From: an uncultured Bacilli bacterium
GTDB lineage: Bacteria > Bacillota_I > Bacilli_A > RF39 > UBA660
Reading direction: 5' to 3'
Length of the DNA stretch: 64,000 nt
NCBI GenBank assembly: GCA_944358305.1
Contig: CALVQK010000006.1
Span: 1 to 64,000, forward strand
The translations under genes and the position numbers were made by a program. Every line of letters starts with the position of its first letter. Position 1 is the stretch's first letter. Below are positions 1 to 64,000 of the stretch, piece by piece. Under the pieces are notes generated by a model. It made no database searches and had not been told where the DNA came from. It worked only from the letters and a program-made list of their open reading frames with translations.

Positions 1-144
1 TGATTTTTTTCACCGTTCAAAAAATCAAAATCTAGGTGTTTATGACAAAGAAAATTAAAAACTAATATTGTAATTCAGCGATTAGATAGTCGTGATTATT
101 TTATTTAAACTACCTAGAGTATTGTAGAAACTTTCCTTATATAT

Positions 145-170
145 TAAAAAACTAACCTAAAAAGATTAGT
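145..170 (-). terminator. Intrinsic terminator of the S11 carboxypeptidase gene
   Basis: Arms at 151-157 and 164-170 pair over 7 bp with one G-U pair, followed on the minus strand by six T. It lies directly after the stop codon of the leftward carboxypeptidase gene. The remaining bases 1-144 show no gene that I can support. Confidence 0.75.
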
Positions 171-1466
171 CTATACAAAATTAATATTTCCTACTAACAT
201 ATCTGTTAGTGTTTTTCCTAATAATTCTAAAAAATTAAGTTTATCTACATTTTCAGTAACTGTTAGTATTTCTTCTTTTATTTCATTATTATCACTATCT
301 TTAACAATAATTTTTCCTACTTCATCACCTATTTTTAATGGTAAATTATTGTTAGTTATTTTTATATCATAAGTATATTTTTTGGTATCATCACTTTTCT
401 TAGAAAGTATTGCAATATCGTTAAGAGGTACTAAACTTATTTTAGGACTAGTCGCTTTATCTAAACTTATTTCTTTTACAATATCTTCAGTAGTTTTAAG
501 TATTTCTATTTTATAATTATTAAAACCATAATCTAATAGGCTCATTGTTTCACTATTTCTAATTTGGCTATTTTCTTCTCCTAAAACTATAGCGATAAGC
601 CTTAAATCATCTCTTTTAGCAGTGGCAGCTAGACAGTATTTTGCAGCATCGGTATGTCCTGTTTTTAAGCCATCTGCCCCTTCATAAAATCTTACTAGTT
701 TATTAGTATTAACTAGCCAAAATTTATTATCAGTATCTTCTCTTAGATAATCTTCATAGACAGATGAAAATTCTAATATTTTTTCATGTTTTAAAAGTTC
801 CCTAGCAATTATAGCCATATCGTAAGCACTTGAATAGTGATCATCTTCATCTAAACCGGTACAGTTTTTAAAGTGGGTATTTTTTAGCCCTAACTCTTCT
901 ACTTTCTTATTCATCATTTCTACAAACTCTACTTCTGTTCCTGCGATAAATTCAGCCATAGCGACAGTAGCATCATTAGCACTGGCCATAGATATTCCTT
1001 TCATCATATCTAGAACTGTCATTTCTTCTCCTGTTGTTAAATATATTTGACTTCCTCCCATACCTGAAGCATTAGCACTGGCCGTTACAATATCATCCCA
1101 TTTTATTTTTCCTGATTCAATATTTTCTAAAATAATAATCTGGGCAACCATTTTGGTCATAGAAGCAACAGCAACTTGTTCATCTTTATTTTTTTCAAAA
1201 ATTATCTCTCCTGTGGTAGCATCCATTAAAACTCCTGATACCGCATTAGGAATTAAAGAAGTATCCTGAGTATTATTTGAATTTTCTTCATTTGTTTCAC
1301 TGCTATTTTCATTTACTATACTATCTTCATTACTTTGTGTGTTTTCATCTAGATTATTCTCTTCACTAATCTCACTATTATTTGTATTATTATCAATTGA
1401 TTCTGCTTTAACATAACAAGGAATTAAAAGAATAGATAACATAAGTAAAAGTAATGTCTTTTTCAT
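171..1466 (-). CDS. D-alanyl-D-alanine carboxypeptidase (PBP5-like, peptidase family S11)
   Basis: Serine DD-carboxypeptidase that trims the terminal D-Ala from peptidoglycan stem peptides outside the membrane. A signal peptide (residues 1-21) is followed by an Asn/Glu/Ser-rich linker (about 22-72) and the penicillin-binding domain. The three S11 motifs are visible: S102-M-T-K105, S162-A-N164 and K268-T-G270. A C-terminal beta domain and a final hydrophobic/amphipathic stretch fit the usual membrane tether. The 431 aa length is normal for the family. The start has a good TTAGGAG site upstream. The acidic low-complexity linker is unusual. It is divergent from a second, unrelated carboxypeptidase. 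A housekeeping DacA role and a sporulation DacF/DacB role cannot be separated from sequence. Confidence 0.93.
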   Translation of the reverse strand: MKKTLLLLMLSILLIPCYVKAESIDNNTNNSEISEENNLDENTQSNEDSIVNENSSETNEENSNNTQDTSLIPNAVSGVLMDATTGEIIFEKNKDEQVAVASMTKMVAQIIILENIESGKIKWDDIVTASANASGMGGSQIYLTTGEEMTVLDMMKGISMASANDATVAMAEFIAGTEVEFVEMMNKKVEELGLKNTHFKNCTGLDEDDHYSSAYDMAIIARELLKHEKILEFSSVYEDYLREDTDNKFWLVNTNKLVRFYEGADGLKTGHTDAAKYCLAATAKRDDLRLIAIVLGEENSQIRNSETMSLLDYGFNNYKIEILKTTEDIVKEISLDKATSPKISLVPLNDIAILSKKSDDTKKYTYDIKITNNNLPLKIGDEVGKIIVKDSDNNEIKEEILTVTENVDKLNFLELLGKTLTDMLVGNINFV

Positions 1467-1608
1467 TAAATCAACTCCTAATAAAAGCTATGCGGACGTT
1501 TTTTAAATATGCTTCTATTATTTTACAAAAATTAAAGTCATATTAAATTAAATATGATATTATGGTATTAATGAGAGTGAAAGAAATATAATTAAGTAAG
1601 GTGTGTTT

Positions 1609-2481
1609 ATGAAAAAAATTATTATTATTTTAAGTAGTATTATTGTTATTATCTTTATTATACTTATGATTTTCTTATTCAATACAGATAGTAAAAATAA
1701 AGATATTGATAATGTTAAAGAAAATGAGACTACAGAAAATACTAAAGAAAAAGAAAACAATGAGTTTAGTACGTTAGCTTATTATAAGGAAGAAAATCTT
1801 GATAGATATAAAACTTATCAAACTAATAATCCTGATCTTTCTATAGAGGATATTGTTACAAGAGTTAATCTTAATTTAGATAAAGATGTTTATACAGATA
1901 CATTACCTGCTATTAATTTAAATACTAACTATTTACTTGTTAATAAGTTTTATTATTTAGATAGTAATTATATCCCAGAGAATCTAGAACTTTTAGATAG
2001 TAGTTATGCTAAAAGTGGTATTTATTTAGTTAAGGAAGCTAAAGATAATATTGAAAGATTAATTAATGATGCTAAAAATGATGGTATGAATATTAGAGTA
2101 ATCTCAGCTTATAGATCTTATTCTTATCAAGAAAATTTATATAATAATTATGTAAAAAATGATGGAGTTGAAATGGCCGATACTTACTCTGCTAGGCCAG
2201 GATACTCTGAACATCAAACAGGATTAGTTGTTGATGTTACACGTGCCTATGATAATTTTAATAATTTTGAAAATACTGATGAATATAATTGGATGTTAGA
2301 AAATGCAGCAAATTATGGATTTATTTTAAGGTATCCTAAGGATAAAGAAGATATTACTACTTATAGTTTTGAAGCTTGGCATTATCGCTATGTTGGTGTG
2401 GAATTAGCCCAAAAAATAAAGGCTAGTAACCTAACCTTTGATGAGTATTATATAAGATATTTAGAAAGTGATAATAATTAA
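1609..2481 (+). CDS. VanY/LdcB-type D,D- or L,D-carboxypeptidase (peptidase family M15B)
   Basis: Predicted zinc carboxypeptidase acting on peptidoglycan stem peptides, anchored by one N-terminal membrane segment (about residues 3-25) with an Asn/Glu/Lys-rich spacer. The M15B metal motif S-x-H-x2-G-x3-D is present (His202, Asp209), as is the E-A-W-H-x-R-Y-V-G motif with His258. The ATG at 1609 is chosen because an AAGGTG site sits 5 bases upstream; a GTG two codons earlier lies inside that site. The 3' end overlaps the convergent NUDIX gene by a few bases. VanY here need not mean vancomycin resistance: no vanHAX, vanR or vanS partners are adjacent, so a housekeeping wall-remodelling role is more likely. 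Confidence 0.9.
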   Translation: MKKIIIILSSIIVIIFIILMIFLFNTDSKNKDIDNVKENETTENTKEKENNEFSTLAYYKEENLDRYKTYQTNNPDLSIEDIVTRVNLNLDKDVYTDTLPAINLNTNYLLVNKFYYLDSNYIPENLELLDSSYAKSGIYLVKEAKDNIERLINDAKNDGMNIRVISAYRSYSYQENLYNNYVKNDGVEMADTYSARPGYSEHQTGLVVDVTRAYDNFNNFENTDEYNWMLENAANYGFILRYPKDKEDITTYSFEAWHYRYVGVELAQKIKASNLTFDEYYIRYLESDNN

Positions 2482-2990
2482 AAATCACTTTTTATTTTTT
2501 CAAACAATTTAATTCTATTTTCTTTGAAAGAAGTTTTTCCTTCTTTAATCATGTTTATTATTTCACCTATGCTAAACCATTTAACTTCTGATAATTCCTC
2601 TTCTTGGATGATAAATTCATCTTCTTTTTTATTGCATTTAACATAATAGAAATAAGTTACATGAGAATTACTCTCTTTAATACTAACTTCTTTTTCACCA
2701 TAAGGAATTAATTCTTCATAAGATACATCTAGGCCTACTTCTTCTTTCATTTCTCTTAGGGCGGCATCTTCTAATGTTTCATAAGCATCAACATGTCCTG
2801 CACAAAGTCCCCATTTATTAGGATCAAATCTTTTATTGGAGTTTCTTTTTTGTAATAAAATTTTACCATCATCATTAACAATAAATATACCTACCTCATT
2901 ATGTAATAAATTTTTATCATGAGCTTCCTCTTTATCCATAACTTGACCTGTGAAATTCCCATTTTCATCTACTATTTCAATTAATTCCAT
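2478..2990 (-). CDS. NUDIX hydrolase
   Basis: Mg-dependent hydrolase of a nucleoside diphosphate linked to another moiety; the substrate cannot be told. The complete Nudix box (G-x5-E-x7-R-E-x2-E-E-x-G) is seen as GHVDAYE followed by REMKEEVGL. A short N-terminal extension with VDENGN resembles the IPP-isomerase-like and YfcD-like subgroup. The ATG at 2990 is preferred: a GGAG site lies 9 bases upstream, whereas the TTG at 3005 and ATG at 2999 overlap or abut that site. The product is 170 aa. It lies 44 bases downstream of the YihY gene on the same strand and is probably co-transcribed. Confidence 0.88.
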   Translation of the reverse strand: MELIEIVDENGNFTGQVMDKEEAHDKNLLHNEVGIFIVNDDGKILLQKRNSNKRFDPNKWGLCAGHVDAYETLEDAALREMKEEVGLDVSYEELIPYGEKEVSIKESNSHVTYFYYVKCNKKEDEFIIQEEELSEVKWFSIGEIINMIKEGKTSFKENRIKLFEKIKSDF

Positions 2991-3034
2991 TTTTTTCATC
3001 TCCAAACGTTATAAATAACAAAAGAAAAGACAAC

Positions 3035-3907
3035 TTACTTTTCTTTCTTCATCGCTTCATCTATATCACTTTTCTTAAGTCTTAGAGTTTCTTGTATTAC
3101 TCCTGTAGCATTAAAACACATTCCTAATGTAAAGATGTAAGCTAGAATATAAACCCAAATTAATAATACTAAAATATTAGACATTGCTCCATAAAAAACA
3201 TTATAATTAGCAAAATAGTCTACATAAAAAGCATATATTTTAGAACTTATTAACCACATAATAGTTGTAAATAAGGCTCCTGGTATAGTACTTTTACTAT
3301 TTATCTTTGTATCTGGAGCGATAGTATAAAGTAGTTTTAAATTATAATATATTAAGAATAAAGATATTGGGTATTCGATGATTCTATAAGTATTTTCAAC
3401 TAAACTAGTTAGACTATCATTATGAATTGAGTTTGTTATTATTTTTATTAAAACATCTCCAAAAGCAGGAACTAATATTAAGAATAGAAATAATACTACT
3501 AATATCAAAGTCATTAAAATAGCTTTGCCTCTTCTTTTAAGTTCACTACTATCTTTAACCTTATATATTTCATTTGAAGTATTAATTATAGAATATGTTC
3601 CATTACTAGCAAGAATGAACGCTGCAAAAAAGAATATTATCATGTTAAAACTTAATAAATCTCCACCGTTACCAGCTGGAATTAAATAATTTATAACATC
3701 ACTTGGAACAACTGATTCTAATATTTCTTTAATACTTGTAGCAGGAAGGCCAAATTCACTACCAATGGCACCTACTAAAGCGATTAAAGGAATGATTGAG
3801 ATAACAAGAAAAAAAGCAAGTTGACCTGGTAGAATACGCATTTCGGGTAGTTTAATTATTGAAATAACTTTTCTTAAAAATATTCTCATTTTCCTACTTT
3901 TTTTCAT
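3035..3907 (-). CDS. YihY/BrkB family integral membrane protein
   Basis: 290-aa polytopic membrane protein of the YihY (formerly called RNase BN) family. About six hydrophobic segments are visible after a basic N-terminus, and the family-typical proline-rich start of the first segment (GQLAFFLVISIIPL) is present. The old RNase BN assignment of this family is known to be wrong; its real function is not established. The gene sits 9 bases downstream of the GGDEF-like sensor gene on the same strand, so it belongs to a compact operon that may begin at gatC. Confidence 0.88.
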   Translation of the reverse strand: MKKSRKMRIFLRKVISIIKLPEMRILPGQLAFFLVISIIPLIALVGAIGSEFGLPATSIKEILESVVPSDVINYLIPAGNGGDLLSFNMIIFFFAAFILASNGTYSIINTSNEIYKVKDSSELKRRGKAILMTLILVVLFLFLILVPAFGDVLIKIITNSIHNDSLTSLVENTYRIIEYPISLFLIYYNLKLLYTIAPDTKINSKSTIPGALFTTIMWLISSKIYAFYVDYFANYNVFYGAMSNILVLLIWVYILAYIFTLGMCFNATGVIQETLRLKKSDIDEAMKKEK

Positions 3908-3916
3908 TATACTCTC

Positions 3917-5971
3917 CTACTTTAATCCTTGCTTTTTCGTCATCATTTCAAGTGTTGCTTCGTTAATAGCATCATCTAATGTTTTAATATCATCTTCTAT
4001 CATACTATAACCAACACTAGCACCAAAATCATGTGGTAAATTTTTCATTTCTTTTTCTAGTTTTTTAGCATAAGTATCTACTTGTCTTTCACTATAGCCT
4101 ACTAAATAAACTAAGAATTCATTTCCATCAGTTCTAATTATCTCGCTATTTTCAAGTTGAGTATTAACTAATGTAGAAGCGGCTGTTACGATTAATTTAT
4201 CGCCTTCTTCATGTCCATAATTATCATTAATATATTTAACATTATTTAAATCAATTATTACAACAGCTTGAGGATATACTTTACTAGCTTCCCAATCTGG
4301 GGCTTTTTTATTTAAATAATTTCTATTCTTTAAAGATGTTAATAAATCTGTATATTTATGTCTATCTTCTTTCTTAACCTTCTTTATCTTACGTTTACGT
4401 TTGAAATATAAGTAAAGAATGGCTAAAGCTATTAAAGGAACAGAAACAATTATTAATATAATTAAGAACAAGCCCATAAAACTACTACGTTCTACTATTG
4501 ATCTACTAATATCTGCTAAACCATTGTTTCGATAATTATAATAAGAATTAGTTGTAATTATATAGTTAAATAGATTATAGAATGTATTATTATTATTTTT
4601 AACCATAAATTTATAATCATTCATCATAGTATCTTGATATAGGACATCATAATCTTTAAATGTTGTATTTTTATAAAGATTATATACTTCTTTATCAACT
4701 ACAAGCATTTTATCATTAGCATTTTCTACTAAGTCACTATTTGTATCATAGACAGTTATATCACTACGGCTATTATTTTCAAAATAATTATATAAAGATG
4801 TATTATCTATCATTGCAATATTTTCATCTTTTAGACTTTCAAAAGAATTGACAACATGATTATCGCTTCTTCTTCCTAAAATAACATAGTCTTCAATGAA
4901 AGTAGATATTGTTTCTTTATAATCATCATTAACACTTGCAAAATTATAATAATCAAAATATATATCGACATCGCCTTTTTCAATAGCTTTTCTTAAAGCT
5001 TCTTTACTACTATATCTTCTATAAGTAAAACTTATATCAGTAAGACGACTCATTCTATTTAAGTATTCTCCTGCTATACCTGAAACTTTACCATCTATTT
5101 CTACTTCGTATGGATAATTTTCAACATAACCATAAACATAATTTTTCTTAACTAAATCTGTAGCATCAGCGGAACTTACTTCGTTTTCACTTATGTAATA
5201 GTTAAAATAAACGTCATTATATTCATTTACATAATTTTCTTTTTGCCATTTTTCAAAATATTTTCTAATAATGGTATTAAGTCTAGCGTTAGATTCATCA
5301 CTACTTAATGTTAATACAAGTTTTTTAGACATTTCTGTAAAATAATAATTTATATAATAACTATTATTCTCAATAGTCTTATTTAAATACATTATATTAG
5401 GAATAATAATCATATCTACTTCATCATTATCTAGGGAAGTAAATAATTCGTCTATTGTGTCATATGATCTAAAAGCAAGATTAGTTCCAGTTTTTAAATA
5501 ATAACTTATTTCCGCAGTATCAGAACTAAAGACACCAAAAGTAAGATTAGACATATCACTTACTCTATTAATTCGAACATATTCTTTGCCAATAGCAATG
5601 TAGCCATCTGTGGCAATTAATAAATCATTATTTGTTAATTCATCCTCATTATTTAAAACTCTAAAACTATAACCTTTATTATCTTCTAATTCACTATCTT
5701 TAGAGTAAGCTATTTTATTAAATTCTAGACCAACATTACTTTCAAAGTCTTCTAAAAAATTAAAAAATACTCCTTCACCATTAAGACCATAAAGTGGATA
5801 ATCATTTACAACATTTATATCTATCATTGTTGTATCATTTTCTTCTACCCATTTCTTTTCATTAACAGTTAAAGAACTTCTTGCATCTTCTCTATTATAA
5901 TAGATGTAAACACCAATAAAAACAATGACTACAACTAAAAGAGGAAGAATGATTAGTGCTTTTTTCTTCAT
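3917..5971 (-). CDS. Membrane sensor: two SBP-type extracellular domains and a degenerate GGDEF domain
   Basis: 684 aa: an N-terminal membrane segment (about 4-24), two tandem domains that look like family-3 solute-binding proteins (about 50-260 and 270-485), a second membrane segment (498-523) and a cytoplasmic GGDEF-fold domain. The metal-binding loop is DLNN (574-577) and the signature is DGNEF (615-619) instead of GGDEF. The third residue, normally a metal-binding Asp or Glu, is Asn, and the first Gly is Asp. In known diguanylate cyclases that change is expected to reduce or abolish c-di-GMP synthesis, so a receptor-only or other nucleotide role is possible. No EAL, HD-GYP or PilZ partner is in the window. 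The next gene upstream (5980-6435) is probably in the same transcript. Confidence 0.85.
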   Translation of the reverse strand: MKKKALIILPLLVVVIVFIGVYIYYNREDARSSLTVNEKKWVEENDTTMIDINVVNDYPLYGLNGEGVFFNFLEDFESNVGLEFNKIAYSKDSELEDNKGYSFRVLNNEDELTNNDLLIATDGYIAIGKEYVRINRVSDMSNLTFGVFSSDTAEISYYLKTGTNLAFRSYDTIDELFTSLDNDEVDMIIIPNIMYLNKTIENNSYYINYYFTEMSKKLVLTLSSDESNARLNTIIRKYFEKWQKENYVNEYNDVYFNYYISENEVSSADATDLVKKNYVYGYVENYPYEVEIDGKVSGIAGEYLNRMSRLTDISFTYRRYSSKEALRKAIEKGDVDIYFDYYNFASVNDDYKETISTFIEDYVILGRRSDNHVVNSFESLKDENIAMIDNTSLYNYFENNSRSDITVYDTNSDLVENANDKMLVVDKEVYNLYKNTTFKDYDVLYQDTMMNDYKFMVKNNNNTFYNLFNYIITTNSYYNYRNNGLADISRSIVERSSFMGLFLIILIIVSVPLIALAILYLYFKRKRKIKKVKKEDRHKYTDLLTSLKNRNYLNKKAPDWEASKVYPQAVVIIDLNNVKYINDNYGHEEGDKLIVTAASTLVNTQLENSEIIRTDGNEFLVYLVGYSERQVDTYAKKLEKEMKNLPHDFGASVGYSMIEDDIKTLDDAINEATLEMMTKKQGLK

Positions 5972-5979
5972 AATTCCTC

Positions 5980-6435
5980 CTATCTATCTTTAGTCCAAGA
6001 AAATTCATCTTTATTTTGATGTTTATAACCTATAATTGGAAATCTACTATCATCATTACTTTTACTTATAAATACTTGAATATCATAATATGCTTTCTGA
6101 TCTTCTTCTAAATTATCAGTAATAGATGTAGTTAAAGCTTTAGCAGGATCAAGTTCAACATCATCATTAACTGTGATAAGAACATTTAAAATTCTACCTT
6201 GAATATCACAGCTAGCCTCACTAACTTCATCTCTTTCTTCAAGTGTACTTACTATATCATCTTGCTCTTTCTCTGTTATTTCTACTTCTTCTATTCCATC
6301 TAGTCTATCACCATAGATAGCAGTAGCTTCATTTGGAAAGAAAGTTAATTTAACAGCAAAAACTAAAATTACAAAGATTACACAAATTATAAATGTAATT
6401 ACAACAAGTTTGTTATTTTTAATAAATTTCTTCAC
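5980..6435 (-). CDS. Single-pass membrane protein of unknown function
   Basis: 151 aa that I do not recognise. A basic N-terminus and one membrane segment (about residues 9-30) precede an acidic soluble domain of alternating strands and helices, rich in Glu and Asp (about 45-130), followed by a polar tail. The orientation suggests that the soluble part is outside. The domain has the size and alternation of a small alpha/beta fold resembling Asp23-like or GerM-like modules, but no motif decides this. It lies between gatB and the GGDEF-like sensor and ends 8 bases before the latter starts, so it could be an accessory protein of that sensor; this is only context. Confidence 0.6.
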   Translation of the reverse strand: MKKFIKNNKLVVITFIICVIFVILVFAVKLTFFPNEATAIYGDRLDGIEEVEITEKEQDDIVSTLEERDEVSEASCDIQGRILNVLITVNDDVELDPAKALTTSITDNLEEDQKAYYDIQVFISKSNDDSRFPIIGYKHQNKDEFSWTKDR

Positions 6436-6486
6436 TTTATCACTTCCTAGTATAATTATTATATAATATTATTCATAAGTTATCAA

Positions 6487-7905
6487 TTACTTATTTAACT
6501 CTTTAACTAACATATCACTAGCTTTTTTAGGATTGACACTTCCTTTGGTTTCTTTCATAACTTGTCCCATTAAGTATTTTAAGGCTCTATCATGACCATT
6601 TTTATAATCATTTACACTATCAGGATTATTCTCTATTACTTTAGTAATAATTTCATTAATAAAGCTATCATCTGTAATATTTTGAATATTGAATTCTTTC
6701 TTTAATTCTTCAAGAGTCTTATCTGTTTCCATTAAAGAATCTATTAAGTCTTTTATATTTTTATTAGATAACTCTCTACTTTCAAGATTTTCAATTACTT
6801 CTACTAACTTCTCATATGATAATTTAGTATCAGTTATTACTTTATTATGTTTATTTAAGTATGAAGATATATCTGAAAGTAGGAGATTAACGGCTGTAAC
6901 ATAATTAGTTTTAAATTCTAGTAGTCCTAAGAAATAATCATTTAATGAACGATTAGCAATTAATTTTTCTATTTGTAAAGATGTAAGTCCTACTTCTTTA
7001 TATTTTTTTCTTAACTCATCAGGTAATAAAGGTAAAGTCTTAAGTGAGTCTTCAATAAATTCATCTGTAACGACAAGATAAGGAATATCTGGTTCTATAA
7101 AATAACGATAATCATTACCTGTTTCTTTAACACGCATAAGAATAGTTTCTCCTATCTTATCATCAAATCTTCTTGTTTCTTCTCTTATTACTCCACCATT
7201 TTCTAAGACTTCTTCTTGTCTTTCTATTTCTTTATCAAGAGCAAGACCAACATTGTGAATTGAACTAATATTTTTTATCTCGGTTCTTGTTCCTAACTTT
7301 TCAGTTTTACTAATAGAGACATTAGCATCACATCTCATGCTTCCTTCTTCCATTTTACAGTCACTGATATTAGCATAAAATAATAGTTCTCTTAATTTTA
7401 TAAGATAAGCCATTGCTTCTTTACTATTACTAATACAAGGCTCGGTTACAATTTCGATTAAAGGTACACCGGCTCTATTAAAATCAAGAAGACTTACATT
7501 GCCACGGTGAGCACTTTTGCAAGTATCTTCTTCTATATGAATATCGGAAATACCTATTTTCTTCTTTATACCATCTACTTCTATTTCTACATAGCCACCA
7601 GTTCCAATAGGAGTTCTATTTTGAGTTATTTGATAATTTTTAGGATTATCTGGATAAAAATAGTTTTTACGATCAAAATGCATTTTACGAGTAATATTAC
7701 AGTTTAGAACTTTACAAGCTCTAATACCTTGTCTTATTATTTCTTTGTTAAGAGTTGGTAAGGTACCTGGATAGCCTAAATCAATTACATTAACAGAAGT
7801 ATTAGTAGCCATACCATAAGTATTGGCACTACTAGAAAAAAGTTTACTATTACTTTTTATTTCAACATGCACTTCAAGTCCCATAGTGGGAATATAATTA
7901 CTCAC
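6487..7905 (-). CDS. gatB: Asp-tRNA(Asn)/Glu-tRNA(Gln) amidotransferase subunit B
   Basis: Subunit B of the GatCAB transamidosome. It activates mischarged Glu-tRNA(Gln) or Asp-tRNA(Asn) by phosphorylation and uses ammonia from GatA to make Gln-tRNA(Gln) or Asn-tRNA(Asn). The sequence starts with the family hallmark GLEVHVEI, has the conserved MHFDRKNYFYPDNPKNYQ region, and ends with the helical GatB/Yqey tail (VNPKKASDMLV). At 472 aa it is full length. The start is GTG, with a strong GGAGGTG site inside the end of gatA. Third gene of a gatC-gatA-gatB operon. Confidence 0.98.
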   Translation of the reverse strand: MSNYIPTMGLEVHVEIKSNSKLFSSSANTYGMATNTSVNVIDLGYPGTLPTLNKEIIRQGIRACKVLNCNITRKMHFDRKNYFYPDNPKNYQITQNRTPIGTGGYVEIEVDGIKKKIGISDIHIEEDTCKSAHRGNVSLLDFNRAGVPLIEIVTEPCISNSKEAMAYLIKLRELLFYANISDCKMEEGSMRCDANVSISKTEKLGTRTEIKNISSIHNVGLALDKEIERQEEVLENGGVIREETRRFDDKIGETILMRVKETGNDYRYFIEPDIPYLVVTDEFIEDSLKTLPLLPDELRKKYKEVGLTSLQIEKLIANRSLNDYFLGLLEFKTNYVTAVNLLLSDISSYLNKHNKVITDTKLSYEKLVEVIENLESRELSNKNIKDLIDSLMETDKTLEELKKEFNIQNITDDSFINEIITKVIENNPDSVNDYKNGHDRALKYLMGQVMKETKGSVNPKKASDMLVKELNK

Positions 7906-9324
7906 TTAAAACACCTCCTCAAGAAAACTGGCTAATTTATAAATAGTTGCTTCATCAAAAGCTTTACCAATAATATGTAAACCTATAGGCATATTATTAC
8001 TGTTTTTACCAACAGGAACAGATAGACCAGGAAGTCCTGCCATATTAACTGGTATAACTAGGACATCATCCATAAAAGCTTTATGTGGGTCATCTGCTGA
8101 TGTACCAATAAGAGGAGCGATTCTAGTTGTAGTTGGGCCAATTATTAAATCATAATCTTTAAAAATACGATTAAATTCTTTAGTAATATCATCGCGTACC
8201 TTTAAGGCTTTATCATAATATACTTTAGCATTTTCTCCACTTAAAATATAAGAACCAACCATAATTCTTCTTTTTACTTCATCACCAAAGCCTTCTCCTC
8301 TTGTTTTTCCATACATTTCATCTACGCTATCTACATCTTTTGCTCTAAAGCCGTAGCGAACGCCATCAAAACGTGCTAAGTTACTACTAGCTTCAGCCAT
8401 AGCAATTATTTGATAAAGGTTAACTGCAGTGTCTAAGTATTTCATATCAACAATATCAACAACGGCTCCATTTTGTTCTAAGTAATTAATGACATCTTTA
8501 ATTCTATTACTAATCTCTTTATCGACAATATCACTAATAAAGAATTTAGGTAAAGCTATTTTTATACCTTTAATACTCTTCCCTATTAGTCTTGTAAAAT
8601 CTTCTTTGTTTTTTTTAACACTAGTAAGGTCTTTTTCATCTTCTCCTACTAAGATATTTAAAAGAGAGGCATTTTCATAGACAGTTCTAGTCATTGGTCC
8701 TATTTGATCTAAGCTTGATGCGAAAGCGACTAAACCATAACGAGAAATTCTTCCATAGGTTGGTTTCATACCAACAATACCTGTATAACTAGCAGGTTGC
8801 CTAATACTTCCACCTGTATCACTACCAAGAGCAAGAGGAACTAAAGAAGAAGAAACAGCACTAGCACTACCACCAGAACTACCACCAGCAGTTCTTTTTT
8901 TATCATGAGGATTTAAAGGAGCCCCAAAATAACTTGTTTCACTAGTTGAACCCATAGCAAACTCATCCATATTAGCTTTACCTATAATAAGCATTTTATT
9001 TTCTTTAATTCTTGTAACAACAGTAGCATCATAAATAGGAATGAAATTATCTAAAATATGTGAGGCACAGGTTGTTTTTAAATCTTTAGTTATAATATTG
9101 TCTTTAACAGCAATAGGAATACCAAAAAACAAATTATTAGGATCTACTTCACCAAGGTTTTTAGCTTCTTCTCTTACTTTATCATTTATAGTAATAAAAG
9201 CATTTAAGTCTTTATTTTCTTCTATTCTTTTTAAGGCTTCATCCACTAAATCAAGAGGAGTTATTTCTTTCTTTACTAATAACTCATGTATTTCTTTTAT
9301 ACTTAAATCTAAATATTTACTCAT
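7906..9324 (-). CDS. gatA: Asp-tRNA(Asn)/Glu-tRNA(Gln) amidotransferase subunit A
   Basis: Glutaminase subunit of GatCAB that releases ammonia from glutamine for GatB. The amidase-signature Ser-cisSer-Lys triad is intact: Lys74 (in IAVKDN), Ser149 (in AGGSSGG) and Ser173 (in SDTGGSIRQP), with the same spacing as in characterised GatA. It is 472 aa, full length. The stop codon lies directly before the gatB GTG start, and its own start overlaps the end of gatC by 8 bases, implying translational coupling. Presence of GatCAB suggests the cell makes Gln-tRNA(Gln), and perhaps Asn-tRNA(Asn), by the indirect route. Confidence 0.98.
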   Translation of the reverse strand: MSKYLDLSIKEIHELLVKKEITPLDLVDEALKRIEENKDLNAFITINDKVREEAKNLGEVDPNNLFFGIPIAVKDNIITKDLKTTCASHILDNFIPIYDATVVTRIKENKMLIIGKANMDEFAMGSTSETSYFGAPLNPHDKKRTAGGSSGGSASAVSSSLVPLALGSDTGGSIRQPASYTGIVGMKPTYGRISRYGLVAFASSLDQIGPMTRTVYENASLLNILVGEDEKDLTSVKKNKEDFTRLIGKSIKGIKIALPKFFISDIVDKEISNRIKDVINYLEQNGAVVDIVDMKYLDTAVNLYQIIAMAEASSNLARFDGVRYGFRAKDVDSVDEMYGKTRGEGFGDEVKRRIMVGSYILSGENAKVYYDKALKVRDDITKEFNRIFKDYDLIIGPTTTRIAPLIGTSADDPHKAFMDDVLVIPVNMAGLPGLSVPVGKNSNNMPIGLHIIGKAFDEATIYKLASFLEEVF

Positions 9325-9610
9325 TTATCATCACCGGTACTTCTATAAAACTTCCATTTTTAGCAGGAGCATTAATGCCTACATCTTTTGCACTTAACAT
9401 TTCTCCTACAATATCTTCTCTTAATCTAGTATTATCTTCTATTGGGGTATACATCATTTCATCATCATAATCTTTTACATCTTTTATTTTATCTATATCG
9501 TCCATTAAAACTTTAAGTTGTACTCTAAACTTTTCTATTTCTTCATCTGTTAAAGAAATTCTAGCTAGATGGGCAACATGTAATACTTCTTCTTTACTTA
9601 ACTTATCCAT
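9317..9610 (-). CDS. gatC: Asp-tRNA(Asn)/Glu-tRNA(Gln) amidotransferase subunit C
   Basis: 97-aa stabilising subunit that wraps around the GatA-GatB interface. The family start pattern (VLHVAHLARISLTDEEIEKF) and the C-terminal LREDIV region are clear. A strong AGGAGG site precedes the ATG. First gene of the gatCAB operon; the intergenic space upstream (9611-9657) is short and AT-rich and probably carries the operon promoter. Confidence 0.96.
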   Translation of the reverse strand: MDKLSKEEVLHVAHLARISLTDEEIEKFRVQLKVLMDDIDKIKDVKDYDDEMMYTPIEDNTRLREDIVGEMLSAKDVGINAPAKNGSFIEVPVMINE

Positions 9611-9657
9611 AATATCCTCCTTTTCCTACTTCGTTATTATATCATAGATTAGCAATT

Positions 9658-9684
9658 AAAAAAAGTAATAGTGATTCTATTACT
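9658..9684 (-). terminator. Intrinsic terminator upstream of gatC
   Basis: Arms AGTAATAG (9664-9671) and CTATTACT (9677-9684) form a perfect 8-bp stem with a 5-base loop, followed by seven or more T on the minus strand. It includes the stop codon of the 9680-10402 gene and separates it from gatCAB. Confidence 0.88.
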
Positions 9685-10402
9685 CAGTTCGTTCTTTTAA
9701 TTTGTTTATTAAAATTTTCTTTATGGTTTTAGCTTGTTCTTCTTTTTCTATACTTTTTCTTTTATCTAATATTGTTAAGTAAGGGTATACTTCTTCTACT
9801 AAGGTCTCAACTAATCTAACATTATAGTCTTTATCAAAAGTAATACCATCATTTTCTTTTATCTTAATATATCTATCTTGTAATTTACTATAAAAGCCAT
9901 CTGCTTCTAAACTATCAGGATTTATTAGCATTGTTAACTCATCAGTTACACCACCCTCTCTAACGGTTTTAATGCCAAGAAAATATTCTTCATTATTATC
10001 AAGGGTAGTTTTAACAACTTTTAAGTTATCATCTTCAAAATATTTACCACTTTTACAATTATATAATGTAGTGGTTTGATCATGTTTATCGCAATTTTTT
10101 ATAGTATGAGGAGTGTTTTCTAAAATAAAAGTATCTCCTATAATCATATTAGGTAAATCTAACTCTGTAAAGTCTTGTTCATAAATAGTTTTATTGCCTT
10201 CCTTAAAATAGTCAAAAACGGCAAAGCAAAACTCATGCCCTACTGAAATTGAAACGAACCTATTGTCACTAATTTGTCTTAAATATTTGGGAAACCCAAA
10301 TCTACAAACTAAATTATTATCTTTATCATATAATTTCATTATTGGAAAAATTCTATCACCATCATCTTTTATTTTATAATCATCTGAAATATGTATTTCC
10401 AT
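9680..10402 (-). CDS. Hypothetical cytoplasmic protein
   Basis: 240 aa, not recognised. There is no signal peptide or membrane segment. The N-terminal two thirds is strand-rich, with pairs of aromatic and acidic residues (for example KLYDKDNNLVCRFGFP); four cysteines are scattered and do not form a zinc motif. The last 45 residues are a basic/acidic helix that could be a coiled coil. It has a good AGGAGG-like site. It follows the U32 gene by 21 bases on the same strand and ends in a strong terminator, so it is probably the last gene of that transcript. Function unknown. Confidence 0.6.
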   Translation of the reverse strand: MEIHISDDYKIKDDGDRIFPIMKLYDKDNNLVCRFGFPKYLRQISDNRFVSISVGHEFCFAVFDYFKEGNKTIYEQDFTELDLPNMIIGDTFILENTPHTIKNCDKHDQTTTLYNCKSGKYFEDDNLKVVKTTLDNNEEYFLGIKTVREGGVTDELTMLINPDSLEADGFYSKLQDRYIKIKENDGITFDKDYNVRLVETLVEEVYPYLTILDKRKSIEKEEQAKTIKKILINKLKERTE

Positions 10403-10423
10403 AACTTCCTCCTTTTTAGTTAG

Positions 10424-12403
10424 TTATTTTTTAAAATAGATGTTATCATAATTAAAATCTTCTTCATTTAAATTTATCTCATAACTTGAATTAATATGAG
10501 TACATCTTCCATCAAAATAGACTTTAAACTTATCATTTTTAATATTAACTAAAGTATAATAATTATCTTTATCTATATTTAAGATATTACCTTTAATAAT
10601 CATTACTTCTACAAAGCCTTTAGTTTTAATAATTATTGGTATATTACCAAATTTTTTCCTAATAGACTCTATTAAATCTTTTAATTCTAAACTATTAAGT
10701 TCTACTGATAAGGTTATGGCTTTATATCCTAATTTATAAAGATAATAAGCAGTATATGAATTAAAGACATTTAAATGGTATGATGCTATTACATCAGTAG
10801 TTGGTCTAAATAAATTACTAACAATGCTTTTATCTTTTAACACATCGTTAAGATAAAAAGGATTTCTTTCTACTTCCCAGTAACCATCTAAATTTATTAC
10901 CTCTTTAGTATTGATCTTATCAAATTTTACTTCTTTAACAATAGGTTCTTTATAGTCATTAAGAAGTTCTCCTATTAGTCTTTCAGAAAGAGTTCTCCTA
11001 GCAATATTTAGGTCGCCTATTCTAATAAAAATATTATCATCTATATCCACATTTATATGATTAATAGAAAAAGGAGTATTACCTAGTTTTTTAACCTGGT
11101 TTATTATTCTTTCTTTAGATAGAGGATTATTAATAGATCTTTCAACTTCTTTTCCAGTATAAGTAACAGTATGTTTAGTATCACTAAAAGTTAAAGTAAA
11201 CACCTCTCCTACTTTCGCTTTTACTTCAATATTAATAGGTACTTTTCTTTTAATAGTAAAGTCTGTTATCTCTAATCTTTTAGAAGTTGTTGTTCTAACT
11301 TCATCTAGAGTAGTTAAATTTACTTTATTATCTATTTCCACAATCTGGTTAGGATTTCCTTTATTTATTAAATTATCTTTTAAGTCATATAGATAATTTA
11401 CTATCATACCTTTATTACTTTCTTTAAATCTAATACCATCACCTTGTAATAGTTCTCTATCTAATTTTATTCTAATTCTCTCATCATTTACTTCTATAAC
11501 TTTTCCCAAATGGCTACCTAAATGATTAGGACTTAATTTATTTATTAAATCATTATCATTAAATAAATGTCCTTTAGTAAAGCCTCGATAAAACATGCTC
11601 TTTAAGTCTTCTATAGTCTTATTAGTTAATTCTTTTCCATCAAGAATTTTGCGATAATATCTTGTAATAAATCCTACATAAGATGGGCTTTTCATTCTAC
11701 CTTCTATTTTTAAACTAGTAATGTTATGAGGTAATTTTTTGATATCTAATGAGGTATTTAACTCTTTCATAGATAATAAATAGCCTTCATCTATTAAAGT
11801 TTTATCTTTATATAATTTATAAGGTAAGCGACAACTACCAACACATTCTCCTCTATTGCCACTACGTGAACCTAACATGGAACTAAATAGACAATTACCA
11901 GAATAACTTACACATAAGGCTCCATGAATAAAGACTTCTAGTTCTATAGGTATATCTATTTTTCTTATCTCATCTATACTCATTTCTCTTGGAAGTACTA
12001 CACGTTTTATCCCCATTTCATATAAAAGTTTTATAGTCTCATAACTACTACTATTGACTTGAGTTGAAGCGTGGATTGTAAGATTAGGATATTTTTCTAA
12101 ACATAAAGAAATCATACCAAAGTCTTGCATTAAAATAGCATCTACGCCTAGATTATATAAAAATTCTACTTCATTAAGAAAATCTTCTACTTCATTATCT
12201 TTTACTAAAGTATTCATAGTAACATATATCTTAACACCATATATTTTACCTAATTTTAAAACGGTCTTTAATTCTTCTTCCGTAAAATTCTTGGCATAAC
12301 TTCTAGCACCAAACATTTTACCTGATAAATAAATAGCATCGGCACCATTATTTAAAGCGGCATAAAATGAATTTATATCTCCTGCTGGTACTAATAATTC
12401 CAT
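10424..12403 (-). CDS. U32 family protein (RlhA/TrhP-like RNA hydroxylation enzyme)
   Basis: 659 aa with the peptidase U32 fold followed by a DUF3656-like C-terminal region. It opens with MELLVPAGD, and the U32 signature (EVFIHGALCVSYSGNC) is intact. Four conserved cysteines at about 164, 171, 187 and 191 match the likely Fe-S ligands of this family. Characterised members (E. coli RlhA, TrhP) take part in RNA cytidine or uridine hydroxylation rather than proteolysis. The length fits RlhA-like two-domain members, but rRNA and tRNA targets cannot be separated here. The ATG at 12403 is chosen because an AGAGGT site lies 7 bases upstream; the longer ORF starts inside the leader. Confidence 0.87.
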   Translation of the reverse strand: MELLVPAGDINSFYAALNNGADAIYLSGKMFGARSYAKNFTEEELKTVLKLGKIYGVKIYVTMNTLVKDNEVEDFLNEVEFLYNLGVDAILMQDFGMISLCLEKYPNLTIHASTQVNSSSYETIKLLYEMGIKRVVLPREMSIDEIRKIDIPIELEVFIHGALCVSYSGNCLFSSMLGSRSGNRGECVGSCRLPYKLYKDKTLIDEGYLLSMKELNTSLDIKKLPHNITSLKIEGRMKSPSYVGFITRYYRKILDGKELTNKTIEDLKSMFYRGFTKGHLFNDNDLINKLSPNHLGSHLGKVIEVNDERIRIKLDRELLQGDGIRFKESNKGMIVNYLYDLKDNLINKGNPNQIVEIDNKVNLTTLDEVRTTTSKRLEITDFTIKRKVPINIEVKAKVGEVFTLTFSDTKHTVTYTGKEVERSINNPLSKERIINQVKKLGNTPFSINHINVDIDDNIFIRIGDLNIARRTLSERLIGELLNDYKEPIVKEVKFDKINTKEVINLDGYWEVERNPFYLNDVLKDKSIVSNLFRPTTDVIASYHLNVFNSYTAYYLYKLGYKAITLSVELNSLELKDLIESIRKKFGNIPIIIKTKGFVEVMIIKGNILNIDKDNYYTLVNIKNDKFKVYFDGRCTHINSSYEINLNEEDFNYDNIYFKK

Positions 12404-12455
12404 AGATAACACCTCTAATCTATGTTTATAATACAAAATATTTTAGTTTTTAACA

Positions 12456-12489
12456 AGAAAAAAGTACTAGGAGCTATTGTCTAGTACTT
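12456..12489 (-). terminator. Intrinsic terminator
   Basis: Perfect 9-bp stem (12462-12470 with 12481-12489), 10-base loop and a run of T on the minus strand, directly after the small membrane protein gene at 12494-12814. It isolates that gene from the U32 gene. Confidence 0.9.
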
Positions 12490-12493
12490 AAAA

Positions 12494-12814
12494 TTAATTA
12501 TTTTTTCTTTGATTTATTTTTTCTTTTGCATGATTTAATCCTGTAAAAATTGACATAGTAGTAATTGCAGTACCTAAAGATATGGCAACAGGCCATGTTT
12601 CTACAAATCTATAGGTAGTATTAATAACATCTCCTACAAAACTTGGATCATTAATTATAACATGCATTCCAAAAACATTATTTGCTACTGCAATACTAAG
12701 GGGAATAGCAGAAAGTTCTACTCCTACAATACCGCCTTTCAAAGCATAATTTCTTTTTAAATTTCTCTCATAAATTTCTAAATTACTTGTTTTATTTTCT
12801 TTATCTTTTTTCAT
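12494..12814 (-). CDS. Small two-span membrane protein, function unknown
   Basis: 106 aa. A basic N-terminal region (about 25 residues) is followed by two hydrophobic helices (about 27-50 and 72-95) and a short basic C-terminus. It resembles two other small genes of the window (27050-27358 and 28794-29045) in size, topology and isolation as a single-gene unit, though sequence similarity is only weak. It has its own consensus promoter (12846-12874), an AAGGGGG ribosome site and its own terminator, so it is probably highly transcribed. No function can be assigned. Confidence 0.65.
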   Translation of the reverse strand: MKKDKENKTSNLEIYERNLKRNYALKGGIVGVELSAIPLSIAVANNVFGMHVIINDPSFVGDVINTTYRFVETWPVAISLGTAITTMSIFTGLNHAKEKINQRKNN

Positions 12815-12845
12815 CTAATAACCCCCTTTGAATTAAGGTTACTGT

Positions 12846-12874
12846 ATTATAACAAATTAAGATAAATGTGTCAA
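12846..12874 (-). promoter_or_regulatory. Consensus sigma-A promoter
   Basis: On the minus strand TTGACA (12874-12869), a 17-base spacer, and TATAAT (12851-12846): a perfect vegetative promoter driving the small membrane protein gene whose start is at 12814. Confidence 0.9.
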
Positions 12875-12963
12875 ATATATAACTTGCTATCTTTTAATAT
12901 TTCAAGTTTTGATTATTTAAAAAACTATAGAAATTGTTTTAACTTTTCTATAGCTAAAGCTAA

Positions 12964-12994
12964 CAAAAATCCTCCAGAAATATTATGGGGGATT
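12964..12994 (-). terminator. Intrinsic terminator after relQ
   Basis: Arms 12986-12994 and 12968-12976 pair over 9 positions with one mismatch, followed by T5 on the minus strand. It lies 16 bases after the relQ stop codon and ends the herA-sepF-divIVA-relQ run. Confidence 0.8.
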
Positions 12995-13009
12995 TAGTTA
13001 TTTTCATAC

Positions 13010-13636
13010 TTAAATTACTTCTTGATCATCTTTAATTATTTGCATTTCCTTATTTAGGTTTAACATTTTTTGATCTAATCTATGAATATCTTTAGCACAA
13101 TTTTGCATTTCCTCTCTTATTTCCTCAGGTATTTCTCCTTTGAATTTATACATTATTTTATGATCTAGACTGGCCCAGAAATCCATAGCGACTGTTCTAA
13201 TTTGAATTTCTGCTGCAACTAATTCTACTCCATCTATTAAATAAACAGGAACATAAACATTTAAATGATAACTAGAATAGCCTGTATCTTTAGGATTTGT
13301 AATGTAATCTTCTTTATCATGAACTGTTATTTGATCACTACTTTCTATTATTCTTACTATTTCGTAAACATCAGATAAAAATGAACAGACTATTCTAATT
13401 CCTACCATATCTAGGATATGTTCTTCTATATTTTTAACTGTTACTTCGTAGCCTCTAGAAATTAACTTTTTACTAGCACTATCATAACTTTTTAAACGTG
13501 ACTTTATATGTTCGACAGGATTATAGTTATTTTTATATTCATAGTCTTGTAATAAAATACTTATTTCTGTTTCTAGTGTTTTTAGGGCGGCTGTATATTT
13601 TAATATTAAGCCATCTAATTCTTTATCTTCTTCCAT
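13010..13636 (-). CDS. relQ: Small alarmone synthetase (GTP pyrophosphokinase), RelQ/YjbM type
   Basis: Single-domain (p)ppGpp synthetase transferring pyrophosphate from ATP to GTP or GDP. At 208 aa it matches RelQ/YjbM. Motifs seen: the GIRIVCSF strand, the TGYSSYHL substrate loop, EIQIRT and the catalytic-region helix containing SLDHKIMYK. There is no hydrolase HD domain and no regulatory TGS or ACT domain. The C-terminal helix fits the tetramer-forming helix of RelQ. It is downstream of divIVA with an intervening hairpin that may reduce read-through. Confidence 0.94.
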   Translation of the reverse strand: MEEDKELDGLILKYTAALKTLETEISILLQDYEYKNNYNPVEHIKSRLKSYDSASKKLISRGYEVTVKNIEEHILDMVGIRIVCSFLSDVYEIVRIIESSDQITVHDKEDYITNPKDTGYSSYHLNVYVPVYLIDGVELVAAEIQIRTVAMDFWASLDHKIMYKFKGEIPEEIREEMQNCAKDIHRLDQKMLNLNKEMQIIKDDQEVI

Positions 13637-13659
13637 AAATCTCCTTCCTAAATAGACAT

Positions 13660-13691
13660 AAAACTAGACTTAATTGTCTTCTAAGTCTAGT
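13660..13691 (-). terminator. Hairpin at the divIVA/relQ junction
   Basis: Perfect 10-bp inverted repeat (13663-13672 with 13682-13691) overlapping the last codons of divIVA. The following T-run is short, so it is either a weak terminator or an RNA-processing site. Confidence 0.5.
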
Positions 13692-14107
13692 GTTTCTATT
13701 TCTTCTACTACCGCCATTTGTTGTTCAACAATAATCTTTAGTTTGCGTTTAAATATTTTAACATTCTTTTCTAAGGTATCTGCTTCTTGTTCTATTTTTC
13801 TAGCTTTTAGTAGTGATTCTCCCACTATTCTTGAAGCATTATGCTTAGCGTCACTAACAATTATATCAGCTTCTTCTCTTGCTAGTCTTTTAACATTATC
13901 AGCAGTTTTTTCTGCATTTATTAAGGATTGTTTTAATGTATTCTCTAAATCTTCATAGTGACTTAACTTGTCTTTTAGATTTTCTATTTCTTTTTTTTGA
14001 TCTTTACACTTTTTTATTATTCCTTCAGTTTCCTTAATTACATCTGTTACAAATTTATTAACTTCAGCTCTATTATATCCGTTTGCCTCATAATTAAATT
14101 TGTCCAC
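13670..14107 (-). CDS. divIVA: DivIVA-like cell division/polarity protein
   Basis: 145-aa coiled-coil protein that in Bacilli gathers at negatively curved membrane (septa and poles). The N-terminal DivIVA motif is visible (FNYEANGYNRAEVNKFV), followed by two long coiled-coil segments (about 20-65 and 70-140). It is shorter than B. subtilis DivIVA (164 aa). It lies directly after sepF, the same pairing as in the ylm/sepF/divIVA region of other Firmicutes, here without ylmG and ylmH between them. In a spore former it may also help to anchor chromosomes at the pole. Confidence 0.9.
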   Translation of the reverse strand: MDKFNYEANGYNRAEVNKFVTDVIKETEGIIKKCKDQKKEIENLKDKLSHYEDLENTLKQSLINAEKTADNVKRLAREEADIIVSDAKHNASRIVGESLLKARKIEQEADTLEKNVKIFKRKLKIIVEQQMAVVEEIETLDLEDN

Positions 14108-14135
14108 TTATATCACATCCCTTAAATTCGGGTTC

Positions 14136-14567
14136 TTACCAATCAAATTCATCGTCTTCTTGTTTTTTAGCTCTTTTAGACTGTGGTTTTGGAGGAGCAT
14201 CATCAGAAATTTCTCCTTCTACATTAACATTATTCGGTGTACATAAAAATATGCCTCCACCTAATTTTTGTAAATCACCACCAATAGCATATAAAGTACC
14301 ACTTAAAAAGTCGACAATTCTTTTAGCTTGGTCTGGTGTTACTCTTTTTAAGTTAACAACGACAGCATTTCTTTCTTTTAAGTAATCTGCTATTTGTTGA
14401 CTTTCTGAATAAGCACGTGGCTCTAGTAACATCATTTTGCTACCAGCAGTTCCATTTTCGTCCATATACTCTTCTCTACTCACTTTATAATACTCCTCCT
14501 CTTTTACTTCTTCTTCATAATCTCTATCATCGCTACCAATTAATTTTTTTAATTTATCTAAAGCCAT
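14136..14567 (-). CDS. sepF: Cell division protein SepF
   Basis: 143 aa. The N-terminal amphipathic helix (about 1-12) is the membrane anchor, an acidic linker follows, and the SepF domain (about 45-125) contains [23 protein letters not shown] and the glycine-rich [16 protein letters not shown]. SepF bundles FtsZ filaments and tethers the Z ring to the membrane. It is 61 bases downstream of the HerA-like gene and upstream of divIVA. Confidence 0.96.
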
Positions 14568-14628
14568 ATCTTATCCTCCTATTAACTATATATTATAGTA
14601 ACATATTTTTTTTATTTAGAAAAGGTAT

Positions 14629-16398
14629 TTAATTACTTTTATACCAAATATTTTTAATATCAACATTATTAGATAATGGTTCTGGATCTGCTTTTTGAAA
14701 TTGCATATTAATTGGTACTTTAAAGGCACTACCAAAAGCTATGGCATTACCTGGTTTTAAATTTTTAAGTTGATTAGCTACTTCTAAAGAGATATTTGGA
14801 ACCATATCTTTAATATATCCTAAATCTTTTGGATGTAGTGTTCTTAAAATAACAAAGTTTGAACATTGTGATATTGCGGTATCTGATAGTTCACTAGGTC
14901 TTTGGGTAATTAATCCTAATAAAACTCCATATTTACGTCCTTCTTTTGTAATACGATCAAAGATATTATAACCAAGTATTTCAGTATCAGTATCTTTTTG
15001 AACATAACGATGCGCTTCTTCAATGATGATATGGTAAGGAACGCTACCACGATTTTCATTTATAACAGCAGTATCAAAAATAAGTTTAGAAATTATTTTT
15101 GTTATTACTTTAGCAAGTCTATCTTCAATATAACTAATATTAAAGTTAACTATTTGACATCTTTGTCCATCCAAATTAGTAAATAATCTATCTAAATAAG
15201 TATCTTTAGAAATGTAAGCAGTTGAATCAAAGAATACATGATTAGGACTATTAGCAAGTGTATGAAGTCTAACACTTAAAACATTAGCATAGTCATAGAC
15301 TTTATCACTTTTTAGTATTCCTTCACTAATAAGAGCAAAGTCCATCGCTGTTTCTAAATCTTTTAGAGTATAAGCGATTAATTTTTGAGGCTTATCTTCT
15401 AAATTAAAATCATCTAATATAAATTGTTTTACAAAATTAACAACAAGTTCCATTTCCATAAGTTTACCAGTTTTATCTATATATAAACATTGTTTAAAGG
15501 TTCTAGTGTAACCTGGTTGAACTATTTTAGCATCAAGACTTAAGTCTTTAGTATTAAATTTAGTTAGAACAGCGATTACTTGATCTCTTATTTTCGTTGA
15601 TTGATGACCACTTAAAAGAATATCAAGTACTGCTCTTGCAATAATATCATTTTTATATTTAATAACATCAGGATCATCTCCTGTTAAAATATTAACAAGA
15701 CTTAAAGCTTTTTCAATAATTGGTATTTGATTAGGGGTTGTAACATCAAGAAGGAGAGCTAAATCATCTACTCCTAATAACCAAAGAGGAATATTTAAAA
15801 CTTCACTTAAAGCATTATCAGGATTAGTAGTATAAGTTTTATAGTGCATATTGGGATTTACTTTATCAATATTTCCTAAAGCTCTTGTATATTCTCCATA
15901 AGCATCAAACATAATAACATGAGCGCCAACTGGACTTTTTCTTGGATCAGCGAAAACATTTTGTAGAATACGACTAACAGAGAATGATTTACCAGCACCA
16001 CTATTTCCTAGTATGGCAAAATGATTACTGAAAAAACTATTGATATTAACATTTATTTTATAATTTTGATAGATATTAGAATAACCAAATGTTACTTCAG
16101 AATCAGTAGGTTCAGTTGGTCCTAGAATCAAAGCAAGTTCTTCCATAGTGACAATTCTTGTAGTTGATCTAAATGATGGCTTTGCACTTATTCCTGGTAA
16201 AAATGTATTGTTTTTTATTTCTCCAACAATATTTATTTTTAAAGTGGTTTTTGTACTATTAACTATCTCACCTACTATCTTAGTCCCATTATCTTCAAAA
16301 ATGACATGAAGATTTAATAAATTAGCTTGTTTTGTTAAATCTATATTTAAATCTAAAAGTACACTGTTGTCTACTATTTCTTTAATTGTTCCAAGCAT
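14629..16398 (-). CDS. HerA/DUF87-type ATPase
   Basis: 589-aa hexameric DNA-pumping ATPase of the HerA/FtsK superclass. An N-terminal beta-barrel (HAS-barrel-like, about 1-85) precedes the ATPase core. Walker A is GNSGAGKS (131-138), Walker B is HIIIEEAHRY (about 465), and a downstream LITQRPSELSD region matches the arginine/sensor motifs of HerA. In archaea HerA works with NurA, and in bacteria with NurA-like or SIR2/DUF4297 defence partners. No nuclease partner is adjacent here, and the next genes are division genes, so the role is open. Start at the ATG with GAAGGTG upstream. Confidence 0.87.
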   Translation of the reverse strand: MLGTIKEIVDNSVLLDLNIDLTKQANLLNLHVIFEDNGTKIVGEIVNSTKTTLKINIVGEIKNNTFLPGISAKPSFRSTTRIVTMEELALILGPTEPTDSEVTFGYSNIYQNYKINVNINSFFSNHFAILGNSGAGKSFSVSRILQNVFADPRKSPVGAHVIMFDAYGEYTRALGNIDKVNPNMHYKTYTTNPDNALSEVLNIPLWLLGVDDLALLLDVTTPNQIPIIEKALSLVNILTGDDPDVIKYKNDIIARAVLDILLSGHQSTKIRDQVIAVLTKFNTKDLSLDAKIVQPGYTRTFKQCLYIDKTGKLMEMELVVNFVKQFILDDFNLEDKPQKLIAYTLKDLETAMDFALISEGILKSDKVYDYANVLSVRLHTLANSPNHVFFDSTAYISKDTYLDRLFTNLDGQRCQIVNFNISYIEDRLAKVITKIISKLIFDTAVINENRGSVPYHIIIEEAHRYVQKDTDTEILGYNIFDRITKEGRKYGVLLGLITQRPSELSDTAISQCSNFVILRTLHPKDLGYIKDMVPNISLEVANQLKNLKPGNAIAFGSAFKVPINMQFQKADPEPLSNNVDIKNIWYKSN

Positions 16399-16466
16399 GT
16401 TAACACCTTCTTATTCTATAGAAATTATACTATAAATTTTTATTATGAACAAGTGTATTTTTCAAC

Positions 16467-16501
16467 TAAAAAGACACTATAACCTATATAGATTAAGTGC
16501 C
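16467..16501 (-). terminator. Intrinsic terminator after the zinc-ribbon coiled-coil gene
   Basis: GGCACT (16501-16496) pairs with AGTGTC (16478-16473) with one G-U, extended by an imperfect inner stem, followed by T5 on the minus strand. It lies 35 bases beyond the stop codon at 16536. Confidence 0.7.
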
Positions 16502-16535
16502 AGTTTTCAATTATTAAAGATTATTGTATATTAAT

Positions 16536-18548
16536 TTATCTTTCTTTAGTTAATTCATATATTAATTTTTCTTTTTTATTTATGATTTCGTTAAGTTCTT
16601 TTTGCATTTGTGTCTTTTCTTTTTCTATTTTGTTTATTTGTTTATTTAGATCTATTTTAGCTTTTTTTCTTTTTTCTTCAATTATATTATTTAATGTTGA
16701 AATTTGATTGCTTTTTTCAGTAATTATTTGTTTTATATTTCTTTTCTCACTAATTTTAAAAATGGTTAGATTAGATAATTGCTGGTTTAAATCAGCTAAT
16801 TCTTTTTCTAATGAATTTAAGGTAGTTTCTTCTTTTAATTTTATGTTATATTGCTTTTTTACCTTATCTATTAGTGGTTTATTTTTTTCATTTATTGTAC
16901 TAATTTCGTCATTTAATTTTTTTATATAAATTTCAAGTCGGTGTAGCTCATTTTTGATTTCTTGTTTCTTTTCTTTATGTTTATTCCAATATTGATATTT
17001 TCTTATTTCTATGTTGATATAATTATCTATATTTTCCATGTTTTCAATTTCATAATTATGATTTTCTAAATATTGTTTAGCAAAATAGCCAGATAATAAA
17101 TTATCATTACTATGTGCTTGATATATAATATCATATATTTTCTCAAAATCATTATAAACAACGGAAATAAGTATTTTTTTGCGTCCATTGAATAGAAAAA
17201 TATTTATATTATATTTGACTACTTGAACATTAATTGTTTTCCCTTCATTTGGTTTATAGTTTGACTGTTTTTGCATATTTTCATTTATAGCAGATGCTGC
17301 TCCAATAACGCTCCCGGTTGTACCTCCAACAATCCCGCCTACGATGCTTCTACCAATGACACTTGCTGATTTAGTTGGTTTCAAATTTAAAGATGTTAAG
17401 GGGTTATTATAATTTTGGCTATTCGATTTTGTGTCACTATCAATTCTATCATAATTAGAAAAGCTTCCATATATTTCATCTATAGGTTCTTGGGATAAAT
17501 CATCACTATTATACTCAGCAATGTAAAATAAATTATATTTACTAATTAGTAATATTGGCAAAAGTTTAAATTTTTTAGAACTATAACCAATATGGATATT
17601 TATACCATATTCTGACATCTCTTCTATAATTTTATTTTTAATTATAGTGTTAATATCTATGTGGGATTTTTTTTGCACTTTTTTTAGATTTTCTATTATT
17701 TTTTTATATTCGTTGATATATGGGGTTAATATTACTTTTGAGGTTTTATCCCAACTCTTTGTTTCGTTTTTTATAATTTCGCATTCTTTTTTTACTTTGT
17801 CAAAATTGTTAATATAAAGAACAGTTCCTAAATCATCTAAAGTATACTTATGTATTTGAAATTCTTCCCAGTTCTTGGGAATATCTTCTGATCTATTATA
17901 ACTATAAATTTTTGGAATATCTTCAATAAATATAAAGCTACTTTCTTTTTGTAATAAATATTTGACTATTATAATTATTAAATAGTGATCATCTAACTCA
18001 TTGTTTTTTAGTAGATAGTAGTTTTCTTTTTTTGCTTTAAACAAGTATGATAATTGTTGTTTTGGTGTAGGAGTTTTAAGTTTAGTTTTAAGTTTATCAA
18101 AAGGATTTTTTGTATTATCTTGTATATTTAATAAAAATAAAGAAATTATTGTTTGTTCTAAATCTTCTATGGAATAATTTTTTGAAAGTTCTTTAATGTT
18201 ATATTCTTTTAAAAATTTATTATATTCATCGAAATAAGTATTTAGTATTTTGGACTTGAATTTTAAAACATTCTCTTTTAACGTATTTGGCAGAATGTCA
18301 GCATCGCAATCTAGAATGTATTTTTCAGTCATTAAAAATGGTTTGCACTCATAGTTTTTTATCCATGTGGTTATTTGAATTTGATAATTTTCAGGTATTT
18401 TTTTACCTTCAAAAAAATTATTAAGAATTTCTTTAGCTTCTGTTAATGGGATTTTTGTTAAACTATTAATAGGATTACCACAATTTGGACAAGCATTTGC
18501 CTTATCACTAATTTGTTTTCCACATTCATCGCATTTTATTAGGGCCAT
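16536..18548 (-). CDS. Zinc-ribbon, glycine-zipper, coiled-coil protein of unknown function
   Basis: 670 aa. Parts in order: an N-terminal zinc ribbon with two CxxC knuckles (Cys6, Cys9, Cys20, Cys23); a large lysine-rich alpha/beta region without a recognisable motif (about 30-360); a glycine-zipper hydrophobic segment (about 394-420, GRSIVGGIVGG then GSVIGA) able to insert into or across a membrane; a short strand-rich domain (about 435-510); and a long C-terminal coiled coil (about 530-670). There is no signal peptide, so the bulk is probably cytoplasmic. The ATG at 18548 is chosen because GGAGG lies 5 bases upstream. It is monocistronic, with its own terminator and an extended -10 promoter. 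I do not recognise the family. Confidence 0.7.
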   Translation of the reverse strand: MALIKCDECGKQISDKANACPNCGNPINSLTKIPLTEAKEILNNFFEGKKIPENYQIQITTWIKNYECKPFLMTEKYILDCDADILPNTLKENVLKFKSKILNTYFDEYNKFLKEYNIKELSKNYSIEDLEQTIISLFLLNIQDNTKNPFDKLKTKLKTPTPKQQLSYLFKAKKENYYLLKNNELDDHYLIIIIVKYLLQKESSFIFIEDIPKIYSYNRSEDIPKNWEEFQIHKYTLDDLGTVLYINNFDKVKKECEIIKNETKSWDKTSKVILTPYINEYKKIIENLKKVQKKSHIDINTIIKNKIIEEMSEYGINIHIGYSSKKFKLLPILLISKYNLFYIAEYNSDDLSQEPIDEIYGSFSNYDRIDSDTKSNSQNYNNPLTSLNLKPTKSASVIGRSIVGGIVGGTTGSVIGAASAINENMQKQSNYKPNEGKTINVQVVKYNINIFLFNGRKKILISVVYNDFEKIYDIIYQAHSNDNLLSGYFAKQYLENHNYEIENMENIDNYINIEIRKYQYWNKHKEKKQEIKNELHRLEIYIKKLNDEISTINEKNKPLIDKVKKQYNIKLKEETTLNSLEKELADLNQQLSNLTIFKISEKRNIKQIITEKSNQISTLNNIIEEKRKKAKIDLNKQINKIEKEKTQMQKELNEIINKKEKLIYELTKER

Positions 18549-18870
18549 TTTTTCCTCCAATGTTTTTTATTATATTATAGCATATTTTTTATTTTATCGG
18601 TTTTATTATTTGCATATGACTTTGTTCCAATTTCTTTAAATTAGAGTTATAACTACCACTGCTTTTATTAAATAAGCCCAATCATCTAGTAAATTAAGTA
18701 TAAATGATAGTAACCTTTTAGCATTATATGACTAAGTTCTATATTTCAAATCATAATTGAGCAATAAAATCCAACCATTTTTTTAATATTTCAAAACATT
18801 TATTTAAAGTTTCTATAAATAAAAACTTACTTAGTTATAATATCTAAATAAGTGTAATTAATATTAAACT
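18549..18870. other. Gene-free interval upstream of the zinc-ribbon gene
   Basis: About 320 bases of very AT-rich DNA with no ORF I can support. On the minus strand an extended -10 element (TG-C-TATAAT, with TATAAT at 18579-18574) lies about 26 bases before the start codon at 18548 and is the likely promoter of that gene. I see no tRNA, riboswitch or repeat in the rest. Confidence 0.5.
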
Positions 18871-18945
18871 GGCGTCCCCAGAGGGAATCGAACCTTCATC
18901 TAAGCCTTAGGAGGGCCTTGTTCTATCCGTTGAACTATGGGGACA
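18871..18945 (-). tRNA. tRNA-Arg (anticodon CCU)
   Basis: Cloverleaf reads leftward from GTCCCCA at 18945 to an encoded CCA at 18871. The acceptor stem is fully paired, the anticodon stem has one G-U pair, and the loop CTCCTAA gives anticodon CCT, which reads AGG. The T-stem has one A-C mismatch (third pair). A promoter-like pair lies just upstream. Confidence 0.95.
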
Positions 18946-18963
18946 AATAAAAAAGATAAATAT

Positions 18964-18992
18964 ATTTTAACATATCTTTTTATATTTGTTAA
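18964..18992 (-). promoter_or_regulatory. Promoter of tRNA-Arg
   Basis: On the minus strand TTAACA (18992-18987), a 17-base spacer, and TAAAAT (18969-18964), each one base from consensus. The -35 box overlaps the stop codon of the preceding gene (18989). Confidence 0.6.
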
Positions 18993-19468
18993 GCCATAGT
19001 TGGATTTAATAATATATTTAAATTGCCATCAATATTTTCATTACTATCACTCCACATGGTAACTTTATATGTTTTAGTTTCATTTACATCTAAATTATTT
19101 TCTAAAATGTAACCATCTAATGAGAGATTTCTAATATCACTTTCATAACCTTCATTATCAGTAATAATGTAATTAATATAATTATTGTTATTACTAGTTA
19201 AATTATCAAAATTAATAATAAAACTTATCTCTTTATCACCATCATTAGTAACAGTTAAATCTTTAGTAATTTTATTAGAAGAAACAGTTAAATTATCAAA
19301 GCCATCATAAGTAATATCTTTATTAAAAGAGATATTATTTTCCATTAATGACTCTTTAATTCTAACTTTATGTTGGTAAGGGCCAAACCAAAACCAAGTA
19401 AGTAAAGATATAACTACTATGGTAAAAATAATATCAATAATATACTTTCTAATTAATAAATCTTTCAT
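18989..19468 (-). CDS. Membrane-anchored exported protein of unknown function
   Basis: 159 aa with one N-terminal membrane segment (about 10-29) and an extracytoplasmic beta-rich domain. The run ITKDLTVTNDGDKEISFIIN followed by TKTYKVTMW resembles the Ig-like sandwich of TasA/camelysin-type proteins and the N-terminal part of the 611-aa protein at 21271-23106, but the match is only in style. It has an AAGGGGG ribosome site and its own promoter inside the end of dnaB. Not assigned to a family. Confidence 0.6.
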   Translation of the reverse strand: MKDLLIRKYIIDIIFTIVVISLLTWFWFGPYQHKVRIKESLMENNISFNKDITYDGFDNLTVSSNKITKDLTVTNDGDKEISFIINFDNLTSNNNNYINYIITDNEGYESDIRNLSLDGYILENNLDVNETKTYKVTMWSDSNENIDGNLNILLNPTMA

Positions 19469-19491
19469 AGTACCCCCTTAAATTAAGGCTT

Positions 19492-19520
19492 ATTATACCA
19501 TAGAATTTGTATTTAGACAA
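19492..19520 (-). promoter_or_regulatory. Sigma-A promoter of the 159-aa exported protein
   Basis: On the minus strand TTGTCT (19520-19515), a 17-base spacer, and TATAAT (19497-19492), about 24 bases before the start codon at 19468. The -35 box lies within the last codons of dnaB. Confidence 0.7.
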
Positions 19521-20823
19521 GACTATCAATAATCTTATCTAACTCTTCTCTTTCTTCTTTATTGGCATTATCTGCATCTATTTCTTTATCAAACCAGTCA
19601 GGTAATATTTCCTCTTTTTCTATTTTTTTGGAAACAGTTTTATTTTTAGTGGTATTAGTAGCAACTTTCTTCATTTTTTTATATTCTTTTTCTGTTAGTC
19701 TCATTGCTTCTTCAACAGTTTCAATATCAAGTCTTTTCCACTGCCCTGCTATTGTTTCTAGATAATTACGATTAAGTTTTTGATTATTTATTTTTAGAGC
19801 ATAAGATATTAAAACGTTTACAACACCTGCACTTAATTTTTGATCTATCATTAAATCTTCTATTAAAGATAAATCCCTTTTCGTTGGTTCTGCTCCTTTC
19901 ATTTTGCTTTTTAAATAATCATAAGGACTAGTATTTTCAAAAGTATAAGCCATTTTAGCCCATTTAGAAGTATCCCCTTCTGGTTTTTTCAAGTAATCAG
20001 GTTGCGTTTGATAAATTAAAGTAGGAAGACTACCTACATTTTCAAATGAATAATAATTACGACAGTTTTTTCTTAAAAGAGTTTTATCTATTAAGCCTTT
20101 TTCGTTAAGTGATGTTCTAACAAGGCCACTCATTCTTTCTGTATCAATGTTATATACTAAAGATAGATTGTTTATTAATTTTTTTGTTTCTTCATTAAAA
20201 CACTTATTACTAACAAGGCCACTTGGAATAGAAGAAATTAAAAGATTAAAGTCTATCACATCATCAAGAACAATTGAAGCTTCTTCACGTTTTTCAATAT
20301 TTTCTATTACTTCAAACGGTTTTAAGTTGCTACTTTTAAACACTTCATTGAATTTATGAGAAATATCTTCATAATCTGTTAATCTAACTCTTGGTATTTT
20401 AAACATTTCTTGACGTTTATCATATTCTTTTTTACCTATGTTATTGTACAGAACGATATTTAATATTGGATGATTAAAAAACTCATTAGCACTGATAGGA
20501 GAATATAAAAGATAAACATAATTATTAACACTTCCTTTTTTTAAATATGTTTTTAATAACCCTACTGCTTCCAGCTTTTCTCTTGCTATCATAATATCCT
20601 CAAGACGTAGTTGCATAATACTCATTAAATGATGATGAGTTAAATCATTACTAAGTCTATTAAACTCATCTAAATCATCTATTAAGGTAAAGTAAAGACT
20701 AACCGCAGTATAGCCTATTATTGGTTGATAAAGCATAGTTAGAAGACGACGATCTTCTTCATGAAGAACTGTTTTATTAACAACTATATAGGTGTCAGCT
20801 GGTAAAATTGTTATATTCTTCAT
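19513..20823 (-). CDS. dnaB: Replication initiation and membrane attachment protein DnaB (DnaB/DnaD fold)
   Basis: 436 aa, the Bacillus-type DnaB that helps to load the replicative helicase at origins and restart sites. The N-terminal winged-helix DnaB region (YQPIIGYTAVSLYFTLID) and a C-terminal DnaD-like domain (about 290-380, with DYLKSKMKG and the YLETIAGQWKRLDIET region similar to the YxxxI-W motif) are visible. A basic linker and an acidic tail follow. The ATG at 20823 has AGGAAG upstream; the longer ORF begins with a GTG inside that site. In B. subtilis dnaB is followed by dnaI; here the next gene downstream is unrelated. Confidence 0.88.
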   Translation of the reverse strand: MKNITILPADTYIVVNKTVLHEEDRRLLTMLYQPIIGYTAVSLYFTLIDDLDEFNRLSNDLTHHHLMSIMQLRLEDIMIAREKLEAVGLLKTYLKKGSVNNYVYLLYSPISANEFFNHPILNIVLYNNIGKKEYDKRQEMFKIPRVRLTDYEDISHKFNEVFKSSNLKPFEVIENIEKREEASIVLDDVIDFNLLISSIPSGLVSNKCFNEETKKLINNLSLVYNIDTERMSGLVRTSLNEKGLIDKTLLRKNCRNYYSFENVGSLPTLIYQTQPDYLKKPEGDTSKWAKMAYTFENTSPYDYLKSKMKGAEPTKRDLSLIEDLMIDQKLSAGVVNVLISYALKINNQKLNRNYLETIAGQWKRLDIETVEEAMRLTEKEYKKMKKVATNTTKNKTVSKKIEKEEILPDWFDKEIDADNANKEEREELDKIIDSLV

Positions 20824-20875
20824 GATTATCACTTCCTAGAAAATAGTATAGATTATAATTATTAAAATTTCTACT

Positions 20876-20910
20876 AAAAATTAAAAGAGATTAGAAATTT
20901 TTCTAATCTC
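20876..20910 (-). terminator. Intrinsic terminator after the XRE regulator gene
   Basis: Near-perfect palindrome, arms 20901-20910 and 20887-20896 (10 bp, 4-base loop), followed by T4-AA-T5 on the minus strand, just after the stop codon at 20914. Confidence 0.85.
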
Positions 20911-20913
20911 AAA

Positions 20914-21177
20914 CTATTTTTTCTTCTTTTTATCTATAGGTTCAATTCTAACAGTATAACCAATTGGTTCTAGTATTTTAATAAGTGTATTAATTTGTGG
21001 AGAAGTAATTAAGTTTTCTATTCTTGTAATAGTTAATCTAATTACTCCTGCTTGATTAGCAAGTGCTTCTTGAGTTAAATGATTATCCTTTCTTAATTTA
21101 ATAAAATCTTGTACAAATGCATATTCTAATTCTTGTAATTTTTCTTCTCTATCTTCGTATGTTTTAACTTTGTCCAT
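20914..21177 (-). CDS. XRE-family helix-turn-helix regulator
   Basis: 87-aa DNA-binding protein. An N-terminal helix (about 1-28) precedes a Cro/CI-type HTH (about 30-75, with LTQEALANQAGVIRLTITRIEN) and a lysine-rich tail. The layout resembles HigA-like antitoxins, but no toxin gene adjoins. It is expressed as a single-gene unit with a GGAGG-like site and its own terminator. It lies just downstream of the variable surface protein gene on the same strand, so it could regulate that locus; there is no direct evidence. Confidence 0.85.
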   Translation of the reverse strand: MDKVKTYEDREEKLQELEYAFVQDFIKLRKDNHLTQEALANQAGVIRLTITRIENLITSPQINTLIKILEPIGYTVRIEPIDKKKKK

Positions 21178-21270
21178 AAGTTTTCCCTCCTACCAATAAT
21201 GTAGCATGATATATACTGTTTATCAATAGTTTTTGAAGAAAATTTACGAAAAATCGTATTTTTTATTAAA

Positions 21271-23106
21271 TTAGTCTGATAATTCTATGGTAAATGGGTT
21301 ATTTTTTGTACCATCTCCACCAGTAATGATGACATTGGATTTTAGATTTATGGATGGCCGAACCCCGTACGAAATACTCGAAGGCGAACCGTAGGTCGCA
21401 TAACCACCGCTGTAGACATACCGAACGCGTGACGAACTATATGGTGTTAAAGTCCAATAAGATGTATTGTTACCATATCTATCAAATTGCCCTGCCATTA
21501 ATTCTCCTAACCTTAGTAAGCCTACTTTTGCTGTAGTCGTACTTGCTGTTAAGATGTTATCTGTTGTATTAGTATACTTTGCTAATTTATATGAAGTACC
21601 ACCCTCTACTGTTCCCAAATACCAAGTTGTACTATCTTCTATCATATTACTATATGTACTATTCACATAACTTGTTAAATATTCACCGTTTAAGAAAGTA
21701 CCAATTACACTATTAGTTGAATAATTAACTTCACTATTTGAACTTCCAAATGCACTAGTTATAAACGTTCCAGAACTCTTTAATGGTTCGGCACTAGTTA
21801 TTTTTGTTCCTGTTCCATTTTCGTGACTTACTATTCTGTATAGATTATTCTCAATGCTTCCAAATCTTATGTATTCTCCACTATATCTACTTGAAAGTAA
21901 TGTTCCTGAAAGATCTGTATCATTATCTCCTTCTAAACGATATGGATTATCTACTGTACCATCACCATCTACAATTTTAACGCTAGATTTTAGATTTATT
22001 GATGGCCGAGCCCCACTCGCACCAGAAAGGCTATAGTAAACCGCGTTGCCGTTGAAACCCACGTTCCGAACGTCTGACGAACTATATGGTGTTAGAGTCC
22101 ACCAATAAAGTCCATTATTTAAATAACCATTACTATAGGTTGTTCCATGATAACTTGTTACATACTCATAATAATTTAGTAAACCAACTGCATCAGTTAC
22201 CATCGTTGTTTCTGCAGGTTTACTTGATGATTCAGTTAAAGTAGCATTCCACTTAGCATCTGTTACTATAAAGTTCTCATAATCTCTTAAATTACCTAAG
22301 AAGCCATCTACTGTGGTATCATTTAACCAATCTTCCATATAACTTCCTGCAAAAGCTGCATTGCCACTTGCATTATAAGGTATTGCACTTATATTCCATT
22401 GTGTTACTAATTTAACCGTCTTTGCTTCATTATTTACAGACACTGCCCTCCATAATTTACCACTATACCATATATAATTATTGGGGTCAGTTCCTGTTAT
22501 AAATGTATCTGTTCCATCATCATATGTATCTCCATCTGGGCCTGGATTTTCCAATACTATATCTGATACTGGTCCTTCTAGTTTAGCTTCTTCAAATAAA
22601 TGCCCATTACTTGGTAATTCTAAATCATTATAATCTAGTCCTACCTCTACTCCTAAAGTAATTGTTACATTACTACTAGAGTCATTCTTTACTCTTATCT
22701 TATAAATATTACTAGAACCTGCTGTTCCACTTGCTTCCAGATTAGTTCCTATTTCATTAGGTGGTGTATTTAACCCTTCTCCTGTTATATATCCAGCAGT
22801 TACTCCATCTGGCAAGCTTCCTTCATAATAAAAGTTAAACCTTGCTATTCTATTATTAGGATTAGATAGTGTTACCGTAAACTCTTTAGTTTCTCCCGCT
22901 CCTACTGTTAAATTATTACCTTCACTTCCATCTACCTCTAAATCATATACTAAGTTGCCTGTTATAATACTTATTGCATTTCCTTGTTCTTTACTTACTG
23001 TAAACATTGCATAGGAAAAATATCCCCCTACTATTAGTAACGTTATTATAACCATCACTATCATATAAATCTTACTAAAGCTTGTTTCTAATAACAATTT
23101 CTTCAT
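21271..23106 (-). CDS. Exported repeat protein with two variable lectin-like domains (candidate diversified surface protein)
   Basis: 611 aa. Residues 1-36 form a signal/anchor segment of the camelysin/TasA kind (short basic N-terminus, long hydrophobic core, then an Ala-Met-Phe region and the GNLVYDLEVDG strand). An Ig-like sandwich follows (about 45-170), then two copies of a larger domain (about 185-390 and 400-611). Each copy contains WTLTPYSSS and ends in RPSINLKS, then a GDGT motif and N-P. The segment between (344-369 and 559-585) is nearly unconserved between copies, GC-rich and codon-atypical, whereas its flanks are almost identical in DNA. The architecture matches DUF6273-like domains and the C-type-lectin style targets of diversity-generating retroelements. 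The gene has an AGGAG site and a complex leader. No SipW or reverse transcriptase is present. Confidence 0.8.
   Translation of the reverse strand: MKKLLLETSFSKIYMIVMVIITLLIVGGYFSYAMFTVSKEQGNAISIITGNLVYDLEVDGSEGNNLTVGAGETKEFTVTLSNPNNRIARFNFYYEGSLPDGVTAGYITGEGLNTPPNEIGTNLEASGTAGSSNIYKIRVKNDSSSNVTITLGVEVGLDYNDLELPSNGHLFEEAKLEGPVSDIVLENPGPDGDTYDDGTDTFITGTDPNNYIWYSGKLWRAVSVNNEAKTVKLVTQWNISAIPYNASGNAAFAGSYMEDWLNDTTVDGFLGNLRDYENFIVTDAKWNATLTESSSKPAETTMVTDAVGLLNYYEYVTSYHGTTYSNGYLNNGLYWWTLTPYSSSDVRNVGFNGNAVYYSLSGASGARPSINLKSSVKIVDGDGTVDNPYRLEGDNDTDLSGTLLSSRYSGEYIRFGSIENNLYRIVSHENGTGTKITSAEPLKSSGTFITSAFGSSNSEVNYSTNSVIGTFLNGEYLTSYVNSTYSNMIEDSTTWYLGTVEGGTSYKLAKYTNTTDNILTASTTTAKVGLLRLGELMAGQFDRYGNNTSYWTLTPYSSSRVRYVYSGGYATYGSPSSISYGVRPSINLKSNVIITGGDGTKNNPFTIELSD
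21353..21432 (-). repeat. Variable patch 2 of the exported protein (DGR-like VR candidate)
   Basis: 80 bases encoding about residues 559-585. My count gives 45 of 80 G or C (56%), far above the surroundings. Its upstream flank shares a 20-base identical run with the other patch, and its downstream flank shares the CGGCCATC segment and AAATCTAAAATC. Codons such as TCG, ACG, CGC, GCG and CGG are rare elsewhere in the window. Confidence 0.6.
22001..22077 (-). repeat. Variable patch 1 of the exported protein (DGR-like VR candidate)
   Basis: 77 bases encoding about residues 344-369, one codon shorter than patch 2. My count gives 44 of 77 G or C (57%). Its sense strand starts TCAGACGTTCGG where patch 2 has TCACGCGTTCGG, a difference two adenines in a template could explain, but many later differences are C/T at third positions. 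The GC-rich 3' border GGGGCTCGGCCATC corresponds to GGGGTTCGGCCATC in patch 2. Confidence 0.6.
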
Positions 23107-23133
23107 AACTCTTTACTCCTTTCATTTAAACAC

Positions 23134-23165
23134 AAAAAAGAATAGAATTAACCTATTCTATTCTT
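23134..23165 (-). terminator. Terminator in the leader of the variable surface protein gene (possible attenuator)
   Basis: Perfect 11-bp stem (23165-23155 with 23148-23138), 6-base loop, and six T (23139-23134). It lies only 28 bases before the start codon at 23106 and downstream of a leader ORF, so transcripts begun upstream must pass it to reach the gene. It could instead be a distal terminator of the Rpn-like gene that ends at 23340. Confidence 0.85.
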
Positions 23166-23207
23166 CTTGCATTATGAAAGAAAGTAATCTTATTACTTAG
23201 ATACTTA

Positions 23208-23255
23208 CTAAAGCACCCCCCCCCAGGTAACTTTTTGTAAACTAATTCTCTTCAT
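23208..23255 (-). CDS. Candidate 15-codon leader peptide containing a G9 tract
   Basis: Starts ATG at 23255 after an AAGAAGGT site (7 of 8 matches to the ideal) 7-8 bases upstream and encodes MKRISLQKVTWGGVL, stopping at 23208. The Trp-Gly-Gly part is written by the G9 tract. With one G more it ends a few codons later. With one less (or two more) it would run about 20 further codons to a TAG at 23155-23153, the end of the first terminator arm. It could be chance, since it is very short; the ribosome site and position support it. Confidence 0.4.
   Translation of the reverse strand: MKRISLQKVTWGGVL
23216..23224. repeat. Homopolymer C9 (G9 on the minus strand)
   Basis: Nine consecutive C, the only long G/C homopolymer I see in this AT-rich window, 110 bases upstream of the variable protein's start codon. 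Such tracts are classic slippage sites. Its exact length may vary between cells or reads. Confidence 0.9.
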
Positions 23256-23288
23256 ACTTTTTACCTTCTTTCTTACCTTGTTAACTTA

Positions 23289-23318
23289 ATATTAACATAA
23301 ATAAGTTATTAAGAGCAA
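23289..23318 (-). promoter_or_regulatory. Candidate promoter of the leader and variable surface protein gene
   Basis: On the minus strand TTGCTC (23318-23313), an 18-base spacer, and TAATAT (23294-23289); predicted start near 23282, which would place the leader ORF, G9 tract and terminator in the 5' untranslated region. The boxes are imperfect. Confidence 0.4.
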
Positions 23319-23339
23319 GTGTTTATTATTAATTTACAA

Positions 23340-24179
23340 CTATACTAACTTATTTAGTTCTTCTATACTTAATCCTGTATTCTTAGAGACAATTTCTAAA
23401 GGTATGCCATCTTTAATAAAGTTTTTGGCAATAGATAGTTCTCTTTCTTTGGCTCCTTCTTCTTTTCCTTTGATAACACCGGCATCATAACCATCAAGCC
23501 TTGCTGAATTTACTAGTTTCCTTTGCACTTTCTCAGCATCATAATATGTTCTAAATTCATCATCTTCACTTAATCTTTCTAACTCTTCCACTATTCTTAA
23601 AGCCTCCTTATTCTCTCCTGAGATCTCCTTCATCTCTTCAAAGCTCTGCGCTCTAAATAACGCTAAGTATGTCTCTTTTTCGTTACTTCCATTATAGTGG
23701 ATTTTATCTAAACTTGCAACATATATATCATATATTTTTAGATCATCTATTACATCTTTATACTCTTCATTTATTAAATCATATCCTACTGTTATCGCAT
23801 TCTTATTCTCTTTATAACTAGCATTATTTATATTGATTAAGATTGTATGCATCTTCTTAAAGTCTTCTCCTTTCGCTAAGCCTCCTCCTGCTATACTATA
23901 TAGATACTGCCTATTCTTTAATATGCTTCTTGTATCGACACTACTATTCATCTCGATTATTATAAAGTCTTTATCTTTTTTTAATAGTATATCTAGTCTA
24001 TAATCTCTTCCTTTTGATCCACTATTTATTTCATTATCATATAATTCATATTCTTTTATATCTATATTGGTTGTTAATTTTATTAGTCTTTCAAAAAATG
24101 GTCTATACTCTTCATTCTTAAACATATATTTAAAAGTTGTATCGGAAAGCAGACTAATGAAATTATCTTTTTGTTCCAT
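23340..24179 (-). CDS. Rpn-family PD-(D/E)XK nuclease (putative recombination-promoting nuclease/transposase family)
   Basis: 279 aa. It opens with the family-typical LLSDTTFKYMFKN, then the nuclease core with Asp63 and the E-x-N variant (Glu76, Asn78) after strands DYRLDILLKK and DFIIIEMN, and ends with a helical tail containing KEEGAKERELSIAKNFIKDGIPLE. Members (Rpn/YhgA-like, PDDEXK_2) promote RecA-independent recombination in E. coli. The ATG at 24179 has AAGGAGG 5 bases upstream; the longer ORF starts before that site. A 14-bp palindrome lies upstream. The gene is intact, without terminal inverted repeats, so I do not call it a mobile element. Confidence 0.85.
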   Translation of the reverse strand: MEQKDNFISLLSDTTFKYMFKNEEYRPFFERLIKLTTNIDIKEYELYDNEINSGSKGRDYRLDILLKKDKDFIIIEMNSSVDTRSILKNRQYLYSIAGGGLAKGEDFKKMHTILININNASYKENKNAITVGYDLINEEYKDVIDDLKIYDIYVASLDKIHYNGSNEKETYLALFRAQSFEEMKEISGENKEALRIVEELERLSEDDEFRTYYDAEKVQRKLVNSARLDGYDAGVIKGKEEGAKERELSIAKNFIKDGIPLEIVSKNTGLSIEELNKLV

Positions 24180-24204
24180 ATATTCCTCCTTCATTTTTAG
24201 ATTT

Positions 24205-24218
24205 ACTTTTCGAAAAGT
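24205..24218. promoter_or_regulatory. 14-bp perfect palindrome upstream of the Rpn-like gene (operator candidate)
   Basis: ACTTTTCGAAAAGT, 26 bases before the start codon at 24179. A TTGAAA about 8 bases farther upstream on the minus strand could be a -35 box, placing the palindrome between -35 and -10. Confidence 0.45.
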
Positions 24219-24275
24219 GATTTCAATCTAACATAAGAAAGAATATTAATCAAAAGAGGAATTTTTTAAATTCAC

Positions 24276-24318
24276 TTAAAAATGATAGGACAATTTATTA
24301 AATTCATCCTATCATTTT
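24276..24318 (-). terminator. Long hairpin terminator after the 388-aa membrane protein gene
   Basis: Perfect 12-bp arms (24318-24307 with 24290-24279) and a 16-base loop, ending in T5 on the minus strand. The loop contains a 20-base segment that recurs with two changes at 24342-24361. Confidence 0.75.
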
Positions 24319-24374
24319 ACCTTTTTCACACCTTAATTTTAGGTCAATTTACTAAATTCATACTTTTTTTATTT

Positions 24375-25541
24375 TTAGTCTAATTTTTCTTGCAATTCTT
24401 TTAATTTAGATAAGAACTCATTAGTCTTTCTAATTTCTTCATCAAACTTTTGAAAATTACTTGTATCTTCCAACTCTAAAGTTGTATTTTTCTTAACAGG
24501 CTCTTCTTCAATACCATATATTGGACTGATAATTGGGCTTGGATGATAACTACTCTTCTTCTCACTATAAGCTTCTTTAAGAGGTACTGCTTTTTCTACT
24601 GGTTTAGCGCTTAAGAAATCATCAATAGAAAGTTTAGGTCTTTCAGGTTTTGGCTCTTCTTCTAAAACTTCTATTTCTTCTTTTTCTTTCTTATATCTTT
24701 CTTCTAACTCTTGAATACTTATAGGCTCATTACCATCATCTTGATATTGTGTTACTTCATTTTGTTCCGTAATAGTTTTACCTTTAGCGATTAATTCATC
24801 TAAACTAATGATGGCATTTTCTTCTTGTTCTGTTTCAAACTTGGTAAGTTCAATATTTTCAGACTTATCTTCAGTTTCTAATTTCTTTAGTTCTTCTGTA
24901 ATTCTTTCTAGTTCAGCTTTAGCTTCACTTTCTGTATAAACTTCATCTTTATACTTAATTACTTCTTCTTCATTTTTAGGGCTTTCTACCGGAGTAATAA
25001 TATTTGGTTCTAATATTTCTACTTTTTCTTCAAATTTATCATTTAACATTATGCTATCATTAGTATTAACTGGAGTCTCATTAACACTGACAACAACTGG
25101 TTGCACTTCTATAGGACTAGATACTGTCTTTGAGGTGACGATTTCTGGAATAGATTTGTGAGGCTTAATTTCTTCCTCTTTTACTTCCTCTACAACAGTA
25201 GGAGTAACAACACTAGTTTTAATTGGCTCAATATTTTCAACAACTTCATTTACTTTAGGAGCTTCTATTATTTCTTCCTTAATATTTCCTTTTTGTGGTT
25301 CTTCTTTAACAATAGGAGTTGCTGTTACTTCCTTTTTTTCTGCTTCACGAACTTCTTCAACTAACTTATTAAGTTCCATAGTATTATTTTGAAGTTTCTT
25401 TTTCTCTTCATGTTTTTTCATAAACTCGTGAAACCATAGAATAAAATATACAAATAAAATAAGTCCTATAATTGCTAGTACTATTAATACCTCTTTAGTA
25501 GCTAAAAAATCTATTATATCTTCTATATTAACTAAAGTCAT
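24375..25541 (-). CDS. Membrane-anchored acidic coiled-coil protein, function unknown
   Basis: 388 aa. One membrane segment near the N-terminus (about 18-37) precedes a charged coiled-coil stretch (about 40-75), a long disordered Glu/Lys/Pro/Val-rich region with repeated EEP, PIV and VVE words (about 75-330), and a short conserved-looking C-terminal helix (about 360-388). The topology recalls cell-division or membrane-scaffold proteins, but no domain is recognised. It is divergent from spoVB and ends in a strong terminator, so it is monocistronic. Confidence 0.7.
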   Translation of the reverse strand: MTLVNIEDIIDFLATKEVLIVLAIIGLILFVYFILWFHEFMKKHEEKKKLQNNTMELNKLVEEVREAEKKEVTATPIVKEEPQKGNIKEEIIEAPKVNEVVENIEPIKTSVVTPTVVEEVKEEEIKPHKSIPEIVTSKTVSSPIEVQPVVVSVNETPVNTNDSIMLNDKFEEKVEILEPNIITPVESPKNEEEVIKYKDEVYTESEAKAELERITEELKKLETEDKSENIELTKFETEQEENAIISLDELIAKGKTITEQNEVTQYQDDGNEPISIQELEERYKKEKEEIEVLEEEPKPERPKLSIDDFLSAKPVEKAVPLKEAYSEKKSSYHPSPIISPIYGIEEEPVKKNTTLELEDTSNFQKFDEEIRKTNEFLSKLKELQEKLD

Positions 25542-25607
25542 TTATCAACACCTCTTACTACAGTTTATAAAATAAGTTTAGCATAGTCTTAAATATTAAA
25601 AAAGTAG

Positions 25608-25702
25608 TTACATTGAATTTTACAATTATTTTTACAATACATTTACAAAATATATTTACATATTTTTACGAACATATTTTTACATATTTTTTAATATTTA
25701 CA
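25608..25702 (+). repeat. Array of TTACA/TTTACA motifs upstream of spoVB
   Basis: Eight same-direction copies of TTAC(A/G) start at 25608, 25620, 25632, 25643, 25656, 25666, 25680 and 25698. Most spacings are 10-14 bases, close to one helical turn. They fill the region between the divergent 388-aa gene and spoVB. This could be a multi-site operator or a chance result of AT-rich sequence. Confidence 0.55.
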
Positions 25703-25730
25703 TTCATATATATAATTAGGAGAGAAAGAT

Positions 25731-27026
25731 ATGAAAAAAGAAACATTTATAAAATCAACTATTATTCTTATTATAGGAGGCTTTCTAACTAAAGCTTTAG
25801 GTATGATTATAAAAATAGTTATGAGTAGATTAATGGGAAGCGAAGGTATTGGTCTATATATGTTAGTACTACCTACATTTTCTTTATTAATAGGACTTTG
25901 TCAATTTGGTATTCCTACAGCTTTATCTAAATTAATAGCAGAAGACTCTAAGAATAATAAACGACTGCTTTTTTCACTACTTCCTATTTCTTTGATAATC
26001 AATGTCATTATAATTTCCTTTGTTATCGTTATCGCTCCTACTCTTGCTTTTAATTTTTTACATGAAGAACGGGCTTTACTTCCTATTCTTGCAATCTGTG
26101 TAGTTTTACCTTTAACTAGTACTTCCAGTATTTTAAGAAGTTATTTCTTTGGTAAACAACAGATGCTACCTCATGTTACTTCTAATGTTTTAGAAGATAT
26201 TATAAGACTTATTTTAATTATTATAGGCATTCCTATTTTTATTAATAAAGGTTTAGAAGTTGCTGTTACTTTTGTTATTTTAACTAATATTATTAGTGAA
26301 CTTTCATCTATTTTAGTTTTATTTTTCTTCTTGCCTAAAAACTTAACTATTAAGAAAAAAGATTTAGCTTTTAATAAGGTCTATGCTAAAGAAGCGATGA
26401 ATATTAGTATCCCCTCAACTGCTAGCCGTTTAATTGGATCTTTTGGATATTTTCTAGAACCTATAATATTGACTAATGCTCTTAACTATGTTGGATATAG
26501 TTCTAACTTTATTCTAACAGAATATGGTGTTATTAGTGGCTTTGTTATGCCATTACTTCTATTACCATCTTTTTTTACAATGGCAATAAGTCAAGCTTTA
26601 CTTCCTATTATTTCTAAAGCAACTAGTAATAATCATTATGATTATGCTAAAAAAAAGCTAAAACAAGCGATTGTTATCTCTCTTTTAATAGGAGTTCCTG
26701 CTTCCCTTCTTCTTGCTATATTCCCAGAATTCTTTTTAGGGCTAATTTATAATACCCATGAGGGCGTACCATACATGAGGTTTCTTGCTCCTGTTTGTAT
26801 TTTACAGTATATTCAAGCACCTCTTTCAGCTTGCTTAGATGCTATGGGATTAACTAAATTAGGACTTAAGGCAACTATTGCAGGAACATTAATCAGAACT
26901 ATTTTCTTATTAATATTTTCTCTTTTAAAAATAGGTATGTGGGGACTTATCTTCTCTACAAGTTTAAATGTAATATTTACAACCTTCTATAACTTATATC
27001 AAGTTAAAACAAGCCTAAAAAAATAG
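25731..27026 (+). CDS. spoVB: SpoVB-like polysaccharide/lipid II flippase family protein (MATE/MOP superfamily)
   Basis: 431-aa polytopic protein with about 12 membrane segments. The start (SRLMGSEGIGLYMLVLPTF) and the later LPSFFTMAISQALLPIIS and PLSACLDAMG segments are typical of SpoVB/YkvU. In B. subtilis SpoVB is needed for spore cortex synthesis. This protein is shorter than SpoVB (518 aa) and lacks the last segments, so a wall-precursor flippase of the same family is an alternative. ATG with AGGAGAG upstream. The convergent gene's terminator overlaps its stop codon. Confidence 0.85.
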   Translation: MKKETFIKSTIILIIGGFLTKALGMIIKIVMSRLMGSEGIGLYMLVLPTFSLLIGLCQFGIPTALSKLIAEDSKNNKRLLFSLLPISLIINVIIISFVIVIAPTLAFNFLHEERALLPILAICVVLPLTSTSSILRSYFFGKQQMLPHVTSNVLEDIIRLILIIIGIPIFINKGLEVAVTFVILTNIISELSSILVLFFFLPKNLTIKKKDLAFNKVYAKEAMNISIPSTASRLIGSFGYFLEPIILTNALNYVGYSSNFILTEYGVISGFVMPLLLLPSFFTMAISQALLPIISKATSNNHYDYAKKKLKQAIVISLLIGVPASLLLAIFPEFFLGLIYNTHEGVPYMRFLAPVCILQYIQAPLSACLDAMGLTKLGLKATIAGTLIRTIFLLIFSLLKIGMWGLIFSTSLNVIFTTFYNLYQVKTSLKK

Positions 27027-27045
27027 AGAGCCATTATAACTCTCT
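27017..27045 (-). terminator. Intrinsic terminator between spoVB and the convergent small gene
   Basis: AGAGAG (27045-27040 read on minus) pairs with CTCTCT (27030-27025) around a 9-base loop, followed by A-T7 on the minus strand. It ends the 27050-27358 gene and overlaps the spoVB stop codon. Confidence 0.8.
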
Positions 27046-27049
27046 AGGA

Positions 27050-27358
27050 TCACAAACTTCTTCTATATACCCTACCATTATCGACATTATTAGTCTCAAT
27101 TTTCGTGTCAAAGTCATCTAAATTTTCATCAGATAATTTATCAATTTCAGATATACTTTCATTAAATTCCTTATTACTATAATGTACTATAAATCCTAAT
27201 ACTGCCATTAACCCTAATGAAATTAAAGTACCTTTAACATCGCCGGCCATCGCTTTCTCTACTAAAATATAAGATTCCAAAGCCAAACCGGCACTACCAA
27301 ATTTTAAATTTCTAACAGTAGATTTAAGTTCTGTTGTAATTTGTTCTTTACCTTTCAT
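27050..27358 (-). CDS. Small membrane protein of unknown function
   Basis: 102 aa from the ATG at 27358, which has a strong AAAGGAGGGG site; the longer ORF runs into the promoter. A basic N-terminus, one weak (about 22-38) and one clear (about 45-62) hydrophobic segment, and an acidic C-terminal tail (IDKLSDENLDDFDTKIE) are visible. Similar in layout to 28794-29045 (ends KELEKIDKI) and 12494-12814. Single-gene unit with a near-consensus promoter and terminator. Function unknown. Confidence 0.65.
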   Translation of the reverse strand: MKGKEQITTELKSTVRNLKFGSAGLALESYILVEKAMAGDVKGTLISLGLMAVLGFIVHYSNKEFNESISEIDKLSDENLDDFDTKIETNNVDNGRVYRRSL

Positions 27359-27385
27359 ATAATATTCCCCTCCTTTGTACTGCAT

Positions 27386-27414
27386 ATTATAACATAAAAG
27401 GTACTTTTTGTAAA
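27386..27414 (-). promoter_or_regulatory. Sigma-A promoter of the 102-aa membrane protein
   Basis: On the minus strand TTTACA (27414-27409), 17-base spacer, TATAAT (27391-27386), 28 bases before the start codon at 27358. Confidence 0.8.
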
Positions 27415-27429
27415 TATCAAGCAAAGTTC

Positions 27430-27466
27430 ACTTCGCAAAATCGAAAAAAATTGCTTTTTGCGAAGT
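27430..27466. promoter_or_regulatory. Inverted repeat overlapping the promoter of the DUF4143-type ATPase
   Basis: Perfect 11-bp arms ACTTCGCAAAA (27430-27440) and TTTTGCGAAGT (27456-27466) separated by 15 bases. The right arm lies in the spacer of the predicted promoter (27451-27479), an arrangement expected for an operator. Confidence 0.6.
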
Positions 27467-27479
27467 AAAAGTTTATAAT
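27451..27479 (+). promoter_or_regulatory. Sigma-A promoter of the DUF4143-type ATPase
   Basis: TTGCTT (27451-27456), 17-base spacer and TATAAT (27474-27479), 21 bases before the start codon at 27501. It is interleaved with the inverted repeat at 27430-27466. Confidence 0.75.
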
Positions 27480-27500
27480 AAATATAGAGGTGAAATTAAA

Positions 27501-28691
27501 ATGAGACTTATTAAAAGAGAATATTTAACTAAACTTATTGATGTTATGAATACTCCAGATATAAAAGTTATTACTGGTGTTAGACGTTCTGGTAAATCAA
27601 AACTACTAGAGATGTTTAAAGAATATATAGTTAAAAATGTTGATAATAATAATATCATACATATTAATTTTAGTTTTCCTGAAAATGAATACTTAAAAGA
27701 ATATCATGAGCTATACAACTATATAGAATCAAAATATATCGAAGGTAAAAAGAACTTTATTTTAATAGATGAAGTGCAAATGTGTGAAGGTTTTGAAAAT
27801 GCTATAAATGGAATACATGCTAAAGAAAAATATGATATTTATATAACTGGTTCTAATGCTTTTCTTTTATCAAGTGATTTAGCAACTCTTTTTACAGGAA
27901 GAACATTTGAAATAGAGGTTTTCCCCTTCTCTTATAAAGAATTTTTAGAGTATTATGAACTTGATAATACTAGTGATTCTTTTGATAAGTATGTTTTAGA
28001 AGGAGGACTATCAGGTTCTTACTTATATAAAAACGTGGAAGATAAATACACATATATCGATAATGTTTATAAAACTTTAATTGTTAGAGATATTGTAGAA
28101 AGAAATAAGATTAAAAATCTACCTTTAATGGATTCTATTAGTGACTTTTTAATGGATAATATTTCTAATTTAACTACTTATAGGACTATTGCTAATACTC
28201 TTAATTCAAACAAAATAGAAGCTAATGATAAAACAGTTGGACTATATGTTAAATATTTATGTGAAGCTTTTGCATTTTATAAAATTAGAAGATTTGATAT
28301 CCAAGGTAAAAAATATTTGGCTTCTCAAGATAAATATTATCTATCTGACCATTCTTTCAAATATGCAAAACTTGGTACTAAGAATATGAATTACGGAAGA
28401 ATCTATGAAAATATAGTTGCAATAGAATTATTAAGACGTGGGTATGAAGTATATGTTGGAGTTTTATATAATAAGGAAATAGATTTCGTTGCAACTAAAA
28501 GAGATGAGAAAATATACATTCAAGTTTCTGATAATATAGAAGATACTAAAACATTTGAAAGAGAAACATCATCATTACTTAATATAAAAGATGCTTATCC
28601 TAAAATATTAATAGCAAGAACTAAGCATGATACTTACCAATATGAAGGAATACAAATCATTGATATTGCAAATTGGCTAAATAATAATTGA
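27501..28691 (+). CDS. AAA-type ATPase with DUF4143 C-terminal domain
   Basis: 396 aa. Walker A is GVRRSGKS (26-33), Walker B is LIDEV (Asp90-Glu91), and an ITGSNAFLLS sensor region follows, then a winged-helix part and a DUF4143 region with PD-(D/E)XK-like elements (EIDFVATKRDEKIYIQVS). Such ATPases are common, often horizontally spread, in gut Bacillota and Bacteroidota; their role is not established. RBS AGAGGTG. Its stop codon (TGA) overlaps the -35 box of the downstream RNA promoter. The operator-like repeat suggests autoregulation or control by a trans-acting repressor. Confidence 0.87.
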   Translation: MRLIKREYLTKLIDVMNTPDIKVITGVRRSGKSKLLEMFKEYIVKNVDNNNIIHINFSFPENEYLKEYHELYNYIESKYIEGKKNFILIDEVQMCEGFENAINGIHAKEKYDIYITGSNAFLLSSDLATLFTGRTFEIEVFPFSYKEFLEYYELDNTSDSFDKYVLEGGLSGSYLYKNVEDKYTYIDNVYKTLIVRDIVERNKIKNLPLMDSISDFLMDNISNLTTYRTIANTLNSNKIEANDKTVGLYVKYLCEAFAFYKIRRFDIQGKKYLASQDKYYLSDHSFKYAKLGTKNMNYGRIYENIVAIELLRRGYEVYVGVLYNKEIDFVATKRDEKIYIQVSDNIEDTKTFERETSSLLNIKDAYPKILIARTKHDTYQYEGIQIIDIANWLNNN

Positions 28692-28717
28692 AAACTTAGT
28701 ACTTTAAATGATATAAT
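28688..28717 (+). promoter_or_regulatory. Strong extended -10 promoter of the candidate small RNA
   Basis: TTGAAA (28688-28693), 18-base spacer ending in TG-A, and TATAAT (28712-28717). Predicted start near 28724. No coding gene follows on this strand for more than 300 bases. Confidence 0.8.
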
Positions 28718-28723
28718 CATTGT

Positions 28724-28796
28724 ATAAGAACTCTGTTCTATCCGAAGCATTACGATTAGTTCGTGAAAGGCTTATGTAGGAAGAATGGAGTTTTTA
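28724..28796 (+). ncRNA. Candidate structured small RNA (about 70 nt), unknown family
   Basis: The transcript predicted from the promoter folds into one long hairpin. Helix 1 is 11 bp (28729-28739 with 28782-28792, two G-U pairs), helix 2 is TCC/GGA (41-43 with 79-81), helix 3 is AAGC/GCTT (45-48 with 70-73) and the apical helix is 6 bp (50-55 with 61-66) with loop TTAGT. The asymmetric internal loops are G44 against five bases and A49 against three. T5 follows directly and a second T-rich run soon after, which would terminate transcription. It does not show the SRP, 6S, tmRNA or tRNA hallmarks. The 3' end overlaps the convergent gene's stop codon. Confidence 0.55.
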
Positions 28797-29045
28797 TTCT
28801 ATTCTTTTTATTTTATCAATCTTCTCTAACTCTTTACTCTCTTTATGATTAGCATAAATAAATCTTGCCATTAAGACTCCATAAATTAAACTTGTCGCAT
28901 AAAATTCTTCTTTATTATTAAGAGAAATATTATTCTCTACTATACTTACATTATATAAAGTATTAACTGTATAGGCTCCGCTTATTATACCTAAAACTGT
29001 GCTATTAAACTTTATATTCTTTATTATACTTTTAATTTTTTTCAT
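28794..29045 (-). CDS. Small two-span membrane protein, function unknown
   Basis: 83 aa. Basic N-terminus, two hydrophobic stretches (about 14-32 and 49-64), and a charged C-terminus (KESKELEKIDKIKR). RBS AAAAGGTG. Divergent from the response-regulator gene and convergent with the candidate RNA. It shares topology and the SKEL-EKIDKI style of tail with the protein at 27050-27358. No function can be assigned. Confidence 0.6.
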   Translation of the reverse strand: MKKIKSIIKNIKFNSTVLGIISGAYTVNTLYNVSIVENNISLNNKEEFYATSLIYGVLMARFIYANHKESKELEKIDKIKRIE

Positions 29046-29063
29046 TATATCACCTTTTACTTA

Positions 29064-29072
29064 TGATATAAT
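29064..29072 (+). promoter_or_regulatory. Extended -10 promoter of the two-component operon
   Basis: TG-A-TATAAT (29064-29072), 22 bases before the TTG start at 29095; the -35 region is weak. Confidence 0.6.
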
Positions 29073-29094
29073 ATATGCCAAAGAGGTGGTAGCT

Positions 29095-29766
29095 TTGCAA
29101 ACAGTAAAGATTCTAATTGTTGATGATGAGAAAAATATTAGAGAGGTTATTCGTGAATATGCTATTTTAGAAGACTATGAAGTTGTAGAAGCAGATAATG
29201 GTGTTAAAGCATTAGAATTATTAAGTAAAGAAAAATTTGATTTAATGATTTTAGATATTATGATGCCTTTGATGGATGGTTTTACTTTACTTAATAGTAT
29301 TCCTAAAGATAAAAGAATACCTACTATTATCTTGTCTGCTAGAGATGATGAAATTGATAAATTAGAAGGATTCAATCGTGGTATCGATGATTATTTATGT
29401 AAGCCTTTTTCTCCTCGTGAATTAATGGCTAGAGTGAAAGCTATTATAAAGAGGACTAAGAATGATGTTGATAGTTATTATTATGATAAATTAGTTGTTA
29501 ATTTTTTAGAACATACTATTAAAATTGATAACAAAGAAGTTAATGTAACTCCTAAAGAATTTGAAATACTACAATATTTTATTAATAATAAAAGAATTGC
29601 TATTTCAAGAGAACAATTATTAAATAAAATATGGGGCTATGATTTTTATGGTGACGATAGAACTATTGATACCCATATAAAGATGCTTAGGAATAATTTA
29701 GGTAGATATAGAGATTTAATTATTACTGTTAGAGGTATAGGTTATAAATTTGACGATGAAAAATAA
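29095..29766 (+). CDS. OmpR/PhoB-family response regulator
   Basis: 223 aa. The receiver domain has the acidic pocket (VDDE), the phospho-acceptor Asp in MILDIMMP, and the Lys in CKPFSPRELMAR; the winged-helix output domain follows (VTPKEFEILQYF to VRGIGYKF). The start is taken as TTG at 29095 because AGAGGTGG lies 5 bases upstream; the longer ORF would cover the promoter. The next gene, its kinase, starts inside this gene, so the two are translationally coupled. The regulated genes are not known. Confidence 0.92.
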   Translation: MQTVKILIVDDEKNIREVIREYAILEDYEVVEADNGVKALELLSKEKFDLMILDIMMPLMDGFTLLNSIPKDKRIPTIILSARDDEIDKLEGFNRGIDDYLCKPFSPRELMARVKAIIKRTKNDVDSYYYDKLVVNFLEHTIKIDNKEVNVTPKEFEILQYFINNKRIAISREQLLNKIWGYDFYGDDRTIDTHIKMLRNNLGRYRDLIITVRGIGYKFDDEK

Positions 29767-31132
29767 ACTTGCTACTAAAATATTTATATATCTAGCGATA
29801 TTTTCTTTATTTATTCTTATTTTTCTTTTCTTTTTCCAAGTTATTTTTATAAATTCTTTTTATGAATGGACAAAGACTAGAACAATTAAAGACTTATCTA
29901 AAGATATTTTAATTACAGAAAATGACATTTCTTTGTATGATAAACTTGATAAAGTTTCATATAAAGAAAATGTTTGTATTGAACTTACCAATAGTAATGG
30001 AGATAACTTATACTCTACCTATAGTAGTAATTGTAATTTAAGAAGTAAAGCAGTTAAAAGAAATTTTATTAATAGTAATAAGGAAACAAAGACTTATAAT
30101 TTAATTAATAATTTTACAAAAGAAAAAAGTATAATGGCGGCTACTAAGTTAAGTAATAATCTTTATATATTTATTTCTACATCTTTAATACCTTTAGACT
30201 CTACTATTAATATTATTGAACAACAGTTAATAATTGTCAGTATTGTTGTTTTAATCCTAAGTATAATAGTTGCTTACTTTATTTCTAAAAGATTGTCTCT
30301 TCCAATAACTAAAATTTCTAAAGCAGCTAAACTAATTGCAAAAGGAAAACTTAAAACGGGATTTGAAACTACTAGTGATATTAAAGAGCTTGTTGATTTA
30401 ACTAATTCTTTAAATGATATGAAAAATGAGCTTTCTAAGACTGAAGAATTGCAAAAAGATTTAATGGCTAATGTTTCTCATGATTTAAAAACGCCTCTTA
30501 CGATGATTAAAGCTTATGCAGAGTTAATTTTGGATATTAATATTAATGATAAAGAAAAATGTAAGAATAATTTAAATATTATTATTGAAGAAGTTAATCG
30601 TCTTAATAACTTAGTTAATGATATATTAGCTTTAACAAAAGTAGAAAATGAATTAGACAAGTTAGATATTAGTGAATTTGACTTAATAAAACTAATAGAA
30701 AAAATTGTAAAACAGCATAATATTTATGTTATTAAAGATGGTTTTAGTATAGAATTTATTCATGATAACATAGAAAAATTAATAATTAAAGCAGATAAAA
30801 AGAAGATTGAACAAGTAATTTATAATTTACTTAATAATGCTCTAAATTATACTGGTGATGATAAAAAAGTTATTATTAAGGTAAGCGAAGATAATGATAA
30901 TTATAGTGTCATGGTAATAGATAGTGGTAAAGGTATCGATAAAAAAGAAAGGGATCATATCTTTGATAGGTATTATCGTAGTAAAAAGAACCATAAAAGA
31001 TATGTTTATGGTACTGGTTTAGGTTTATCTATTGTTAAGAATATCTTGCTACTACATAACTATGATTATGGTGTTAGATCTACTAAGAACAAAGGAACTA
31101 GCTTTTATTTCAAAATAAAGAAAGATAATTAG
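29756..31132 (+). CDS. Membrane sensor histidine kinase
   Basis: 458 aa. Two membrane segments (about 8-28 and 158-180) flank an extracytoplasmic domain of about 125 residues rich in Asn and Lys. Then come HAMP (about 182-235), HisKA with the phospho-acceptor His in NVSHDLKTPLTMI, and an HATPase domain with N-box (LLNNALNYTG), DSGKGI and GTGLGLSIVK. It resembles the PhoR/WalK class. It starts 11 bases before the end of the response-regulator gene and overlaps the convergent rsmD gene at its stop codon. Confidence 0.92.
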   Translation: MKNKLATKIFIYLAIFSLFILIFLFFFQVIFINSFYEWTKTRTIKDLSKDILITENDISLYDKLDKVSYKENVCIELTNSNGDNLYSTYSSNCNLRSKAVKRNFINSNKETKTYNLINNFTKEKSIMAATKLSNNLYIFISTSLIPLDSTINIIEQQLIIVSIVVLILSIIVAYFISKRLSLPITKISKAAKLIAKGKLKTGFETTSDIKELVDLTNSLNDMKNELSKTEELQKDLMANVSHDLKTPLTMIKAYAELILDININDKEKCKNNLNIIIEEVNRLNNLVNDILALTKVENELDKLDISEFDLIKLIEKIVKQHNIYVIKDGFSIEFIHDNIEKLIIKADKKKIEQVIYNLLNNALNYTGDDKKVIIKVSEDNDNYSVMVIDSGKGIDKKERDHIFDRYYRSKKNHKRYVYGTGLGLSIVKNILLLHNYDYGVRSTKNKGTSFYFKIKKDN

Positions 31133-31674
31133 TCTTTCTTTTTTATAATTCTAATATATTTATCTCCATATTTCTTAGTCTTTAGCTCTTTATAATAACT
31201 ACTAAACTCTAATTTTTCTAAGTCATCGCTTTCTAATATAACTATAGAGTTATCTTTGATTAGATTTAACTCTTCTATTTTCTTTAAAGATTTGTGCAAA
31301 TAATCCGTTTTATAAGGCGGATCTAAAAAGATAATATCAAACTGTTTAGGATAAAGTTTCTCTAAAGCTTTTAAATAATCCATATTTAATACAGTAGCAT
31401 TTATATTAGAATCTAGCATAGCTAAATTACTTTTAATAGTCTTCACAGCCATATATTCTTTATCTACAAAGATTGCTTCTCTTGCCCCCATACTTAAAGC
31501 TTCTATTCCTAAAGCACCACTACCAGCGAAAAGATCTAAGCAGACACTATTATCTATATATTCATTAATTGTTGCAAATAAAGATTCTTTAACTCTATCC
31601 ATTGTAGGTCTTGTACCTTTTAGAGTATACCCTTTTAATACTCTACCCTTATATTTACCACTAATTATTTTCAT
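31129..31674 (-). CDS. rsmD: 16S rRNA (guanine(966)-N2)-methyltransferase RsmD (YlbH)
   Basis: 181-aa SAM-dependent methyltransferase. The family start MKIISGKYKGR, the SAM motif LDLFAGSGALGIEALSMGA, and the catalytic FLDPPY are intact. The ATG at 31674 is preferred, with AGGTG 7 bases upstream. It overlaps the 3' end of the YlbF-like gene. In B. subtilis the homologue ylbH follows ylbF-ylbG, supporting the neighbour's assignment. Confidence 0.94.
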   Translation of the reverse strand: MKIISGKYKGRVLKGYTLKGTRPTMDRVKESLFATINEYIDNSVCLDLFAGSGALGIEALSMGAREAIFVDKEYMAVKTIKSNLAMLDSNINATVLNMDYLKALEKLYPKQFDIIFLDPPYKTDYLHKSLKKIEELNLIKDNSIVILESDDLEKLEFSSYYKELKTKKYGDKYIRIIKKKD

Positions 31675-31939
31675 TACTATCACCTAATTCTTTAAAGATA
31701 CTATTTAATTTCATTATTAAAAGATTAGTTTCATTCTCTAGTTTTTTATATCGCATAAAATTTTCATTATTATATATTTTTTTCCTTAAAGATTCATCAT
31801 TAGTTACTTTATATTTATTAATAGAATCTATTAAGTCTTTATCATTATAGATAGATTTTAAAGATTCTTTTATATCATAGCCCAACTTAGAATTATTAAT
31901 ACTAAAAAGTAAATCTTGATAAATTAAATTATAATCCAT
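31661..31939 (-). CDS. YlbF/YmcA-family protein (Com_YlbF)
   Basis: 92 aa, all helical, with the pattern of YlbF/YmcA proteins: an N-terminal helix, then repeated small-residue and charged helices (DLIDSINKYK, then NFMRYKKLENETNLLIMKLN). In B. subtilis YlbF, YmcA and YaaT form a complex that steers RNase Y and affects competence, biofilm and sporulation. The call rests on both the pattern and the position directly before rsmD. The ATG at 31939 has GAGG 8 bases upstream; the longer ORF has no ribosome site. Confidence 0.65.
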   Translation of the reverse strand: MDYNLIYQDLLFSINNSKLGYDIKESLKSIYNDKDLIDSINKYKVTNDESLRKKIYNNENFMRYKKLENETNLLIMKLNSIFKELGDSNENN

Positions 31940-32032
31940 ATTATTTTCCTCACTCATTATTAATATATCACATTTTAATTTTCTTTTACTACAATAAAAT
32001 GTATAATAAGTGATTAGACAGAGGTGTTAAAT

Positions 32033-32950
32033 ATGGCAAGTTTAATTTTAAATAGCAAAGAGGAAAAATTATTAAATGATTTATTAATATATAATAGAAG
32101 ATTAGAAGAAGTATTTTTTACTGATCATGATGAAAATGATAAGATAATTGTAATGATAGATAATCTCATTCAAGATATAGTTAATGAAATTGAGCCATTT
32201 ACAGCTTATAAAATGTTAAATCAATTGTATAGAAATAATATATTAAGTGCTTATCCTGGAACAGAAATTAGGATTATAAATAATTTAAAAAGAGATTTAG
32301 CAAAAGATAGATTAGCTATTTTACTATTATCTCAGGCTCTTAGTGATTTTTACTATTTTAGTTATTATGTTGATAATAGAACTACGGGTTTTTTTAATTA
32401 TACTGCTAATAATATGTTAAATACTTTATCTAGTGGTTATACAATTTTAAATTATTATTTTCTATTAGATCACGCAGAGAGCTTTATTGGTTTAATTAAT
32501 AGTGATCAGTTAATCAGTTATGATATTAAGAAAAGAATAATTTATGAATTTTTATTTTTATATAAAGAGATGGAAATAGATTTTTATGATAAAGATGCTA
32601 GTGCTCTTGCTACTAAAGTACTTGCTAATAGATATGATGCTTATTCTGAATTCTATTTAGGAGCAAAATTTGATACAGTTAGAGATGCGATTAGTATTAA
32701 TCCTTTTTATCAAGAAGCTCTTGAGATGTTAAAAGAAGATGATGATAGCATTGTTGATCCTAGTTCTTTGATGATTGGAAAATATTATCTTGATAATCTT
32801 TTAGAAAAAGTAAGCGATGAAGGCTTTGAAAAACTACTTACCTTTTTTGACATGATAAGAAAAGGTAATAATTTAGATAAGCATCAAAAAGCTTTACAAT
32901 ATATTAATAATAGTATAGAAGGAAGAAAAAAGAGTATTACTACCTCATAA
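32033..32950 (+). CDS. Hypothetical cytoplasmic protein inserted in the ylb cluster
   Basis: 305 aa, not recognised. Mostly helical, with no membrane segment or signal peptide; Tyr- and Asn-rich, with a long middle of alternating hydrophobic helices (about 80-190). It is the only plus-strand gene between ylbE and ylbF, with its own TATAAT (32002-32007) and GAGGTG site. Its 3' end overlaps the convergent YlbE-like gene by 11 bases. The insertion splits a normally co-oriented gene set. Confidence 0.6.
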   Translation: MASLILNSKEEKLLNDLLIYNRRLEEVFFTDHDENDKIIVMIDNLIQDIVNEIEPFTAYKMLNQLYRNNILSAYPGTEIRIINNLKRDLAKDRLAILLLSQALSDFYYFSYYVDNRTTGFFNYTANNMLNTLSSGYTILNYYFLLDHAESFIGLINSDQLISYDIKKRIIYEFLFLYKEMEIDFYDKDASALATKVLANRYDAYSEFYLGAKFDTVRDAISINPFYQEALEMLKEDDDSIVDPSSLMIGKYYLDNLLEKVSDEGFEKLLTFFDMIRKGNNLDKHQKALQYINNSIEGRKKSITTS

Positions 32951-33161
32951 CCTCCAAAAATGACTTTATCATTTTTAAACTATTAGAAATATTTTCTATC
33001 TTATCTACAGATCTTAAACGATATTTCTCTTTCATTTCTTCTTCTAGTTGTTTAATAAATAAAGGACTTCTATTTAAATATTTATACCAATATGAATTAT
33101 CTCTTAAATATCTATAAAGGTTAGGGTTACTTTTAATCTTTAATCTTGTTTCTACTTGCAT
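32940..33161 (-). CDS. YlbE-like protein
   Basis: 73 aa with the YlbE pattern: Asn-Pro-x-Leu-Tyr-x-Tyr-Leu-Arg, then Trp-Tyr-x-x-Leu-x-Arg-x-Pro, Leu-Glu-Glu-Glu and a final helix. YlbE has no established function. Its first base overlaps the last base of the YlbD-like gene, and this pair order (ylbD-ylbE) is as in Bacillus. The family call is from the pattern and synteny. Confidence 0.65.
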   Translation of the reverse strand: MQVETRLKIKSNPNLYRYLRDNSYWYKYLNRSPLFIKQLEEEMKEKYRLRSVDKIENISNSLKMIKSFLEVMR

Positions 33162-33514
33162 TAGTCCTCATAATATTTATTAATAGGTCTTTCTTCATAA
33201 TTTGGTATATATTCATCATTATTTTTAGGTACTATTTCACTAATTAAGCTTACAGCTTTTTGAAGACCATTTACACTTTTCCTGACAGCATCTAAGTCAA
33301 TATTTCTAATCAGATTTGTTATTTCTTTAAAAGAGGTAGAACCTGTTTCTTTAACCTCTTTTTCAGATGTTATTAATTCGTTATAGACATTACTATCTTC
33401 TCCATACATATCATATATTTCATATAATTTTTGAAAAGTAGTTTTATTATTTAGAACCGCTTTAGCTAACTCAGGTCTTGTTTTTATAAACTTTTTAAAA
33501 CTTTCTTTAGACAT
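33161..33514 (-). CDS. YlbD-like (putative spore coat) protein
   Basis: 117 aa. The N-terminus (FKKFIKTRPELAKAVLNNKTTFQKLYEIYDMYGED) matches the YlbD start pattern; the middle is a helix, and the C-terminus is Asn/Tyr/Glu-rich. YlbD is annotated as a putative coat protein in Bacillus. The ATG at 33514 follows TTAGGTG by 6 bases. First gene of the ylbD-ylbE pair. Confidence 0.65.
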   Translation of the reverse strand: MSKESFKKFIKTRPELAKAVLNNKTTFQKLYEIYDMYGEDSNVYNELITSEKEVKETGSTSFKEITNLIRNIDLDAVRKSVNGLQKAVSLISEIVPKNNDEYIPNYEERPINKYYED

Positions 33515-33547
33515 AAACATCACCTAATAAATAATATGTAGAAAAAA

Positions 33548-33580
33548 GAAAAAAAGACGACTTACTTTAAAAAGTCATCT
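33548..33580 (-). terminator. Intrinsic terminator of the parE-parC operon
   Basis: 9-bp stem (33580-33572 with 33563-33555, one G-U), 8-base loop and T7 on the minus strand, overlapping the last codons of parC. Confidence 0.9.
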
Positions 33581-36072
33581 ATTGTCATTAATCTTTTATC
33601 TATATCTTCTAGTGATACTTGATCTTTTTTAGGAATAATATCTTCTTTTTCTTTAGATTGCTCAAGTGTTTTGTAAAGGAAGGCATTAGTTAATCCTTTT
33701 TTATTGATAGTACTACCTGTAGAGTATCTATCAGTTATAGGTAACTCTGTTGGTTTAATTAAAGTAATGTCACCATTTTTAATACCTATATGATCTTTAT
33801 TAGATGGAATTAGTGCTTTAATAACATGATATGGATTAGTTTTAACATCTCTAATTGTCATTAAACCACGTCTAGCTCTACTGCTCTTTTCAAAGTCTTT
33901 TAGTTTTACTCTTTTACCAGTTCCTTTATCTGTAAGAATAGCAAGATAGTCACTATTAGATTCATTAAAGTTAATTATACTAACTACATTATCATCTTTT
34001 AAATTAATAGCTTTAACACCACTAGCTTTAATTCCTACAATAGGTATTTCTTCTTTAGAAAACCATAGTCCATAACCAAGAGATGTGGCAATAAATATAT
34101 CTTCATTAGTATCTAGCATGACATCTATGACAGTATCATTATCTTTTAATTTAATACAACTACTAGGTTTAGAAGTTCTAGTTATCTTAAAATCATGTAC
34201 AGGGGTTCTTTTAATCATACCATTACTAGTTGCAATAATTACATTAGCTTTCATATTAAAGTCTTTTATTAACAATGATGATATTACTTCTTCTTTTTCT
34301 CCTAAAGGAATCAAATTACTAACATGTTTTCCTAATTCTTTCCATTTTAAATCATAGATGGTATGAACTGGGATAAATAGGAAATTACCTTCATTAGTAA
34401 AGACTAATAGAGTATCTAATGTTGAAGCTTGATAAAGTCCTATTAAATAATCATTTTCTTTTAAAGTAGTCTCTTCATCTTTGCTAGCACTATAACTCTT
34501 TAAGCTAGTTCTTTTAATATAGCCATCTTTACTTAAAGTTACAATTACCTCTTCTTTAGGAATCATTACAGTTGTATCTATTTTTATTTCTGTTATTTCT
34601 TCTTTAATTTCTGTAAGGCGAGGTAGTGCATATTCATTTCTTACTTTTCTTAATTCATCTTTCATAACTTTCTTCAAAATATCATCATTTCCTAGAATTG
34701 CTGTTAAGCCATCTATTATTTTCTTTAAAGTAGCAAGACGTTCTTCAAGTTCAACAACATCAGTATTAGTTAAACGATATAGTTGTAAAGTTACAATTGC
34801 TTCAGCTTGAGCAAGAGTAAAATCAAATTCTTTAACAAGATTTTCTTTAGCATCGGCTTTATTTTTAGATGCCCTAATTACTCTAATTACTTCATCTAAT
34901 ATAGAAAGGCATTTAATTAAGCCTTCAACTATATGTAATTCACTTTTAGCATGGTCTAAATCAAATCTACTACGTCTTGTTATTACTTCTCTTTGGTGAT
35001 CAATAAAAGCATCAATGGCACCTTTTAGGCCAAGAAGTCTAGGTCTTTTCTTGACAATAGCGATCATATTAAAATTGTAACTAATTTGAAGATCTGTATT
35101 TTTTAATAAATAATTAACTATTAAATCTTTATTAGCATTGCTAATATTCTTTTTCAAGTCAATAACAATTCTAACATCTTCTGCTGATTCATCTCTTATT
35201 TCAACTATGCCATCTACTTTTTTATCAAGTCTTATTTCATCTATTTTTTTAACTAGTAAAGCTTTATTAACTTCAAAAGGTATTTCTGTAATAATTAGAG
35301 AATTTCCAACAAACTCATATTTACTTCTAATAATTACTCTACCCTTACCTGTTTCATAAGCATCTTTAATTCCTTTAAGGCCTTCAACAATACCACCTGT
35401 TGGAAAATCTGGGCCTTTAACATATTTCATTAAAGTATCTAAAGAACAATTAGGATTATCAATTCTGTGAATTGTCGCATCTATCACTTCTCCTAAGTTA
35501 TGAGGAGGAATATTAGTAGCATATCCTGCTGATATACCCATGGCACCATATACTAATAAAGCTGGAAATCTTGCAGGAAGTACAGTAGGTTCTAAAGTTG
35601 TATCATCAAAGTTAGGAGCCATTTCGACAGTATCTTTATTAATATCGCGAACAAGTTCATTACTTATCTTAGAAAGTCTTGCTTCTGTGTAACGCATAGC
35701 GGCAGGACTATCTCCATCAATTGATCCGTTATTACCATGCATATCGATATAAGGTAGTCTTGTTTTCCAAGGTTGACTCATACGAACCATAGCATCATAA
35801 ATAGAAGTATCACCATGAGGGTGGAAATTACCTATAACATTACCTACAGTTTTAGCACTTTTACGATATGGTTTATCATAAGTATTTTTTTCTTTATACA
35901 TAGAATAAAGTATTCTTCTTTGAACAGGTTTTAATCCATCTCTAGCATCAGGAATAGCACGTTCTTGAATAATATATTTTGAATAACTTCCAAATCTCTC
36001 TCCCATTATATCTTCTAAGGTATAATCCCAAATGCGTTCTAATACTTCTTTAGTTTCAGTTTTCTTTGCCAT
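33562..36072 (-). CDS. parC: DNA topoisomerase IV subunit A
   Basis: 836-aa breakage-reunion subunit. It starts IWDYTLEDIMGERFGSYSKYIIQERAIPDARDG, has the quinolone-determining HPHGDTSIYDA segment, and the catalytic Tyr128 in RYTEA. C-terminal beta-pinwheel repeats follow (about 500-800). The MHGNNGSIDGD stretch and position next to parE favour ParC over GyrA. The Ser at the usual resistance position is present (no substitution that would predict quinolone resistance), and Asp stands where many ParC have Glu. Confidence 0.94.
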   Translation of the reverse strand: MAKKTETKEVLERIWDYTLEDIMGERFGSYSKYIIQERAIPDARDGLKPVQRRILYSMYKEKNTYDKPYRKSAKTVGNVIGNFHPHGDTSIYDAMVRMSQPWKTRLPYIDMHGNNGSIDGDSPAAMRYTEARLSKISNELVRDINKDTVEMAPNFDDTTLEPTVLPARFPALLVYGAMGISAGYATNIPPHNLGEVIDATIHRIDNPNCSLDTLMKYVKGPDFPTGGIVEGLKGIKDAYETGKGRVIIRSKYEFVGNSLIITEIPFEVNKALLVKKIDEIRLDKKVDGIVEIRDESAEDVRIVIDLKKNISNANKDLIVNYLLKNTDLQISYNFNMIAIVKKRPRLLGLKGAIDAFIDHQREVITRRSRFDLDHAKSELHIVEGLIKCLSILDEVIRVIRASKNKADAKENLVKEFDFTLAQAEAIVTLQLYRLTNTDVVELEERLATLKKIIDGLTAILGNDDILKKVMKDELRKVRNEYALPRLTEIKEEITEIKIDTTVMIPKEEVIVTLSKDGYIKRTSLKSYSASKDEETTLKENDYLIGLYQASTLDTLLVFTNEGNFLFIPVHTIYDLKWKELGKHVSNLIPLGEKEEVISSLLIKDFNMKANVIIATSNGMIKRTPVHDFKITRTSKPSSCIKLKDNDTVIDVMLDTNEDIFIATSLGYGLWFSKEEIPIVGIKASGVKAINLKDDNVVSIINFNESNSDYLAILTDKGTGKRVKLKDFEKSSRARRGLMTIRDVKTNPYHVIKALIPSNKDHIGIKNGDITLIKPTELPITDRYSTGSTINKKGLTNAFLYKTLEQSKEKEDIIPKKDQVSLEDIDKRLMTIDDFLK

Positions 36073-36076
36073 ATTA

Positions 36077-36520
36077 TCACTTCCCTATTTCTTTTACTAA
36101 AAGTAAGCTTGTATAATTTTTTTCGCCATAAAAGTCTTCATCTACTTCAACAGAAATTGGATAAAATCCTAAATTACAATGAAATTTCATGAAATTTCTA
36201 TTAGTTATACCAACGTGAGCATAAATATTTTCTTTATAGGTATCAGCTAGATAATTATAAAATAATCTCCCAAGTTTTTTATTTTGATATTTTTTATAAA
36301 GAGCGATTTGATCTATATAAATACCTTGATAAGGCGAATCCTCATTAGTTTTATACATACAATAGCCATAGATATTTTTATTATCTTTTAATAATAATAC
36401 CCTTGAACAATAATTGATGGCATCAGTACATTTAACTGTTTCATTTTCATTGAATATATCTTTTATTATATCTAACTCGTCTTTACTTAAATCAAGCTTG
36501 CTATAATCGACTATTTCCAT
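36077..36520 (-). CDS. GNAT-family N-acetyltransferase
   Basis: 147 aa with the GNAT fold. The acetyl-CoA loop is seen as QNKKLGRLFYNYL after the IDQIALYKKYQ strand. The C-terminal strand region FHCNLGFYPISVEVDE fits. The substrate is unknown. It lies between parE and parC with gaps of 8 and 4 bases, so it is part of the topoisomerase IV operon, an uncommon position. Confidence 0.85.
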   Translation of the reverse strand: MEIVDYSKLDLSKDELDIIKDIFNENETVKCTDAINYCSRVLLLKDNKNIYGYCMYKTNEDSPYQGIYIDQIALYKKYQNKKLGRLFYNYLADTYKENIYAHVGITNRNFMKFHCNLGFYPISVEVDEDFYGEKNYTSLLLVKEIGK

Positions 36521-36528
36521 AATTTCTC

Positions 36529-38430
36529 CTATATTTTGTAGTCATCTTCCAAAGTAAATTCAACATTTTCATCTATCCATTCTTTACGAGGAGCGACTTC
36601 ATCTCCCATTAGAACTGAGACACGTTTTTCTGCTAATTGAGCATCTTCTATTTTTACTCTAATTAAAGTACGACTTCCTGGTTTCATAGTTGTTTCTCCA
36701 AGCTGATCAGCATTCATTTCACCAAGTCCTTTATATCTTTGAATTTCACATTTTTTACCTTTTGACTTTTCTTTCATTTCTTCTACAGTATAGGCATACT
36801 CTATATTTTTACCAGATTGAATTTTAAATAGTGGTGGTAAGGCTACATAAAGTCTACCATCTTCTATTAATGGTTTCATATAACGATAGAAGAAAGTTAG
36901 TAGTAGGCACTGAATATGACCTCCATCTTCATCAGCATCGCTCATGATAATTACTTTATTATATTCACAGTCTTTTATATCAAAGTTAGAACCATAACCA
37001 GCACCTATTGTATAAATCATGGTATTAATCTCTTCATTTTTTAAAATATCTTCTACTCTAGCTTTCTCTGTATTTAAGACTTTACCACGTAAAGGTAGAA
37101 TAGCTTGATATTTTCTATCTCTTGCTTGTTTTGCAGAACCACCTGCAGAGTCACCTTCGACTAAAAATAATTCTTTTTTAGTTTTATCTTTTGATTGAGC
37201 TGGAGTAAGTTTACCTGATAAAGCTCGCTCTTTAGGATTTTTACTTTTTCCTTTTCTTGCTTCTTCTCTAGCTTTACGAGCTGCTTCTCTTGCAATTTTA
37301 CTCTTTAATGATTTAGTAATTATCTCTGTTGCAATCGCTTTATTTTCTTCTAAATAAAATTGTAGTTTTTCTGTAACAATAGAATCTACTATTGTTCTAG
37401 CTTGTGGTGTTCCAAGTTTTCCTTTAGTCTGTCCTTCAAATTGCAATAAATCTTCTGGAATTTTAAGAGAAATAACAGCGGTCAATCCCTCTCTAACGTC
37501 ACTACCTTCTAGGGCTTTTTCTTTTCCTTTAATAAAGCCATTATTTTTAGCATAGTCATTAAAGACACGAGTTAAAGCTGTTTTAAAACCAACTTCATGA
37601 GTACCACCATCGCTTGTTTTAACGTTATTGACAAAAGATACAATATTCTCTTGATATGTATCAGTATATTGCATAGCGATTTCTACATCTATTTTATTTT
37701 TAACACCTTCAAAGTCTAAAACATTATGTAAAGTAGTTTTATCCTCATTAAGATATTCTACAAAAGCGACTAATCCTGTTTCATAACAAAACTTAGCATG
37801 TCTATCATCTTCTTCATCATGCACTTCAATAGTTAATCCTTTAAGAAGAAAAGCAGACTCTTGCATTCTTTCGCAGATAGTTGTATATGAAAAGTTTGTT
37901 GTTGAAAATATTTCTGGATCTGGTAGGAATCTAACTGTTGTACCTGTTTTATTAGTAGTACCAATCTTCTTTAATGGTTTATCTACTTTACCACCATCTT
38001 TAAAGCGAATAAAGTACTCTCCCTTATCTCTTTTTATAGTTACTTCCATCCATTTAGATAAGGCATTAACAACACTACCACCTACACCATGAAGTCCTCC
38101 TGATACTTTATAGCCAGATTCTTCAAATTTACCTCCAGCATGTAATACTGTATATATAACTTCAGGAGTAGGTTTACCTGATGCATGCATTCCTACAGGA
38201 ACACCACGTCCTTCATCAGTTACACTAACACTTTTATCAGAGTGTATAGTAATGACAATATGTTTTCCATATCCATTTATCGCTTCATCAATGGCATTAT
38301 CGACAATTTCCCAAACTAAATGATGAAGTCCTCTTTTATCAGTTGAACCTATATACATACCAGGCCTTTTACGAACGGCTTCTAATCCTTCTAATATTTT
38401 TATTGAACTGTCATCATATTTAACTGCCAT
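36529..38430 (-). CDS. parE: DNA topoisomerase IV subunit B
   Basis: 633-aa ATPase subunit. GHKL ATP site (EIVDNAIDEA, DEGRGVPVG, GLHGVGGSVVNALS), transducer domain, and TOPRIM with EGDSAGGSAKQARDR and the metal-binding Asp cluster (IIMSDADEDGGHI). The ATG at 38430 is chosen over the upstream TTG because AAAGGATGTG precedes it. A hairpin with T8 lies only about 23 bases upstream of the start. Confidence 0.94.
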   Translation of the reverse strand: MAVKYDDSSIKILEGLEAVRKRPGMYIGSTDKRGLHHLVWEIVDNAIDEAINGYGKHIVITIHSDKSVSVTDEGRGVPVGMHASGKPTPEVIYTVLHAGGKFEESGYKVSGGLHGVGGSVVNALSKWMEVTIKRDKGEYFIRFKDGGKVDKPLKKIGTTNKTGTTVRFLPDPEIFSTTNFSYTTICERMQESAFLLKGLTIEVHDEEDDRHAKFCYETGLVAFVEYLNEDKTTLHNVLDFEGVKNKIDVEIAMQYTDTYQENIVSFVNNVKTSDGGTHEVGFKTALTRVFNDYAKNNGFIKGKEKALEGSDVREGLTAVISLKIPEDLLQFEGQTKGKLGTPQARTIVDSIVTEKLQFYLEENKAIATEIITKSLKSKIAREAARKAREEARKGKSKNPKERALSGKLTPAQSKDKTKKELFLVEGDSAGGSAKQARDRKYQAILPLRGKVLNTEKARVEDILKNEEINTMIYTIGAGYGSNFDIKDCEYNKVIIMSDADEDGGHIQCLLLTFFYRYMKPLIEDGRLYVALPPLFKIQSGKNIEYAYTVEEMKEKSKGKKCEIQRYKGLGEMNADQLGETTMKPGSRTLIRVKIEDAQLAEKRVSVLMGDEVAPRKEWIDENVEFTLEDDYKI

Positions 38431-38452
38431 ATTTTCACATCCTTTAAGTTTC

Positions 38453-38491
38453 AAAAAAAAGATACAAAAGCTTTAATCTTTTGCCCTTATC
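38453..38491 (-). terminator. Hairpin with T8 in the parE leader (terminator or attenuator)
   Basis: CAAAAG/CTTTTG (38465-38470 with 38478-38483) extended by GATA/TATC (38461-38464 with 38488-38491) across a 4-base bulge, followed by T8 on the minus strand. It is the second terminator between the 38590-39360 gene and parE, so any parE promoter upstream of it must read through. Confidence 0.6.
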
Positions 38492-38515
38492 TATTCTTTT
38501 CAAGGATTATTTTAT

Positions 38516-38553
38516 CAAAAAAAAGAAGTAAATTCAAGAAACTTCTTTTTATT
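38516..38553. terminator. Bidirectional-looking terminator after the 256-aa membrane protein
   Basis: 10-bp stem (38520-38529 with 38541-38550), 11-base loop, with A/T runs on both sides; on the minus strand it follows the stop codon at 38590. Confidence 0.8.
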
Positions 38554-38589
38554 TAACAATTTATTAGCATAGAATTTAAGTTATTCTTT

Positions 38590-39360
38590 CTATTGCTCAG
38601 TTCTTTCACATGTATAACCGCTATTTTCTAATTCTTGTTCAATAGTAGTTACACTTTGATTTAATTCATACTCTGGATAAAATCCTTCAAACTCTGTAAT
38701 ATTATTAGTAATAAAATCCATATTTAACTGTTCATAGTCTATATTTTGAGTAGTTATTTGAACCGCAGCGCTTACACTACAATCAGCAGTCATACCAATG
38801 TCATTTTCATCTAAAACTGTTTTTAGAAATTCACAAGAATTTTCTCTTTCTGTTAAAATACTGCTATCTGTGGCACTATCAGATAATCTATTTGTTGTTA
38901 CCATACGACTACTTTTTAATCTGTTTTTCTCATATCTAAAAGTTAGATCATAAGTATAGTCTATATTATCAGTTGAATTACTGAAAGTACAAGTCATAGT
39001 ACCGCTTTTTAACTCATTCGTTCCATTCTTTTCATTCATATAATCCGTAATATATGCTGTTATATCAGGCAAGAAATATACAAAAGCGAAAAGAAATACT
39101 AATAACAGTACTAAAAATATAGGATGGCCTTTCTTTTGTTTACCAGTAGTATTTTCTTCTATTTTAGCGGCAGTTGGAATCTGCTCATTATTTTCTGCTA
39201 CTTTCTTATCTACTTCTTTAGTTTCTTTTGCTTCTACAACTTTAGGTGTGCTATTTTCATTAGTATTATTTGTCGTTGGGGTAATTACTTGTGGAGTATC
39301 TACTTTGTTAGTATCTGCTTTATTTTTAGGATCTATATTTTTATCATTTTTATTATCCAT
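38590..39360 (-). CDS. Membrane-anchored exported protein, YehR/DUF1307-like C-terminal domain
   Basis: 256 aa. A Thr/Asn/Glu/Lys-rich cytoplasmic N-terminus (about 1-78), one membrane segment (about 79-103), then an extracytoplasmic domain starting GTMTCTFS and ending GYTCERTEQ. That domain aligns by eye with the lipoprotein at 61352-61825 (SSMTCTRT ... GAICEED), with matching terminal cysteines that may form a disulfide. The domain resembles the YehR-type lipoprotein family of unknown role. Monocistronic between terminators. Confidence 0.65.
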   Translation of the reverse strand: MDNKNDKNIDPKNKADTNKVDTPQVITPTTNNTNENSTPKVVEAKETKEVDKKVAENNEQIPTAAKIEENTTGKQKKGHPIFLVLLLVFLFAFVYFLPDITAYITDYMNEKNGTNELKSGTMTCTFSNSTDNIDYTYDLTFRYEKNRLKSSRMVTTNRLSDSATDSSILTERENSCEFLKTVLDENDIGMTADCSVSAAVQITTQNIDYEQLNMDFITNNITEFEGFYPEYELNQSVTTIEQELENSGYTCERTEQ

Positions 39361-39394
39361 AAAACTCCCTCCTATTCTAAGTTAATTATAACAT

Positions 39395-40033
39395 TTAACG
39401 TAAAAAGCGTAAACTATTAATTTGCTTTTGATAATCATTACTATTAGTTATGTAAGCACCACTTACCATTATATCAACTAAGTTATTTATTTTTCTAGCA
39501 ACTACATCATTAACTCCGCCATCAAGACTTATTTTAAAATTAAAATCTTTATACTCTTTCTTTAATACATTTAATTCTTTTAATTTATTAGTGGTTTTTT
39601 CTATAAACTTTTGACCACCTTTACCAGGTATTACCCCCATTACTAATATTAAATCAATATAAGGTAAATAAGGAATAAGTTCTGATACTTTATCATCAGG
39701 ATTTAAAACTAACCCCGATTTTATTCCATAACTTTTTATTAATTTTAAACTACTAATAATATCTTCTAAAGTATCTAAATGAATAGAGATATATTCAGTA
39801 TTTAAACTAGCATAATCTTTAATGTATTTACTAGGAGACTCCACCATTAAATGAACATCCAATCTCTTATCTGTAAATTTATAAATATGTTTCATTTCTT
39901 TAAATGGTAAGCTTTTACCTTCTACATACTTGCCATCTAAAACATCTACATGAATATAATCAACATCAGTGTTATTTAATTCTGTTAAAGTTTTTGGAAT
40001 ATCTTTACTTGTTAGAAAAGATGCACTTATCAT
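39395..40033 (-). CDS. rpe: Ribulose-phosphate 3-epimerase
   Basis: 212 aa (beta/alpha)8 enzyme converting ribulose 5-phosphate to xylulose 5-phosphate. Seen: SASFLTSK at the N-terminus, the metal motif HVDVLDGKYV, HLMVESP, MGVIPGKGGQKF and the phosphate loop SLDGGVN. The catalytic His and Asp positions are present, though DVLDGKYV replaces the more usual DVMDGxFV. It overlaps rsgA by 4 bases. Last gene of the rlmN-prpC-prkC-rsgA-rpe cluster, as in Bacilli. Confidence 0.94.
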   Translation of the reverse strand: MISASFLTSKDIPKTLTELNNTDVDYIHVDVLDGKYVEGKSLPFKEMKHIYKFTDKRLDVHLMVESPSKYIKDYASLNTEYISIHLDTLEDIISSLKLIKSYGIKSGLVLNPDDKVSELIPYLPYIDLILVMGVIPGKGGQKFIEKTTNKLKELNVLKKEYKDFNFKISLDGGVNDVVARKINNLVDIMVSGAYITNSNDYQKQINSLRFLR

Positions 40034-40863
40034 TTAATCGCCTCCTCATAAAATTTTAAATAACTATCATATCTACTTTTTATGATCTTACCTTCATCTA
40101 CTGCTTTTTTAATACTACATTCTTTTTCTTTTGTATGAAAACAATCTTTAAAAGGACAAGTGTAATTAGAAAATTCTTTAAAAGCATATTTTATATCTTC
40201 TTTTTTATAAATAGAAAAATCTAAAGCTGAAAATCCTGGGGTATCTAGAACTTTGCCATCTAAGAATTCATATAATTCTACATTTCTTGTGGTATGACGT
40301 CCTCTACCTAGGGCGAGAGATACTTCACCTGTTTTTAAATTCCAATTAGGATTTAATTTATTTAAAAGTGTACTTTTACCCGCTCCTGTTTGTCCTATAA
40401 AGACATTAGTATTATCTTTAATAAGATTCTTTATTTGGTCTAGGGCTTTATTAGTAATTACTTTATAACCTATATTAGTATAATATACCATTAATTCTTT
40501 TATTTTTTCATATGTTTGCTCTTTTATTAAATCTGTTTTAGTTAAACAGATAACTACATCTACATTATTAAGTTCCATGTGAGCGATAAATTTATCTAAT
40601 AAACCTAAAGAAAAGTCAGGATTAACTAGACTTGTAATGATAAAGGCTCTATCGATATTACTTACCATAGGTCTATTAAAAGTATTTTTCCTTGGCAATA
40701 TTTCTTCTATTACTAAAGTTTTATCATTAAATCTAACATAATCACCGACTTTAGGTATAAGTTTTTCTTTTCTAAATTTACCTCTTGGAATAGTATTATA
40801 CTTTTTTCCATTACTATATACAATATGTCTATTACTACTTATCTTAATAATTTGTCCTTGCAT
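40030..40863 (-). CDS. rsgA: Ribosome small-subunit GTPase A
   Basis: 277 aa. OB-fold N-terminal domain, circularly permuted GTPase core in the order G4 (TKTD), G1 (GQTGAGKSTLLNKL) and G3 (DTPGFS), and a C-terminal zinc site in the CPFKDCFHTKEKEC region. RsgA (YloQ/CpgA) checks late 30S maturation; in Bacilli it is also a substrate of PrkC, whose gene lies 2 bases upstream. Confidence 0.96.
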   Translation of the reverse strand: MQGQIIKISSNRHIVYSNGKKYNTIPRGKFRKEKLIPKVGDYVRFNDKTLVIEEILPRKNTFNRPMVSNIDRAFIITSLVNPDFSLGLLDKFIAHMELNNVDVVICLTKTDLIKEQTYEKIKELMVYYTNIGYKVITNKALDQIKNLIKDNTNVFIGQTGAGKSTLLNKLNPNWNLKTGEVSLALGRGRHTTRNVELYEFLDGKVLDTPGFSALDFSIYKKEDIKYAFKEFSNYTCPFKDCFHTKEKECSIKKAVDEGKIIKSRYDSYLKFYEEAIK

Positions 40864-40865
40864 AT

Positions 40866-42635
40866 TTACTCCTCTTGAGTGCTAGGTTGATTGGAATTAG
40901 AATTATTATTTTCATTATTAGAGTCTTCTTCAACTGGTGGTTCTTCATCATTATTAGACTCTACTAATCTACCTATAGTGATAGTTACACTATCATTACT
41001 TCTAACTGTTGATCCATTTGGACGTGACTGAGTGATTACTTTACCAGCCATATTAGCATCAGTTGTATCTTGATATTCTGTTGTTACTGTTACACAAGCA
41101 TTATTAGCCCATGATGTTACTTCAGCTTCTGTTTTTAAATACCAATCTGGGAAAGTAATATCTTGTAGTACAGTTAAAGTAATAGTATCACCTGATGCTA
41201 CTTCACTACCTTCATCAAGAGATTGAGAAATAACAAGATTTTGTCCTATTACTGAACAAGTTGTAGAATCTGGCTCTATTTCCTCTATAGTTACAGTAAG
41301 TCCCATATCTTCTAATAAATTTCTTGCTTCGCCTACATCCATATTTACATAGTTTTCTAAGGTATGAGTCTCAACTCCTGTTGATACATAAAGAGTTACT
41401 TCTGTTCCTTCTTTAACAGTTCTACCACTTCTTGGGTCTGTTCTTACAACTCTATCTTCTTTTACTTCATCACTACTTACTTCTTCTACTTCACTATTTA
41501 CTTTAAGGCCAGCATCTTCTAATTCATTAGTAGCACGTCTTACAGTCATACCACTAACATCAGGTACTTCTACATCAGATTCAGCAGTTAAAGCAGGAAT
41601 TATAAAGAAAACAGAGATTAAAGCGATGATAATAACACCAGCAATTATTGATAAAGCAATAATTAATTTATTTGACTTTTTAGTCTTTTCATCTGTTATT
41701 GGTGTTGCGATTCCTTCTTCATCATCTTCACTAATTGGTTTCATTATTTTGGTAGTTTCATCAACTTCATTTTCAGGATATGGATATACATATGGTTCTT
41801 CATTTATTCTATCATCATTTAAGGCTGTCAATAAGTCATTATGCATGCTCTTAGCATCATCATATCTATTTTTAGGATTTTTAGCAGTTGATTTTAAAAT
41901 AATATTTTCAATACTTTGAGGTATATCATTATTTAATTTATGAACATCAGGTAAAGGTTCTTTCATTTGTTTTAAAGCTATTTCAACAGCACTATCTCCT
42001 TTGAATGGTAATTCTCCTGTTAATAGTTCATAGAAAATAATACCCATTGAATAAATATCACTTTTAATAGTAGTTCCTTTACCAGCAGCTTGTTCAGGTG
42101 GAAGATAATGCACTGAGCCCATAACAGAGTTTGTTTGGGTTAATTGGGTTGAATTTAAAGCCATAGCAATACCAAAGTCAGTTATTTTTATTTGACCATC
42201 ATCCTCTATCATGATATTTTGTGGTTTTAAATCTCTATGAACAATATATGAGTCATGAGCATGAGCCATACCATCAGTTAATTGAAGCATAATATCAATT
42301 GCTTCTGATAGAGTTAGGCTACCACGTTTTTTTAGAAGTTGTTTTAAAGTTTTGCCTTCAACATACTCCATAACAATATAATATAAGCCATCATCTTCTC
42401 CTACATCATACATAGCGACAATATTAGGATGAGAAAGACTTGAAGCTGATAAAGCTTCACGTTGAAAACGTCTTACAAATTTTTCATCATTTGCAAGGTC
42501 TCCTCTTAATACTTTAATAGCAACATTTCTATCTAATATTGTGTCATATGCAAGATAGACATTTGCCATACCACCTTCGCCTATTGATTTAATTATCTCA
42601 TAACGATCATTAATTTTTTGCCCCTTTGTAACCAT
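40866..42635 (-). CDS. prkC: Ser/Thr protein kinase with PASTA domains
   Basis: 589 aa. Eukaryotic-like kinase with glycine loop GEGGMANVY, Lys41, catalytic HRDLKPQN (Asp135) and DFG. A membrane segment follows at about 325-347, then three extracytoplasmic PASTA repeats (about 350-560) and an Asn/Glu/Ser-rich tail. PASTA domains bind muropeptides and in B. subtilis PrkC triggers germination, fitting a spore former. Its start overlaps the stop of the phosphatase gene, the standard prpC-prkC arrangement. Confidence 0.97.
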   Translation of the reverse strand: MVTKGQKINDRYEIIKSIGEGGMANVYLAYDTILDRNVAIKVLRGDLANDEKFVRRFQREALSASSLSHPNIVAMYDVGEDDGLYYIVMEYVEGKTLKQLLKKRGSLTLSEAIDIMLQLTDGMAHAHDSYIVHRDLKPQNIMIEDDGQIKITDFGIAMALNSTQLTQTNSVMGSVHYLPPEQAAGKGTTIKSDIYSMGIIFYELLTGELPFKGDSAVEIALKQMKEPLPDVHKLNNDIPQSIENIILKSTAKNPKNRYDDAKSMHNDLLTALNDDRINEEPYVYPYPENEVDETTKIMKPISEDDEEGIATPITDEKTKKSNKLIIALSIIAGVIIIALISVFFIIPALTAESDVEVPDVSGMTVRRATNELEDAGLKVNSEVEEVSSDEVKEDRVVRTDPRSGRTVKEGTEVTLYVSTGVETHTLENYVNMDVGEARNLLEDMGLTVTIEEIEPDSTTCSVIGQNLVISQSLDEGSEVASGDTITLTVLQDITFPDWYLKTEAEVTSWANNACVTVTTEYQDTTDANMAGKVITQSRPNGSTVRSNDSVTITIGRLVESNNDEEPPVEEDSNNENNNSNSNQPSTQEE

Positions 42636-43375
42636 TATTCTTCACCTTCTCCTAAAATTAAGTATGCTACTGAAATATTATCAGTGCCTCCTCTATTATT
42701 AGCTTTTCTAATTAGTTTAATTACTTTATCTTCTATATCTCCCTCGCCTAAAAGAACTTTTTCAATAGATTCTTCTTCTAACATATTAGTAAGTCCATCA
42801 CTTGCTAAAAGAATACCATCTATTTCCATATCACAATCAAATATATCTATATCAATAGGATCATTTGCTCCTAAAGCTTTCATTAAAACGTTTTTCTTGG
42901 GATGATCTTTTGCTTCTTCTTTAGTTAATTCTCCAGCTGACACTAATAAATTTACTAAGGTATGATCATATGTTACCTTATGTAATTTATTATCTTTCAT
43001 AACAAAACCTGATGAATCTCCAATATTACCAAATAAAATATAATCTTTAGTAATAATAGCAGTTACTAGAGTTGTTCCCATTCCCTTACTTTCGGGATGA
43101 GTTTTTTCATGTCTAAAGATGCTATCATTTATTTCATTAACACTATCTCGTAAAAAATTAACGGCATCCATTTTACTCATATTATGAAAATTCTCATTAA
43201 ATGCTTTAGCTAAATGAGTAATGGCAATAGATGATGCTACTTCTCCTGCTCTATGTCCTCCCATACCATCAGCGATAGCCATAAGTGTATCATTATCACT
43301 GTTATGTACTATTAAGACACTATCTTCATTATGATCTCTAACTTTTCCGGCATCAGTTAAATAAAACGATTTCAT
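42635..43375 (-). CDS. prpC: PP2C-family Ser/Thr protein phosphatase
   Basis: 246 aa. Metal-binding motifs of the PPM family are intact: RDHNEDS, ADGMGGH, GNIGDSS and a C-terminal GGTDNIS. It dephosphorylates PrkC and its targets. It overlaps rlmN by 4 bases and prkC by 1 base, so the three are translationally coupled. Confidence 0.97.
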   Translation of the reverse strand: MKSFYLTDAGKVRDHNEDSVLIVHNSDNDTLMAIADGMGGHRAGEVASSIAITHLAKAFNENFHNMSKMDAVNFLRDSVNEINDSIFRHEKTHPESKGMGTTLVTAIITKDYILFGNIGDSSGFVMKDNKLHKVTYDHTLVNLLVSAGELTKEEAKDHPKKNVLMKALGANDPIDIDIFDCDMEIDGILLASDGLTNMLEEESIEKVLLGEGDIEDKVIKLIRKANNRGGTDNISVAYLILGEGEE

Positions 43376-44397
43376 ATGTCCTCCTTCTTACTTCTAAGCT
43401 GTCCACAAGCAGCACTTATAGCACCACCAAATTCTCGCCTAATTGTAACTGTAATATTGTTTTTCTTTAGTATATCATAAAACTTAGCAATTGTTAAAGG
43501 GTTACTTCTAATAAATTGTAAAGCTTCTGTTTCATTATATGGTATTAAATTAACATAGGCATTTATTCCTTTTAATAATCTAGCTAATTCTTTGGCATTA
43601 TCAGCACTATCATTAATACCATTTAGCATAATATATTCAAAAGTTACACGACGATTAGTCTTTTCTAAATAAATCTTAATAGCTTTCATCAAATCTTCTA
43701 TTTTATATACTTTTGATATAGGCATTAGTTTTTCTCTTATCTTATCATTTGGAGCATGTAAGCTAATAGCAAGATTTACTTGATAAGGAAAATCAGCAAA
43801 TTCTAGTATTTTTGGAACAAGGCCACAAGTAGATACTGTAATATGACGGGCACCAATATTAAGACCTTTAGGATGATTTATTATTTTAATAAATTTACAA
43901 ATATTATCGTAATTATCAAAAGGCTCTCCTATTCCCATAATAACGACATGACTGATTCTTAAGTCAGCATCACTTTCTACTTTTAATATTTGTTCTACCA
44001 TTTCACTTGTTTTTAAATTTCTTACTTTCTTACGTCTACCTGATTCACAAAACTTACACCCCATATTACAACCAACTTGGCTAGAAATACAAAGGCTATT
44101 ACCATAATCATGGTTCATTAAAACCGCTTCAATATGTTCATTATCATTAAGTTTAAATAAATATTTTTTAACATCTTTACTAGACTCAACTGTAACTATA
44201 TCAATATTAGAAATACTAAAATCTTTTTTTAATCTTTCTCTAGTTTCCTTTTTTAAATTAGTCGCTTCATCAAAAGAAGTAATTCTCTTTTCTTTAGAAT
44301 AAAGCCATGCAAAAAGCTCTATCGCATAATATTTTTTATCTTCATTTTTTAAAAAATAGTCTGTTAGTTCTTCTATAGTTAAATCATATATGCTCAT
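43372..44397 (-). CDS. rlmN: 23S rRNA (adenine(2503)-C2)/tRNA methyltransferase RlmN
   Basis: 341-aa radical SAM enzyme. The cluster motif is CNMGCKFC, the catalytic Cys is near the C-terminus (ISAACGQL), and the family stretches GIGEPFDNYDN, HITVSTCGLVPKI and LAISLHAPND are clear. First gene of the rlmN-prpC-prkC-rsgA-rpe set. The start has a GAGGTGAG site. Confidence 0.97.
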   Translation of the reverse strand: MSIYDLTIEELTDYFLKNEDKKYYAIELFAWLYSKEKRITSFDEATNLKKETRERLKKDFSISNIDIVTVESSKDVKKYLFKLNDNEHIEAVLMNHDYGNSLCISSQVGCNMGCKFCESGRRKKVRNLKTSEMVEQILKVESDADLRISHVVIMGIGEPFDNYDNICKFIKIINHPKGLNIGARHITVSTCGLVPKILEFADFPYQVNLAISLHAPNDKIREKLMPISKVYKIEDLMKAIKIYLEKTNRRVTFEYIMLNGINDSADNAKELARLLKGINAYVNLIPYNETEALQFIRSNPLTIAKFYDILKKNNITVTIRREFGGAISAACGQLRSKKEDI

Positions 44398-44449
44398 AAC
44401 TCACCTCTATAACAAGAAAATTATACTATAAAATTAAGATAAATACACT

Positions 44450-44480
44450 AAAAAACTGATAAAATAAATCTATCAGTTTT
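44450..44480 (-). terminator. Intrinsic terminator after the sigma factor gene
   Basis: 10-bp perfect stem (44480-44471 with 44461-44452), 9-base loop, and a T-run on the minus strand, 16 bases beyond the sigma gene's stop codon. Confidence 0.88.
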
Positions 44481-44495
44481 GTAATATTATTTTTT

Positions 44496-45140
44496 CTATG
44501 CTACTTTAGTTTTTAATTTTTCTAAGATTTTACTTTCTTTTCTACTTACTTGGACTTGGGTTATTCCTAAAGACTCTGCTGTTTCTTTTTGGGTCATATC
44601 TTCATAATATCTTGAAGTAATTAATTCTCTTTCATTTTCTTCTAAACTATTAATCGCTTCTTTTAAATCGAGAACACCTACATCATATCCTTTTTCAATA
44701 AGAGCGATTTTATTATATAAATTATAATCATCATCTAAATAGCTATCATCTAAACTATAAGCATTAGTAACAGCATTCATAACACTTATTATTTTTTCTT
44801 CACTTTCACCTAAAACAAAAGATAATTCTAAAGGCGTAGGATCCCTTCCTAAATTTTGCATTAAATTATTTCTTGTTTCATTTATCTCTTTACTTAACCT
44901 ATATGTATCTGATGAGACTTTGACTTGGAAGTCACTGTTTAATGTTTTTAAAATTTCTCCTTTAATATAAAATTTAGCATAATCTTCAAAATTAGTTTCT
45001 CTTGTCTTATCATATTTTTTTAAGGCTTTAATAAGTCCCATCATACCTGCTTGAAATAAATCATCATAATCACTTCTAAAATTATATTTACTTGCAATTT
45101 TTCTAACTAGTCCTTCATACTTTAATGCTTCTTCTACCAC
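44496..45140 (-). CDS. Sporulation-type RNA polymerase sigma factor (SigF/SigG group)
   Basis: 214 aa. Region 2 has DDLFQAGMMGLIKALKKYD and the following FEDYAKFYIKGEI; region 3 is present; region 4 has YYEDMTQKETAESLGITQVQVSRKESKIL, which closely follows the SigF/SigG ending of Bacillus. No spoIIAA/AB (SigF) or spoIIGA/sigE (SigG) genes adjoin, so which forespore sigma it is cannot be settled. It follows spoVAC-AD-AE and an exported protein on the same strand; in Bacillus sigF is next to spoVA too, but upstream of it. Confidence 0.85.
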   Translation of the reverse strand: MVEEALKYEGLVRKIASKYNFRSDYDDLFQAGMMGLIKALKKYDKTRETNFEDYAKFYIKGEILKTLNSDFQVKVSSDTYRLSKEINETRNNLMQNLGRDPTPLELSFVLGESEEKIISVMNAVTNAYSLDDSYLDDDYNLYNKIALIEKGYDVGVLDLKEAINSLEENERELITSRYYEDMTQKETAESLGITQVQVSRKESKILEKLKTKVA

Positions 45141-45229
45141 TTGTTATCAGCCCTTTCTATTTTTTGTTATCATAAATAAATTAAGAAAAATTAACAATAG
45201 TTTCGACACAAGTAGTGTTTAATTTCAAC

Positions 45230-46318
45230 CTACAATTTTTGCAAAAATAATACTTTAAACAAAATACTAAATATTTCTCTTTTAACTGATTTTGTTTTAC
45301 CTTTAGTGACTTTACTTTTTTCATAGTCCTGGCAAGTAAAAGTTACGTTAGTTTCAACTATAAAATCTTGATATTTAATAGTAAGTACTGTGGTAGAACA
45401 GTTATTAGAATAATTAAATTCTAATTTTTTTAAAGGAATAGTACTGCTTTTAATTATCTTAGACAAATCTAAATAATTTGATAAGACTATATTATCGAAT
45501 AACTCTATACTTTCTTTACGATATAAATAATATTTGTTAATAGCATCAATTACTTTATAGCTATCATTTATTTTCGTATCAATAATATTTTCATTCTTAT
45601 AAAACTTATAATACTTCCTACGGTAACGATATAATACCTTTTTATCTATAATATTTATATAAAATTTATTTTCAATATTTTCGGTTTTTAAAACCTTATT
45701 ATCATAGATCGTTTTTGTTAAATGATTAATTAATTTTATATTAATATTATTAAAGCCTTTGTCAGTAATCTCTACTTTTTCATTAATATAGTCACTATTT
45801 TCTAATGTAAATTCTCCTTTAATATCGCCTTGATTTAAAAAACAAGTTACTTCTAAATTTAAATATTCCGGACTATATTTTTTTGATAGTTTTATCTTAT
45901 AGTCATTACCTTCATAAATAACATTATCTTTATATTTTAAAGTTATATTAGTAATTAAAAGATTTTTTATATTTTTAATATTTAAATAATCTATTTTCTT
46001 TAAAGCTTGATAATAATAAATAGTTTTGCTTTGTTCTTCTAGGCTTTTATCATAAAGTCTTTTTTCTTGATAAGCAGAATAAGTTCCATAAGTTATTTCA
46101 TCACTTTTAATAGAATATTCATTATTAGGCTTTTCTAAATATTTGTAATCTTTATTTATTTTCTCTTGATTATAGTAAGTAATTACTTCTATTTTTTCAT
46201 TTGCATTTACTTTATAGTTAGCATTCACTTCACCTACTTTTAGATAAGGAGTAGTTATAGTTTTAGCAGATGCATTTAGGCATGAAAAAAATAATAATAG
46301 TATGATAAGTATTTTCAT
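45230..46318 (-). CDS. Exported protein of unknown function in the spoVA region
   Basis: 362 aa with a signal peptide (about 1-18) and a strand-rich, Lys/Tyr/Asn-rich body; it ends in a basic segment and a short hydrophobic stretch (about 346-362) that could re-anchor it. I recognise no domain. It begins 35 bases after spoVAE on the same strand and is followed by the sigma factor after 89 bases. Context suggests expression during sporulation, perhaps in the forespore like SpoVA; that is inference. Confidence 0.65.
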   Translation of the reverse strand: MKILIILLLFFSCLNASAKTITTPYLKVGEVNANYKVNANEKIEVITYYNQEKINKDYKYLEKPNNEYSIKSDEITYGTYSAYQEKRLYDKSLEEQSKTIYYYQALKKIDYLNIKNIKNLLITNITLKYKDNVIYEGNDYKIKLSKKYSPEYLNLEVTCFLNQGDIKGEFTLENSDYINEKVEITDKGFNNINIKLINHLTKTIYDNKVLKTENIENKFYINIIDKKVLYRYRRKYYKFYKNENIIDTKINDSYKVIDAINKYYLYRKESIELFDNIVLSNYLDLSKIIKSSTIPLKKLEFNYSNNCSTTVLTIKYQDFIVETNVTFTCQDYEKSKVTKGKTKSVKREIFSILFKVLFLQKL

Positions 46319-46352
46319 TAATAATACCTCCTACTATTATTATTTGCTATTT

Positions 46353-46703
46353 TTAATCTTTTGCTTTAAAAATTAAAGTAAAGATAAAAGTAAAGATAAT
46401 GGCGGCGGTTATTCCTGTTGCTGTTAAATCAAACATTCCCATAAGTAGGCCTATTATACCTTGGGACTCTGCTGCTAGTAAGGCTCCATGAATTAGAGAA
46501 TGGCCAAAACTTGTAATTGGGAGTAAGGCCCCTCCTCCTACTTTAGCGATAAAGAAATCATAAATACCAAAAGCATCTAGGGCTGCTCCTATACAAACAA
46601 AAAGAGAAGTTATATGTCCTGGGGTTAATTTAGTATTATCTAATATTAATTCAGCGATTAAACATACTATCCCACAGAATAAAAAAGAATTAATAAAATA
46701 CAT
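46353..46703 (-). CDS. spoVAE: Stage V sporulation protein AE
   Basis: 116-aa membrane protein with four hydrophobic segments and the family stretches GALLPITSFGHSLIHGA and TPGHITSLFVCIGAALDAFG. Part of the SpoVA channel that moves dipicolinic acid into the forespore and out at germination. The ATG at 46703 overlaps the TAA of spoVAD by one base and has GGAGG 7 bases upstream. Confidence 0.95.
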   Translation of the reverse strand: MYFINSFLFCGIVCLIAELILDNTKLTPGHITSLFVCIGAALDAFGIYDFFIAKVGGGALLPITSFGHSLIHGALLAAESQGIIGLLMGMFDLTATGITAAIIFTFIFTLIFKAKD

Positions 46704-47698
46704 TATATCGCCTCCAAACATATTAGATTTGCAATAGATAAAATATTTTCTTTTTGATAAAGCATAATTGGTGAAAATAAAGCTCCTGTAGCGATTAGTA
46801 TAACTTTTTTATATTTATTTTCCATAAGTCCCTTAATAATCGTACTATAATTAACTAAAGCTGAACAGACAGGGCCACTACCTCCAGCCATCACTTCTTT
46901 TTGTTCTTCTAAATCATAGAGCATAGTTCCACAATCATTATAGTTTTTAGATAAATCTATATTATATTCACTAAGCATTAAATCCTTTAAAATTTCTTTT
47001 CCATATTTTCCTAAATCACCAGTTAATATTAAATCATAATCACTAGCTTTAGTATTAGTTTCAGTTAAATATTTATATAGTGTATCAGCAGCAGCACCGG
47101 CCATAGCAGCGCCCATATTAAAGGGATCTTTTTGATTAAGGTCTACTATGGTACCAATAAGGCCATTAACTACTCTTACTTTACTAGGTTTGTTAGATAA
47201 AAGGACACTAGCTCCTCCTGTAGCGGTAAAAGTTGCTGTCTCTGGCTTTGGAGAACCATATTCTGTAGGATTTCTAAACTGTTTTTCACTTGACATATTA
47301 TGAGATGAGCAAGAAATAAGAGCATTATTTACTTTGCCACTGTCAATAAAAGTTGCACCTATTAACATTCCTTCAATACTAGTAGCACAGGCTGTATAAA
47401 TACCAAGAAAAGGACTTTTTAGATTTAAAGCTCCATAACAAGATGATGCTATTTGATTTAATAGGTCTCCTGCTATTACTAAATCTATATCTTTAGATGT
47501 TAATTTAGTCTTTTTTAGTAATATTTTTATACTGTCTTCTAGTAGTCTAATTTCAGCTTTTTCAAAAGACTTTTCTTTACAGTATAAGTCATCAATATAT
47601 TTCTTATCAAAGTTTTTAGATAAAGGTCCCTTCGCTTCATAAGGTCCACATACAGTACTAACATTGTCTAAATAAACATTTCTAAAATTAAGTATCAT
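46703..47698 (-). CDS. spoVAD: Stage V sporulation protein AD
   Basis: 331-aa soluble SpoVA component with a thiolase-like fold, which binds dipicolinic acid. Recognisable stretches: YEAKGPLSKNFDKKY near the start, the Cys-containing FLGIYTACATSIEGM, and CSSHNMSSEKQFRNP. The ATG at 47698 overlaps the spoVAC stop (ATGA); GGGAGG lies upstream, which rules out the longer ORF. Confidence 0.96.
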   Translation of the reverse strand: MILNFRNVYLDNVSTVCGPYEAKGPLSKNFDKKYIDDLYCKEKSFEKAEIRLLEDSIKILLKKTKLTSKDIDLVIAGDLLNQIASSCYGALNLKSPFLGIYTACATSIEGMLIGATFIDSGKVNNALISCSSHNMSSEKQFRNPTEYGSPKPETATFTATGGASVLLSNKPSKVRVVNGLIGTIVDLNQKDPFNMGAAMAGAAADTLYKYLTETNTKASDYDLILTGDLGKYGKEILKDLMLSEYNIDLSKNYNDCGTMLYDLEEQKEVMAGGSGPVCSALVNYSTIIKGLMENKYKKVILIATGALFSPIMLYQKENILSIANLICLEAI

Positions 47699-48138
47699 AC
47701 TAAAACCTCCCATAAGTATCTAACAAGGCCAAAGAACCATGCTGATACTACTCCATAAAAGATAACAGAGCCTGCCAGTTTAAAAACATTACTTCCCACT
47801 CCATAAATTGGTCCTTCATTTTTATAGTCTAGGGCTGCACTAGTCATAGAATGAGCAAAACCTGTGATTGGTATTAAAAGTCCAGCTTTTGCTTTAGCTA
47901 CTAATTTATCAAAGAAACCTAAAGCCGTAAAAAGAGAAGCAAAAAAGATAAAGGTTACAATCATATAGGTAGAAGCATCATTACGGGATACTTCAAAAAT
48001 CATTATATAAATTCTAATTAACACTTCTCCAAGTAAACCTAAAGATCCTCCTACTAAAAAAGCAATAAGTGCATATTTTAATTTGTTTTCTTTAGGTGTA
48101 TGTTTTTTTACTAAAGAACTATATTTTTTATTAGTCAT
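47695..48138 (-). CDS. spoVAC: Stage V sporulation protein AC
   Basis: 147-aa membrane protein, the mechanosensitive component of the SpoVA DPA channel. Four hydrophobic segments and the PITGFAHSMTSAALDYKNEGPIYG-like region typical of SpoVAC/AE are visible. RBS TTAGGTG. First gene of a reduced spoVAC-AD-AE operon; spoVAA, AB, AEa and AF are not in the window. Confidence 0.96.
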   Translation of the reverse strand: MTNKKYSSLVKKHTPKENKLKYALIAFLVGGSLGLLGEVLIRIYIMIFEVSRNDASTYMIVTFIFFASLFTALGFFDKLVAKAKAGLLIPITGFAHSMTSAALDYKNEGPIYGVGSNVFKLAGSVIFYGVVSAWFFGLVRYLWEVLV

Positions 48139-48182
48139 GTTATCACCTAATAATATCTTTGACTAAAAATAAATAATTATAC

Positions 48183-48212
48183 AAAAAAACAGAAATCTTT
48201 AGTTTGATTCCT
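48183..48212 (-). terminator. Intrinsic terminator before the spoVA operon
   Basis: 7-bp stem (48212-48206 with 48197-48191, one G-U), 8-base loop, then G-T7 on the minus strand, after the stop of the 48223-49401 gene. Confidence 0.75.
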
Positions 48213-48222
48213 ATTTTTAGTT

Positions 48223-49401
48223 TTATTTTAAAATAAACGGATTAGATGCACTTCCACTACCTGATTTTATCATAACATTGTTATTTAACATAATTGTTGG
48301 TCTTATTCTTTTATATCCAGATGTGGTATTTAAATCAATATAGCCATTACCTTTAATTACATAAGCTTCATAGTTATTAAGAGAATTACCAGTTAATAAC
48401 CACCATTCTGTTTCTTTTAGTCTTAAATAATTATAGTTTTGACAACTCTTATCAGTAGTTGCTAAGCAATTGGCATCTAATGAGGCATTCATATAATCAC
48501 TAACAGTTAATAAACCTATCATTTGATTTTCTAAAACGTCAGCACACTCTATTGTATTATCTTTAGCTGTATCAGATGGAGAACGTTTACCTATACATAA
48601 GTTAAAAGTTGTTAATTTTTGTTTATCATTATTACTTAATAATCTATAATCATTACTATTTTTATTATTATAAAGATCATCTAGATACTCATAGACTCTA
48701 CTAACTCTATAATCATTAAAACCACTATTAAATAGTCTATCTGGATTATATCTATCATCATAATAAGATGATAAAGTTGAGATTGGTTCATTTAAAATTA
48801 ATAATAGCTTATTATCAGAAGTTACTTTAACTATTCTAAATATTTGATTATCTAAACTAACATAATTATTGACATCATCACCACGATAAACAGTTTCCCC
48901 ATTCATTTGATATAAACCACTACCAGAAGTTACTATTCCTTGTTCTAAAACAGCTTTGTATAATTCTTTAGTAGTATAATTATCGCCACAATCAAGATAT
49001 GGTGTATAAATTAAATTGTCATTTATCATAGTTACTTCTACTCTACCACTACAACTTTCACCTTCACGAAGTTCACTTAGAGGATCCATATAACCAGCTT
49101 CTGCTAAGGCACTAGCTCTAACAGTCACTGTTTCTCCCTCTTCTTGTGGTAATAGGCCACTTTGAACTTCATAATACTCCATAGCAGAGTTTTTCATTAT
49201 TTCTTCTATTTCTTCATAACTTTTATTTCCACCAGTTACTAAAGATATTATTAATATAATAATTAATATTAATACTAGAACTCCTACTACTATTAACATA
49301 ATTCTCATTAATTTCTTTTTCATAGCACTATTATCTTTAGTAGGTTTTGGAGCTTCAGCTTTAGTATTATTAATTATTTCTTGACCTTTATTATCATTCA
49401 T
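48223..49401 (-). CDS. Membrane-anchored exported protein with a DUF6273-like lectin domain
   Basis: 392 aa. A cytoplasmic basic N-terminus, one membrane segment (about 33-52), a pilin-like region with two Cys (about 60-165), then a domain (about 170-392) that parallels each repeat of the 611-aa protein at 21271-23106: NQIFRIVKVT, a YLDDLYN stretch, MIGLLTVSDYMNA, EWWLLTGNS, IRPTIMLNNNV, then GSGSASNPFIL. Here the segment between WWLL and RPT is ordinary AT-rich sequence. Thus it is a natural non-diversified comparison. The ligand and role are unknown. Confidence 0.75.
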   Translation of the reverse strand: MNDNKGQEIINNTKAEAPKPTKDNSAMKKKLMRIMLIVVGVLVLILIIILIISLVTGGNKSYEEIEEIMKNSAMEYYEVQSGLLPQEEGETVTVRASALAEAGYMDPLSELREGESCSGRVEVTMINDNLIYTPYLDCGDNYTTKELYKAVLEQGIVTSGSGLYQMNGETVYRGDDVNNYVSLDNQIFRIVKVTSDNKLLLILNEPISTLSSYYDDRYNPDRLFNSGFNDYRVSRVYEYLDDLYNNKNSNDYRLLSNNDKQKLTTFNLCIGKRSPSDTAKDNTIECADVLENQMIGLLTVSDYMNASLDANCLATTDKSCQNYNYLRLKETEWWLLTGNSLNNYEAYVIKGNGYIDLNTTSGYKRIRPTIMLNNNVMIKSGSGSASNPFILK

Positions 49402-49463
49402 AGTAAAACACCACCTCTTAAGCTAAATAAATTGTAGCATTATTTACAAATAATTGCAATTAC

Positions 49464-50036
49464 TTACGATTCTTCTTGTAAATAACGTAAAGTCTCATAA
49501 GCTTTAGGGTTAATAGTCTTATTTTTTTCTTTTAAATTCTTTATTTGATTGTTAAGACATAATATAATAGCTTCATCAATATTCTTATAAGCTAGGCTTC
49601 TTTCTTCTATAATACCAGGATAATTTTTCCCTTTTTCAATCTTATCTGCTAAATAAACAATTTTTCCTAATAAATCCATATTAGGATAACCTGTAGTATG
49701 GTATCTAATGGCTAAAACCATATTATCAGTAAAATTATATTTTTCTTTAACAATAACAGAAGCTATAAAACCATGAACTATATTTTTATTTTCTTTTAAT
49801 AACAATTCTTTAGGAAGATTATATTCCTTTATAATTTTTTCATTTTCTAAAGGAGATAACTCTTTACATAGATCATGAGTTAAGCCACATAACTCACACT
49901 TTAAAATCTCACTTTCACTAGCATGATAATGTTTAGCTAAAGATGATGCTTCTTCCATTACTCTAAGTGAATGATTATATCTATAGTCTGATAAATTTTC
50001 TTTTACATCTTTTTTTATTTCTTCAATGTTCCACAT
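49464..50036 (-). CDS. yqeK: YqeK-family HD-domain Ap4A hydrolase (symmetrical)
   Basis: 190-aa HD-domain phosphohydrolase. The HD metal residues are seen in RYNHSLRV, THDLCKE, the HGFIA His and the RYHTTGYPNM segment, followed by YLADKIE. YqeK cleaves diadenosine tetraphosphate to two ADP. In Bacillus it follows nadD; here it follows the KinB-like kinase by 18 bases, an unusual pairing. Confidence 0.92.
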   Translation of the reverse strand: MWNIEEIKKDVKENLSDYRYNHSLRVMEEASSLAKHYHASESEILKCELCGLTHDLCKELSPLENEKIIKEYNLPKELLLKENKNIVHGFIASVIVKEKYNFTDNMVLAIRYHTTGYPNMDLLGKIVYLADKIEKGKNYPGIIEERSLAYKNIDEAIILCLNNQIKNLKEKNKTINPKAYETLRYLQEES

Positions 50037-50054
50037 ATTATCACTTCAATAATA

Positions 50055-51311
50055 TTATCCCATATTTACTTCTTTAGGTAAAGTTACTATTACTCTTGTA
50101 CCTTCTCCTTTGACTGAATTATACACTATAGTACCATTATGTTGTTCTATTATTTCTTTAGATAAACTAACTCCTAGGCCACTACCTCTTTTTTTAGTAG
50201 TAAAAAACATTTCACTAACATTATTTAAAACATCTTTATCCATACCTACCCCATTATCTTCTATAATTATATTCATAAATTCTTTATCACTTTCTATACT
50301 TATATTTATTTTATTTTCTTTTTTAGTTTCATCTTTCGCCTCAATTGCGTTTTTTAGAAGATTAATAAAAACTTGTTTTAATCTATTATAATCAGCATTA
50401 ATATAAATATCGTCATCAGGTAAATTGAAACTTGCTTCTATGCCATTTTTTTTAAACAATCCTCCTAAATATTCTTCTAAATCTTCTAATAACATGACAA
50501 GATCCATCTCTTCTTTTTCTATTTTTATCTTAGTATAATCTAGAAAATCATCCATAAGAATTAAAGTCCTTGTTATTTCATCTTTAATAATAGGAATATA
50601 CTTTCTTACCTTTTTCTTATCATTAATATCTATCATATCAAGGTATCCTTTACAAACAGCGATAGGATTTTTTATTTCATGAGTTACTTTAAATAATGAA
50701 CTTCTTAATTCCTTTTCTTTTTCAATATTTTCTAAGTCACATCTTAATTCTATTATTTTTTCTCCTTTAGCAAAGATAGAAATAATTAGATTAGTGACAA
50801 AATATAAAGTTATGATAATTGTAAATAAATAAAATAGATTTGATGAAAAATTAGCTTCTGGATTGATAAACCAAAATACAGCTAAAGATAGCATGAAACT
50901 TTTTATAATGATAAAATAATTAACAACATTAATTGGTTTTAATTTTCTTTTTACAAATAATGAATATACTATTAAATAACTACTATACTCTAATGCAAGG
51001 AATAAAGGACTAATACTTAAAAAGAGACTTTCATAGACAATTAATATTAAAGATAAAAATATTGCTAAAGGTATTTTTCTTTTGTAATAGCATATAAGTA
51101 ATGGTATATCAAATAAAATAATAGGATAATCATTATAACAGCTTGTTCCAAATCTTAAAACAAAATATAGTGAACTAATTATTGCTACTTCAAAACCTAA
51201 ATCTTTTTCTTCTACCAGTAAATTTTTCTTATAAATTGTATATAGTAAATATAAAGATAAAGGACAAAGTAAAAAGATAATACTTTTGATTATAACCTCA
51301 ATATACGACAT
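50055..51311 (-). CDS. Polytopic sensor histidine kinase (KinB-like)
   Basis: 418 aa. Six or more hydrophobic segments fill about residues 1-190 with almost no extracellular domain, as in the sporulation kinase KinB. HisKA has the phospho-acceptor in VTHEIKNPIAVCKGYLDMI, and the HATPase domain has NLLKNAIEA, DNGVGM and GSGLGVSLSKEIIE. No response regulator adjoins (orphan), as for Bacillus phosphorelay kinases. The neighbouring sporulation genes support a phosphorelay input, but this is inference. Confidence 0.85.
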   Translation of the reverse strand: MSYIEVIIKSIIFLLCPLSLYLLYTIYKKNLLVEEKDLGFEVAIISSLYFVLRFGTSCYNDYPIILFDIPLLICYYKRKIPLAIFLSLILIVYESLFLSISPLFLALEYSSYLIVYSLFVKRKLKPINVVNYFIIIKSFMLSLAVFWFINPEANFSSNLFYLFTIIITLYFVTNLIISIFAKGEKIIELRCDLENIEKEKELRSSLFKVTHEIKNPIAVCKGYLDMIDINDKKKVRKYIPIIKDEITRTLILMDDFLDYTKIKIEKEEMDLVMLLEDLEEYLGGLFKKNGIEASFNLPDDDIYINADYNRLKQVFINLLKNAIEAKDETKKENKINISIESDKEFMNIIIEDNGVGMDKDVLNNVSEMFFTTKKRGSGLGVSLSKEIIEQHNGTIVYNSVKGEGTRVIVTLPKEVNMG

Positions 51312-51381
51312 ATTTTTCCCTCTTTCTAAAATAAGTATATGTCACTACTTTGTAGAAATTTGTCGAAAAATGAGGAAAAAG

Positions 51382-51407
51382 AAAAAATAGAGATTATTCT
51401 CTATTTT
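51382..51407 (-). terminator. Intrinsic terminator after the EIIB-like gene
   Basis: 9-bp stem (51407-51399 with 51392-51384) with a 6-base loop and T6 on the minus strand, overlapping the gene's stop codon. Confidence 0.88.
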
Positions 51408-51721
51408 AATTCATCAATATATTTTTTTAATTGTTTTGATTCAGGCCCTAAGATAATTTTTAATTGATTATTAATTTCTACGATACCTTTAGCACCTAAC
51501 TTTGCAATCGATTCTTTATCTGCTTTAGTAATATCTTTTAAAGTTACAATAAATCTAGATAATTTCGATTCTGTACTTATAATATTATCTTTTCCACCAA
51601 GGTATTCTACTAATTTGTTTAAATCAATATTAGCATCTTTCTTGTTAGCTTTTAAAACAGCAAGTAAGATAATTAATATTACTACTATAATAATTACATA
51701 TTGTATATCTAATAAACTCAT
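51401..51721 (-). CDS. Membrane-tethered PTS EIIB-like domain lacking the phosphorylation Cys
   Basis: 106 aa. One N-terminal membrane segment (about 7-24) is followed by a compact domain that follows the glucose-type EIIB pattern: LVEYLGGKDNI, then a strand ending in S-R-F-I-V-T-L-K-D, LGAKGIVEINNQLKIILGP and a final helix. In real EIIB the strand reads x-C-x-T-R-L; here the Cys position is occupied by Lys or Ser, so it cannot carry phosphate. No EIIC or EIIA is near. It may be a binding or sensing module. The ATG at 51721 follows GGGTG. Confidence 0.7.
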   Translation of the reverse strand: MSLLDIQYVIIIVVILIILLAVLKANKKDANIDLNKLVEYLGGKDNIISTESKLSRFIVTLKDITKADKESIAKLGAKGIVEINNQLKIILGPESKQLKKYIDELK

Positions 51722-51826
51722 ATCTAACACCCAATATAATTATACTCTATAAATAAAAAAATTAAAAGTGGAAATTATAGAAACAAATTCACATAAACTA
51801 ATAACAGAAGTTATAGGTAATTGACT

Positions 51827-51855
51827 ACACGAAAAAAGAATAGTCTCATAACCTA
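51827..51855 (+). promoter_or_regulatory. Candidate sigma-K promoter of the CotY/CotZ genes
   Basis: The -10 is CATAACCTA (51847-51855), matching CATA-N3-TA, with ACAC (51827-51830) exactly 16 bases upstream, as in mother-cell sigma-K promoters. It lies 18 bases before the ribosome site of the first coat gene. Flanking words TATAGGT and ACCTATA form an interrupted inverted repeat around it. Confidence 0.5.
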
Positions 51856-51886
51856 TATTAGATAATAGATAAGAGGTGGTGTTTTT

Positions 51887-52291
51887 GTGGATAAGAAAGA
51901 AACATGTTGTTTAGGAAAACTATTAAAAGTTATTGATATATTACAAAGAAATACTAGTGGTAGTGATTGTTTTGATGAGTCTTGTACAAGACCTTATTTA
52001 GGAAGTAGCCCTAATATTATTTGTTTTAATACTAGGCCAGTTACTTTCTATACTAGAAATGGTAATATATTTAGTACTACTTATACATTAGATGGTACTA
52101 CTAATACTTCTTCTACTTTTAGAGTGGAGTCTGTTGATGATTGCTGTGTTAAATGTCGTATTTTAAGACCTAATCCTGATACTAGCGATGTAACAAGAGC
52201 GTTTCTATCTACTAATGAGTTTATAACAATTAATCTAGATTGTATCTGTGTTATTAGTTGTTTAGATGATATTATCATTGATAATTTATAA
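51887..52291 (+). CDS. Spore coat/exosporium protein of the CotY/CotZ family (copy 1)
   Basis: 134 aa, 11 cysteines. The family features are visible: N-terminal CC, the TRPYLG motif, VICFNTRPVTFYT-like strand, DDCCVKCRIL and the C-terminal TINLDCICVISC. CotY/CotZ/ExsY proteins cross-link by disulfides into the outermost spore layer. The start is GTG at 51887 with GAGGTGG upstream. The next gene is a paralogue 14 bases away. Confidence 0.93.
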   Translation: MDKKETCCLGKLLKVIDILQRNTSGSDCFDESCTRPYLGSSPNIICFNTRPVTFYTRNGNIFSTTYTLDGTTNTSSTFRVESVDDCCVKCRILRPNPDTSDVTRAFLSTNEFITINLDCICVISCLDDIIIDNL

Positions 52292-52305
52292 AAGGAGGAG
52301 ATTTT

Positions 52306-52704
52306 ATGTGTAATGAAAAAAATTGTTTAACATCCATACTAGAGACAATTCTTTGCTTACAAAATGTTAAAGATGATGCTTGCGAAGTACTAGGTTGTGA
52401 TAAGCCTTACTTAGGTCCTACTCCTAATTTCGTATGTTATAATACAAGGCCAATAAACTTCTATAATTGTTCAACTGGAGAACTTTGGGCTTTTCCTTAT
52501 ACGATAGGATCAACAAGTGGTACTTCTTCAGTTTTTAGATTAGAAAATTTGGAAGGTAATTGTTGTACTTGTAGAGTATTAACGACAAATCCTGATACTA
52601 GTAGTAGTGAACCTTATCTTTTAACTAATACATTCTTTACTATTAATTTAGATTGTGTATCTGCTGTTAGATGTTTGCCAGATGTATTTATAAGTGGTGT
52701 TTAA
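52306..52704 (+). CDS. Spore coat/exosporium protein of the CotY/CotZ family (copy 2)
   Basis: 132 aa, 12 cysteines, clearly homologous to the preceding gene (PYLG, YNTRPINFYN, GNCCTCRVLTTNPDTSS, TINLDCVSAVRC). RBS AAGGAGGAG. Tandem duplication followed by divergence, as in the Bacillus cotY-cotZ pair. A bidirectional terminator follows. Confidence 0.93.
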   Translation: MCNEKNCLTSILETILCLQNVKDDACEVLGCDKPYLGPTPNFVCYNTRPINFYNCSTGELWAFPYTIGSTSGTSSVFRLENLEGNCCTCRVLTTNPDTSSSEPYLLTNTFFTINLDCVSAVRCLPDVFISGV

Positions 52705-52741
52705 AAAATAAAGTCCATCTTTATACTGATGGACTTTTTAT
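52703..52741. terminator. Bidirectional intrinsic terminator
   Basis: 10-bp stem (52710-52719 with 52728-52737), 8-base loop, flanked by an A-run and a T-run, between the convergent coat genes. Confidence 0.92.
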
Positions 52742-53047
52742 TTCTAATGAAGTAATTGTTGAAATTGGTATTACTTCATTATCTAAAGTAATGATAGAAT
52801 CATTTTTCCTTAAAGCAAGATAGGTATCAACTGTTTTATTAGAAAAAGTAATAGTTACAGGGATATTAAAGGCATAACCTTTAGTTTTAAAAATCTTATT
52901 TATTTTTTCTTCAATTGATAAATTATTATCAATATTTTTTTCAAGTTTTTTTGTATTTATTCTATTGCTTACTTTCTCATAATAGTATTTTTGATTAGTA
53001 TCTTTAGGACTATCATTAAGTTTAAAAATTGGTGGTAATTGTTTCAT
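52721..53047 (-). CDS. Small protein, possibly CotO-like spore morphogenetic protein
   Basis: 108 aa. A charged N-terminal half (Lys/Asn-rich, helical) precedes a small beta domain (about 60-105, with NIPVTITFSNKTVDTYLALRKNDSIITL) and a hydrophobic end. CotO of Bacillus has a similar layout (basic N-terminus, C-terminal beta domain) and its gene neighbours cotZ-cotY. The call rests on position and layout only. RBS GGAGG-like. Confidence 0.4.
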   Translation of the reverse strand: MKQLPPIFKLNDSPKDTNQKYYYEKVSNRINTKKLEKNIDNNLSIEEKINKIFKTKGYAFNIPVTITFSNKTVDTYLALRKNDSIITLDNEVIPISTITSLEIKSPSV

Positions 53048-53102
53048 AGATTTCCCTCCTATTACATTTTATGTTTTTTGACTAATAAAATTGTCTTTTT
53101 TT

Positions 53103-53111
53103 TGATATAAT
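53103..53111 (+). promoter_or_regulatory. Extended -10 promoter of the SEDS gene
   Basis: TG-A-TATAAT (53103-53111), 33 bases before the start codon; the -35 region is weak. Confidence 0.5.
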
Positions 53112-53143
53112 AGTAATGACCTTGATGAAAGAAGCGTGTTACT

Positions 53144-54271
53144 ATGAGGAAAAAAGAAAGAATTGACTTAACAATTGTTATACCTATTGTTTTATTTTTT
53201 ATTATAAGTATTACTAGTATATACAGTGCAATGACTTATCTTTCTCCTGATAATGGTAATTTAGCACTGAAACAAGCGATATGGTATTTAGTTGGTGTTG
53301 TTATAATTATAATACTACTTAAATTAAAAAATGATTATTTGTATAGGAATGCATGGTTCTTTTACATAATTGGAAACATCTTACTATTATCACTTCTTCT
53401 ATTTGCACCAGAAATAAATAATAGTAAGTGTTGGTTTGTTATTCCTTATATAGGTAGTTTTCAACCGAGTGAATTTATGAAAATATTTATTATGTTAGTA
53501 CTTGCTGTTATGATTTCTAATTTTAGAGAAACGACAGACCATCCTAGTATTAAAGAAGAATTTATATTTATTTTAAAAACTTTAATAGTTGTCTTAATAC
53601 CTAGTGTTTTAACTTTCTTAGAACCTGATACAGGTGCTGTTATGATTTATTTTATAATTTACTTTTGTATGATGTTTACATCAGGTATAAGACTTAGATG
53701 GTTTGTTGTTTTAGGAATAATAATTGCTGTCGTTCTTAGTTTAGTTTTAGGATGCTATTTTCTTAATGAAGACTTATTTGTTAGTATTTTTGGAACTGAT
53801 TTATATTATAGATTTGATAGAATCTTAGATTGGCAAAATGGTAGTGGCTTACAACTTGAAAATGCTCTGGCAGCGATTGGATCAGCAGGAGTATTTGGAC
53901 ATGGCTTTAATCAAACACCTATTTATTTTCCTGAGTCTGGAACTGATTTTATTTTTGCTGTATTTGCTTCTAACTTTGGGCTTTTAGGAGCGATCATTTT
54001 AATTGGTATAATTATTTTCTTTGACACAAGATTAATTAGTATGGCTACCAAAAAGATAACATCACGTGATAAGTTTGTAATTTCAGGTATTATTGGAATG
54101 CTCGTATTCCAGCAAGTACAAAATATTGGAATGACGGTTGGACTCTTACCTATTACAGGTATTACTTTACCTTTTATTAGTTATGGTGGTAGTAGTTTAT
54201 TATCTTATTTAATTTTAGTTGGTATTATTTTAAATATAAGTAATGAGAAAGAAAGAGAATATAGCGTTTAA
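53144..54271 (+). CDS. SEDS-family peptidoglycan glycosyltransferase (FtsW/RodA/SpoVE)
   Basis: 375-aa polytopic membrane protein with about ten segments. The SEDS hallmarks are seen: QPSEFMKIF, LEPDTGAVMIYF (with the catalytic Asp), a GSGLQLENALAAIGSAGVFGHG loop and the terminal PFISYGGSSLLSYLILVGIILNIS. It polymerises lipid II with a class B PBP. The sequence is closer to RodA-type spacing than to FtsW, but a spore-specific SpoVE role is possible. Single gene, with a terminator behind. Confidence 0.92.
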   Translation: MRKKERIDLTIVIPIVLFFIISITSIYSAMTYLSPDNGNLALKQAIWYLVGVVIIIILLKLKNDYLYRNAWFFYIIGNILLLSLLLFAPEINNSKCWFVIPYIGSFQPSEFMKIFIMLVLAVMISNFRETTDHPSIKEEFIFILKTLIVVLIPSVLTFLEPDTGAVMIYFIIYFCMMFTSGIRLRWFVVLGIIIAVVLSLVLGCYFLNEDLFVSIFGTDLYYRFDRILDWQNGSGLQLENALAAIGSAGVFGHGFNQTPIYFPESGTDFIFAVFASNFGLLGAIILIGIIIFFDTRLISMATKKITSRDKFVISGIIGMLVFQQVQNIGMTVGLLPITGITLPFISYGGSSLLSYLILVGIILNISNEKEREYSV

Positions 54272-54301
54272 AAAAATCAGGTGATTAAACCTGAATTTTT
54301 T
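54271..54301. terminator. Bidirectional terminator after the SEDS gene
   Basis: TCAGGT/ACCTGA stem (54277-54282 with 54289-54294) framed by A6 and T6. Confidence 0.82.
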
Positions 54302-54310
54302 ATTATCTTA

Positions 54311-54712
54311 CTATATATTTTTATCATATAACTTTATCCAGCCAAGTTTTAACCATAAATTAATTTCTTCATAACTTTGTACGTTAGTACTTGGCATTCT
54401 TAATATTATTATTTGAATATTCTTATTATAAACTAAATTTTGCATTAAAGCGAAAGTTAATTCAGCAAAAGTTTCTGCGCCTATATAGCCATCTATTCCT
54501 TCTTTAGTTTCATTCATAACAAATAACATACTTGTTTTTGTTATATTTTCAAAAAACTCTTTATGTATTTTAGGATATAATTCTATAAACTTTTCTTTTT
54601 TTATTGGTCTAGGATAGTCTAATATATTATAGCCTTTCTTTTCAAAATACTTTATCCAATAATTTATATTATCTTGAAGTTTAGCACTTCCAGAAATAAC
54701 TACTTTTCTCAT
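54311..54712 (-). CDS. Nucleoside 2-deoxyribosyltransferase-like protein
   Basis: 133 aa. The Rossmann-like start KVVISGSAKLQDNINYWIKYFEKKG and the motif MNETKEGIDGYIGAETFAELTFA match the NDT/DUF4406-like family, where the Glu after Gly-Ala/Thr is catalytic (here AETFAEL). It could act on nucleotides or be a divergent member with another ligand. Overlaps the upstream glycosyltransferase gene by 4 bases. Confidence 0.65.
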   Translation of the reverse strand: MRKVVISGSAKLQDNINYWIKYFEKKGYNILDYPRPIKKEKFIELYPKIHKEFFENITKTSMLFVMNETKEGIDGYIGAETFAELTFALMQNLVYNKNIQIIILRMPSTNVQSYEEINLWLKLGWIKLYDKNI

Positions 54713-55731
54713 TTATTTTTACCATTATGAAGCACTTCTTCATATACTTTTTTTAATTGTTTGCCTACTGTTTTAATATCACAAGACTCTGCTATTTTTC
54801 TTGCTCCTTTACTTACGCTTTTTAATTCTCCATTTAGAAACATTTTTATTTTCTTTTCAAACTCATCGACATCTTTTGCTTTATAAACATTAACACTATC
54901 TGTTAGATAATTAAATATTGGTATATCTCTTATTATTGTATTAGTTTCCATAGCACATGCTTCGATGATTGGAATACCTTCTGTCTCTTCAAAAGTTGGG
55001 AATAAATATAAGTCACATCCTCCTAGGGCTTCTCTTATCATTTCCTGTGGTACATGGCCTGGGAATTTAATATTAGGTAAGTCTTTTGATTCTTTTAAAG
55101 CCTTTTTTACATCACTAGTCGCTGCAGTGATTGGACTTGATCCAAACCAAATAAATTTATATTCAGGTAGACGTTTAGCAAGTTCTACAAAATCAACTAT
55201 TCCTTTTCTTCTACTATATATTCCAATGCCAACAATTACTTTATCATCTTTTTTATAATCATATCTTTTACGAAAAGTTTCTTTATACGATTTATTAGGC
55301 TTAAAGAAATCTAATTCTAAGCCATTAGATATAGCAACAATTTTTCTATCTTCTAAACCTTTATAATGTTCTAGTATATTTTTAGAATACTCTGTAGGTG
55401 TTACTATAATATCACCAAAACGATAACATTTTATAATCCACCATTTAAATAATTTGCTAGTTAAGTGACCAAAGATAAAACCATCACGATAATCTTCCTC
55501 TGTTGAATGAGCATGATAAACTATTTTTATACCTTTTTTCTTAAGTTTTCTGGCAAGAAAATACGATTTTAAAAAATAAGTATTTATATGTGCAATATCA
55601 TAAGTATCATTTATATCAGTAGTATAATCAATGTCTTCTAATTTTAAAGCTTTCATTTGATGTTGTATAGCTTTGCCTAATCCGCTTACTCCAATTACTT
55701 TTAATCCTTCTGCATATAATAAAACCTTCAT
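54709..55731 (-). CDS. Family 4 glycosyltransferase
   Basis: 340 aa, GT-B fold. N-terminal VSGLGKAIQHQMKAL and HINTYF, middle VTPTEYSKNIL and SNGLELDFFKP, then nucleotide-sugar domain GIGIYSRRKGIVDFVELAKRLP and the E-x7-E motif (EETEGIPIIEA). The pattern resembles diacylglycerol glucosyltransferases of Lactobacillales and Mollicutes, so glycolipid synthesis at the inner membrane face is likely but not proven. Confidence 0.87.
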   Translation of the reverse strand: MKVLLYAEGLKVIGVSGLGKAIQHQMKALKLEDIDYTTDINDTYDIAHINTYFLKSYFLARKLKKKGIKIVYHAHSTEEDYRDGFIFGHLTSKLFKWWIIKCYRFGDIIVTPTEYSKNILEHYKGLEDRKIVAISNGLELDFFKPNKSYKETFRKRYDYKKDDKVIVGIGIYSRRKGIVDFVELAKRLPEYKFIWFGSSPITAATSDVKKALKESKDLPNIKFPGHVPQEMIREALGGCDLYLFPTFEETEGIPIIEACAMETNTIIRDIPIFNYLTDSVNVYKAKDVDEFEKKIKMFLNGELKSVSKGARKIAESCDIKTVGKQLKKVYEEVLHNGKNK

Positions 55732-55787
55732 TTACTTCATTCCTTCCTTATATATAATCTTAACATATATTTTTTTGCAAATAAATA

Positions 55788-55817
55788 TTGACAAGCATTT
55801 TTTTACTATGCTATAAT
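55788..55817 (+). promoter_or_regulatory. Consensus promoter of tRNA-Ala
   Basis: TTGACA (55788-55793), 18-base spacer, TATAAT (55812-55817), 20 bases before the mature tRNA. Confidence 0.92.
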
Positions 55818-55837
55818 CAATTTGTTCAGTTCGAAAT

Positions 55838-55913
55838 GGGGAATTAGCTCAGCTGGGAGAGCGTCACGTTTGCACCGTGAAGGTCAGGGGTTCGATCCCC
55901 CTATTCTCCACCA
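55838..55913 (+). tRNA. tRNA-Ala (anticodon UGC)
   Basis: Full cloverleaf with encoded CCA. The anticodon loop TTTGCAC gives TGC. The acceptor stem GGGGAAT/ATTCTCC contains the G3-U70 pair that identifies alanine tRNA. Confidence 0.98.
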
Positions 55914-55925
55914 TTTAGAATTTAT

Positions 55926-55953
55926 CCTCTGTTTATCAGAGGTTTTATTATTT
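55926..55953 (+). terminator. Terminator 1 of tRNA-Ala
   Basis: CCTCTG/CAGAGG stem (55926-55931 with 55937-55942), 5-base loop, then a T-rich run. Confidence 0.85.
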
Positions 55954-55960
55954 AAAAATT

Positions 55961-55986
55961 AAGTTAGGCTTGTCCTAGCTTTTTTT
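55961..55986 (+). terminator. Terminator 2 of tRNA-Ala (tandem)
   Basis: 8-bp stem (55961-55968 with 55974-55981, one G-U), 5-base loop, T7. With the first terminator it insulates the collagen-like gene from the tRNA promoter. Confidence 0.85.
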
Positions 55987-56032
55987 GTCATAAATATAAG
56001 TTATTTCATATTTTATATTAGGTGGTGAGATA

Positions 56033-56596
<564 letters not shown>

Positions 56597-56652
56597 AATA
56601 TATACTTGTCTATCATAGATTTTTCTACTTCTACTAAAATTATAATTTATAC

Positions 56653-56687
56653 AAAAAGACCTAGAACTTTATTTCTAGGCCTTTTTA
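56653..56687. terminator. Bidirectional terminator between the collagen-like and DedA genes
   Basis: CCTAGAA/TTCTAGG (56660-56666 with 56673-56679), extended after one mismatch by A5-G / C-T5. Confidence 0.88.
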
Positions 56688-57301
56688 CTCTGCTTCTTTT
56701 TTCTTATTACAAACCAATAATATATTGCTACTATAAAAATTATTACTAATATTATTAAAATTATATTAGAAAAGTTGTCTAGGTAACCTACAATAGTTTC
56801 CCATTTATCTCCTACTATACTACCCACTATTATTAAAACTGTATTCCAAATTAGAGAACCTAATATAGTATAGATTAAAAACTTTTGCATAGGCATTTCA
56901 CTCATACCGGCAGGAATAGATATTAAACTTCTAACAATAGGTATAAATCTACAAAAGAAGACTGTTTTATTTCCTTTAGTATCAAACCATTTATCAGCTT
57001 TTTCTATATCACTTGCTTTTAATCTTAATACTTTACCTATTTTACCACTTATTATTCTTTTTAATCTCTCTTTATTAAAGATTTTACCAATATAATAAAG
57101 TACTATCGCTCCAAGTAGGGAACCAAGTGTTGCTGCAAGTATCATTATAGGTATATTAAGTGATGTATAAGTAGTCATAAAACCACCAAATACTAATATT
57201 ACTTCTGATGGTATTGGTGGGAAAATATTTTCTATAGCAATTAAAAGGAATACTCCTATATAACCAAATTGCTCCATGGCATTAATTATTATTTGTTCCA
57301 T
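56675..57301 (-). CDS. DedA-family membrane protein
   Basis: 208 aa with four to five hydrophobic segments. Typical DedA stretches: IENIFPPIPSEVIL, FFCRFIPIVRSLISIPAGMSEMP and a basic C-terminal tail. Members such as UptA and PetA flip undecaprenyl phosphate or phosphatidylethanolamine. The ATG at 57301 has AAAGGAG upstream; the longer ORF overlaps the end of spoIVFB without a ribosome site. Confidence 0.92.
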   Translation of the reverse strand: MEQIIINAMEQFGYIGVFLLIAIENIFPPIPSEVILVFGGFMTTYTSLNIPIMILAATLGSLLGAIVLYYIGKIFNKERLKRIISGKIGKVLRLKASDIEKADKWFDTKGNKTVFFCRFIPIVRSLISIPAGMSEMPMQKFLIYTILGSLIWNTVLIIVGSIVGDKWETIVGYLDNFSNIILIILVIIFIVAIYYWFVIRKKKQSKKA

Positions 57302-57360
57302 ATATTTCTCCTTTACTAGTTTTGTCTTTTTTATTATAACATTATAGCTATTAGATGTCA

Positions 57361-58128
57361 CTATAATTTATCTTTATATTTCCTTAATAAGTATTCTTCT
57401 TCTAAAAAGTATCTATCATTTATTTTTACTAAATGATGATAATCTCTTTTAAAGTCTTTAGATCTTTTTACAATCTTACTTTTTTTAAATTTATATTTAT
57501 GTAAATATCTTTCTAAAAAAAATTTTTCTAAGTAATAATTTATATTTTTCTTTTCTGTTATTAGTTTTATTAGTAAAAGAATTATTATTAGCAAAATATT
57601 TAAGGTGGGATTATAAAAAAATAAAATAGTAATGATAATTAGAAATATAAAAGAGATTAAATAAATTATTTTAAAGCTTAATTGGTATGATGTTAAATAA
57701 CAGATAAGTATTTGCATTATTCTTCCCCCATCTAGAGGATATATTGGTATTAAATTAAATAAAATAATACTATAATTAATAGTGGTTAATAAATCTTTAT
57801 AATTATAAAAATATGGTATATTCATCAAAGTAAAATAACCAATTTGCTGTAAGATGGGGCCCATTAATAAAACTATTAGTTCTTCTTTTAGGGGACAATT
57901 TACTTCATGGTTAAATTTGGAGACTCCACCAAATGGATAAAAAGTTATTTTATCTGTTTCCCAATTTAAAAAATAAGCAGTGAAAAAATGACCACATTCA
58001 TGAACTAAAAGGAGGATGCCAATAATTATAGTTATATTAAAATATCCTGATAATAAAGATAAAAGCAGTAAAAAATAACAACTAGGATGAATAGATATTT
58101 TAGTTAAGATATTCTTTATAATCAACAA
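57361..58128 (-). CDS. spoIVFB: Site-2 metalloprotease, SpoIVFB-like (peptidase family M50)
   Basis: 255 aa, six hydrophobic segments. The zinc motif HECGH (43-47) and the third ligand in NLIPIYPLDGGR (Asp133) are intact. In Bacillus SpoIVFB cuts pro-sigma-K in the outer forespore membrane. It overlaps the SpoIVFA-like gene by 29 bases, the standard pairing. The start is TTG at 58128 or 58125, with GAAGGT upstream. No sigma-K gene is in the window. Confidence 0.9.
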   Translation of the reverse strand: MLIIKNILTKISIHPSCYFLLLLSLLSGYFNITIIIGILLLVHECGHFFTAYFLNWETDKITFYPFGGVSKFNHEVNCPLKEELIVLLMGPILQQIGYFTLMNIPYFYNYKDLLTTINYSIILFNLIPIYPLDGGRIMQILICYLTSYQLSFKIIYLISFIFLIIITILFFYNPTLNILLIIILLLIKLITEKKNINYYLEKFFLERYLHKYKFKKSKIVKRSKDFKRDYHHLVKINDRYFLEEEYLLRKYKDKL

Positions 58129-58678
58129 AGTTACCTTCTTTTTGAAATGCTAGGTAAAGATTAGTATCTATTGTTTCTCCTATTAAAGAGCCTTTTTCTA
58201 CATAATCATATATATTTACATTTGCTAGAACATTACCATAGAAAATATCAACACCATTCATCTGTTGGACGATAACTGTCTTACCATATTTATCTTTATC
58301 GCCAATAAAAACTACTATACCGCTATCTAAAGCTTTAACTAAATAATTGGATTCTACAGTTAACTTAACACCATCTTCATACACACTCTTATCAGAGTAA
58401 ACTAACTCTTCATTAAAAACTTCTTTAGTTTCATTTTTATCTTTATTGCCTAAAAAATACTTATCATATAATTCTTTAAAGTCAGTAAATGGTAATGATG
58501 TATTATAAACATATTTATTAAAATTATTTTTAAAATCTAAATTCATTTTGAAACCTATTAAAAGTATTAAGGTCACAATTGTGGTTAATAAAACTTTGGT
58601 TATAAATATTCTTATATGTTTTTTTAAGTTGTTATTAGACTCTTTTGGCTTCTTTTTATAAAATTTTGATTCTACCAT
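58100..58678 (-). CDS. spoIVFA: SpoIVFA-like membrane protein with LytM/M23-type domain
   Basis: 192 aa. A basic N-terminus, one membrane segment (about 25-47) and a degenerate M23 domain (about 105-190: VKALDSGIVVFIGDKDKYGKTVIVQQMNGVDIFYGNV, with no complete zinc site). SpoIVFA holds SpoIVFB inactive until signalled from the forespore. Located between mreD and spoIVFB as in Bacillus (where minC and minD intervene). Confidence 0.87.
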   Translation of the reverse strand: MVESKFYKKKPKESNNNLKKHIRIFITKVLLTTIVTLILLIGFKMNLDFKNNFNKYVYNTSLPFTDFKELYDKYFLGNKDKNETKEVFNEELVYSDKSVYEDGVKLTVESNYLVKALDSGIVVFIGDKDKYGKTVIVQQMNGVDIFYGNVLANVNIYDYVEKGSLIGETIDTNLYLAFQKEGNFVDYKEYLN

Positions 58679-58715
58679 TTATATCACCACTAAATTATAT
58701 GAAGTAAATAAAAGA

Positions 58716-58741
58716 AAAAGACTTCAGTTAAGATGTCTTTT
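58716..58741 (-). terminator. Weak hairpin between mreD and spoIVFA
   Basis: AAAAGAC (58741-58735 on minus) pairs with GTCTTTT (58722-58716) over 7 bp with a 12-base loop, then T-rich sequence. Possibly partial termination inside the operon. Confidence 0.4.
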
Positions 58742-59224
58742 GTGTGGCAAATACTTACATATTAAGTAGATAATTTCTCCATAAATAATATTTAATATTA
58801 AACTATGACTAATTAAATAAAGAACATTTTCTATTGTGATTGGCACTACATTGAAGATAAAAAGGCTTAGTGAAAATATTATTTGATAAAAAACGATAAC
58901 AAAAATAATTAAAAAAAGATTAGTTAATAAATTAAGTTCCATTTTTTTGTATATAAAGCTAACAATATACCCTATTAATAGAAAGAAAATTGCATGAGTA
59001 AATAAAAGATTTGTATAAAATAAATCGTAAAGGAAGCCTACTACACCTATTAGGATAAAATAGTCTTTTGTTCTTTTTTTAAAGAATGGATAAATTACTA
59101 TTAAGCTAATAAGGGTAAAATAAGGGGTAAATAAAGAAATATCTCCTAACATATAGGGAAGAAAATTACTTAAAATGCCATCTAAAAAGAAAGAAATAAC
59201 GACGATTACTATTTGAAATATCAA
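58724..59224 (-). CDS. mreD: Rod shape-determining protein MreD
   Basis: 166-aa membrane protein with five hydrophobic segments; the patterns LLGD-like MLGDISLFTPYFTLISLIVIYPF and FLYDLFYTNLLFTHAIFFLLIGY are typical. Works with MreC in the elongasome. Overlaps mreC by 4 bases. Confidence 0.9.
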   Translation of the reverse strand: MIFQIVIVVISFFLDGILSNFLPYMLGDISLFTPYFTLISLIVIYPFFKKRTKDYFILIGVVGFLYDLFYTNLLFTHAIFFLLIGYIVSFIYKKMELNLLTNLFLIIFVIVFYQIIFSLSLFIFNVVPITIENVLYLISHSLILNIIYGEIIYLICKYLPHKRHLN

Positions 59225-60018
59225 TTTTCTTCCTCCTTTAGGACAGTTACATAATGAATATTATTAAAATCTTGGTCAGTCTTAACTCCTAAAGTTTTAC
59301 TTATACCATACTTATCATTTGTGACAGTCTCTACTTCCCCTATATAAATTCCTCTTGGAAACATTCCCCCTAAGCCACTAGTAGTAACTACATCTCCTTT
59401 TTTAATATCTACTTGACTATCTACGCCACTTATTAAGACTAGATTATTATCTTTATCATAGCCACTAAGTATAGCGGTAGTCTCACCTGTTGTAGTAGCG
59501 ATAGATACTGATACTTTATTATTTACATCATTAGCAGTTATTAGTTTTATTTCACTAGAATGGTCTGTAACATTTTGAATTTTACCAATAAGACCATTTT
59601 TAGTAATAGCGACCATATTTTTTCTTAGACCATCTTTTTTACCTTTATCAATAGTAAGTGTTTGATACCAATAACTTCTATTTCTAGTAATAACAGTAGC
59701 ATTAACAACGTCATACCCTGTTAAAGTCTGATTCAAATCTAGTGTATCCCTTAATTGTTCTATTTCTTCTTCTAAATGAACATTTAAGTTTTTCTGAATT
59801 ACATAACTTTCTGTTTGATCACTATCTTTATCAGCATTTATAGAAGTAAATGGTAACATAACTCCTTTCATGACAGTAGTTGCCACATCTTTAAAGAAAG
59901 ACTCTATAACAGTTATCTTTCTATTTGATGATAGTGAGTAAAAAAGTATGAAAAAAGAACATACAATAACTATAATGATAATAATAATTTTTTTCTTTTT
60001 CTTGCTTTTTCTATACAT
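59221..60018 (-). CDS. mreC: Rod shape-determining protein MreC
   Basis: 265 aa. A lysine-rich N-terminus, a membrane segment (about 10-28), a coiled coil (about 65-95) and the two beta-barrel domains (NRSYWYQTLTIDKGKKDGL, GLIGKI, GDVVTTSGLGGMFPRGIYIG). The ATG at 60018 follows AAAGGAA; the TTG six codons earlier overlaps that site. mreB is not adjacent. Confidence 0.94.
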   Translation of the reverse strand: MYRKSKKKKKIIIIIIVIVCSFFILFYSLSSNRKITVIESFFKDVATTVMKGVMLPFTSINADKDSDQTESYVIQKNLNVHLEEEIEQLRDTLDLNQTLTGYDVVNATVITRNRSYWYQTLTIDKGKKDGLRKNMVAITKNGLIGKIQNVTDHSSEIKLITANDVNNKVSVSIATTTGETTAILSGYDKDNNLVLISGVDSQVDIKKGDVVTTSGLGGMFPRGIYIGEVETVTNDKYGISKTLGVKTDQDFNNIHYVTVLKEEEN

Positions 60019-60070
60019 AGTAACTATTCCTTTCAAAGTTTAGTATACCCATATCTTTGATTTTTTGCAA

Positions 60071-60748
60071 TTAATCTAGCAAATTATTTTCGAGAAAACT
60101 GTAATAATCATTCTCACTGACAATTAAGTGATCATATATTAAAACGCCATGAATGATGCCAAGCTTGATTAAATAGTTAGTAAACTCTATATCTTTAGGA
60201 CTAGGATTTACAACTCCTGATGGATGATTATGAACACATATTATATAACTTGCATTTGTTTTATAAGCTTCTTTAAATATTTCTCTTGGATGAACACTGC
60301 TTTTAGTCATAGTACCTTTAAATAATAATTTACTACTTAATAGTTTTTTCTTACTATCTAAATAAATGCAATAAAAGCATTCTTGCTTTAAACCATAAAA
60401 AAACGATTTACAAAAATTATATATATCTTTAGAATTAGATAGCTTTATCTTTTCTTTATCATTTTCTAAAAATATTCTTTTACCAAGTTCTACAGTTGCT
60501 AATATTTTGGCAGCTTTAACAGGACCTATTCCCTTTATCTTAGTTAGTTCTAAATATGACAAATTAACAAAGTTTTTCATATCTCTTACTTCTTTTAAAA
60601 GTTCAAAAGCAAGTTCGTTGGCATTAACGTTTTTTACACCTTCTCCAAGAATAATGGCTAAGAGTTCACTACTAGAAAGACTGCTAGCACCTTTTTTTAT
60701 TAATTTTTCTCTAGGTCTTTCACTAATAGGTATTTCTTTTATCTTCAT
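60071..60748 (-). CDS. radC: RadC-family JAMM-domain protein
   Basis: 225 aa. Helix-hairpin-helix region (IKGIGPVKAAKI, about 71-82) and JAMM metal motif H173-N-H175-P-S-G with Asp downstream. The old DNA-repair assignment of RadC is doubtful. It sits just before mreC as in Bacillus, where mreB lies between. Confidence 0.94.
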   Translation of the reverse strand: MKIKEIPISERPREKLIKKGASSLSSSELLAIILGEGVKNVNANELAFELLKEVRDMKNFVNLSYLELTKIKGIGPVKAAKILATVELGKRIFLENDKEKIKLSNSKDIYNFCKSFFYGLKQECFYCIYLDSKKKLLSSKLLFKGTMTKSSVHPREIFKEAYKTNASYIICVHNHPSGVVNPSPKDIEFTNYLIKLGIIHGVLIYDHLIVSENDYYSFLENNLLD

Positions 60749-60791
60749 AAATTGTCCCCCTTCTTTTATATTTTATACGATAAAGATAAAT

Positions 60792-61250
60792 TTACTCCAA
60801 AACAAATTCTTGATAGTTAGCTAGTATTACTTCATTGATTGCTAAAATTTCATCATTTGAGGAAGTTTTATTTAATAAAATATCCATCTGTTCTAACATA
60901 GCTAGAAACTCTTCATTGGAGGCACTCATTTTTTTTATAGAGCAATTAATTCCTAGGTCATTATATAACTTTTTTAATTTATCTAAGTTATCATTATCTT
61001 TAGTAATAGCAAGATAGACTATATAATTAGCATCTTCTTTTACAATTAAGTATGTTTTGATATTATTATCAGTCACAGCTTTATTAGCTTGATCTTCAGT
61101 ACTATAACTTCCTTCCATTAAAAAATAAGTACTATTTACTTCTCTAATAACACTTTCTGACTCTAATTTATATTGTTCAAATAAAAAATTTCCTAAAACA
61201 GCACCTATTAAAATTGCTATTATCATCGTTATAAAAAAACTCTTTGTCAT
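60792..61250 (-). CDS. Membrane protein with SPOR-like domain (SpoIIB-like by position)
   Basis: 152 aa. One N-terminal membrane segment (about 4-24), then a domain beginning YFLMEGSYSTEDQANKAV and continuing with YLIVKEDANYIVYLAITKDNDNLDKL, which follows the SPOR pattern for binding denuded septal glycan. In Bacillus spoIIB, a SPOR protein of septal engulfment, lies upstream of maf-radC-mreBCD. Here it precedes radC, so a SpoIIB-like role is a fair inference. The ATG at 61250 has GGTG upstream. Confidence 0.6.
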   Translation of the reverse strand: MTKSFFITMIIAILIGAVLGNFLFEQYKLESESVIREVNSTYFLMEGSYSTEDQANKAVTDNNIKTYLIVKEDANYIVYLAITKDNDNLDKLKKLYNDLGINCSIKKMSASNEEFLAMLEQMDILLNKTSSNDEILAINEVILANYQEFVLE

Positions 61251-61351
61251 TATTATCACCGTCTTAATCTTAACAAAGAAATCAACACTATTTTGTCGAA
61301 AGTTGTAGTAAAAATTTAAGAAAAGTGATAAATTAATAATAGGAGGATTTT

Positions 61352-61825
61352 ATGAAAAGAAAATTTAAGATTTGGCAGGTATTTTTAGGAGTATTTATTT
61401 TATTTTTAGTTACAGGATGTGGAAATAGTGATAATACTTCATCTATGACTTGTACAAGAACTATGGATCAAAATAATATCAAAACAAGTTTAAAGTATAA
61501 TGTGGAATTTAAGGATGGTTATGTTTTAAGAATCAAAAGTGTGGAAACGGTTGAGACTAGTAGTAGCGATATTTTAGATACTTATAAAGAACAAATTGAA
61601 TCTTTATATAGTCCCTACCAAGATGTAGATTATTATGAGTATAATGTCAATATTGAGGATAATAAATTAACTTCTACAGTTGATATTAATTATGAAAAAG
61701 TAGATACTGATAGATTGCTTGAGATTGACTCTGCTAATGGACAATTAATAAAAGATGGTAAAATTAGCGTTAATGATATCAAAAGTGTCTATGAGAGTCT
61801 AGGAGCAATATGTGAAGAAGACTAG
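61352..61825 (+). CDS. YehR/DUF1307-like lipoprotein
   Basis: 157 aa. A lipoprotein signal peptide ends in the lipobox LVTGC (Cys23), followed by a polar spacer and an alpha/beta domain (SSMTCT ... SVYESLGAICEED). It parallels the extracytoplasmic part of the membrane protein at 38590-39360. RBS AGGAGG. Function unknown. Confidence 0.8.
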   Translation: MKRKFKIWQVFLGVFILFLVTGCGNSDNTSSMTCTRTMDQNNIKTSLKYNVEFKDGYVLRIKSVETVETSSSDILDTYKEQIESLYSPYQDVDYYEYNVNIEDNKLTSTVDINYEKVDTDRLLEIDSANGQLIKDGKISVNDIKSVYESLGAICEED

Positions 61826-61847
61826 TTTTGTTTAACTAGTCTTTTAT
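61818..61847 (+). terminator. Intrinsic terminator after the lipoprotein gene
   Basis: 10-bp stem (61818-61827 with 61834-61843), 6-base loop, T-rich tail; it includes the lipoprotein stop codon and the 3' end of the convergent gene. Confidence 0.85.
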
Positions 61848-62684
61848 TTTTAATGATAAAGTATGAATAATAGCATCTTCTTTAAAATTGTAGATCTCTC
61901 CCATTAAACCATCTATTGTAGAAATAACAGCAAAGCCTGGAGCACAATTGTCAAAATTATAATAATTTGGTTGTAAATTACTACAACTACCTATTTTAAA
62001 AACATTTCTATTTTCTTTGAATTTAAATAAATGAGAATGGCCTTGTAAAATGACATCATAGTTATAATGTGGTGGTACCAAGATTGAAGGCGTTACTTGA
62101 TGCTCCATAAATAATTTATAATCAGAGCAATTTATATAGGCACCACCTGGACCTAAAATAATAAAAGTACGAGATGATAACTCTTTATATAAATCAATAC
62201 CTAGTTGTTTAAATTTAGTATCGTGATTACCTAGAATAGCATAAGTAGTCATATTAAGAGGAAAAATATCATGAAATAAAGTTATCTGTTTATAAAGTTT
62301 TGTAATTAATTCATTTTTGGTAAAAACATCTCTTTCGTCAAAGCCATCTAAAATATCACCTAAATGTAAAACTTTGTCTATGTTATTATCTTTAAAAAAA
62401 TCATAACTTTTCTTGATATAGAAAGGACTTGCTAATTCACTTCCAATATGAGTATCACTTATAATGCCTATTTTTGATTCATTTATTATTAAAGAAAATT
62501 GATACTTACATTTAAGAGTTTCTAATACTTCTTTTCTTTCTTTAGTAATATTTTTATCATGTAGACCATAATCTAATAATCCTAACATTTCAGTATGCTT
62601 TAATTTGTAGTTTTCCTTTAAAATGTAAAAATTATCTAAAGTCAATTTACTTATAATTTCTTTGTACTCTAAATCTTTTTTCAT
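61836..62684 (-). CDS. Metallophosphoesterase
   Basis: 282 aa. The calcineurin-like motifs are complete: ISDTHIGS, LHLGDILDG, ILGNHD, MEHQ and a GHSHLF block. An N-terminal helical region of about 75 residues precedes the catalytic domain. Substrate unknown; it may be a phosphodiesterase of the YfcE/MJ0936 type or a nuclease-like member. Confidence 0.87.
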   Translation of the reverse strand: MKKDLEYKEIISKLTLDNFYILKENYKLKHTEMLGLLDYGLHDKNITKERKEVLETLKCKYQFSLIINESKIGIISDTHIGSELASPFYIKKSYDFFKDNNIDKVLHLGDILDGFDERDVFTKNELITKLYKQITLFHDIFPLNMTTYAILGNHDTKFKQLGIDLYKELSSRTFIILGPGGAYINCSDYKLFMEHQVTPSILVPPHYNYDVILQGHSHLFKFKENRNVFKIGSCSNLQPNYYNFDNCAPGFAVISTIDGLMGEIYNFKEDAIIHTLSLKIKD

Positions 62685-62692
62685 TTTAACCC

Positions 62693-63178
62693 TTAGATTT
62701 TTTTTATTATTTTATAAGTTCTTATATAATATCCTTTTTTAATATAGAACTCAAGACCGTTTTTATTGGTACCAAAGACATCAATATCTATATATTTACA
62801 ATTAATACTTTTTAAATAAGCTTCAGCTTGGTCTAATAAATAACTACCTATACTTTGTCCCCTTTCCTTTTCTTTTATAATTAATTTAAGGATTCTACCT
62901 CTTTTAGGACATCTACTAACATATTTATGACCAAATGGTAAATCATCAACAGCACAAATAGTAAGGCCTAATACTTTAGAGTCTTTTATAGCAAGAAAGA
63001 TTTTGCCTTCTTTTTCTTTTACTAAGTTCATTATTAAATTAAAATACTCTTCTTTATAATTACTTACACTAGTCATTATATTTTGTTCATCTATTTTAGC
63101 ATGATAATCTTGTAATTCTTCTAATAAATCTTTTACGTCTTCTTTATATTTATCTTTATATACAACTATATCTATCAT
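62693..63178 (-). CDS. GNAT-family N-acetyltransferase
   Basis: 161 aa. The acetyl-CoA loop is seen around EKERGQSIGSYLLDQAEAYLKS and the final strand GLEFYIKKGYYIRTYKIIKK fits. Starts ATG at 63178 and ends 8 bases before the metallophosphoesterase, so the two are probably co-transcribed. Substrate unknown. Confidence 0.87.
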   Translation of the reverse strand: MIDIVVYKDKYKEDVKDLLEELQDYHAKIDEQNIMTSVSNYKEEYFNLIMNLVKEKEGKIFLAIKDSKVLGLTICAVDDLPFGHKYVSRCPKRGRILKLIIKEKERGQSIGSYLLDQAEAYLKSINCKYIDIDVFGTNKNGLEFYIKKGYYIRTYKIIKKI

Positions 63179-63243
63179 TTTCCACCATATTTAGCCTTTC
63201 TAACTATATAGTTATATTATCATATAATTAATTGCTTTGCATA

Positions 63244-63273
63244 GAAAAGAGGCTTTAGATTACTTTTAGCCTC
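63244..63273 (-). terminator. Intrinsic terminator after the VWA-like gene
   Basis: GAGGCT/AGCCTC stem (63273-63268 with 63254-63249) and T4 on the minus strand, overlapping the stop codon of the VWA-like gene. Confidence 0.75.
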
Positions 63274-64000
63274 ATCTTGTTTTTCCACTATAAGTTTTGG
63301 AAAATAAATCGTTTGTCATTAATCTTTCTAATTGTTCTCCTGTTATATTAATTACTTTACCACCTTTAGGATTAATCTTTTTATCACCAAAGACAATCCA
63401 AATTGCATCTATAGCTTTATCTGGCATATAAGATTCGCCATCTGTAAATATTATTTTATTTTCAACTCGTCTTGTAAAAGCATTAACTGCTACATCAAAA
63501 TCTGTACCACCGCCACCAACAAATTCCATTTTATCAATATCTTCTTCTGTGCGTATTTCTGTAAAGCCGTAGAATTCATCATCAAAACAACCAACTTTGA
63601 CTTTAGAATTTTTTAAAATATTTTTACATTCTCTTAAGAAATTTTTTAATAGAGTCTCAGAAACAGAACCACTTGTATCTAGTAATATTTCTGTTTCAGG
63701 ACGCGGTATTTCTTCAAGATAAGGAGTTACTACCCCATCTTCAATAGTAGCATTACGATAAGACCAATCAATATCATATTTAATGGCTTCTTTTAATAAG
63801 CGTCTCCAATCAATAAGTGGCGATGAATTACCTATATTTTTAACAGTTCTTAAATCTTTAGTACTACTAGCAGTATGAGATTCTCTAACAAGGTCATCTT
63901 GTAGTTTTTCTAAATTCCTTTTTCTTTCTGTTTTATTTTGTTTAAAAACTTCTTTTTCTCCTAAAGATTCAAATTCTTTTTGAGCCTCTTCGAGGAAATC
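63272..64000 (-). CDS. VWA-like domain protein (DUF2201 metallopeptidase-like), partial at right edge
   Basis: The reading frame is open without a stop from 64000 to the TGA at 63272 (242 codons seen); the start lies beyond the window. A helical region with DLVRESHTASS and IDWRRLLKEAIKYDIDWSYRNA precedes a VWA domain with the MIDAS motif DTSGS and GGGGTDF. This combination fits the DUF2201 C-terminal VWA-like domain, whose N-terminal part is a predicted metallopeptidase. These usually pair with a MoxR-like ATPase, which would be outside the window. Confidence 0.8.
   Translation of the reverse strand, partial: DFLEEAQKEFESLGEKEVFKQNKTERKRNLEKLQDDLVRESHTASSTKDLRTVKNIGNSSPLIDWRRLLKEAIKYDIDWSYRNATIEDGVVTPYLEEIPRPETEILLDTSGSVSETLLKNFLRECKNILKNSKVKVGCFDDEFYGFTEIRTEEDIDKMEFVGGGGTDFDVAVNAFTRRVENKIIFTDGESYMPDKAIDAIWIVFGDKKINPKGGKVINITGEQLERLMTNDLFSKTYSGKTR

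Follow-up and report, generated by a model that had tools for sequence, protein, structure and literature searches.

It appears quite probable, from sequence comparison without RNA, protein, or within-strain data, that the leader preceding a surface protein gene in the window (the whole 64-kb stretch of DNA analyzed here) acts as a phase-variable, translation-coupled transcription attenuator. The comparison supports the frames, their stops, the terminator, and the variable tract, while actual switching, antitermination, the role of the helix termed P1, and the need for leader translation are inferred. The original prediction had placed a promoter-like pair, a ribosome site, an ATG, a tract of nine Gs (G9) inside a 15-codon ORF, and an intrinsic terminator on the minus strand, and each of these elements was recovered at the same coordinates (Table 1). 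The stops that it gave were likewise re-derived exactly: with G9 the leader frame ends at 23208, with G10 it also ends early, at 23199-23197, and with G8 or G11 it remains open for 33 or 34 codons and ends at the TAG at 23155-23153, where the 5' arm of the terminator has its final base pair. The proposal that these parts form a slippage-controlled attenuator is supported, in that all of its sequence-level predictions hold across the leader family, including open and closed frames and tract variation among near-identical copies; switching and antitermination are inferred, with no experiment.

Table 1. Elements of the leader and the predicted gated gene in the window.
Feature	Coordinates	Strand	Remarks
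Weak -35-like TTGCTC	23318-23313	minus	spacer of 18 nt to TAATAT
Extended -10 TGTTAATAT	23297-23289	minus	5' of leader ATG
Predicted promoter (whole)	23289..23318	minus	-35-like element and extended -10
Leader ribosome site in AAGAAGGT	between promoter and ATG	minus	
Putative P1 5' arm GAAAGAAGGTAA	23261..23272	minus	includes leader Shine-Dalgarno; from fold and pairing over 31 copies
Leader ATG	23255-23253	minus	
OFF-frame (G9) leader ORF, MKRISLQKVTWGGVL	23208..23255	minus	15 codons; TAG 23210-23208
ON-frame (G8 or G11) leader, ...FSKYLSNKITFFHNARRIE	23153..23255	minus	TAG 23155-23153
G9 tract, putative variable switch	23216..23224	minus	4-13 G in relatives, mode 9
Putative P1 3' arm TTACTTTCTTTC	23176..23187	minus	complementary to leader Shine-Dalgarno region; T-F-F in ON frame
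Intrinsic terminator, 11-bp stem AAGAATAGAAT/ATTCTATTCTT and T run	23134..23165	minus	
Terminator stem arms	23165-23155/23148-23138	minus	T run 23139-23134
Predicted gated gene, 611-aa protein	21271..23106	minus	N-terminal membrane anchor, two DUF6273 stretches (PF19789)

The G9 tract is the sole run of at least six Gs or Cs in the window (27% GC), and the whole genome holds five runs of at least nine Gs, every one of them inside a leader copy. Simple promoter and terminator scans of the window flagged neither the leader promoter nor the leader terminator, which is explained by a -35 element matching at only 3 of 6 positions and a stem with fewer than three G-C pairs. The leader strand folds 4 SD better than shuffled sequences (z -3.98), and the terminator has a dG of about -11. 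Elsewhere in the window, a second, weaker DUF6273 protein is encoded at 48223-49401 without a poly-G leader, and several other DUF6273 genes of this genome also lack one. The upstream 284-aa ORF (23340-24194) has no Pfam match, and its 3' end is repeated on two other contigs of this genome, C7 and C20; a DUF3800-VIII RNA (Rfam RF03075, 48.8 bits) lies at 28727-28794.

Genomes of 'Candidatus Onthousia' yielded a total of 209 distinct leader copies. This genome carries five full copies (contigs C6, C25, C15, C9, and C4), that on C9 with an interrupted tract, GGGAGGGGG. Homologues were found in 33 of 60 related genomes, with 2-18 matches each and all within one genus, and the core ACAANNNGTTACCTGGGGGG was found in just one of the 117 genera of the family; a looser core pattern gave 31 matches in one genome. 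An Rfam search returned no match at gathering scores, and hence no curated cis-regulatory leader family, the only sub-threshold hit being one copy to L20_leader (21.8 bits vs 58.7). Viral spread of the core was considered and rejected, as the matches in viral contigs have other contexts and short tracts and look like chance. Six leaders (L028, L052, L068, L081, L162, and L179) contain an insert, TTTTTATCCTTAAGCATAAAA, that is also seen as its reverse complement, and in four of them (L052, L068, L081, and L162) a TTTTATGCCCAT inverted-repeat stretch replaces the usual terminator.

In all 186 anchor-bearing copies, the frame in which the anchor CTTTCTTT reads T-F-F stays open from the tract to the anchor and on to a stop. 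The other two frames are both closed in 184 of these 186, and the segment that separates tract from anchor differs greatly among copies in sequence and length. When these segments were reduced to 27 regions of less than 75% identity, the T-F-F frame was open in all 27, where dinucleotide shuffles predict 7.9 (product P about 10^-15.5), and all 27 contained stops in both remaining frames, where codon shuffles predict 17.4-19.4; the regions share some ancestry, so these probabilities are guides and not exact. Two frames held closed while one is open make a switch distinguishable from an ordinary short gene, and it is from this frame evidence that translation of the leader is inferred. Of 177 foldable copies, 172 have the open-frame stop within the terminator's 5' arm and three have it within the loop, and closed-frame stops lie 22-58 nt upstream of the hairpin with a single exception.

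Counting only copies with enough upstream sequence, an extended -10 (TG.TA..AT) precedes the leader ATG in 104/146 copies, compared with 49/560 background windows; it is present in 100 of the 118 copies in which no ORF ends within 40 nt and in only 4 of the 28 directly behind another ORF. L031 and L032 directly follow an upstream ORF, and at L160 a single contig has three leaders spaced about 2-4 kb apart, which indicates that leaders are also used within arrays. An intrinsic terminator (hairpin and T run) separates leader and gene, usually without room for a second promoter: the downstream start codon lies 19-39 nt past the T run in 128/159 copies, too close for the gene to have a promoter of its own, and in the window a simple promoter scan found no promoter-like site in this gap. 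There are 27 exceptions, counted against the attenuator reading, in which the downstream gene starts about 88-118 nt past the terminator and many of which appear to hold their own promoter (TTGATA-N17-TAATAT-like), so gating there may be partial or absent.

Two main parts make up the predicted fold of the window leader, the terminator and the 12-bp helix P1, which pairs the leader Shine-Dalgarno region with UUACUUUCUUUC; no alternative antiterminator helix was seen in this fold. The terminator is A-U rich, a point counted against the attenuator reading, and one pair of its stem shows a C-G to U-A exchange in 10/31 copies. Over the same number of copies, 95.9% of P1 cells pair, compared with 57-71% when the arms are slid, and its covariation score exceeds those of all 500 shuffles. 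The P1 duplex energy is -13.28 with own partners against -12.77 (sd 0.06) with swapped ones. Relatedness of the copies inflates these controls, and P1 is therefore likely but not proved. The mechanism that we propose begins with RNA polymerase starting near 23282 to give a leader RNA that would encode a short peptide. Slippage, in DNA replication and possibly in transcription too, would change the length of the G tract; with two of every three lengths the peptide would end soon after the tract, the ribosome would leave at least about 30 nt before the terminator, and the hairpin would form and stop transcription (OFF). With the third length, the ribosome would read on as far as a stop within the hairpin's 5' arm and so prevent the hairpin from forming, and the surface gene would be transcribed (ON). 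Once the ribosome is gone, the leader Shine-Dalgarno may pair with its P1 partner, and we infer that the role of this helix would be to keep later ribosomes off the leader.

Within the leader ORF, 206 of the 209 copies carry a G tract of 4 to 13, and its length is 9 in 110 of these. Tract length differs in 28 of 50 pairs whose flanks are at least 92% identical. L074 (G9, OFF) and L043 (G11, ON) agree at 135/135 flanking bases, and the pairs L170 (G7, OFF) and L028 (G8, ON), with 98.6% identical flanks, and L084 (G9, ON) and L175 (G11, OFF), with 98.5%, differ in the same way. These pairs are paralogues and copies from different species, not a single population, and they indicate that tract length evolves more quickly than the flanking sequence and in doing so crosses the predicted ON/OFF line. 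By core frame, 20 copies are predicted ON and 146 OFF, while in four others a stop codon precedes or interrupts the tract; after clustering at 85%, about 7/64 (about 11%) are predicted ON, which is under one third, and in this genome every assigned surface-gene copy is predicted OFF. These two observations count against the attenuator reading, in that selection or another default must be assumed. The state counts would fit a population in which most members of the surface family are silent at any time, an inference rivalled chiefly by a default state of G9 with slippage at a low level. Across the copies, G9 is strongly preferred and the ON state under-represented. Besides the four copies with a stop ahead of or within the tract, a few more have an interrupted tract, and both groups are further points against the attenuator reading; in L031, L025, L026, and L010, a TGA or TAG just before or in the tract may lock the leader OFF, and the TGA-before-tract form recurs across several species. 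Recoding of TGA as Trp in such copies was ruled out, as TGA ends 6/51 long ORFs. Loss of mismatch repair was rejected as a source of tract instability, MutS and MutL both being present.

The same core also stands before other kinds of gene. An (L/S)QxVTWG(n) core with G10 precedes a gene for an EssC-like type VII secretion ATPase (L257:3097-3106; G000:C1:40096-40105), where it has its own, different terminator, the loop of which contains the G10-frame stop; another species has a similar EssC-type locus with G9 (L050). With G8, the core precedes an MscS channel gene (L258; G000:C2:49889-49896, minus strand), where there is no terminator but a hairpin, CTTTTCTAT/ATAGGAAAG, over the downstream Shine-Dalgarno, and the G8 frame is the longest of the three. 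In three species (L045, L054, and L058), the core, with G10 or G11, follows phage-type genes and precedes a small protein gene, the upstream gene being clearly phage structural in one of them; a tract of G9 or G12 would let translation enter the next gene by 8 nt, unlike one of G10 or G11. The nucleotides TTTACAANNNGTTACC ahead of the tract are conserved, including in copies before these other kinds of gene. Taken together, the three outputs suggest a portable switch. We therefore put forward, as a tentative idea with somewhat less than an even chance of being right, that LQxVTW-G(n) is a portable frame-switch module, put by a single genus in front of unrelated genes and giving three different read-outs, namely terminator occlusion (surface proteins and EssC), a Shine-Dalgarno hairpin (MscS), and direct translational coupling (the prophage gene), forming one genome-wide phase-variable regulon with flanks perhaps tuned for slippage.

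A rival explanation is programmed slippage, in which a constant share of the ribosomes or RNA polymerases passing over G9 would slip and give the long peptide and readthrough in every cell with the DNA unchanged. It draws some support from G9 in the same offset (+1 needed) being the commonest state (72/170) and from the conservation of TTTACAANNNGTTACC. A fixed programmed shift, however, would keep tract length modulo 3, whereas the copies differ in offset (+1 is needed in 98 and -1 in 48, and 20 are in frame) and near-identical copies have unlike tracts, and we regard this explanation as unlikely.

Considerably less credible is that the leader is a stand-alone phase-variable micropeptide gene, with a terminator of its own overlapping its stop and with the surface gene independent. 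The stop codon does overlap the hairpin, and the 27 long-gap copies offer room for a promoter after the hairpin, which many apparently have; against this stand the short gap in 128/159 copies, the absence of a promoter-like site after the hairpin in the scan of the window, and a peptide whose C-terminal part differs among copies in sequence and length although its frame remains open. We give hardly any credence to classical attenuation sensing amino acids through the Trp and Gly codons UGG GGG GGG: the leader does contain a conserved Trp-Gly-Gly, but tract length and frame vary among copies, the fold offers no alternative antiterminator helix, and the controlled genes are not biosynthetic.

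In the contingency loci of Neisseria, Campylobacter, and Helicobacter, a G/C tract slips in length and switches surface genes, and the tract usually sits in a promoter spacer or the main ORF, whereas the Onthousia tract would act via a leader peptide and terminator. In trp-type attenuation of Escherichia coli, the position of the ribosome on a leader peptide decides whether the terminator forms; there the position is set by amino acid supply, while in the Onthousia leader it would be set by reading frame, with no antiterminator helix seen. The closest precedent is the pair of pilus leaders pil1 and pil3 of Streptococcus gallolyticus, in which GCAGA repeats in the leader peptide decide whether the ribosome reaches the terminator, as shown by experiment for pil1 (Danne 2014, PMC3894217). 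In that organism, a mixed, mostly low state results when the leader stop lies 28 nt or more ahead of the terminator, and a high one when it lies at or in the terminator (PMC3894217). Both systems have a repeat in the leader-peptide ORF and a frame that decides whether the stop falls within a premature terminator or a long way before it, both gate genes for surface structures, and just as most S. gallolyticus cells are OFF, most Onthousia copies are predicted OFF.

The differences are also substantial. The S. gallolyticus repeat is a pentamer at two loci, in contrast to poly-G with up to 31 core matches per genome across a genus; out-of-frame changes of either kind are ON in S. gallolyticus, as opposed to one frame ON and two OFF in Onthousia; and Onthousia leaders, unlike pil1 and pil3, are used in tandem between surface genes, with homology to pil1/pil3 not shown. 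No other phase switch based on a leader peptide and terminator was found in the open literature, most subscription journals lying outside the search. The expectation that such a switch would be unusual stands for the homopolymer version, which is new, but not for the working principle, already known from the S. gallolyticus pentanucleotide repeat, which differs in type and scale (PMC3894217). New, in addition, are the genus-wide multicopy scale, the design of one open and two closed frames, and the reuse before EssC, MscS, and prophage genes.

If the attenuator reading is true, these leaders would join the S. gallolyticus pili, the one example known from the literature searched, as a further and apparently independent instance of phase variation via a leader peptide and terminator, on by far the larger scale. 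The rule of one open and two closed frames offers a simple finder for such switches in other genomes, and with it ON and OFF states could be read straight from metagenome reads. It would also mean that an uncultured gut genus achieves surface variation through a mechanism left uninterpreted by ordinary repeat scans of promoters or coding genes.
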